Shown here: piece after piece, positions 1-32,915 of the stretch
Layout of the letters: every line of letters starts with the position of its first letter
Position numbering within the stretch: the stretch's first letter is position 1
Origin: Elusimicrobiota bacterium
GTDB taxonomy: Bacteria > Elusimicrobiota > Elusimicrobia > Elusimicrobiales > UBA9959
Length of the DNA stretch: 32,915 bases
Assembly: GCA_012517235.1 (NCBI GenBank)
Contig: JAAYVI010000119.1
Span: 1-32,915 of the forward strand
Direction of reading: 5' to 3'
Program-made: the position numbers and the translations under genes
Notes under the pieces: generated by a model
What the model saw: the letters and a program-made list of their open reading frames with translations, nothing else
Database searches by the model: none
What the model was told of the DNA's origin: nothing

Positions 1-120
1 CCGGTTTTGGAGTCATACGAAGAAAAACCGCTTTCAAATTCGGCTCTTTTTGTTTGCGAAGATACGGAACTTAAATCAAAGGACCATGATTGGGAAAAGC
101 AAAAAAATATCAAAAAATAA
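1..120 (+). CDS. C-terminal end of an unidentified protein (partial, cut by window start)
   Basis: Frame 1 is open from the first base to a TAA at 118-120, giving a 39-residue tail (PVLESYEEKP... ending EKQKNIKK). No start codon is present because the gene begins outside the window. The tail is charged and hydrophilic with a single Cys (FVCED), and codon choice resembles the neighbouring genes. It converges on the ROK kinase gene, with only 19 bases between the two stop codons and no clear hairpin terminator between them. I do not recognise the family. It could also be a fortuitous open frame, since 39 open codons in AT-rich DNA are not decisive. Confidence 0.5.
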   Translation, partial: PVLESYEEKPLSNSALFVCEDTELKSKDHDWEKQKNIKK

Positions 121-139
121 AAAACGGTTAATAATCGCA

Positions 140-1081
140 TTATATTTCCATGGAAAACAAAGCGGCCCCGTAAGATCCCAGATCGGCATTATCGGAAACT
201 TTTATTTTCGCCGTTTTCAAAGGCGTTTTAATAGAATAGCGTTTAAGCCCTTCGTTCAAAGAAGGCATAAAATATTTTTTTCCTTTTGAAACTCCTCCGG
301 TTATTACTACGGCGGAAGGATTTAAAAGCATAAGCAAATTGCCTATTCCCAAAGACAGGTAGAATCCCGTTTCTTCCCAAACCTTTAGGGCAATTTTGTC
401 TTTTTTTTGAGCGGCGCCGGCCAAAGCCGCCGCATTGATCTTTTTTTCTTCTCCTATCCCGTATTTAATTTTATAAGAGTCAAAATCTTTTATCATTGAA
501 ACCGCTCTTTTAACTATGGCTTTGCTTCCGCAATAAGCCTCCAAACATCCTCTGTTTCCGCATCCGCAAAGCCTGCCGTCTTTTTCTATTATCGTATGCC
601 CTATTTCTCCGGCCGTAAAAGAAGATCCTCTATAAAGTCTTCCGTCCAATATTAATCCTCCTCCTATGCCGGTTCCCATGGTAAGAACGGCCGCATTTTT
701 TACGCTTTTCTTAAGTTCTATAACATACGCGCCCCAAGCGGCCATATTTGCGTCGTTTTCCAAACAATAATTTATTCCGGTTTCTTTTTTAAGAAGCCGA
801 GATATGGGAGCGTTTCGCCAGCCGGCAAGATTGGGAGAATATCTTAAAACCCCTTTTTCGCTGTCGATGTCTCCTGCCATTCCCACCGCGGCTTTTTTAA
901 TCTTAACTTTCGAAACTTTTAAAGCTTTTTTTATTTCAAAAGAAAGTCTCAAAGCAAAATCTCTTAATCCTTTTTCGCTCTGAGTTTTAAACCTATCCGT
1001 ATAAATAGTTTTACCTTTTTCGGAAAGAATCAATATCTTTACGTTTGTCCCGCCTATGTCTATTCCCATTCCCGCTTTCAT
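140..1081 (-). CDS. ROK-family sugar kinase (probable glucokinase)
   Basis: A 313-residue cytoplasmic kinase that probably phosphorylates glucose or a related sugar with ATP. The N-terminus has the ROK phosphate-binding signature (GIDIGGTNVK, residues 6-15). The sugar-binding and catalytic END sits at 108-110, followed by TMGTGIGGG. E159 and H162 lead into the ROK zinc motif, with C172, C174, C179 and C184 in a CGCGNRGCLEAYCG block. Length is typical for ROK glucokinases. Zinc-motif ROK proteins include glucokinases, fructokinases and ManNAc kinases; without repressor DNA-binding residues at the N-terminus this is an enzyme, not a NagC/XylR-type regulator. It starts two bases after the folC stop and is probably the last gene of the prfA-prmC-murA-folC run. 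The exact sugar is inferred. Confidence 0.85.
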   Translation of the reverse strand: MKAGMGIDIGGTNVKILILSEKGKTIYTDRFKTQSEKGLRDFALRLSFEIKKALKVSKVKIKKAAVGMAGDIDSEKGVLRYSPNLAGWRNAPISRLLKKETGINYCLENDANMAAWGAYVIELKKSVKNAAVLTMGTGIGGGLILDGRLYRGSSFTAGEIGHTIIEKDGRLCGCGNRGCLEAYCGSKAIVKRAVSMIKDFDSYKIKYGIGEEKKINAAALAGAAQKKDKIALKVWEETGFYLSLGIGNLLMLLNPSAVVITGGVSKGKKYFMPSLNEGLKRYSIKTPLKTAKIKVSDNADLGSYGAALFSMEI

Positions 1082-1083
1082 TT

Positions 1084-2352
1084 TTACCTCCGAAATTTTT
1101 TAAGAGCCAAAGCGGCCAAATAAAAAGAACCGCAAATTAAAATATCGCCTTTTTCTTTTAAGGCGGCCGAAAAAGCCGCGCCGGGTTCCGATACGGCGCA
1201 GACATCCGCCTTGGAATCGTGTTTTACAAATTCATCGGCCAAAAAAGACGGATCGTAAGATTTAATTTTATCGGCGCTTGTGAAAAAAACCTTATTAAAT
1301 CTTTTGGATAAAAGTTTTAAAGTATTCTTATGATCCTTGCTCGACATAAGAGAAAAGACAAGAATTTTAGGTTTAAATCCCGTTTTATCAAGAGTTTTCG
1401 TAAGATTTAAAACGGCCTGCTCGTTATGCGCTCCGTCTATTATGATAGTTCTTTCTAAACCCGATATTTTTTTTGAAATTATTTGAAATCTCGCCGGGAT
1501 AAAAGCTTTTTCCAGTCCTTTTTTTACTTTTTGCAAAACAATTCCGGGATATTCTTCCGATAATTCTTTTAAAGTTTTCAAAACCAAAGATATGTTTATT
1601 CCTTGTTTCTCGCCCAAAATTAAAATTTTAAATTTTCCTTCTTTTTTTGAATATAAAATCATTTCGGCTTTATTTTTTAAAATTTTTTTCCTCTCGAAAA
1701 TATCGTTCGTTTTCAAGAGTCTGGCTCCCGCCGAATACGCGGCTTTTTTTATTTCATTCTCCGCCTTTTTCTGCAAGGGCGGATAAACTACCAAAGAGCC
1801 TTTTTTTATTATTCCGGCCTTTTGAGCGGCTATTTTTTCTACGCTGTCTCCCAATAAATCCGTATGGTCCAAAGCTACCGACGTTATTAAAGCGGCTCTG
1901 GTATTCTTAATAACGTTAGTGGTATCGTATAATCCGCCTATGCCTACTTCTATTACCGAAAAATCCGGCTTTTTTTTAGAAAACCAAACAAAAGCTATTA
2001 CCGTCATTATTTCAAAAAAAGTCAAATCGCGGCATAAAGGATATACTTTTTCAAAAACTTCGGTAAATTCTTTTTCGGAAATTTCTTTTCCGTCAAATTT
2101 TATTCTTTCTCTCAAAGAATATATGTGAGGAGAAGTATAAAGAGCGGTTTTAAATCCGCATCCTCGCAAAGCGCTTTCCATATACGCGCATACGGAACCT
2201 TTTCCGTTTGTACCGGTAACATGTATAACAGAACCGAGTTTATCTTGAGGATTGCCTAATTTTTCAAATATCGGATAGAGAAAATCGAGAGAATTTTTCT
2301 TTATTAAAGAATGTCTGGAAAGAAGGATTTGTTCCGCTTGTTTAAAATTCAT
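1084..2352 (-). CDS. folC: Bifunctional folylpolyglutamate synthase / dihydrofolate synthase
   Basis: A 422-residue Mur-ligase-fold enzyme that adds glutamate to dihydropteroate or tetrahydrofolate using ATP. The P-loop VTGTNGKGS is at about residues 45-53, followed by the folate-binding YTSPHIYSLRERI segment. FFEIMTVIAFVWF and the VIEVGIGG motif come next, then ALDHTDLLG, and the C-terminal domain has IIDGAHNEQA. Motif order and length match FolC. The ATG directly follows the murA TAA, so the two are likely translationally coupled. Whether it has both activities or only the polyglutamylase activity cannot be read from motifs alone. Confidence 0.93.
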   Translation of the reverse strand: MNFKQAEQILLSRHSLIKKNSLDFLYPIFEKLGNPQDKLGSVIHVTGTNGKGSVCAYMESALRGCGFKTALYTSPHIYSLRERIKFDGKEISEKEFTEVFEKVYPLCRDLTFFEIMTVIAFVWFSKKKPDFSVIEVGIGGLYDTTNVIKNTRAALITSVALDHTDLLGDSVEKIAAQKAGIIKKGSLVVYPPLQKKAENEIKKAAYSAGARLLKTNDIFERKKILKNKAEMILYSKKEGKFKILILGEKQGINISLVLKTLKELSEEYPGIVLQKVKKGLEKAFIPARFQIISKKISGLERTIIIDGAHNEQAVLNLTKTLDKTGFKPKILVFSLMSSKDHKNTLKLLSKRFNKVFFTSADKIKSYDPSFLADEFVKHDSKADVCAVSEPGAAFSAALKEKGDILICGSFYLAALALKKFRR

Positions 2353-3606
2353 TTACTCTTTTATCCTTTTAATATCGGCGCCCATGGAAAAAAGTTTCTC
2401 TTCTATTTTTTCGTAACCTCTGTCTATGTGATAAACTCTTTTGATTAAAGACTTACCTTGAGCGGCCATAGCCGCTATTATCAAAGCCGCGCCCGCTCTC
2501 AAATCGGAAGCCATAACGGGAGCCGCGGAAAGATTTACCGGTCCGAATATTTTGGCTTCTCCGCCTTTAAGTTCTATCTTTGCGCCCATTCTCATAAGTT
2601 CCGCGGCATGCATAAATCTGTTTTCAAAAATATTTTCTTTTATTTTGCAATTTCCTTCGGCTAAAGTCATATAAGCCATCCACTGAGCTTGAAGATCGGT
2701 CGGGAAAAGAGGATAGGGGCCGGTGGATATGCTTACCGGCTTTATTTTTTGAGGAGGTTTTACTAAAATTTTATCCTCAAATTCCTCAAATTGGGCTCCG
2801 CTTAGTTTAAGTTTTCTAAACAAAATAGACAAATGTTCTTTTTTGGCTCCGTAAATTTCTATCGGGCTTTTAAGAGCGCAGGCCGCTATAAGAAAAGTCC
2901 CCGCCTCTATTCTATCGTGAATAATTTCGTGAGAAAATCCGTTTAACTGCGTCTTGCCGCTTATTCTTATCACTTCTTCTCCGGCTCCTTCTACTTGAGC
3001 GCCCATTTTATTAAGAACTTGGGCCAAATCCGATATTTCCGGCTCTCTGGCCGCATTATAAATAACGGTTTCTCCTTTTACCAGAGCCGCCGCCATCATT
3101 ACGTTTTCGGTAGCGCCCACGCTTGGGAATTTAAAATTTATTTTGGCGGGTTTTAGACCTTTTGTTTCCATAATTACATATCCGCCCTCAAAAGTTACTT
3201 TTGCTCCCATTTTAGAAAAAGCGTCCAGATGTATGTCTATGGGACGAACTCCTATGGCGCATCCGCCCGGCAGGGCAAACTTTACTTTGGAAAAACGGGC
3301 AAGCATCGGACCGGCTATTAAAGCCGAAGCGCGCATTTTTCTTACCATATCGTAAGGCGCTTCCGTTTTTATGGGCGATTTTTCTTCGCAGGAAAATTTA
3401 CCGGAAAAGAAAGAACATTTCTTGCCGCAATATGAAAGTATGTCTCCCGCCGATTTTATATCGGCCAAATCGGGGACATTGGATATTTCGCATTTGTCTC
3501 CGGTTAAAAGAGCGGAAAAAATTATGGGCAAAGCGGAATTCTTAGATCCGCTTATTTTTACCCTTCCTTTTAAAGATGACGGACCCGAAACTAAAAAACT
3601 ATCCAT
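2353..3606 (-). CDS. murA: UDP-N-acetylglucosamine 1-carboxyvinyltransferase (MurA)
   Basis: A 417-residue cytoplasmic enzyme that transfers enolpyruvate from PEP to UDP-GlcNAc, the first committed step of peptidoglycan synthesis. It shows GSKNSALPI near the N-terminus, MRASALIAGPMLAR, and the active-site loop LPGGCAIGVRPID. Its C116 matches the PEP-binding cysteine targeted by fosfomycin. ATENVMMAA and FPTDLQAQWMA follow, and DLRAGAALIIAAM lies near the C-terminus. The start ATG has GGAGG six bases upstream and lies inside the last codons of prmC (8-base overlap). The retained cysteine predicts a fosfomycin-sensitive enzyme; that is an inference. Confidence 0.96.
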   Translation of the reverse strand: MDSFLVSGPSSLKGRVKISGSKNSALPIIFSALLTGDKCEISNVPDLADIKSAGDILSYCGKKCSFFSGKFSCEEKSPIKTEAPYDMVRKMRASALIAGPMLARFSKVKFALPGGCAIGVRPIDIHLDAFSKMGAKVTFEGGYVIMETKGLKPAKINFKFPSVGATENVMMAAALVKGETVIYNAAREPEISDLAQVLNKMGAQVEGAGEEVIRISGKTQLNGFSHEIIHDRIEAGTFLIAACALKSPIEIYGAKKEHLSILFRKLKLSGAQFEEFEDKILVKPPQKIKPVSISTGPYPLFPTDLQAQWMAYMTLAEGNCKIKENIFENRFMHAAELMRMGAKIELKGGEAKIFGPVNLSAAPVMASDLRAGAALIIAAMAAQGKSLIKRVYHIDRGYEKIEEKLFSMGADIKRIKE

Positions 3607-4429
3607 TATATGCCTCCAAAAAGCGCTCTTTACTCTGCAAATCTTTTATTATTTTCACTTTGCGGTATCTTTTTTCAAACATTTTTTTTATCTCTTTTGC
3701 CTGGCCGTCCGAAAATTCCAAGAATATTTTTCCGCCTTTTTTAACGATTAAAAAAGCCTTTTTCTCTATATATCTTATCATATCCAAACCGTCGCTTCCT
3801 CCGTCCAAAGCCTTTTTCGGCTCTATTCTGACTTCGTGATCCAAAGATTTTATCAAAGAAGACGGTATATAAGGAGGATTTGAAACCAAAATATCGAATT
3901 TTTCCAAAGAAGATAAACGGCCTTTCTTTTTCGCTTTATAGTTTTTAAGTCCCAAAAGCCTTGCGTTTTCGTTTGAACAAGATACGGCTTTTGCGGAAAT
4001 ATCGAAAGCATAAACAAAAGATTTTGGATTTTTATAGGCCGCGTATAAACCTATGCATCCGCTGCCGCAGCAAAAATCTAAAATTTTCGGATTTTTAATT
4101 TTTAAACTTTCTTTTGATACGATACAAGCAAGCTCTTCGGTCTCGGGTCTGGGTACAAAAACACCGGGTCTTATTTTTATTTTAAGACCGCAAAAGTCAT
4201 GATCTTTAAGTATCCAGCTTAAAGGATAACCTTTTATTTTTAGAGATAAAAAAATATTTGTTTTTTTAATTTCTTTTTGAGAAACTTCTTTTTCCAGATT
4301 TAAAAAAAGATATTTTCTTTCGAAACCGCATGCTCTCGATACCAGATATTGAGCGTTTAATTCGGCTTCGTCGGCGGAGTTTTCTTCCAATATTGAAACC
4401 CCCCGAATCAATAAATCTTTAATTTTCAT
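3599..4429 (-). CDS. prmC: Release factor N5-glutamine methyltransferase (PrmC/HemK)
   Basis: A 276-residue SAM-dependent methyltransferase that modifies the glutamine of the GGQ motif in peptide release factors. It has a helical N-terminal substrate-binding domain. The Rossmann core follows, with [10 protein letters not shown], motif [17 protein letters not shown], and the catalytic NPPY motif ([10 protein letters not shown]). Motif I has CCGSGC where many homologues have GTGSG. The gene overlaps the 3' end of prfA by 11 bases, so enzyme and substrate RF1 are encoded next to each other, the usual pairing in bacteria. Confidence 0.94.
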
Positions 4430-5477
4430 CTTCGCGGCTTAATTTGAGGCGCAGTTCTTCGAATAAAGTTTTTAATTCTCCTTCCATTATCTCGTTTATA
4501 TTATGCCATGAAAGTCCCGCTCTGTGATCTGTAACTCTGCTTTGAGGAAAATTATAAGTTCTTATTTTTTCGGACCTGTCGCCGGTTCCGACTTGTTTTT
4601 TTCTTTCTCCGGAAAATTCTTTCTCCTGCGTTTCTCTCGACAAATCTCCCAGCCTTGCCATAAGAAGCTGCATGGCGCGCATCCTGTTTTGACCTTGAGA
4701 TCTTTCCTGCTGACATTGCACGACTATCCCCGTAGGGATATGAGTTATTCTTACCGCCGTTTCTACTTTATTTACGTTTTGTCCTCCGGCTCCGCCCGCT
4801 CTATATGTGTCTATTTTTAATTCCGCGGGATTAATTTTTATTTCTATCTCGTCCATTTCCGGCAAAACTGCCACGGTAACCGTGGAGGTATGAACCCTAC
4901 CCGACGCTTCGGTTTGAGGAACTCTCTGCACTCTGTGAACTCCGGCTTCATATTTAAACCATGAATAAGCGCCCTGTCCTTTAATATAAAGAACGGCAGT
5001 TTTAATGCCTTTCAATCCGCTTGCCGATATATCCTGTATCTCGGCCGAAAAACCCAAGCTTTGAGCGAATTTTGAGTAAGCTCTCATAAGTTCTCCGGCA
5101 AAAAGAGCCGATTCTTCTCCGCCTACTCCCGCTCTTATTTCCAGAAAAATATTTTTAGAATCGTTCTTATCCTGCGGCAGAAAAGCCAATTTTATTTTAG
5201 AGTAAAGTTCCGAAGCTTTTTTCTCCGCCTGTTCTATTTCGGCCGAAGCCAATTCCACAAGCTCGGCTTCCGCTCCGGAAGCTATAAGTTTTTTGTTTTC
5301 TTCTATTTGAGCCGTCAATGAGACATATTCGTCGTATTGCGCCACTATGGAAGAAAGTCTGTAATGTTTTTTTGAAAGCTCTTCCATATCCGAAGAGTTT
5401 CCCTGCGACAATAATTTTTCCGTTTCCGCCAATTCTTCTCTGGCTTTTTCGCATTCTTTTTTTATGTCAATCGCCAT
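4419..5477 (-). CDS. prfA: Peptide chain release factor 1 (RF1)
   Basis: A 352-residue class I release factor that recognises UAA and UAG and triggers peptide release. The GGQ motif ([11 protein letters not shown]) is at residues 231-233. The codon-recognition tripeptide is PQT at 187-189, within [16 protein letters not shown]1 uses PxT where RF2 uses SPF, so this is RF1. The C-terminal RF1 block [15 protein letters not shown] is present. No prfB-type frameshift is seen. An intrinsic terminator sits only 22 bases upstream of the start codon, so expression may depend on read-through from rpmE or on a promoter inside rpmE. Confidence 0.96.
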
Positions 5478-5499
5478 AAAAACCGCCTTTTACAAATAA

Positions 5500-5527
5500 A
5501 AAAGACGCCCCTTCTAAAGAAGGGGCG
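5500..5527 (-). terminator. Rho-independent terminator after rpmE
   Basis: On the minus strand a 9-bp GC-rich stem (arms 5519-5527 and 5506-5514, core GGGGCG/CGCCCC) with a four-base loop is followed directly by a T-rich tract (TCTTTTTTATTT). It lies 16 bases past the rpmE stop and 22 bases before the prfA start, so it either ends a monocistronic rpmE transcript or attenuates transcription into prfA-prmC-murA-folC. Confidence 0.85.
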
Positions 5528-5542
5528 CCTTACGATTTAAAA

Positions 5543-5887
5543 CTAAGCTTTTTTCTCTTTTGCTTCTTTGGTTTTCTTTTCTTTAACAACTTTTTTTACC
5601 GAGGTGGAGAGCTTTTTAACATGTCCCGGAGCCACTTTGGGAGCCGTTATTTTTTTAACCTTGGGCTTTCTTTCGGCCATTTTGCCTTCGGTGGCGGAGA
5701 ATTTTTTATTAAATTTTTCTACGCGGCCTTCGGTATCCAATATCTTTTGCTTGCCGGTATAAAAAGGATGGCAAGAAGAACATATTTCAACTTTGAGATT
5801 TTCTTTTGTGGATCTTGTGGTAAAAGTATTTCCGCAAGCGCAAACGACCTGGCAGACATTATATTTGGGATGTATTCCTTCTTTCAT
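5543..5887 (-). CDS. rpmE: Large ribosomal subunit protein bL31, zinc type, with basic C-terminal extension
   Basis: The first 65-70 residues are a normal zinc-binding L31: KEGIHPKY at the start, with C16, C18, C36 and C39 (CAC and CSSC) forming the zinc ribbon, and the [20 protein letters not shown] block. The protein continues to 114 residues with a Lys/Ala/Val-rich tail (about 70-114, ending [11 protein letters not shown]). L31 is normally 66-90 residues, so about 45 residues are extra. The tail is in frame, with no frameshift signal. An SD (AGAGGA) precedes the ATG. A strong terminator follows, and the gene sits between rho and prfA, a common bacterial order. Confidence 0.93.
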
Positions 5888-5935
5888 ATTTTCCTCTTAA
5901 AAACAATATAAATCGGGTTTAAGGCCGATATATAT

Positions 5936-5964
5936 ATTTTACCATAAAACCGCTTAGATTTAAA
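5936..5964 (-). promoter_or_regulatory. Candidate sigma-70 promoter of rpmE
   Basis: Minus strand: -35 TTTAAA (5959-5964), 17-base spacer, and an extended -10 TGG-TAAAAT (-10 at 5936-5941, TG at 5943-5944). Transcription would start about 40 bases upstream of the rpmE ATG. It lies in the 116-base gap between the M23 peptidase gene and rpmE; nothing else of note is visible there apart from an AT-only palindrome beside the peptidase stop. Confidence 0.45.
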
Positions 5965-6003
5965 ATACGGCGATACGAAAAAATATATAAATTTATATTC
6001 CGA

Positions 6004-6927
6004 TTAATTTTTTCCTATTTTGGAAATAGGGTTAACCGACTTTCCCGAGGGGGTAAGTATTTCAAAATGAAGATGAGGTCCGGTCGATAGGCCGCTGGAG
6101 CCCACTTTACCCAATAGAGTTTTTCCTTTTTGGGCTATCTGTCCTTCGTTTACCAAACATTCTTTCAAATGTCCGTATCTTGTGACATAACCGTCTTTAT
6201 GCTTAACTTCCACGGTATATCCGTATCCGCTTTTATAACCGCTAAAAATTACGGTGCCGGATCTTGCGGGATAAACCGAAGAGCCCAAAGGCATGGGGAT
6301 ATCGCATCCTTTATGAAAAATTCTTCTTTTAAGTATCGGATGAAATCTATTGCCGTATCCCGAACTTATTCTGACAAAACCGTTAACCGGTATTCTGTAA
6401 GTATCCAAATTTACATAAACTCCGGGCAAAATAATTTTTTGACCTTTTGGGAATTTTTTATTTTCTATTATATAGGAGGCGGGAAATCCGTTTGCTTTGG
6501 CCGTTTTTTCGGCGAAAATTTCCGGTTTTTCGCCTTTGGGACAAAATCTCGATATTAAAGAATTGAAGCTTTCTCCTTCTTTATATGTTTCGTATAAAAG
6601 CCCTCTGCCGTTATGAATCTTGACCGAAGCTCCGTAAGGCATAAGGATAAACTCGTTTCTATTTGCCGATTGAATAGATTTTATATCCGTAGAATAAGCG
6701 GAAGCCAAAGATGAAACAGTTTCCCCCTTTTTAAGCTTATGATTGCCGTATAGAAATCGAGGAATTTTTCTAAAAGCTTCGGCCGGAGGTTCCTTAAAAT
6801 AAGGCCGATAAATTACCGAATATCCCGCATAGTTTAGAGAAGGACGGCCCATTTGAGCTATGGCGCCAAGCGAAAAAAAAGACGCCAAAACCGCTACGGC
6901 CGAAATGATGTAATATTTATTTCTCAC
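6004..6927 (-). CDS. Exported M23-family metallopeptidase with LysM-like region
   Basis: A 307-residue putative peptidoglycan endopeptidase or envelope-remodelling factor. A signal peptide or membrane anchor occupies residues 5-25 ([14 protein letters not shown]). A LysM-like segment follows ([17 protein letters not shown], about 65-105), then a C-terminal LytM/M23 domain. Zinc ligands H205 and D209 (FHKGCDI) and H287 (HLH) are present, with H253 (YGH) and H285 as further catalytic histidines, so the enzyme looks active, unlike EnvC/NlpD-type activators. The start codon is GTG overlapping the rho TGA (GTGA), with GGAG eight bases upstream, so translation is coupled to rho. The cross-link cleaved is unknown. 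Confidence 0.88.
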
Positions 6928-8258
6928 CCGCCGTTCTCCATAGATTTGAGAAAATCTTTATTGGATTTTGTGGCTCCCAATTTGCTAAGTAAAAGTTCCA
7001 TAGCGTCCACGGAAGAAAGAGGAGCCAGAACTTTTCTCAATATCCATATCTTATTTAAATCGTCTTCGCCCAATAGAAGTTCTTCTTTTCTGGTGGAAGT
7101 CCTATTTATGTCTATGGCCGGGAATATTCTTCTATCTGAGAGTTTTCTGTCCAGATATATTTCCGAATTGCCGGTTCCTTTAAATTCCTCGAAAATAACA
7201 TCGTCCATTCTGCTTCCGGTTTCAACCAGGGCGGTCGCTATTATGGTCAGCGATCCGCCTTCTTCTATGTTTCTTGCGGCGCCGAAAAATCTTTTAGGCC
7301 TTTGAAGAGAAGTCGACTCCAATCCTCCGGAAAGAACTCTTCCGCTCGAAGGAGTTACGGTATTGTAGGCTCTTGCCAATCTCGTTATGGAATCCAAAAG
7401 TATTACCACGTCTTTTTTTTGTTCGGTCATTCTTTTGGCTTTTTCCAAAACCATTTCCGCCACCTGCACGTGTCTGTCGGCCGGTTCGTCGAAAGTGGAA
7501 GCTATGACTTCCCCCCTTACCGATCTCCTCATATCGGTTACTTCTTCCGGTCTTTCGTCTATCAAAAGAACTATTAAATCTATGTCGGGATGATTGGTGG
7601 TCAAGGAATTGGCCAAACGCTGAAGTATCATGGTTTTTCCCGTCTTAGGCGCCGCGACTATCAATCCTCTTTGCCCTTTGCCTATGGGACACATCAAATC
7701 TATGACTCTCGTAGTCAAATCGTTTTTTGTCGTTTCGAGGACGAATCTATTATTGGGATGCAAAGGGGTCAAATTGTCGAAAAAAGGTCTGTTTTTCAGT
7801 TTTTCTATCGGTACGCCGTTTATGGTTTCAACCTGAAGAAGAGCAAAATACCTTTCACCTTCTTTAGGCGGACGTATAAGACCTTCTATGGTATCGCCTT
7901 TTCTGAGGCCTAACTTTTTAATTTGAGACGGAGAGACATAAATATCTTCGTGACTGGAAAGGTAATTATATTCTTGAGAGCGCAAAAATCCGAAACCGTC
8001 GGGTAAAACTTCAAGAGTGCCCGCGCCTTTTACAAGCCCGTTTTGTTTTGCCTGGGCTTCCATTATTTTTCCTATAAGTTCCTGTTTTCTAAGTCCGGTT
8101 ACCCCTTCCAGTTTAAATTGTTCCGCTATTTTTATAAGTTCCGAAACCGTCATTTTGGACATTTGAGTCGTATCGAATTTTGATCCTCCGTTGGGCTGAT
8201 GCTGAACGTTTCTTTCCTGAGTTTTCTCTTGAGGATTATTTTGATTTGAATTTTCCAT
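6924..8258 (-). CDS. rho: Transcription termination factor Rho
   Basis: A 444-residue hexameric RNA helicase. A short Gln/Asn-rich leader (1-30) precedes the Rho N-terminal helical domain ([13 protein letters not shown]). The cold-shock-like RNA-binding domain ([15 protein letters not shown], about 80-155) follows. The ATPase domain has P-loop [10 protein letters not shown] (about 201-210), Walker [17 protein letters not shown], the Q-loop region [20 protein letters not shown], and R-loop residues near [12 protein letters not shown]. The P-loop reads APKTGKT, close to the usual PPKAGKT. A good SD (AAGGAG) precedes the ATG. It lies 20 bases after coaE and is coupled to the M23 gene. Confidence 0.97.
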
Positions 8259-8278
8259 TTTTTCTCCTTAAAAATATC

Positions 8279-8908
8279 TTATGAAATAAGACTTTCCGCA
8301 AATTTTTTTATTTGTAAAGCCTTTTTTAAAAGTTCTTTTTTATTTCCGTTATTTGATATTTCCATATCGCTTTTAAAAGCTTTTTCTTCCTGGCTAAGCT
8401 GAGCCGACATTCTTATTTTAGCTTCTCTTCGGCTCCAACCTCTCGCGTAAAGTCTTTTTAAGATTTCTTCTCTCTTAGCCTTAACGCATATCGTCAAATC
8501 TGCGAAAACGTCAAACCCGGATTCAAACAGCAAGGGAGCTTCTATAACCGCAATATTTTTCTCGGATTTTTTTATTTCGGAATATATTTCGCTCGTTATA
8601 AGCGGATGAAGATAAGCTTCGAGCCGCTTTCTTTTCCCTTTATCGCCGAAAACCGCATCGGCCAGTTTTCTTTTATTTAAGAGATTTCCGTCGGATACGG
8701 ATTTGCCGAATTCTTTTAAGATTTTACTATAGCATTTTTTCTTTGTCAAGAGTTTTGCCGCGCAAGCGTCGGAAGATATGTAATTAAACCCCATAGAAGC
8801 AAGCATCGAACAAAAAAGACTCTTCCCGCATCCCGGAACTCCTGTAACGGCTATTATAAGCTTATTTTTAATTTTCTTTTTAAGCCCGATTAAAAAATTT
8901 TTATCCAT
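8279..8908 (-). CDS. coaE: Dephospho-CoA kinase
   Basis: A 209-residue P-loop kinase for the last step of coenzyme A synthesis. The ATP-binding loop is VTGVPGCGKS (many homologues have GGIGSGKS). The substrate region is SSDACAAKLL, followed by a lid and the IEAPLLFESGF motif, then VKAKREEILKRLYARGWSRREA. I start at the ATG at 8908: it overlaps the polA stop by one base (TAATG) and has GGAAGG five bases upstream. An upstream TTG at 8947 would add 13 residues but has no SD. polA followed by coaE is a widely seen gene order. Confidence 0.9.
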   Translation of the reverse strand: MDKNFLIGLKKKIKNKLIIAVTGVPGCGKSLFCSMLASMGFNYISSDACAAKLLTKKKCYSKILKEFGKSVSDGNLLNKRKLADAVFGDKGKRKRLEAYLHPLITSEIYSEIKKSEKNIAVIEAPLLFESGFDVFADLTICVKAKREEILKRLYARGWSRREAKIRMSAQLSQEEKAFKSDMEISNNGNKKELLKKALQIKKFAESLIS

Positions 8909-11421
8909 TATTGCCTTCCAAAATTTAAAGGTTTCATTTCGGCCCAATTAGGGCCGGCCTTAATCTCGGCTAAAACGGGAACGGATAATTTAAAAGAGTT
9001 TTCCATTTCTCTTTTTATGATTTCGGCCCAATAGTAAACTTTATCTTCTTTTATTTCAAAAATAAGCTCGTCGTGAACTTGAGAGCATAATTTTATTTCT
9101 TCTTTCCCTTTTATAATTTCATAGATATTTATCATCGCCTTTTTTATTATGTCTCCGGATCCGCTCTGTATAGGCATATTAACCGCTATCCTTTCGGCAA
9201 AAGCTCTCAAAGCTCTGTTAGCGGAATATATGTCGGGCAGTTCTCTTCTACGCCCCAAAAAATTGGCGCAGTATCCGTTTTTTTTCGCAAATTCCACGGT
9301 TTTTAACGACCATTCTTTTACGCCTTTGTAATAATCGAAATATTCTTCTATATACTTGGCGGCTTCGTTCTGAGGGATGGAAAGTTCTCTTGAAAGGCCG
9401 TTTGCGCTTTGACCGTATATTACTCCGAAATTAACAGTTTTGGCTATTCTTCTCATGGAAGAATCTATTTCTTGAGGCCGCTTTGCAAATATGCGGCAAG
9501 CTGTTTTTATATGTATGTCTTCTCCTTTTTCAAAAGCCTCTTTCAATCTTTCGTCCAGGCTTTCGTGAGCCAGAACTCTCAGATCTATTTGAGAATAATC
9601 GGCGGAAACCAAAACAAATCCAGGAGAAGAAACAAAACAGGCTCTTATCATTTTTCCGTATTCCGTTTTTACCGGGATATTCTGCAGATTCGGATTGGAA
9701 CTTGAAAGTCTTCCGGTAGATGTTCCCGTTTGGTCGAACTCGCTTCTTACTCTGCCTTCGAAAATTTTTTCCGACAGGACTTGAGTGAAAGAACTTCTAA
9801 GTTTTGATAATTCTCTGTATTTTATTATCAAATCTATCAAATCGCTGTACGGCCTTAAAGCGTAAAGAGCTTCTTCGGAAGTGCTGTATCCGGTTTTTGT
9901 TTTAAACATGCTTTTCTGCTTGTCGGTTAAAGGCAAATTAAGTTTTTCGTAAAGGAAAAAAGAAACCTGTTTCGGAGAATTTAAATTTATTTCTTCTTTG
10001 GATTTTTCCTTAAACTCCTTCAAAACGGAATTTATTTCCTTTTCCAGATAAGAATCGAGACGCGTCATTTTATTTTTATCTACCGCCATTCCGTTATTTT
10101 CCATTTCGCAAAGGCAAAATATGAAAGGTTTCTCCAATTGTTCGTAAATAGTACTAAGTTTTTTTTCTTCCAGCTTTTTTTTCAAATTATTAAAAATGTC
10201 TTTCAAGAAGCAAACCGGTTTTTTGTTTTCATTTGGGAAAAATTCTTTTATTATGCTATCCAATTGAGGTTTTCTTTGTCCGGCATTTGCCAAATAATAA
10301 GCTAATTTTATGTCTTCAAAATTATCCAAAGAAGAAATTTTAGACTCTTTCGCTATTTCTTTTGCCGCGTAAAGATATTTTACGGCTTTTGTTTTAAGTA
10401 AAGGAACGATATCTTTTAAATTTTCTATCTTGGCCGTTTTTTCCCCGTCGAAAATTTCCGTCCCGTCGCAGGAAAATTCCGGGATATCCCTATTTAGCAT
10501 ATCGGTAAAATTAATTTCCGGAAACTTATTGTTATCTATTTCTTCAAAAGAAAACAAATCTTCTTTTTTCTCCAAAGCATAAAGCTCTTTAAACTCCAAT
10601 CTTTGAGCCCAAAAAGAAATTTTTTCCGTTTTTATGCCGCCAAATGCGAAATCTAAAATTTCCCCGCCGCAAGGCGCGGAAAAATCCAGTTTAACAAGTT
10701 CTTTCGACAATTTTACGGAATTCAAGCTGTTTTTGACTTTAAGAATATTTTTATCTTTTATATCTTCTTTTTCGCAGGCCTTAATAATTTCTTCCAAGGA
10801 TCCGTATTCTTTCAAAAGCGCTGCGGCGGTCTTAGGTCCTATCCCCTGCGCTCCGGGAATATTATCGGAAGAATCTCCGGTAAGAGCCAAAAAGTCTTCC
10901 ACCATATAAGAAGGCACTGAAAATTTCTTTAAAACCGCCTCTTCCGAAAAATAAACCGGGGAAGAAGCGTCCCAAACCAAAGCGCCTTTTGAGATCAAAG
11001 AATATATGTCCTTATCCTGAGAAACTATTATGGGTTTTAACCCTTCCTTCAAAGATTTCTCGGACAAAACCGCCATAATATCGTCCGCCTCAAATCCTTG
11101 AGCTTTTAAAGTTTTTATACCCAAATCTTCCAATAATAGCCAAGACAAGTTTATTTGATCTATCAAAGCTCTGTCGGTTTTGGGCCTATTGGCTTTATAT
11201 AATGAATATTTTTCTTCTCTTTTGGTAGGTCCCGGAGAATCGTAGCATACCGCCAAATATTTTGGTTTTTTATCTCTTATTATTTTAAGCAAAAGACGAA
11301 CAAATCCGTAAAGAGCTCCTACTTCTTCGCCTTTTGAGGTAAGCATTCTAGGCAAAGCAAAATAGTTCTTATATAAATAAGCGTGGGAATCTATTATGAA
11401 AAATTCTTTTTCCTGGGACAT
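8908..11421 (-). CDS. polA: DNA polymerase I with degenerate proofreading domain
   Basis: An 837-residue repair and Okazaki-fragment polymerase. The N-terminal 5'-3' nuclease (about 1-290) carries IDSHAYLYKNYFAL, AVCYDSPGPTKRE, GFEADDIMAVL and LTGDSSDNIPGAQGIGPKTAAALL. The central 3'-5' exonuclease fold (about 300-440) lacks the DxE metal-binding motif and the YxxxD motif, so proofreading is probably absent, as in Bacillus and Thermus Pol I. The polymerase domain has motif A VSADYSQIDLRVLAH, motif B RRIAKTVNFGVIYG and motif C QVHDELIFEI. The gene starts five bases past a GC-rich stem-loop downstream of trxA, and its stop overlaps the coaE start. Confidence 0.96.
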   Translation of the reverse strand: MSQEKEFFIIDSHAYLYKNYFALPRMLTSKGEEVGALYGFVRLLLKIIRDKKPKYLAVCYDSPGPTKREEKYSLYKANRPKTDRALIDQINLSWLLLEDLGIKTLKAQGFEADDIMAVLSEKSLKEGLKPIIVSQDKDIYSLISKGALVWDASSPVYFSEEAVLKKFSVPSYMVEDFLALTGDSSDNIPGAQGIGPKTAAALLKEYGSLEEIIKACEKEDIKDKNILKVKNSLNSVKLSKELVKLDFSAPCGGEILDFAFGGIKTEKISFWAQRLEFKELYALEKKEDLFSFEEIDNNKFPEINFTDMLNRDIPEFSCDGTEIFDGEKTAKIENLKDIVPLLKTKAVKYLYAAKEIAKESKISSLDNFEDIKLAYYLANAGQRKPQLDSIIKEFFPNENKKPVCFLKDIFNNLKKKLEEKKLSTIYEQLEKPFIFCLCEMENNGMAVDKNKMTRLDSYLEKEINSVLKEFKEKSKEEINLNSPKQVSFFLYEKLNLPLTDKQKSMFKTKTGYSTSEEALYALRPYSDLIDLIIKYRELSKLRSSFTQVLSEKIFEGRVRSEFDQTGTSTGRLSSSNPNLQNIPVKTEYGKMIRACFVSSPGFVLVSADYSQIDLRVLAHESLDERLKEAFEKGEDIHIKTACRIFAKRPQEIDSSMRRIAKTVNFGVIYGQSANGLSRELSIPQNEAAKYIEEYFDYYKGVKEWSLKTVEFAKKNGYCANFLGRRRELPDIYSANRALRAFAERIAVNMPIQSGSGDIIKKAMINIYEIIKGKEEIKLCSQVHDELIFEIKEDKVYYWAEIIKREMENSFKLSVPVLAEIKAGPNWAEMKPLNFGRQ

Positions 11422-11426
11422 TTTTC

Positions 11427-11451
11427 GGCGCCCCTTTTAAATCGGGGCGCC
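11427..11451 (-). promoter_or_regulatory. GC-rich stem-loop between trxA and polA
   Basis: Perfect 8-bp arms GGCGCCCC/GGGGCGCC (11444-11451 and 11427-11434) flank a nine-base AT loop. The 3' side runs GAAAAATG into the polA start, so no T-tract follows and it is not a canonical intrinsic terminator. The only SD-like element of polA (AAGGGG) lies in the loop and 3' arm, so folding would hide it. It may also protect the trxA mRNA end. Confidence 0.55.
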
Positions 11452-11460
11452 AAGGCGATA

Positions 11461-11781
11461 TTATAAAAGAGAATCCAAAACTTTTTTTAAATCTTCTTTA
11501 CTTTGAAGACCTACGGTCTCTTTTACTACTTTTCCTCCCTTGAAGAAAAGAAGAGTGGGGATGGCGCTTACCGAATATTCTCCGGCTTTGGCGGGATTTT
11601 CGTCGGTATTAACCTTGCATATCTTGGCTTTCCCTTCGTACTCTTTGGCAAGTTCTTCTATGACGGGAGAAAGCATTCTGCAGGGGCCGCACCAAGGAGC
11701 CCAGAAATCCACCAGCACGGGAACGGAACTTTTAAGAACTTCCGCGTCGAAGTTTTCGTCTGTTAAGTGTATTTCGCTCAT
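11461..11781 (-). CDS. trxA: Thioredoxin
   Basis: A 106-residue cytoplasmic disulfide reductant. The active site WCGPC lies within VLVDFWAPWCGPCRMLSPVIEEL, followed by the cis-proline loop SAIPTLLFF and GGKVVKETVG. Length and motif order match the classic TrxA fold, with no signal peptide. An SD (AGAGGAT) precedes the ATG. It lies between a stand-alone response regulator and polA. Confidence 0.96.
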   Translation of the reverse strand: MSEIHLTDENFDAEVLKSSVPVLVDFWAPWCGPCRMLSPVIEELAKEYEGKAKICKVNTDENPAKAGEYSVSAIPTLLFFKGGKVVKETVGLQSKEDLKKVLDSLL

Positions 11782-11826
11782 TTTATCCTCTCAGTTTAGG
11801 CCCGAAGGCCGATTAAAAAAACAAAG

Positions 11827-12210
11827 TTATTTTTTATTTTTTACGTAATAACTTATTTCTTTCCAAAGTTCTTCTATATCCACCGGTTTTGAAAAAAAAG
11901 CTTTGGCTCCGGCCAATAAAGCGGAAGCCCTGTCCGCGGGCTCGGTATATTTTGCGGAAATAAAAATAACGGGAACCGCGCTTAATCTTTTCGAAGATTT
12001 TACGGTTTTCATAAAATCCATTCCGTGCATATCGCCTAACTGCACGTCCAGAATTATTATATCGGGCACATAAGAAGCCAAAAGCTCGAAAGACTCTTTT
12101 GCGGAGGAGGAAACTTTTATTTCCGCATTTATATCTTTCTCTTTAAGGCTATCCTTTAGAGTTTCTATAAAATTTTTATCGTCGTCCACTATTAAAATTT
12201 TAAAATTCAT
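11827..12210 (-). CDS. Single-domain response regulator (CheY-like receiver)
   Basis: A 127-residue receiver domain with no output domain. Acidic pocket residues D9-D11 (IVDDDK), phosphoacceptor D55 (IIILDVQLGD), S85 (FISAKY) and K108 (FFSKPVD) are all in place, so phosphorylation is expected. The switch aromatic site reads AFF. No histidine kinase is encoded nearby, so the partner is elsewhere. CheY-like proteins act through protein contacts; given the pilT and pilin genes in the same window, a link to twitching motility is possible but speculative. An SD (AGGAG) precedes the ATG, and the gene lies nine bases after the metallophosphoesterase. Confidence 0.9.
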   Translation of the reverse strand: MNFKILIVDDDKNFIETLKDSLKEKDINAEIKVSSSAKESFELLASYVPDIIILDVQLGDMHGMDFMKTVKSSKRLSAVPVIFISAKYTEPADRASALLAGAKAFFSKPVDIEELWKEISYYVKNKK

Positions 12211-12219
12211 TTTTTTCTC

Positions 12220-12954
12220 CTAAAATCCCATTGCCAGTCTTTCCACCAAAAGAGGCGGCATGCCTATTTTAGCCATAAGTTCTTGGACGGTTAAAACGTC
12301 GTATTTTACTCTTATAAGTTCGAATGTTTTTTTGGAAGTATCGTATATTCCGAAACTTGCCAAAGGATTTCCGTCTCTGGGCTGGCCGACAGAACCCGGA
12401 TTTATAAAACATTTGGGAGAATTAAGAATTATCTTCTCCAAAGGTTTTATAAAATCGCTATAAACTCTTCCGTCTTCTTTAAGACAAAAATACATCGGCA
12501 TATGGCTATGACCGACAAAACAAACCGTATTGTCTACGTATTTTATATTATCGAAAAATTGAGCCTCGCTTAACAGATACTCTTTTAAAGCGTTACGCGG
12601 AGCGCCGTGAACTACGGTAAAATCTTCGGTGTCTATTCTTTCCGGAAGAGAAGAAATCCAAGTAAGTGTTTCCGAGTCCAAATTTTTTGCCGAATATTCT
12701 ATTGCCGCGGCGGCCGATTCGTTAAACCATTTAACTTCTATTTTACCGGCCAAAGCCGCGTCGTGATTACCCATAACTATATGAAGATTTTTAAGCTTTC
12801 TTATCTCCGATACGCATTCGGCGGGCTGAGGTCCGTAACCTATCAAATCTCCGCAAAAGATATAGCCGTCTATTTCCATTTTAGCCATTTGAGCAAGAAC
12901 GCTTTTAAGCGCCTCGTAATTGGCATGTATATCGGAAAGAACGGCGTATTTCAT
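12220..12954 (-). CDS. Metallophosphoesterase (YfcE/MJ0936-like)
   Basis: A 244-residue calcineurin-fold phosphodiesterase. The dimetal motifs are in order: SDIHANYEAL at the N-terminus, FCGDLIGYGPQP, MGNHDAAL, TVVHGAPRN and VGHSHMPMYF. CFINPGSVGQPRDGNP near the C-terminus is typical of the family. The substrate cannot be inferred. I start at the ATG at 12954, which shares one base with the smc TGA and has GGGAG eight bases upstream. A TTG one codon earlier is also open but unlikely. Confidence 0.87.
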   Translation of the reverse strand: MKYAVLSDIHANYEALKSVLAQMAKMEIDGYIFCGDLIGYGPQPAECVSEIRKLKNLHIVMGNHDAALAGKIEVKWFNESAAAAIEYSAKNLDSETLTWISSLPERIDTEDFTVVHGAPRNALKEYLLSEAQFFDNIKYVDNTVCFVGHSHMPMYFCLKEDGRVYSDFIKPLEKIILNSPKCFINPGSVGQPRDGNPLASFGIYDTSKKTFELIRVKYDVLTVQELMAKIGMPPLLVERLAMGF

Positions 12955-15900
12955 CAAACGGCTCCCGCCGGCTGTTTTGAGGTAGTTAGATCTACGGCTT
13001 TTTTAAGATCTACCGAAATTATTTTGGAAACTCCTAACTCCTCCATGGTCACTCCGTACATAACATCGGCTATTTCCATTGTCCTTTTATTATGCGTTAT
13101 TATTATGAACTGAGTATCCGAGGAGAATTCTTTTATCATTCTGGCAAATCTTTCGACATTACCCTCGTCCAAAGCCGCGTCGACTTCGTCCATTATGCAG
13201 AAAGGAGAAGGATTAACTTTAAAGAAGCTGAAAAGCAAAGCCAAAGCCGTCAAAGATTTTTCCCCTCCGGAAAGCTGCGAAATATTTATAAGTTTTTTGC
13301 CGGGAGGATGAGCCATTATTTCCACCCCGGTTTCCAAAAGATTATCGGGATCGGTAAGTATGAGATTGGCTTCTCCGCCGTTAAAAAGCACCGAATATAT
13401 GTTTTTAAAGTACTCCTGAACCTTATCGAATGTTTTCTTAAAATTCTCTCTGGTAGTTTCGTTTATTCTCTGTATGGCGGAACGCAAATCAGATTTTGCT
13501 TTATTTAAATCCTCTATCTGACTTCTCATAGAATTATGCCTGTTTACCAGAGCGTCATATTCTTCTGGAGCCGTCATATTTACGGGGCCCATATTTTCTA
13601 TTCTTTTTCTCAAAAACAAGACTCTTTCCATATCTATCTCGGCTTGAGAATAAGCTTCTTTAACATCGGCATATTTCACATTCCAATCGTTTTCAAGTTT
13701 TTTCTCGGAATCTTCGGCTCTTGTGACAAAAGTATTTATTTCAAGCTCTATGGCTTGTTTCTTTTCGGATAGGTCGTTTATTGCTTGTTTATGTTCTCTT
13801 ATGGAATGAGAAAGTCTTTCCATCGAATTTTTTAATTCGAGTATTTTTTCCGCCAAAATATTTTGAGCTATTTCGGCTTCTTTTAGATTATTTCTTTCTT
13901 CCAAAACTTTTTCATTAAATTCTTCTATTTGTTTTTTAATGGATTCTATTTCGGTTTCAAGAGATTTTTTCTTTTCCGACAATGAGTTTTTATCGCTTTC
14001 AAGACGTGCCTTTGACAATTCCAGAGAAGATATCTTGTCTTCCAGATCTTTTTTTGCGTTTATATATCCTTCATAAGCGTTTTTTGCGTTTAATACCTTT
14101 TCGTTTGCGGAAAGTAGGTCTTTCGAAAGATTCTCTTTTAGATTTTTAACTTCCTGAACCGACTTTTTTAAAGCTTCGGATTTTTCTTTAAGATTGTTAA
14201 GTTCGTTTTTATGGGTTTCTATTTTTTCCAGAGCGCTTTTTTTACGGGCCTCGTTTTCGTTTTTTTGAGCCGTTATTTTCTCCGCGGCTTTCTCGTATAC
14301 CGATAAATCCTCTTCTCTGGAAGATATTGAGTTTTCCAGCGCCGCTTTTTGAGCTTTAAGAGAAGAAATATTTTCGGACAAAGAATTTATTTCTTTTTCC
14401 GTTTCTTCTATTTGAGAATTTATAAGAGCGTAATCGGAAGAATTTTTTTCGATTTCCAAAGTACATTCTTCGATTTTCTTTTTTAGATCGTCTACCTGTC
14501 CCCAATAATTCTCATTTTGATTTATCTCCATCGCCCCGCCGCAAATCCAAAAAGGCCCCGATACGGAATCTTCTTTATAAGAAATTCCTCCCAAAAGATA
14601 ATTCAAGAGATTTGCAGCCTTTTCGTGAGGTTTTATTATGTTTAAAACGGAATCGAAAGAAAGCTGAGGATTGGACTGAGGAACTTTATCTAATATTATA
14701 AATCTTGCTCTTCCTTTGCCTATGAATTTAAGTTTTTCGGCGCATTTTCTCGCCGCTTCTTCGTTATCGGCGACCAGAGAATCCAAAAACTTTCCCAAAG
14801 CGTCTTCTATGATAGGGGTTTTATCTTTGGGAAATTCTATCATCTGTCTCAAAGTTCCGTAAACTCCGGGAACCTTTTCGGAAATTATCACATTTGCGCC
14901 TATCCAATAAACGTCCTTTTCGGCTTGAGACATAGACGCTTGCAAAGAACTTTTAAGAGACGCGGATAGCGCCGTAAGCCTCAAATTATTTTCTTCTTTC
15001 TCTTTTTTCAAAGCCAAAAGATTTTCTTTTGCCGAAATCTTTTCCGAACGCAAAGACTCTTGAGAGGAAATAGTTTCGATCAAGGAGTTATTTTTTTCTT
15101 TTTCCGAGGAAAGCTGAGCCGAAATTTCTTCTTTTTTTAAGAGAGTTTCTTTCAAATCTCTTTCCAAAGAAGATTCTTCCCCGTTATAATGAGAAAGAGA
15201 AGCTTCCAATGCCGACAATAAGCTTGAAATTTTACTTTCTTGCTCCATAACGGAGAATGTGTCTTTTTCATATCTTTCGGAATTTATTTCGCTTTCTTTA
15301 AGAGAATTCTCCAAAAGCATATATTGATTTTTGGCTTCTTCGTATTCCAAAGCGAGTTTTTCGTTCGAAGATCCCAATTCGGCTAATTTTAAACGCAAGT
15401 TTTCGATTTGAGGAAGCATAGATATTTCAAACTGCGCATTTTTTTCTTCTTGTTTATTGATATCTTCTCTCTGTTTCAACTTTTCCTCTATCATATTCTT
15501 GCCGTTTATTATTCTATGCTCCAAAGAAGACAATGAAAATTTTACGGAAGAAATTTTTTCCAATAAATTTTTCTCTTCTTCGTTTTTCTCGGTAAGTTCT
15601 ATGTTTAAAGCGGCATATTCGGCTTCCTGAGCCGTAACCGCCGAATTAATCTGGTTTATTTCTTCCAACAAAGGCGAAAGTTCGGCCTTCTTTTTATCGG
15701 TTTCGGCCAAATGGGAGCTTATTTCTTTGACTATCAAAGATATTTCCGCTTCTCTGAGTTCTTCTCTGTATTTCTGCTGTAATTTGGCTTTTTTAGCTTC
15801 GGCGTCGAGCTTTTTTATTTGTTCGTCTATTATCTGAAGAGAATTTTCCAATACGGCCAAATCCGCGTCCACTTTTTCCAATTTCTTAAGAGATTCTTCT

Positions 15901-16421
15901 CTTTTTGATTTATACTTGGATACTCCGGCCACTTCTTCGAAGAATTCTCTTCTGCCCAAAGCGTCGGAAGACAGCAACGCTTCTATTTCGCCTTGACTGA
16001 TTATGGCGTATCCGTCGGATCCTATGCCGGTATCCAAAAACATATCCCTTATGTCTTTCAAGCGGCAAGGAGTTTTATTTATAAAATACTCGGATTCTTC
16101 GCTTCTATAAATTTTTCTCGTAACAGAAACTTCGTTAAAATCAAAATTTAATTTTCTTTCTTGATTATCGAAAGTCAAAGTTACTTCCGCCATGTTCAAA
16201 GGTTGTCTTTTTGTAGTTCCGGCAAAAATAACGTCAAGCATGGAAGGCATTCTCAAGGCTCTTCTGGACATTTCGCCTATGGACCATTTTATGGAATCTA
16301 CCACATTGGATTTACCGCAGCCGTTTGGACCGACTATGGCCGTTATACCCGGATTTAAGTCCAATCTAACTTTATTGGCAAAAGATTTAAAACCGTAAAT
16401 TTCAACCGATTTAAGATACAT
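12954..16421 (-). CDS. smc: Chromosome segregation protein SMC
   Basis: A 1155-residue condensin ATPase that organises and segregates the chromosome. The N-terminal head has Walker A VGPNGCGKSNVVDSIKW (about 31-47) and the Q-loop region MRRALRMPSM. Two long coiled coils (about 170-500 and 650-970, rich in Glu/Lys/Leu) flank a hinge starting near VYWIGANVIISEKVPGVYGTL. The C-terminal head carries the signature QLSGGEKSLTALALLF and Walker B FCIMDEVDAALDE, ending near ITHNKRTMEIAD. Length is normal. ScpA and ScpB are not in the window. The stop overlaps the metallophosphoesterase start. Confidence 0.97.
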   Translation of the reverse strand: MYLKSVEIYGFKSFANKVRLDLNPGITAIVGPNGCGKSNVVDSIKWSIGEMSRRALRMPSMLDVIFAGTTKRQPLNMAEVTLTFDNQERKLNFDFNEVSVTRKIYRSEESEYFINKTPCRLKDIRDMFLDTGIGSDGYAIISQGEIEALLSSDALGRREFFEEVAGVSKYKSKREESLKKLEKVDADLAVLENSLQIIDEQIKKLDAEAKKAKLQQKYREELREAEISLIVKEISSHLAETDKKKAELSPLLEEINQINSAVTAQEAEYAALNIELTEKNEEEKNLLEKISSVKFSLSSLEHRIINGKNMIEEKLKQREDINKQEEKNAQFEISMLPQIENLRLKLAELGSSNEKLALEYEEAKNQYMLLENSLKESEINSERYEKDTFSVMEQESKISSLLSALEASLSHYNGEESSLERDLKETLLKKEEISAQLSSEKEKNNSLIETISSQESLRSEKISAKENLLALKKEKEENNLRLTALSASLKSSLQASMSQAEKDVYWIGANVIISEKVPGVYGTLRQMIEFPKDKTPIIEDALGKFLDSLVADNEEAARKCAEKLKFIGKGRARFIILDKVPQSNPQLSFDSVLNIIKPHEKAANLLNYLLGGISYKEDSVSGPFWICGGAMEINQNENYWGQVDDLKKKIEECTLEIEKNSSDYALINSQIEETEKEINSLSENISSLKAQKAALENSISSREEDLSVYEKAAEKITAQKNENEARKKSALEKIETHKNELNNLKEKSEALKKSVQEVKNLKENLSKDLLSANEKVLNAKNAYEGYINAKKDLEDKISSLELSKARLESDKNSLSEKKKSLETEIESIKKQIEEFNEKVLEERNNLKEAEIAQNILAEKILELKNSMERLSHSIREHKQAINDLSEKKQAIELEINTFVTRAEDSEKKLENDWNVKYADVKEAYSQAEIDMERVLFLRKRIENMGPVNMTAPEEYDALVNRHNSMRSQIEDLNKAKSDLRSAIQRINETTRENFKKTFDKVQEYFKNIYSVLFNGGEANLILTDPDNLLETGVEIMAHPPGKKLINISQLSGGEKSLTALALLFSFFKVNPSPFCIMDEVDAALDEGNVERFARMIKEFSSDTQFIIITHNKRTMEIADVMYGVTMEELGVSKIISVDLKKAVDLTTSKQPAGAV

Positions 16422-16458
16422 TTTAATCTCCGAATGTTAGAGTAATAATATTATTATA

Positions 16459-16467
16459 ATTATATCA
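16459..16467 (-). promoter_or_regulatory. Extended -10 promoter of smc
   Basis: Minus strand TGATATAAT is a perfect extended -10 (TG-N-TATAAT). Transcription would begin about 30 bases before the smc ATG. No good -35 is seen, which is usual for extended -10 promoters. A second TATAAT lies at 16453-16458. Confidence 0.5.
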
Positions 16468-16502
16468 ATTTACGCGGAAAATATCAGCAAGCAAAAAATA
16501 CG

Positions 16503-16533
16503 GATGCATAGAAGTATTGATGCATAGAGGTAT
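16503..16533 (+). repeat. Two-copy 15-bp direct repeat upstream of smc
   Basis: GATGCATAGAAGTAT (16503-16517) and GATGCATAGAGGTAT (16519-16533) differ at one base and are one base apart, giving a 16-base period. Each contains the palindrome ATGCAT. It lies about 40-70 bases upstream of the smc -10 element, in the 262-base gap between smc and the barrel gene, which otherwise holds no gene. Confidence 0.6.
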
Positions 16534-16643
16534 GGCAAAAAATATCGGAAGATTGAACGATTGGATGATTCGAAGAATAGCGAATAAGAAAAATTATGTT
16601 CTCAATAAAAAAATACATTATTATAACAATAAACTTATAGAAA

Positions 16644-16680
16644 CCATGTTAACCCTCGGGGTTAACATGGGGTTAACATT
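16644..16680 (-). terminator. Perfect palindrome plus third half-copy after the barrel gene, probable terminator
   Basis: On the minus strand, just past the 16684 gene, an 11-base unit ATGTTAACCCC occurs twice in tandem (16669-16679 and 16658-16668). It is followed by the inverted copy GGGTTAACATGG. The second copy and the inverted copy form a 12-bp stem with a three-base loop (16644-16670), followed by a short T-rich stretch (TTTCTATAAGTTTATT). The first copy could pair with the same 3' arm instead. Confidence 0.5.
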
Positions 16681-16683
16681 CGG

Positions 16684-17880
16684 TCAGTAGGTTATGCCGT
16701 ATGTCAAGCCGAAAGAACTTCCCGTATAGTTATAAGGCATATAAGCTTCAAATTTATTGTTTGAAGAAGCTTTTGTTATAGAGTAAAAAAGCCTTACATA
16801 AGCGACTTCGTTTATCATTTTTCTTAAGCTGACGGTAGCCGTACTGAAAGTATTTGTTTGTTTTTTACCGGCCATGTATTCGTTATTTTCGTCTCTGGGA
16901 GGGCGGGAGTCGTATGTTCTTTTGGAAGTACTTAAAGAACCGCCTATGGCCCATTTGCTGGTTATATTTAAATCCAAAGGAACTATAAAAGACATTTCTT
17001 TATAGCTGTAAGCGTTTCTAACGGGATACGGATTAGTATCGGTAGCCGATTTATACCTTATGAAATTTTGATTGGATTTATGTTTGGTATAAACAAGAGA
17101 AGGATAAAGTTCGAAAATCCAAAGTTTTTGCTTCATTCCTATGTCCAAAGAAGTATCGGTATCTTTCTGTTTGGTATTTCCGTAAACTCCGCTTAATTCT
17201 ATTACTTTTTGCTTTTTATAATTTTGAGTAGTATAAGATATCCCGCCGAAAAATTTCATCCATGAAGGTCTGAGAGAATACTGAGTCATATTCTGATCGT
17301 ATAATCCGCCCCCGACTTCGGCCGCCGCGCCCGGATTTTGAAACTCGTTAAGCAAGTCGGTATAATTTGGAAATTCTATCTTTCTCGAAAGTAAAGAAGC
17401 CGTGGCATATCCCTCTCTGTCTTTGTCGAAAGTATAGTCCAAAGAAAGTTGTCCGCCTTTATTATTGCTGTTATAAAGCCCGTTCTTCCAGGACTCATTG
17501 GTACCGCTTCTTCTGTATCCTTTTCCGAAATTAAAAGCCGGCCTGATTCTTAAGACCTCGCTTATATTGTATCTGTATTCCAGATTGAAAGAATGGTCCA
17601 TAGTCCTTTCGGTAAACTGCTTGGTATCCTGAGGATTAAATCCCGGGCCCGAGTAATTAAATCCGTATAAAACGAAAATTCCGTGTTTTTCGGCCGGCGT
17701 AACAAGAAAGCCCGCCTTGGTATCTATAACGGAACCGGAAAATATGTTTCCGTTAGAAGGAAGATATCCGGCCTGCGTCAAACTCATATCGAAATAAGGA
17801 GTAAACACCTTTGAATTTTCCGGCGCGGCCGCATATATGTTTAAAACCGAAACAAGCAATATAAAGAAAGTCTTATTCAT
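16684..17880 (-). CDS. Predicted outer-membrane beta-barrel protein
   Basis: A 398-residue protein of no family I recognise. The N-terminal signal peptide (KTFFILLVSVLNIYAAA, cut near residue 19) is followed by many short alternating hydrophobic/polar strands rich in Tyr, Gly, Ser and Asn. The protein ends in an aromatic C-terminal strand (GSSFGLTYGITY). This matches proteins folded by the Bam complex. No enzyme motif is seen. The ATG has AAGGAG eight bases upstream and lies nine bases after the previous gene, so it is probably the last gene of the fecR unit. It could be a transporter or structural porin; substrate unknown. Confidence 0.65.
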   Translation of the reverse strand: MNKTFFILLVSVLNIYAAAPENSKVFTPYFDMSLTQAGYLPSNGNIFSGSVIDTKAGFLVTPAEKHGIFVLYGFNYSGPGFNPQDTKQFTERTMDHSFNLEYRYNISEVLRIRPAFNFGKGYRRSGTNESWKNGLYNSNNKGGQLSLDYTFDKDREGYATASLLSRKIEFPNYTDLLNEFQNPGAAAEVGGGLYDQNMTQYSLRPSWMKFFGGISYTTQNYKKQKVIELSGVYGNTKQKDTDTSLDIGMKQKLWIFELYPSLVYTKHKSNQNFIRYKSATDTNPYPVRNAYSYKEMSFIVPLDLNITSKWAIGGSLSTSKRTYDSRPPRDENNEYMAGKKQTNTFSTATVSLRKMINEVAYVRLFYSITKASSNNKFEAYMPYNYTGSSFGLTYGITY

Positions 17881-17889
17881 GATTTCTCC

Positions 17890-18627
17890 TTAAAAGTTTA
17901 AATGAAAATTCCATACCGGGTGGAAAACCAAAACGCCTTCCGGATATATGTTAAGGCCGACCTCGAACCATTTTCCGTACCAGCTTACTTTCGAAGTTAT
18001 CACATTTTCGTTTAGTCCGTAATTAAGCTGCAAACTCCAATACTTATTGGTTTTCTTCAATGTCTCTATGCCTACTATAAGAAAATCGTCTTCAAATCCG
18101 GTGTCAAAACTATTTATTTTAACTCCCAAAAGTTCCGGCTCGCTTCCGGCGGCAAAACTTAATTTGGCATTAAGTCTGGAATGCTTATATCCGTAGAAAG
18201 TTCTTATTTTAGGAGTTACCGACGAGGCGAGTAAAAAACCGTAATAGTGTCCGTTAAATTTAGCGTCCGTTATATCGTCGCTCTGATTTGCGGCGACCTG
18301 CGCCAAAACCATATTTTGATATCCGCCGATAATATCTATCTGAGGAACTCCAGGGGCCCATCTTCCTTCTTTATGAAGGCTTAATTTCGCCGAACCGTTG
18401 GCATATCCCATAGGCAAAAGAGAAGGAAAAAGACCGGTCTGGATTCCGAAAGTTTTGCCCGGAGGCAAAGGAGAAGTGGCTTCCAAATCCTGCTGAAAAT
18501 CGTAAAAGAAGGCGGCCGGATTTGCAACTATTTCCCCCACCATTTCCATTCCTTTAGATTCCCAGTCTATGGCAAAGGAAAAATTATACGGCAAGCATAA
18601 AAATAGAAACAGAATTATTTTTTTCAT
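17890..18627 (-). CDS. Exported protein, probable small beta-barrel
   Basis: A 245-residue protein of unknown function. The signal peptide is KKIILFLFLCLPYNFSFA. The mature part is rich in Gly, Tyr, Phe and Asn with strand-like segments (FLIVGIETLKK, YWSLQLNYGLNENVI, FEVGLNIYPEGVLVF) and ends WNFHLNF. A C-terminal Phe is typical of outer-membrane barrels. I chose the ATG at 18627 because GAGGAAG lies directly upstream. The ATG at 18639 (12 bases earlier, overlapping the fecR stop as TAATG) has no SD but would be coupled. It lies between the FecR-domain gene and another barrel gene. Confidence 0.6.
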   Translation of the reverse strand: MKKIILFLFLCLPYNFSFAIDWESKGMEMVGEIVANPAAFFYDFQQDLEATSPLPPGKTFGIQTGLFPSLLPMGYANGSAKLSLHKEGRWAPGVPQIDIIGGYQNMVLAQVAANQSDDITDAKFNGHYYGFLLASSVTPKIRTFYGYKHSRLNAKLSFAAGSEPELLGVKINSFDTGFEDDFLIVGIETLKKTNKYWSLQLNYGLNENVITSKVSWYGKWFEVGLNIYPEGVLVFHPVWNFHLNF

Positions 18628-18638
18628 TTTCTTCCTCA

Positions 18639-20417
18639 TTAATTTTTAAGATTATTTAAAGCGGGCAAAACTTTTTGAATTCCCGCCAGAGCCAAGTCGG
18701 GTATTATTACCAAATCTATATTCGAACTTCCGGTAAAATAATCCGTATTTTTTATGGAGCTTCTTACATTTGAAGTAATAAGAGCGGACCAACCTCCCGG
18801 CACGGCGGAAGAATCAAATTCTTTAAAATAAATTATGCTTTCTCCCGCGCTTTCTTTTAGAAGAGAGAATATGTCGTTTCCGGCATTTACGAAATCATTT
18901 TTTCCTCTTATCGAACCGCCGTTGGAAATCACATAATTTTCTCTGGCATACCATACCAAATTAGAGTTATCCAAGAAATTTCCACCTTTGGCGTATAAAT
19001 CCGCATTGACTTGGTAAAGCAAATCCTGGCTTTCTCCGGTTTTTTCATAGTAATTGGTACAATAAGGAGTATGACAGGCCTGTACTTTGCTAAACCATGC
19101 TATATTTCCCGCATAAGCGGTATTATCCTTGTGATTTACTACTCCGTTTGCCGCACCTTTGAAATCATAGTTGATTATGTTAGATAAATCCTGGTAAGAG
19201 GCCAAAGTACCGGCTAACATAACATCTCTGTCTATAACTTCAAAATAATTTTCTCCGTTAGGTCCGGTTCCAGAAAAGACATAACCCAAAGCCGTTTCAT
19301 TATTTACCAGTTCGTCTCTTACGGAATCGTATTTATAAGCTTCGGCATTGAAAAAAATAGAAGAATCGTTTGTCCTATTTGCAAAAACAAAAGTAGCCCA
19401 ATTGGGATCTACGCTATTGGCATTAAAGAAAGAAGGCCATTCCGATATGCTTTGAGGAAGGTTTTTGTTAAAATTCATAGTAAAAACGGCCATATCGTAT
19501 CTATTGGTTATGCCTTGCGCGCCGTTATAAGCGAATTCGCTGTAAGGAGTAGCTTTATAATTGTAAACAGGCCTTTTAACCAAATTTAAAAACTGCAAAG
19601 TATCCGGAGAAGGCCTGAGTAAACGCTGATCCACTCTTACAAGATTGCCGTGTATATCCTTCAATGTTCTGCCGGCTTCTATATCCGATTCTCTGCCTTT
19701 ATAGGCAAAGTTTTTTACCATATTTTCCGTTTTTGAAGTTTGAGCGGCAAAATCTCTTATCTGCGCTCTTTCAAATTCTTTTCTGGCTATATCTTCAAAT
19801 CTTGCTTTATCGCTAAGTCCCGGATCCCATTTGGCCAAACCTTCCATTTCCATTTTTTTATCCATCATCATTTTTCTGGAAGGTTTGTCTTTTTCCTTTA
19901 TCGCTATATATTCCCCCTGCGATAAAGTAAATTCTTTGTCTCCTTTCAAAGGAGGAACCGCATAGGTCATCTTTACCGAACCGAAAAGGACCTGCAAATT
20001 CATTTTCCCTTCCATATCCGTTTCCAAAACAAGATCCGTTCCTCTTACAGCGCAAACGGCGGTAGGCGTTCTAAGTTCGTATTTCTCTTTTCTCATCAAA
20101 TGAGGTATCCTCGCCTTGATTTTTCCGAAAACCAGGCCCAAGCGGGTTATCAAATCTTTTTTTTGTTCGACTTCCAAAGCCGTATTTTCTCTCATCCATA
20201 CCGTAGATTTATTGCCGGTATCCAAAACGGCCATACCGTTAATTCCGGTCTTAACCGCGCCTCCTTCGGGGACAATGGTCGAATTTTGAGCGTCCTGCCA
20301 GTCGGCGTTTACGGAATCTCTGTATTTCACTTCGCCTTCCATTTTAAGTATTTTCACTTCCGCCGCAAAAACAGACGCGCAATAAAAAATAAAAGTCAAA
20401 AAAAGTATTTTTTTCAT
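18639..20417 (-). CDS. Exported FecR-domain protein
   Basis: A 592-residue protein. The signal peptide (KKILFLTFIFYCASVFAA) is followed by a FecR-like beta domain (about 20-170) with GEVKYRDSVNADWQ, VPEGGAVKTGINGMAVLDTG, an ELRTPTAVCAVRGTD core and the VLFGSVKMTY strand. This is the stand-alone periplasmic form, not the sigma-factor regulator, since no inner-membrane anchor or anti-sigma segment is seen. The remaining 400 residues are unrecognised, with many Asn/Tyr/Ser residues and a CHTPYC pair. I chose the ATG at 20417, which has an AGGGAG SD. The TTG at 20468 would overlap the promoter. It heads a three-gene unit with two barrel-like proteins. Confidence 0.75.
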   Translation of the reverse strand: MKKILFLTFIFYCASVFAAEVKILKMEGEVKYRDSVNADWQDAQNSTIVPEGGAVKTGINGMAVLDTGNKSTVWMRENTALEVEQKKDLITRLGLVFGKIKARIPHLMRKEKYELRTPTAVCAVRGTDLVLETDMEGKMNLQVLFGSVKMTYAVPPLKGDKEFTLSQGEYIAIKEKDKPSRKMMMDKKMEMEGLAKWDPGLSDKARFEDIARKEFERAQIRDFAAQTSKTENMVKNFAYKGRESDIEAGRTLKDIHGNLVRVDQRLLRPSPDTLQFLNLVKRPVYNYKATPYSEFAYNGAQGITNRYDMAVFTMNFNKNLPQSISEWPSFFNANSVDPNWATFVFANRTNDSSIFFNAEAYKYDSVRDELVNNETALGYVFSGTGPNGENYFEVIDRDVMLAGTLASYQDLSNIINYDFKGAANGVVNHKDNTAYAGNIAWFSKVQACHTPYCTNYYEKTGESQDLLYQVNADLYAKGGNFLDNSNLVWYARENYVISNGGSIRGKNDFVNAGNDIFSLLKESAGESIIYFKEFDSSAVPGGWSALITSNVRSSIKNTDYFTGSSNIDLVIIPDLALAGIQKVLPALNNLKN

Positions 20418-20444
20418 AAATTCTCCCTGCTTACCGCTTTTGAA

Positions 20445-20473
20445 ATGATAATATAAAAAACCGCCCAAGTCAA
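20445..20473 (-). promoter_or_regulatory. Sigma-70-type promoter of the FecR/barrel unit
   Basis: Minus strand: -35 TTGACT (20468-20473), 17-base spacer and -10 TATCAT (20445-20450), each five of six to consensus. The start site falls about 20 bases before the FecR-domain ATG. This argues that the three genes to the left form a unit that can be transcribed apart from the peptidase-barrel gene. Confidence 0.55.
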
Positions 20474-20494
20474 TGATAAATAGGTAACAAAAAA

Positions 20495-23284
20495 CTAAAA
20501 CAGCGGACCCAAGTAAAAATAAAATAATTTTTCGCCGTCTTTGGTCCTTACGGCATAATCAAAGCTTAAAACCATCTGAAAACTTTGAAGCACAAACGTT
20601 CTAAAATCTACTCCTATGCCGACGGAATTTTTAATATCCGACATTTTAAAAGAAGAAATTTCCCTCTTATAGTCCCAGCCGTAGGCATTGTCGGAAAATA
20701 ATTTTAAATAAAAAGCCTTGAAATAGAAATCCGGGAAAAAATACCACATATGATAATCCATTTTACTTAAAAATATTCTCGCTTCCGCATTATAATTTAA
20801 CACTCTGCTATTTTCGTTTTCGTTCCCGTATCTTCTATAGCCTCTAAGTCCGTTTATTCCGCCGAAATCAAAATTTTTTCTGTCTCTTCCGGAAGAAAAA
20901 CCGCCGTAGAATCTGTTTATAAAAGGAGATTTTCTTGACAGAGGAAAATATTTTACATACTCTCCCTCCCAAACGTCGTACTTTTGATTTCCTCCCGCGG
21001 CTAAAAATCCTTTTTGAAAAGAAAGAGTTAATTTTGATCCGTATACGGCGGACAGGTAAAGTCCGTTTATGTCGTCCTTTATCCAAGACAATTGTAAAGC
21101 CCGGCTTTTATTCTTATCGTCGTATTTAAAAGGCAGAGAATATTTTTTTTCGTCGTCTTTTTGAATCAAATAAAATTCCGTTCTGCGGTACCTGTCGAAA
21201 GGATAAGACAAACCGGCCATGTTTCTGATATAAGATCTGTCATATTTATAATCTCCGTCTTTTATCGAACCGGCATAATATCTCGAATTCTGCAGAAAAT
21301 AGGACGTCCTATTGCCCGAATAAAGATAAGATATGTCGGAATTCCAATAAGGCCATGCGGAATTATAGTTTATGAAAAAAGAAAGATTATGTCTGCCTAA
21401 AAAATCCGAAAACTTCGAATAATTGGCCAGAAAAAGTCCTCCCGGTGAAGAAAACATCATAGCCGGATAAAAAAGGTCCAAGGAAGCTTTGAATTTGTAT
21501 TTTTTATCCTCCTTATTATTATCGGCTTCTCTTTTTTCGGTTTTCTCTTCTTTAGGCTCATAGTTTTTTATCTCGTTTTCATATTTGCCAAAGGAAGTAT
21601 TTTCCAAGATATAAATATCGGTTCTGCCTTTTGAAAAATACGAGAAAAAAACTTTATTTTCATATGCGTACGGTGTAAATACTCCGCCCGCAGGTTTAAA
21701 AATAATTTCGGATTTTCTATCGGAAAGATTCAAAGAAAAGAGCGAAAAAAGGCCTTCATATTCGGCGTTAAAATAAATTTTTCCGTCTATATAAAAAGAG
21801 TCCCATACCGAACCGTCCATAGAAACCAATACTTCTCTATCTCCTCCTGGTTTTCTCAAAACCAATGTCCTCGCATAACCGTCTTTTTTTTCTTCTTCTT
21901 GAGAAAAAATCAATTCTTCTTGCGATATATACGAAGGAGAAGACTGGTCCTTTTCGTCGTTTGTAAGATTTTTTGCCGAATCCAATAAGGGCAGCCCTTT
22001 TTCAAAGTCAAAAGAAATTTCATATATGTCGTTAAAGGTATCTTTCATCCCTACAAAAGCTATCTTGTCTTGCAAAGGAGAAAAGACGAATTGTCTTGCC
22101 TGCAGAAATCCTTTCATTTCAAATTTTGAAAATTTATCTTTAGATATGTCGTAAAGGCAAAGATATTCTCTGTTATTCTTTACGCCCGAAAATATCAAAT
22201 ATCTCCCGTCGGGAGAAATATCCAAAGACCTTACCGGTTTTGTAAATCTGGCATAAGGAATGTTTTCCACTCCCATAAAAGAATAATCCAAAATCTTTTT
22301 TTCCCCTTTTATGTCTACTACTATTATCGGAGGATGGCCTTTTTGAGTGGATATATAAGATAAAATTTTAGACGTCTTATTATATACCGGGCTCAAATTA
22401 AAATCCGGTATGTCGTCTTTGGCGAAAGTAAGCCGGGCCTTTTCTGGAGGGTCCGACAATTCTTCTTTTTCTTTTTGCAATGAAAATTTTAAATACTGAT
22501 ATTCTCTAAATTTCGAATCGAATTCCCAAATATCCGTTCCTATCAAAGGCTGTAAAACCGAATTTATATCGTACCTATTTTTATAAAGCCGCATCATCAT
22601 GGCCGGTTTGTCTTTTCCGTATTCTTGAGCCAAAAATCTTATCGCGGCCGCGCCCGTTTTATAAGCCAAAGTCGTTTGATGAGGCTTTAAATGCGAAAAT
22701 CCGTGCAATTTATAGAGATGAGGCAAGTTTCCGTTTAAAACTGCGTCTCTTACATACATATCTTCTATCGCCAAATCTTGAGGCCTGGCCGCATATTCCG
22801 ATATGCCTTCCATAAGCCAAAGAGGATAGACATATGTTTTTAGTATTCTCGCAGATTTCCAAAATCCGTCTATCATAATCGAAAATTGAACTTCGTGAGC
22901 AAATTCGTGGGTTATCACTTCCTCAAGCCAAGACTTAGAACCGTCCGACCAAACCATGAACCTATCTTTAAGCGGTTCCGTCAATCCCCCGACGCCGTCT
23001 GAAACTTGCGCCACGGTATTTTGAGCCATATGAAGAGAAGAAGCGTATAGGAAAAAAGGAATTCTTTTCTTAAGAGAAGGATTCAAATAATAAGATTGTT
23101 CTTTATATGCTTTTTCCAATACTTCGCAAACAAAATTAAGCCAAGGAGCGCTTTCTTCGTAATAATATATGTCAAAATGCGGCGTGCTTTTTATTTTCCA
23201 ATCGAAATCTTTTATTATTACTCTGTTTTGCGCAAAAATAAAAGAATTAAAAACAAAGATTAAACATAAAAAAAAATTCTTCAT
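20495..23284 (-). CDS. Peptidase-like, TolB-propeller, Omp85-like barrel fusion protein
   Basis: A 929-residue exported protein. A signal peptide (FFLCLIFVFNSFIFA) leads to a gluzincin-type domain with HEFAH at 126-130 (H126, E127, H130) and a glutamate ligand at E159 (WLMEGISEYAA). A TolB/WD40-like propeller follows (about 280-570, repeats such as LDISPDGRYLIFSG and FSPLQDKIAFVG). A charged linker (about 575-600) leads to a C-terminal barrel with GGINGLRGYRRYG (LRGY at 813-816), like the Omp85/BamA lid-lock motif, ending in Phe. No POTRA repeats are seen. It could cleave or process substrate proteins at the outer membrane. It follows the TPR gene by nine bases. Confidence 0.75.
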   Translation of the reverse strand: MKNFFLCLIFVFNSFIFAQNRVIIKDFDWKIKSTPHFDIYYYEESAPWLNFVCEVLEKAYKEQSYYLNPSLKKRIPFFLYASSLHMAQNTVAQVSDGVGGLTEPLKDRFMVWSDGSKSWLEEVITHEFAHEVQFSIMIDGFWKSARILKTYVYPLWLMEGISEYAARPQDLAIEDMYVRDAVLNGNLPHLYKLHGFSHLKPHQTTLAYKTGAAAIRFLAQEYGKDKPAMMMRLYKNRYDINSVLQPLIGTDIWEFDSKFREYQYLKFSLQKEKEELSDPPEKARLTFAKDDIPDFNLSPVYNKTSKILSYISTQKGHPPIIVVDIKGEKKILDYSFMGVENIPYARFTKPVRSLDISPDGRYLIFSGVKNNREYLCLYDISKDKFSKFEMKGFLQARQFVFSPLQDKIAFVGMKDTFNDIYEISFDFEKGLPLLDSAKNLTNDEKDQSSPSYISQEELIFSQEEEKKDGYARTLVLRKPGGDREVLVSMDGSVWDSFYIDGKIYFNAEYEGLFSLFSLNLSDRKSEIIFKPAGGVFTPYAYENKVFFSYFSKGRTDIYILENTSFGKYENEIKNYEPKEEKTEKREADNNKEDKKYKFKASLDLFYPAMMFSSPGGLFLANYSKFSDFLGRHNLSFFINYNSAWPYWNSDISYLYSGNRTSYFLQNSRYYAGSIKDGDYKYDRSYIRNMAGLSYPFDRYRRTEFYLIQKDDEKKYSLPFKYDDKNKSRALQLSWIKDDINGLYLSAVYGSKLTLSFQKGFLAAGGNQKYDVWEGEYVKYFPLSRKSPFINRFYGGFSSGRDRKNFDFGGINGLRGYRRYGNENENSRVLNYNAEARIFLSKMDYHMWYFFPDFYFKAFYLKLFSDNAYGWDYKREISSFKMSDIKNSVGIGVDFRTFVLQSFQMVLSFDYAVRTKDGEKLFYFYLGPLF

Positions 23285-23293
23285 TTTCCCCGC

Positions 23294-24175
23294 TTATTTT
23301 TTCTTAAAGGAAGAAGATATTTTTTTCTCCAGCCTAACCAAATTCTTTTTACCTTCTTCGTCGAGAAGACCCAGACTGTCGGATTCTTTCAAGGCGTTTA
23401 GAGCCGAAATATCGTCTTTTAAATTAACATAATCCTCATAAAGAATTCGAAGAGCTTCCGCTTTGTCGGGCAAATCGAAAACGCATTCCGAAGAAAAAGC
23501 ATTCTGTAAGGATACCTCGCTTTCTCTCCACAGTTTTTGAAAATTTTTTATATATCCGTCGATATAGTCGGCCCTGCAGGAAGACTCTTTTGACATCTTT
23601 TTCATTTCGAAAATAGTTTCGGAATAATCTCGATTGAGTTTCCACTTAGTCAAAGCGATATTTTCTAACAATACGGGATCTCTCATACCTTCGTTTTTCA
23701 AATTTTCAAAAATCTCCAGAGCTTTTGCGTAATTTTGTTTAAGATAATATGTTTTACCCAGGATCAAATATGTTTTTTTATCCGAAGGATTATTGTTTAA
23801 GTATTTTTCAAATTCGCCGACGGCATAGTCGTAAAATCCCAAATGAGAATAAATATTTCCCAAATACAAGAATATATTTTTTTCCAGATACCCCTTTTCT
23901 CTGGCCGTCTCCAAATCGGCCGCGGCGTCCGCCCAATATGAAACTCCCATATCGTATTTTAGACGCCCTCTTTCGAAAAGAGATTTTATATCGTTTTGAT
24001 TTTTTTCTATTTTCAAACTAAGCCGATTTAACTCGCGCAATCCTATTTCCGGAGGGATTTGTGTCTTTTCGGACAAACGATTTTTATAAAAAGCTACGGA
24101 CAAAAAAATTATTAAAGCCGCCGAAATTAAAATCGACGGCTTTAATAAATTAAATTTCTCCTTGATCGCCGGCAT
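23294..24175 (-). CDS. Membrane-anchored TPR-repeat protein
   Basis: A 293-residue protein with one N-terminal membrane helix (about 14-30, ILISAALIIFLSVAFY). A periplasmic helical part follows, with at least two recognisable TPR units (FLYLGNIYSHLGFYDYAVGEF and YLILGKTYYLKQNYAKALEIF, about 98-165) and weaker ones on either side. TPR proteins are scaffolds; the partner is unknown but may be the adjacent peptidase-barrel protein. The ATG at 24175 lies 26 bases inside rpsA, with GAGG nine bases upstream, so the two may be coupled. No later start is plausible. Confidence 0.72.
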   Translation of the reverse strand: MPAIKEKFNLLKPSILISAALIIFLSVAFYKNRLSEKTQIPPEIGLRELNRLSLKIEKNQNDIKSLFERGRLKYDMGVSYWADAAADLETAREKGYLEKNIFLYLGNIYSHLGFYDYAVGEFEKYLNNNPSDKKTYLILGKTYYLKQNYAKALEIFENLKNEGMRDPVLLENIALTKWKLNRDYSETIFEMKKMSKESSCRADYIDGYIKNFQKLWRESEVSLQNAFSSECVFDLPDKAEALRILYEDYVNLKDDISALNALKESDSLGLLDEEGKKNLVRLEKKISSSFKKK

Positions 24176-25337
24176 TATCGTCGGCCTCGGTAAGAATCTG
24201 GCCCAATGTAAGCTTAGGAGCGCCTTTAAGATATTGCTGAACTTTCTTTCTGTCTTCCATTTCTTGATAGCGCTTCATAGAAAGTTTAAGTTCATAGCTT
24301 TGAGGATTTACTCCCACGACTACCGCGTTAACCTCTTCGTCTTTTTGAGGAACGCCGTCATATCCGTAATCTGTTTCGGGAATAAATCCGTATATGTCGG
24401 AAGCGACATGAACCTTAAGACCGCCTTCGGCCGGACCTATTACTTTTACTCTAAGACTGGTTTTAAAAGGAAATTTTCTTTTAAGAAGATCCAGAGGATT
24501 GGGCATAGTTTGCTTTATGCCGAATACCAATTTTTGATTTTCCTTATCGGCTTTTAATATCTTAACCTTTATTCTCTGTCCTCTTTTATAAGACTTCAAA
24601 GCTTCCTGAGGGTCCTTCCATGCCACATCTGATAAGTTGACAAAACCTTCCATTCCCTGATATCTTACAAAAAGACCGGTATCTATTATTTTCGAGACAA
24701 CCACTCTCGTTACTTGTCCTTCCTTGGTCTGTCCCATTACTTCCTGTCTTCTGATCTTTTCGTCTTCTTCCAAAACCTGTCTTCTGGAAACTATAATTTT
24801 CCTGTTCTTGGCGTCCATATCGGTAACATAAAACTTAATCTTTGCGTTTACCGGCAAATAATGTTTGGGCGACCCGCCTAATTCGGATAAAGACAGAGGC
24901 ATAAAACCTCTGAGCCCCGATACGTCCACAATGTATCCGCCTTTAACCTGTTCCAATATTTTTCCTTTTATTCTTTCTTTGGCGGCAAAAGCCTTTTCCA
25001 GCCATTGCCATGAAATTTTTTCTTTGGCTTTTCTATGAGAAAGCACTGCATTTCTGTTTTCGTCGCCTCGTTTCTCCAAAACGGCCATTACCTCTTCGCC
25101 GGGCTGAGGAAGTTTCCCGTCAAATTCCGCAACCGGAATTATCGCTTCCTTTTTCTCACCTATGTCGGCAAAAACATATTCTGAATTTACTTCTACGACC
25201 TTCACTTGTATTATTTCTCTCGAATAAAGCTTCTCGCTTACTTCTCCCTGCTGGGACAAAAGCTGCTCCATGGACATTTCTTGTTCTTGTCCCGTTTGTT
25301 CTTCGGGTTTGGCGTTTTTTTCTTCCATATCGTTCAT
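24150..25337 (-). CDS. rpsA: Small ribosomal subunit protein bS1, four S1 domains
   Basis: A 395-residue RNA-binding protein that helps 30S subunits load mRNA. After an acidic leader (1-35) there are four S1/OB repeats. They lie at about 40-105 (EYVFADIGEKKEAIIPV), 120-188 (GYIVDVSGLRGFMPLS), 205-275 (DTGLFVRYQGMEGFVNLSDVAW) and 290-360 (GGLKVHVASDIYGFIPETD). Proteobacterial S1 has six, so this is a shorter type. Repeats 3 and 4 are followed by FGIKQ and LSMKRYQE, typical S1 inter-domain ends. An AAGGAG SD precedes the ATG. The cmk-plsC-rpsA order is a common bacterial cluster. Confidence 0.9.
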   Translation of the reverse strand: MNDMEEKNAKPEEQTGQEQEMSMEQLLSQQGEVSEKLYSREIIQVKVVEVNSEYVFADIGEKKEAIIPVAEFDGKLPQPGEEVMAVLEKRGDENRNAVLSHRKAKEKISWQWLEKAFAAKERIKGKILEQVKGGYIVDVSGLRGFMPLSLSELGGSPKHYLPVNAKIKFYVTDMDAKNRKIIVSRRQVLEEDEKIRRQEVMGQTKEGQVTRVVVSKIIDTGLFVRYQGMEGFVNLSDVAWKDPQEALKSYKRGQRIKVKILKADKENQKLVFGIKQTMPNPLDLLKRKFPFKTSLRVKVIGPAEGGLKVHVASDIYGFIPETDYGYDGVPQKDEEVNAVVVGVNPQSYELKLSMKRYQEMEDRKKVQQYLKGAPKLTLGQILTEADDNAGDQGEI

Positions 25338-25365
25338 ACTTTCTCCTTAAAAAAATAACTAAAAT

Positions 25366-25944
25366 TCATCCGCGGTTAAGCGAGAATATCTCTTGCATTA
25401 TGCGGCCGCTCGCTTCTTCGTAGTTTTGCGAGTCTTCGGCGGCCAAATTAAAAGGTTTGCCGAACACAATAATTATTTTACCTAATTTTGAGAAGTTTTC
25501 GGTATTAAAAATTCTAACCGGCAATATTTTAGCTTTTGACTTTAAAGCCAAAAAGGCCGCCCCGCCCTTGGGGTCCACCTTTTTACCCGCGGCTCTGGTA
25601 CCTTCGGGGAATATGGCCAAACATCCGCCTCCTTTCAAAACTTTCAAAGAATTTTTTATAGCCGACAAATCTCCCCCCGGAGCTTTTCTGTCTACAGGTA
25701 TGGCCCCGAAATGAGAAAAAGCGGTTCCTAAAATTTTCGGAGAAAATAATTCTTTTTTGGCCAATATATGAGCTTTTCTTTTAAGAGACAGAAAAGACAT
25801 GAGAACCGGAGGGTCGGCATTGGAGTTATGATTGCATGCGGCCAATAAAGGACCTTCTTTTGGGATATTTTCCAAACCCAAAACTTCTATCCTGTAAAAA
25901 ATTCTGAAAAAAATTCTAAGTATTAAAAGAACGGCGAATCTCAT
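25366..25944 (-). CDS. plsC: 1-acyl-sn-glycerol-3-phosphate acyltransferase
   Basis: A 192-residue membrane-associated acyltransferase making phosphatidic acid from lysophosphatidic acid. The N-terminal hydrophobic stretch (RFAVLLILRIFFRIFYRI) is followed by the catalytic NHNSNADPPVL motif (HX4D form) at about 34-44. HFGAIPVDRK lies in the glycerophosphate-binding part and FPEGTRA in motif III. It overlaps cmk by four bases (ATGA). Length is short but normal for bacterial PlsC. Confidence 0.9.
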   Translation of the reverse strand: MRFAVLLILRIFFRIFYRIEVLGLENIPKEGPLLAACNHNSNADPPVLMSFLSLKRKAHILAKKELFSPKILGTAFSHFGAIPVDRKAPGGDLSAIKNSLKVLKGGGCLAIFPEGTRAAGKKVDPKGGAAFLALKSKAKILPVRIFNTENFSKLGKIIIVFGKPFNLAAEDSQNYEEASGRIMQEIFSLNRG

Positions 25945-26624
25945 TTCCCTTCCGTAACGGAAAAAAAAGCTTTAAGCATAACAGAACAAACTTCTTCTCT
26001 TGTCATATTTGTAGAATCTATATAAACCGCGTCTCGAGCTTTTTTAAGAGGATTATGAGCTCTTTTCGAATCCTGTTCGTCTCTGGATATTATCATAGCC
26101 AGTATTTCTTCGTAGTCGGCTTTTAGCCCGGCTTTATTAAGCTGATAAACCCGTCTTTTTGCTCTCGCTTGAGCGGAAGCGTCCAAATAAAATTTTAAAG
26201 GCGCGTCGGGAAAAACATTCGTTCCTATGTCTCTGCCTTCCATTACTATGCCGCCCGCGGAGCCTATTTCTCTTTGTTTTTTTACCAAGAACTCTCTGAC
26301 CGAAAAAAGCCTTGCCACCGAACTTGTGGCTTTTCCTATTTTTTCGTCCGTCAATTCCGAATCCAAAGGCCGTCCGTCCAAATATAAAACCGGCTCGGGA
26401 CCGCCCGAGGATTTAAACTCCCAAAACGAAGAAGACGCAAGTTTTAAAAGTTCGCTTTCATTATCGGGAGAAATACCTTTTTCCAAAGCTTTAAAGGCCA
26501 AAGCCCTGTACATTTTTCCGCTGCTTATAAATTTATAATTTATTTTGGAAGCAAAATCTTTGCCGACGCTCGATTTGCCGACTCCGGCCGGGCCGTCTAT
26601 GGCGATTACTATTTTAGAACTCAT
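25941..26624 (-). CDS. cmk: Cytidylate kinase
   Basis: A 227-residue P-loop kinase that phosphorylates CMP and dCMP. The P-loop AIDGPAGVGKSSVGKDFA is at about 8-25, then the CMP-binding SSGKMYRALAFKAL, the VMEGRDIGTNVFPDA motif and the lid/HNPL region (RDEQDSKRAHNPLKKA). DAVYIDSTNMTREEV near the end is typical. It overlaps both neighbours by four bases (dnk stop and plsC start), so the three genes are translated together. Confidence 0.95.
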   Translation of the reverse strand: MSSKIVIAIDGPAGVGKSSVGKDFASKINYKFISSGKMYRALAFKALEKGISPDNESELLKLASSSFWEFKSSGGPEPVLYLDGRPLDSELTDEKIGKATSSVARLFSVREFLVKKQREIGSAGGIVMEGRDIGTNVFPDAPLKFYLDASAQARAKRRVYQLNKAGLKADYEEILAMIISRDEQDSKRAHNPLKKARDAVYIDSTNMTREEVCSVMLKAFFSVTEGK

Positions 26625-27340
26625 TTCGCCGCCGATAATGTTTTGGGGATATTATCCGCGTTTTCAATCCCGAGTTTTCTTAGCGGCCTTACCCATTTTG
26701 TAAAATTGGAAGGTCTGAGAGAATATTCGTGAACCAAACGAACCACTTCCGAAACGGGTTTATAAGTTTCCCAGTTTATTCTTAAAACCCTGACTCCGGC
26801 GTCTTCCATTTCTTCTATGAATTGATAGTAATTTTCCTGCAGGCTCTTAAGATATTCCGGAGAAATGGTTCTTTCCATTTCTCTTCCTCTCATCTTTATT
26901 CTGGAAATGGCGGTTTCGACGCTGCAGTCTAAAAAAATCATAAGCTGAGGAAAAACCAGTTCTCTTAAAACCATATTGTCGAATAAATCCAAATAAGTAT
27001 TGTAATCCAAATCGCTTATAAGCTTGTCGGGATGCTGATTGAGCATTCTGGCAAAAATCGTGTCTTCCCATATGGTTCTATCTTGAACCACTCCTCTTAT
27101 CTTTCCCAAACTTATCCTCGAAACAAATTCTCTGTGCTGGCGAAACCTATGATTTAACAGCCATACCTGCATTATCGTCCCGTATTTTTTCATATCAGCA
27201 TAAAATTTTGCCAAATACGGATTGCCGCCGACCTCTTCCAAAACCGGTTCGAAATTAAGAGCTTTCGCAAGTTCCATTGTCAAAGTAGATTTCCCAACGC
27301 CTATTATTCCGGCTATGCCTATGTATCCTTCGGCAAACAT
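26621..27340 (-). CDS. Deoxynucleoside kinase (deoxyadenosine/deoxyguanosine type)
   Basis: A 239-residue kinase of the dNK/dCK/dGK family that salvages deoxynucleosides. The P-loop is GIAGIIGVGKSTL (about 8-20). The substrate-pocket EEVGGNPYLAKFYAD, the WLLNHRFRQH segment and VVQDRTIWEDTIFA (DR motif) follow. The lid has an arginine-rich stretch (SRIKMRGREMERTIS). The ATG has GGAGG four bases upstream. The gene lies upstream of cmk, so salvage of dCMP-type products and their second phosphorylation are encoded together. The base preference cannot be read from motifs. Confidence 0.87.
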   Translation of the reverse strand: MFAEGYIGIAGIIGVGKSTLTMELAKALNFEPVLEEVGGNPYLAKFYADMKKYGTIMQVWLLNHRFRQHREFVSRISLGKIRGVVQDRTIWEDTIFARMLNQHPDKLISDLDYNTYLDLFDNMVLRELVFPQLMIFLDCSVETAISRIKMRGREMERTISPEYLKSLQENYYQFIEEMEDAGVRVLRINWETYKPVSEVVRLVHEYSLRPSNFTKWVRPLRKLGIENADNIPKTLSAAK

Positions 27341-27469
27341 AAATCCTCCGCGCCAAAAAGCGCCAGCTATAAATTTTAAAAATCAGAGATTTAAACGCTC
27401 TTTCGGAATTTTAACTTTCAAAAGGGCTTAAAATAATTTAACAAAATTTTTGAAACTTAAAAAAGAACT

Positions 27470-28558
27470 TTATTTCTTGGTATCTATGTCCTGTTCTACG
27501 CCTTTTATCGCCAAAAGCACGTCGTCGGGATTACTGGCCGCGCTTACGACATCTTCGAGCTTGGCCATACCTTGTTTATATATGTTTACCAAAGACTGAT
27601 TAAAAGTCTGCATGCCGTAATATGCGCCTTTGGATATGGCCTGCGCTACGGCGTCCATATTGTTTTCCGCTATCATTTTCTTTATATGCGGAGTATTTAT
27701 CATTATTTCGACCGCGGGAAGACGGCCGCCCTTAGAAGAAAGTATCAATCTTTGAGAAATTATTCCTCTTAAAGTTTCCGACAGCTGCATTCTGACTTGA
27801 GTCTGCTGATGAGGAGGATAAAGATCTATTATTCTGGATATGGTCTGAACGGCGTTCAAAGTATGCATCGTGGCAAAAACCAAATGTCCGGTTTCGGCCG
27901 CTGTAATGGCGGCTTTTGTAGTTTCCAAATCTCTCATTTCGCCTACCATAATTACGTCGGGATCCTGGCGCATGGCGCCTCTTAAGGCGTCGACAAAACC
28001 GTTGGTATCGAAACCTATTTCTCTTTGGCTTATTACGCTTTTTTTATCTTCAAAAGTGAATTCTACCGGATCTTCTATGGTTATTATGTGCGATTGCCAG
28101 CTTTGATTTAGATATTCTATCATCGCGGCCAATGTGGAAGATTTTCCCGAACCGGTAATACCCGTGACAAGTATTAATCCTCTTTCGTTCAAAAGAAGTT
28201 TTTTTATGGACTCCGCCGGAAGTTTTAGATCCGAAAAATTGGGTATTTTGAAAGGTATATGCCTTATGGCTATGGCCGGACGGCCTTTTTGAGTAAAATA
28301 GTTTAATCTAAATCTGCCCAAATCCTTTACTTCGTGAGAAAAATCGACTTCCTTATTTTCTTTTAAAATCGATTTATGTCTCTCGGTTAAAAGAGGTTCC
28401 GCCAAAGCGGCCACCTCGGAAGATGTCATAACGGAAGAGTTTATCGCCGTAAGTTCTCCGTCTAGCCTTAAATATACCGGGCCGTCGCCTCTGACATGCA
28501 GATCGCTGGCATTATTCTTTATCATCAATCTTAAAAGCAAATCCAATGTTATTGCCAT
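27470..28558 (-). CDS. pilT: Type IV pilus retraction ATPase (PilT/PilU family)
   Basis: A 362-residue hexameric ATPase that pulls in type IV pili. The N-terminal PAS-like domain has ASDLHVRGDGPVYLRLDGEL. The ATPase core carries Walker A GITGSGKSSTLAAM (about 135-148), the Asp box IITIEDPVEF, Walker B with GEMRD and the His box TMHTLNAVQT. The PilT AIRNLIRE motif near the C-terminus is changed (TPHIKKMIAEN), so it could be a PilU-like paralogue. It begins two bases after the ftsZ stop, without a clear SD, so it is probably coupled to ftsZ. Confidence 0.9.
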   Translation of the reverse strand: MAITLDLLLRLMIKNNASDLHVRGDGPVYLRLDGELTAINSSVMTSSEVAALAEPLLTERHKSILKENKEVDFSHEVKDLGRFRLNYFTQKGRPAIAIRHIPFKIPNFSDLKLPAESIKKLLLNERGLILVTGITGSGKSSTLAAMIEYLNQSWQSHIITIEDPVEFTFEDKKSVISQREIGFDTNGFVDALRGAMRQDPDVIMVGEMRDLETTKAAITAAETGHLVFATMHTLNAVQTISRIIDLYPPHQQTQVRMQLSETLRGIISQRLILSSKGGRLPAVEIMINTPHIKKMIAENNMDAVAQAISKGAYYGMQTFNQSLVNIYKQGMAKLEDVVSAASNPDDVLLAIKGVEQDIDTKK

Positions 28559-28560
28559 AT

Positions 28561-29646
28561 TTAATCCAATATTCTCGGTTTTCTAAGATTTTTGTTCCTG
28601 TACGAGTTATAAGATACGGCCGCAGGTTCCGGTTTTCTTAATATTCCGGTCCTAATAGGACGCGAATGAACCGAAGAAAAAGGCAAAGACGAAAATCCGG
28701 TAGCTATGACCGTAACCGCAAAAATCCCGTCTTTTTCTTCCTCCTTCGTATCCAAATAAACTCGTCCGAATTTTATTTTTACATTGTCGTTGCTTATCGC
28801 TTTTCTCACATATCCGGCGGTTTCCTCAAATTCTAAAAGTTTAAAATCGCTTTTTTCGGCGCTCATATGAACTATAAGTCCGGTTGCGTCTTCTATATTC
28901 GAATTTTCAAGAAGAGGAGATCTTAAAGCCTCTTCCACCGCTTTTATATGTCTTTGTTCGCCGGATTTCCTTCCTATTCCTATTAAAGCGTTTCCGGAGT
29001 TTTTCATTATGGACTTTATGTCTTGGAAATCTACGTTCATTTCTCCCGGAACATATATTACGTCGGTTATTCCCTTTATGGCATATTTGAGAACATTATT
29101 CGGACCGGCAAAAGCGTCGTCTATACTGGCTTCGGGCGGAAAGCATTCGGAAATTTTGGAATTGGGAACTACTATCATAGAGTCGGTATATTTTTTCATT
29201 TCCTCTATTCCGGCTTCGGCCACTTCCATCTTGGCTTTCCCTTCATAAGCAAAAGGTTTTGTAACTACTCCGACTATCAATATGTCTTTGTTTTTTTCTC
29301 TGGCTATTCTCGCCACCTCTGGCGCGGCTCCCGTTCCCGTTCCGCCGCCCATTCCGGCGGTTATGAAAATCATATCGGCGTCGCAAACCATCTGAGCTAT
29401 GTCTTCGGCCGATTCCTGAGCGGCTGCCTTTCCTTTCTCGGGATCGCCGCCCACTCCCAACCCTTTGGTTATTTTTTCGCCTATGGTAAATTTTATCGGA
29501 GCTCTATTTTTGGTAAGAGCCTGTATGTCCGTATTTACGGCTATAAATTCTATATTTTTTATTTTTTCGCTCGCCATAAAGCTTACGGCATTACCGCCCC
29601 CGCCGCCTACGCCTATGACTTTTATTTTAGCTTCGTTCTCTATCAT
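28561..29646 (-). CDS. ftsZ: Cell division protein FtsZ
   Basis: A 361-residue tubulin-like GTPase that forms the division ring. N-terminal IKVIGVGGGGGNAVSFM is followed by the tubulin signature GGGTGTGAAPEVA (about 100-112) and PNSKISECF. The T7-loop region reads VDFQDIKSIM. The C-terminal linker is short and the tail reads RNKNLRKPRILD, without the usual D-[IT]PxFLR peptide. I start at the ATG at 29646, which has GAGGTGA upstream. A GTG two codons earlier is also open. It lies two bases after the ftsA stop. Confidence 0.95.
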   Translation of the reverse strand: MIENEAKIKVIGVGGGGGNAVSFMASEKIKNIEFIAVNTDIQALTKNRAPIKFTIGEKITKGLGVGGDPEKGKAAAQESAEDIAQMVCDADMIFITAGMGGGTGTGAAPEVARIAREKNKDILIVGVVTKPFAYEGKAKMEVAEAGIEEMKKYTDSMIVVPNSKISECFPPEASIDDAFAGPNNVLKYAIKGITDVIYVPGEMNVDFQDIKSIMKNSGNALIGIGRKSGEQRHIKAVEEALRSPLLENSNIEDATGLIVHMSAEKSDFKLLEFEETAGYVRKAISNDNVKIKFGRVYLDTKEEEKDGIFAVTVIATGFSSLPFSSVHSRPIRTGILRKPEPAAVSYNSYRNKNLRKPRILD

Positions 29647-29648
29647 AA

Positions 29649-30917
29649 TCACCTCAAAAGTTCTTTAACCACAGAAATCCATCTTTTAATCGGACCGTAT
29701 TTTTTCTTTGCAGGCTCAAATTCGTTCTTATCTCTTATCAAAATAGGATAAGACGCGCAGGCTATGGCGGAAAAATATTTCTGATGATGAGCGGATTCGT
29801 CTTCTACTATAAAAAGTTCCGGATTTAATGTTCCCAGCCTTGTCTCGTTTATTCCAAAAAATCTCGTTACGGCTTCGGGCATTCCTTTAAGCAAAGCTCC
29901 GCCGCCGGTAATTACCGCATTATTTATATATGCCAGAGGAGGTTCTTCCGTCGGCGTCTGCTGAGTTTCAAACTCCGCCTTAACGGCTTGAAGCATATCT
30001 TCAAGTCCCGGCAATATTATGTCTTTAAGTTCGGCTATATGAACTCTTTTTTTTCTTATATCGTCCATAGCCGTCACTTCCGCGGTTTCCGGAAACTGTT
30101 GATCTTTGACCGCCGCAGAAAGAGCAAAGCCGTATTTTTCCTTTAGCGTTCTTGCGGAAGCGGAAGATATTGTGAAGTGATTGGATATGTCGAAAGTTAT
30201 TGAATCCATTCCTATGGGCAATTCCTTTGAAAAAAATATTTTCCCTTTTTTATATGCGGCCAAAGAAGTCGTTTCCGCTCCGAAATCTATCAATAAAGTT
30301 CCTATCTTCTTTTCTTCTTCGCTTAGAATCATTTCTCCGAGCGGATATAAATGATATATGGTTTCATTATGAGGAAATCCGGATAAAGCCACGACATGAC
30401 TTATATTGTTTATGTCGCAAACGGAAGTATGAATTATATGCGCTTTTACGCCCAATGGGGTACCTTCGTGTCCTATGGGATTTTCATAGCCGGTTTTTTT
30501 ATTTATTGAAAACTCTTGGGGAATTACGTGTATTATTTCTCTGTCTTCTTTTATATGCAAAGCTTTTGCGTTTTCTATTACGTTATAAACGTCTTCTATA
30601 TTTATCTCTTTGTCGGTTCTTATTATATTGCATATTCCTTCGTTATTTACGGACTGAACAGACTCTCCTCTTATTCCCACATTTATTTCATGCATATTCC
30701 CGGGAGCTATTTTTTCCTCTATTTCTTCCATAACGGAAGCTACCGCATCGGAAACTTTTTTTATATCCATCACTATGCCTCTTTCGAGACCTTTTGGCAA
30801 TTCTATCGATGCGGCGGCTTTTATTTTTATCCTTCCGCCCCCGTCTTCGCAAACGGCCGCGGCGCTTACCGAACGGCTTCCCATATCCAAACCTACCAAA
30901 TAATTTTCTTTAGCCAT
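29649..30917 (-). CDS. ftsA: Cell division protein FtsA
   Basis: A 422-residue actin-like protein that tethers FtsZ to the membrane. The N-terminal phosphate-1 loop is VGLDMGSRSVSAAAV. The SHS2-type domain has HVIPQEFSINKKTG, phosphate 2 is LLIDFGAETTSLAAY, and the adenosine loop is AVITGGGALLKGM. The C-terminus is positively charged and amphipathic (KKYGPIKRWISVVKELLR), matching the FtsA membrane-targeting helix. A GGAG SD precedes the ATG. Confidence 0.95.
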   Translation of the reverse strand: MAKENYLVGLDMGSRSVSAAAVCEDGGGRIKIKAAASIELPKGLERGIVMDIKKVSDAVASVMEEIEEKIAPGNMHEINVGIRGESVQSVNNEGICNIIRTDKEINIEDVYNVIENAKALHIKEDREIIHVIPQEFSINKKTGYENPIGHEGTPLGVKAHIIHTSVCDINNISHVVALSGFPHNETIYHLYPLGEMILSEEEKKIGTLLIDFGAETTSLAAYKKGKIFFSKELPIGMDSITFDISNHFTISSASARTLKEKYGFALSAAVKDQQFPETAEVTAMDDIRKKRVHIAELKDIILPGLEDMLQAVKAEFETQQTPTEEPPLAYINNAVITGGGALLKGMPEAVTRFFGINETRLGTLNPELFIVEDESAHHQKYFSAIACASYPILIRDKNEFEPAKKKYGPIKRWISVVKELLR

Positions 30918-30962
30918 ATATTCTCCGCGAAAAGCAGAAAAAAGATTTTAAAAAAAAGGAAA

Positions 30963-30980
30963 TCACGTCACCTCATGTCA
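30963..30980 (-). promoter_or_regulatory. Tandem 8-bp operator-like repeat upstream of ftsA
   Basis: The plus strand reads TCACGTCA-CC-TCATGTCA: two copies of TCAYGTCA, ten bases apart start to start, about one DNA helical turn. Each copy is itself close to palindromic (TGACGTCA-like). It lies between the candidate ftsA promoter and the ftsA ATG. The protein that binds, if any, is not known. Confidence 0.45.
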
Positions 30981-31009
30981 AAATAGGCTCAAAAGCTTAT
31001 TTAAGGAAT

Positions 31010-31038
31010 ATTTTATATTAAAAAATAAAAAATAACAA
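31010..31038 (-). promoter_or_regulatory. Candidate promoter of ftsA-ftsZ-pilT
   Basis: Minus strand: -35 TTGTTA (31033-31038, four of six), 17-base spacer and -10 TAAAAT (31010-31015, five of six). This would leave a leader of roughly 85 bases in front of ftsA, containing the TCAYGTCA pair. The region between ftsQ and ftsA (192 bases) is very AT-rich, so chance matches are likely. Confidence 0.35.
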
Positions 31039-31084
31039 ATAAGTAAGCGAGATAAGAATAATGTAAAAAATATGAAGTCGTAAA

Positions 31085-31099
31085 GACAGAGGATCTGTC
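31085..31099 (-). terminator. Small hairpin after the ftsQ-like gene
   Basis: GACAGA and TCTGTC form a 6-bp stem with a three-base loop, 11 bases past the ftsQ stop. It is followed on the minus strand by TTTACGACTTCATATTTTTT, a split T-tract. It is at best a weak terminator separating ftsQ from ftsA. Confidence 0.35.
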
Positions 31100-31109
31100 G
31101 ATCGGATGA

Positions 31110-31892
31110 TTAATTGGATTTTCTTTGTGAAATTATAATTTTACCGTTTTCAAAAAATCTCAAGTCGGCTTTGTAAGGACCTTCGCTCTTATTTTTCAAA
31201 TCTTCAAAAACCGTTTTAAGCTTCTTCAATTTCTCTTGCGTAAATTCATATCCGCCCCAATCGGCCACGCTGCCGTCGGAAAATTCGACCCTGGGGCTCG
31301 AGTTCGCGCCTTCGTAGAAAAGCGTCTTCACGTAGAATCCTTCATTCTCGGATATTTTTTTTATATCTTCGACAAAAGCCGCAAAAGAGGCGTCGAATCG
31401 GCAATCTTTTTTGCAGGATACTTCCAAAAAATCTCCTTTCTCATAAGGATTTTCCGCCACGCGGCCGGATCTTAGAATAAAAGAATACTCTGATTCTTTT
31501 ATCTTGGCGCAAGGTTTTTCTTCTTTTCCTTTTATGGATAAAGTTCCGGTTAATGGATTATGTTTTATTTCCAATCCTCCTATGAAAGGTTTCTCTTTTA
31601 AAAAGTATTCCCTTATATTTTTTTCCAAAGAAGAAGAGTATTTCATACCCGCCAAACCGGAAAAAGTCTTTTTAATCTCGGCATCCAAAAAATTATTGCC
31701 CAGGTCGGCCTTAACGGAACTTATATTTTCTTTTGAAAAATTTACGGTTTTTGAAAAACTTTTTTTAACCGAGCCGTAAAAAGAAGGAGCTGCGGCCGAA
31801 ATGCCGGCAAAAATAAGAATAAGAATCGCCTTTACCGCCATTTCTTTTTTCTTTTTAAATCTCAGTTTTGGTTTATATTTTCTTCTTGTCAT
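31110..31892 (-). CDS. Probable divergent FtsQ/DivIB-type division protein
   Basis: A 260-residue bitopic membrane protein. A Lys/Arg-rich cytoplasmic head (TRRKYKPKLRFKKKK) precedes one membrane helix (about 20-37), then a periplasmic part. A POTRA-like segment (SSLEKNIREYFLKEKPFIGGLEIK, about 85-130) leads to a C-terminal domain with VADWGGYEFTQEKLKKLKTVFEDLK and YKADLRFFENGKIII. The last pattern resembles the FtsQ stretch where a sequence-independent loop sets the spacing of DLR-like residues. It sits directly upstream of ftsA, the usual ftsQ place. Cysteines C127 and two in SCKKDC are unusual. The identity rests on position and architecture more than on sequence. Confidence 0.65.
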   Translation of the reverse strand: MTRRKYKPKLRFKKKKEMAVKAILILIFAGISAAAPSFYGSVKKSFSKTVNFSKENISSVKADLGNNFLDAEIKKTFSGLAGMKYSSSLEKNIREYFLKEKPFIGGLEIKHNPLTGTLSIKGKEEKPCAKIKESEYSFILRSGRVAENPYEKGDFLEVSCKKDCRFDASFAAFVEDIKKISENEGFYVKTLFYEGANSSPRVEFSDGSVADWGGYEFTQEKLKKLKTVFEDLKNKSEGPYKADLRFFENGKIIISQRKSN

Positions 31893-31919
31893 AAAAACTT
31901 TGCCTTATATTTAGGATTA

Positions 31920-31949
31920 ATTATATATTTTTTTGACATAAAATTTTAA
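31920..31949 (-). promoter_or_regulatory. Candidate ftsQ promoter, overlapping the tRNA promoter
   Basis: Minus strand: -35 TTAAAA (31944-31949, four of six), 18-base spacer and -10 TATAAT (31920-31925). Its -35 falls in the spacer of the plus-strand tRNA promoter, so the two polymerases cannot bind at once. Confidence 0.4.
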
Positions 31950-31961
31950 ATTGTATATAAT
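31933..31961 (+). promoter_or_regulatory. Consensus sigma-70 promoter of tRNA-Lys/pilin
   Basis: TTGACA (31933-31938), 17-base spacer and TATAAT (31956-31961): a perfect match to the sigma-70 consensus. Transcription would start near 31968 in a GC-richer stretch (GTCCCGAG), about 20 bases before the tRNA. Such strength is normal for a stable RNA gene. Confidence 0.82.
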
Positions 31962-31989
31962 TTATTAGTCCCGAGTAGGGAATACGTTT

Positions 31990-32061
31990 GCGCCCGTAGC
32001 TCAGGGGTAGAGCATCCGCCTTTTAAGCGGGTGGCCGCGCGTTCAAATCGCGCCGGGCGCA
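31990..32061 (+). tRNA. tRNA-Lys (anticodon UUU)
   Basis: A complete 72-nt cloverleaf. The acceptor stem GCGCCCG/CGGGCGC is perfect. The D stem is GCTC/GAGC. The anticodon stem TCCGC/GCGGG has one T-G pair, and the seven-base loop CTTTTAA places TTT at positions 34-36. The variable loop has five bases, and the T arm is GCGCG-TTCAAAT-CGCGC. The 3' CCA is not encoded (ATAA follows), so a CCA-adding enzyme is needed. A pilin ATG lies 21 bases downstream. Confidence 0.96.
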
Positions 32062-32082
32062 TAACGCGGGGGATCTTCGAAG

Positions 32083-32520
32083 ATGAATAAAAAAGGATTT
32101 ACTCTCATAGAACTGCTGGTAGTCGTTTTAATAATAAGCATACTTGCGGCCGTCGGCATACCTCAATATTTTAAAGTAGTAGAAAAAGCAAGAGTATCCG
32201 AAGCAAAAAGCATGTTTACAAATATCAAAGCTTCGCAGGAAAGATTTTTGGCGAAAGGCGGAACATATACTAATAATTTCGGAGATCTGGACATAATACT
32301 AAAAGACTTTGCGGGAAACGATTGTTCTCAAATAGCGCCTTGTCAAATGAAATATTTCACATTTACTTTAACGGCTAACGGAGCGGTAGATTTTTCGATA
32401 ATAGCGACAAGAAACGACGGTTCTCCGGCAAGATACGGCGCATATAATATAGTTTATAACGGTCCGGTCGGAGATATATTCGGAAGCGATCCGATAATAG
32501 ACGAGGAACTTTTAAATTGA
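32083..32520 (+). CDS. Type IV pilin (PilA/PilE-like), first of two
   Basis: A 145-residue prepilin with a short leader (MNKKG) cut before F6 by prepilin peptidase. The GFTLIELLVVVLIISILAAVGIPQYF helix has the conserved Glu at mature position 5. The middle part (KARVSEAKSMFTNIKASQERFL) resembles major pilins of the PilA/GspG type. C81 and C87 (CX5C) could form a C-terminal disulfide. An SD-like GGGGGA lies nine bases upstream of the ATG. No promoter is seen between the tRNA and this gene, so it is likely on the tRNA transcript. Confidence 0.92.
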   Translation: MNKKGFTLIELLVVVLIISILAAVGIPQYFKVVEKARVSEAKSMFTNIKASQERFLAKGGTYTNNFGDLDIILKDFAGNDCSQIAPCQMKYFTFTLTANGAVDFSIIATRNDGSPARYGAYNIVYNGPVGDIFGSDPIIDEELLN

Positions 32521-32529
32521 TTTTTGCAA

Positions 32530-32559
32530 TTGACAAATTATAAATAATATTTGTATATT
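32530..32559 (+). promoter_or_regulatory. Promoter of the second pilin gene
   Basis: TTGACA (32530-32535), 18-base spacer and TATATT (32554-32559), about 35 bases before the second pilin ATG and starting nine bases after the first pilin's stop. No hairpin terminator separates the two pilins. AAGGAGG (32579-32585) is the SD. Confidence 0.6.
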
Positions 32560-32594
32560 AAATTAATACACTAAAGGGAAGGAGGAATACTTAA

Positions 32595-32915
32595 ATGAAA
32601 AATAATAAGAGAGGTTTTACTCTTATTGAATTGCTCGTGGTCGTTCTTATCATAGGGATACTTGCGGCCGTGGGCATACCTCAATACTTCAAAGTAGTAG
32701 AAAAGTCGAGAGTTTCGGAAGCTCAAAATATGTTTACCAATATCAGAGCCGCTCAGGAAAGAGCTCTGGCGAGGCTCGGAGCTTATACCAACAATTTCGG
32801 ACAGTTGGATATAATTCTTAAAGATGCGACGGGAACGGACTGCACCACAACCGCCGCCTGTACGATGAAATATTACGGTTTTACTTTGGCCGCAAACGGT
32901 TCGACCAGCTTTACG
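32595..32915 (+). CDS. Type IV pilin, second of two (partial, cut by window end)
   Basis: The first 107 residues of a prepilin. The leader MKNNKRG is followed by FTLIELLVVVLIIGILAAVGIPQYF with the conserved Glu at mature position 5. It closely matches the first pilin (for example VVEKSRVSEAQNMFTNIRAAQER and YTNNFGQLDIILKD). The cysteine pair C83/C89 keeps the CX5C spacing. Codon use differs between the copies (more ATA in the first), so they are not a very recent duplication. AAGGAGG is a strong SD. The 3' end lies outside the window. Confidence 0.93.
   Translation, partial: MKNNKRGFTLIELLVVVLIIGILAAVGIPQYFKVVEKSRVSEAQNMFTNIRAAQERALARLGAYTNNFGQLDIILKDATGTDCTTTAACTMKYYGFTLAANGSTSFT

Follow-up and report, generated by a model that had tools for sequence, protein, structure and literature searches.

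How a zinc-peptidase motif, a β-propeller, and an outer-membrane barrel come to be joined in a single polypeptide, and on which side of the membrane such an enzyme might act, is the question raised by a gene on the reverse strand (20495..23284) of a contig from an Elusimicrobiota bacterium (JAAYVI010000119.1 of assembly GCA_012517235.1; the 32,915 nucleotides analyzed are referred to here as the window). A first-pass annotation had described the product as a single 929-residue polypeptide with HEFAH at residues 126-130, a glutamate at 159, and LRGY at 813-816, all of which are present, and had proposed that it could be a cell-surface protease or a secretion/processing pore. In the open reading frame and its AlphaFold model (pLDDT 90.5 and pTM 0.89 for the full protein), a gluzincin peptidase domain, a β-propeller, and an Omp85 barrel follow a short segment, residues ~1-19 (MKNFFLCLIFVFNSFIFAQ; 23228..23284), that looks from its sequence like a signal peptide, is modeled with low pLDDT over residues 1-17, and would direct export of the protein.

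The order of peptidase, propeller, and barrel given in that annotation is supported by matches to Pfam family PF13485, by PD40/TolB profile matches, and by the 16 strands of the modeled barrel. The HMM search that it had suggested succeeded in part when made with the query alone, as PF13485 (Peptidase_MA_2) exceeded its cut-off (E 2.6e-8), but PD40 was weak (E 0.17) and the barrel model PF01103 was without a match. Among relatives, PF13485 was matched by all scanned family members (36/36 and 67/67), PD40 by 32 of 36, and PF01103 by 15 of 36. An artefact of frame or of assembly fusion was considered and rejected; among 149 good Elusimicrobiota genomes (completeness at least 90%), strong matches (E < 1e-80 with the peptidase profile) occur in 47, every one in an open reading frame of 922-1116 amino acids, so that chance or assembly fusion is ruled out by the recurrence of full-length copies.

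The N-terminal domain (residues ~28-273; 22466..23203, reverse strand) is supported by sequence and model as a gluzincin-type zinc peptidase for which zinc binding and proteolysis are predicted. The predicted zinc ligands H126, H130, and E159 and the predicted catalytic residue E127 are unvarying in alignments of 36 and of 68 relatives, and for a protein of this composition chance alone would supply only ~0.008 HExxH motifs. In the model, the three ligands sit on the expected two helices, with E159 on the second, as the gluzincin assignment calls for. Modeled alone, the domain (pLDDT 88) finds gluzincin-type metallopeptidases in the PDB with Foldseek, the matches listed including lugdulysin (M30), collagenases G and H (M9), leukotriene A4 hydrolase, and M1/M61 aminopeptidases; in a profile comparison with collagenase G, the glutamate of DEGTAEF that serves there as the third ligand falls on E159, the glutamate of MEGISEY. 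Y208, which lies 81 residues past the catalytic glutamate and is unvarying in the 68 relatives, is a plausible counterpart of the gluzincin catalytic tyrosine. The domain thus shares its fold and its HExxH motif with downstream glutamate with collagenase G, lugdulysin, and Peptidase_MA_2 proteins, but those are free enzymes without a membrane barrel. Three further Peptidase_MA_2 loci, likewise lacking a barrel, are found in the same genome (G000:C92, C109, and C52), one of them with an in-frame stop.

The peptidase domain is followed by a six-bladed β-propeller of the TolB/PD40 type (residues ~295-561; 21602..22402, reverse strand), to which the profile of the family and comparison of structures both point. 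Over residues 297-522 the profile of the family matches structures of TolB at 2e-20, and the structures nearest to the modeled propeller are those of TolB, with TolB-Pal complexes among the matches. Between propeller and barrel lies a charged, low-complexity linker (residues 566-598; 21491..21589, reverse strand) that is modeled with low confidence, appears flexible, and holds no POTRA domain.

Residues 600-929 (20498..21487, reverse strand) form the C-terminal barrel, for which the model gives exactly 16 strands; the lack of a 16-strand barrel, which the first-pass annotation had named as grounds for refutation, is thus not borne out. Judged by profiles and by the predicted fold, the barrel belongs to the Omp85/TpsB superfamily and is homologous to those of BamA and TamA. 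Residues 610-929 align with Elusimicrobiota BamA at E 5e-16 when profile is compared with profile, and the best structural matches are to TamA (2.8e-11; barrel-only TMt 0.70) and also to BamA. The RGY motif lies, as in BamA and TamA, in the long loop that joins strand 11 to strand 12 (loop 6, residues 799-826), and this (V/I/L)RG(Y/F) motif is conserved, with R814 present in 67 and G815 in 65 of 68 relatives. The chain closes with a C-terminal β-signal ending in F929. Of the outer loops, L6 has 28 residues and L7 has 14, while all others have only 2-8.

The POTRA domains that characterize BamA and TamA are missing, and the model of the 929-residue protein contains none, which bears out one claim of the earlier reading; its companion statement, that Omp85 proteins normally carry such domains, overlooks the WD40-Omp85 and noNterm classes (PMC4104836). 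These are among the ten classes of the Omp85/TpsB superfamily distinguished by Heinz and Lithgow in 2014, which also include a Metallo class based on PF00149 (PMC4104836). The WD40-Omp85 class, in which a propeller is combined with a barrel without POTRA domains, is uncharacterized, and no peptidase domain is described for it there (PMC4104836). The 929-residue protein, which is assigned by domain description, meets the WD40-Omp85 description in that a TolB-like propeller directly precedes an Omp85 barrel with no POTRA between, but differs in the gluzincin domain ahead of the propeller; it extends a known but uncharacterized class by a true metallopeptidase. The Metallo class offers no closer precedent, for PF00149, which we take to be a family of calcineurin-like phosphoesterases and not of proteases, is not reported before the barrel here, where PF13485 is found instead.

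Other systems resemble the protein in part. PlpD and the patatin-Omp85 proteins likewise carry an enzyme domain ahead of their Omp85 barrel (PMC11116518), but PlpD is a lipase with one POTRA domain and no propeller, and the protein considered here has neither a patatin domain nor a POTRA. BepA, an M48 enzyme, shares an HExxH peptidase with glutamate as third ligand, proximity to an Omp85 barrel, and the involvement of tetratricopeptide repeats (TPR) (PMC8423444), but is a separate soluble protein of another peptidase family with its own TPR domain and no propeller. A protein of the Salinibacter ruber plasmid pSR116 (WP_118831798.1, annotated as a "basic secretory protein-like protein"; L159, 5935-7836) has a peptidase-like N terminus and a PD40 propeller, yet at 633 residues has no barrel. 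No description of the peptidase-propeller-Omp85 combination was found in the open-access literature. The non-POTRA Omp85 classes, listed in 2014, are still mostly uncharacterized, and the fusion offers a testable hypothesis, that of a protease permanently tethered to the inner face of the outer membrane, which would probe whether Omp85 barrels act as anchors for enzymes as well as insertases, a use to which PlpD already points.

In Omp85 barrels with an even number of strands, the N terminus lies on the periplasmic side, so that with 16 strands the peptidase and propeller would be predicted to face the periplasm. Together with the shortness of all outer loops but L6 and L7, this argues against the surface location proposed at first, as does PlpD, whose lipase domain, long thought to be surface-exposed, was shown by experiment to stay in the periplasm; its dimer, too, is experimental (PMC11116518). 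A second precedent is BepA, a TPR-containing HExxH peptidase whose activity at the BAM complex is directed at LptD and BamA (PMC8423444). From the topology, the short loops, and these two precedents, we therefore propose, with a probability of roughly one half, that the protein works as a zinc endopeptidase in the periplasm, is held in the outer membrane by the Omp85 barrel of the same chain, and trims or degrades envelope proteins; such a role in periplasmic processing or quality control fits better than a secretion/processing pore. The barrel would be inserted by BAM through its C-terminal β-signal, leaving the gluzincin domain and the propeller in the periplasm, where the propeller may provide a site at which Pal-, Tam-, or Bam-like proteins or the adjacent TPR protein dock, or perhaps a mere spacer, and the peptidase might act on envelope proteins that reach the barrel, as BepA does at BamA.

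The genomic context bears on this proposal from both sides. Directly upstream on the same strand is a conserved gene (23294..24175) for a TPR protein that has a single hydrophobic segment in its N-terminal part, and the stop codon of this gene precedes the start codon of the peptidase gene by ~10 nucleotides; this fits one operon, in which the two genes likely lie, and by analogy with BepA and its TPR domain the neighbor may favor a periplasmic peptidase. Beyond it lies a conserved housekeeping cluster, also on the reverse strand (24150..26624), of cmk, plsC, and a gene for an S1-domain protein (rpsA-like). Among the 63 named loci that extend far enough upstream, the S1-domain gene is found just upstream in 62, plsC in 52, and cmk in 52, a conserved order that suggests largely vertical inheritance within the phylum. 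Against the periplasmic reading, the TPR gene is recognized in only 43 of the 63, the occurrence of the protein does not parallel that of TamB, and secretion of enzyme domains was held possible by Heinz and Lithgow (PMC4104836).

A less likely alternative is that the protein is a second insertase of outer-membrane proteins, similar to TamA or BamA, with the propeller and the peptidase domain taking the place of POTRA domains as substrate-binding modules and proteolysis being secondary. The nearness of the barrel to TamA and BamA and the conserved RGY/F motif of L6 are as such a role would lead one to expect, and the WD40-Omp85 class was itself likened to a BamA-BamB fusion (PMC4104836). On the other hand, a domain used only for binding would have no need to keep every catalytic residue invariant, as is the case here, and nearly all of these genomes also encode a canonical POTRA-bearing BamA. 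POTRA (PF07244) matches exceed the cut-off in 147 of the 149, and a sister species carries a BamA of 796 residues; the lack of any such match at E <= 0.001 in the genome of the window itself, despite an estimated completeness of 97%, is thus most likely a gap in what is an incomplete metagenome-assembled genome (MAG). Replacement of BamA by the 929-residue protein was rejected on the same grounds, since with a canonical BamA alongside it would be an additional Omp85 protein and not a substitute. A role as TamA, considered through co-occurrence with TamB, is also unsupported, as the presence of the protein does not follow that of TamB. The sole PF01103 match in the genome of the window is to a 424-residue barrel protein with a signal peptide and no N-terminal domain, of the noNterm type (G000:C52; L164, 3369-4643).

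More ambitious, and rather unlikely, is the idea of a single-chain station for outer-membrane assembly and quality control that is present in much of the Elusimicrobiota, in which a barrel allowing lateral entry, a docking propeller like BamB or TolB, and a protease like BepA would act together.

Export in the manner of type Vd systems, in which the barrel would carry the N-terminal peptidase and propeller of its own chain outward to act as a surface protease in nutrition or attack, seems quite unlikely. The nearest folds do include the secreted proteases collagenase G and lugdulysin, and the distribution of the protein, which has no strong match among the genomes sampled from families f2 and f11 and is present in many others, might suit an enzyme used in foraging. 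The barrel, however, lacks a POTRA domain that could feed it, passage of a folded two-domain region of 540 residues through a 16-strand barrel is improbable, and the prototype, PlpD, retains its enzyme domain on the periplasmic side (PMC11116518). The loci, moreover, adjoin housekeeping genes in 62 of 63 cases and not an accessory region.

Very unlikely is a division-site peptidase for peptidoglycan- or Tol-Pal-linked proteins whose propeller binds Pal, for although that propeller is TolB-like and the operon comes after ftsQ-ftsA-ftsZ in many loci, resemblance to TolB is common to most PD40 propellers, the genome has a separate TolB-like propeller gene (G000:C12), and the fts linkage is confined to part of the phylum. 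In the window, ftsQ, ftsA, ftsZ, pilT, and a deoxynucleoside kinase gene (26621-31892) lie upstream of the cmk-plsC-S1-TPR-peptidase series, an arrangement conserved in part of the class. Directly downstream (16684-20468) are genes for a FecR-domain protein and for two predicted outer-membrane or secreted proteins, all three conserved only within the genus.

The protein is matched in 52 of 59 genomes of its own family, nearly all of them strongly and several with the gene split across contigs. Relatives in genome contigs were found by an alignment-based search and not by a single-sequence search; viral contigs yielded none, and plasmids only the barrel-less Salinibacter protein and one weak propeller match. 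Among the best 80 of 508 relatives, nearly all are named as Elusimicrobiota, a few as "bacterium" and one as "Clostridia". Proteins annotated as PD40/BamA-TamA are known outside this phylum as well. On one contig of 184,798 bases (JAJAPZ010000001.1; L143 and L144), two copies of the gene lie at positions that mirror each other exactly, which points to an inverted duplicate created during assembly.
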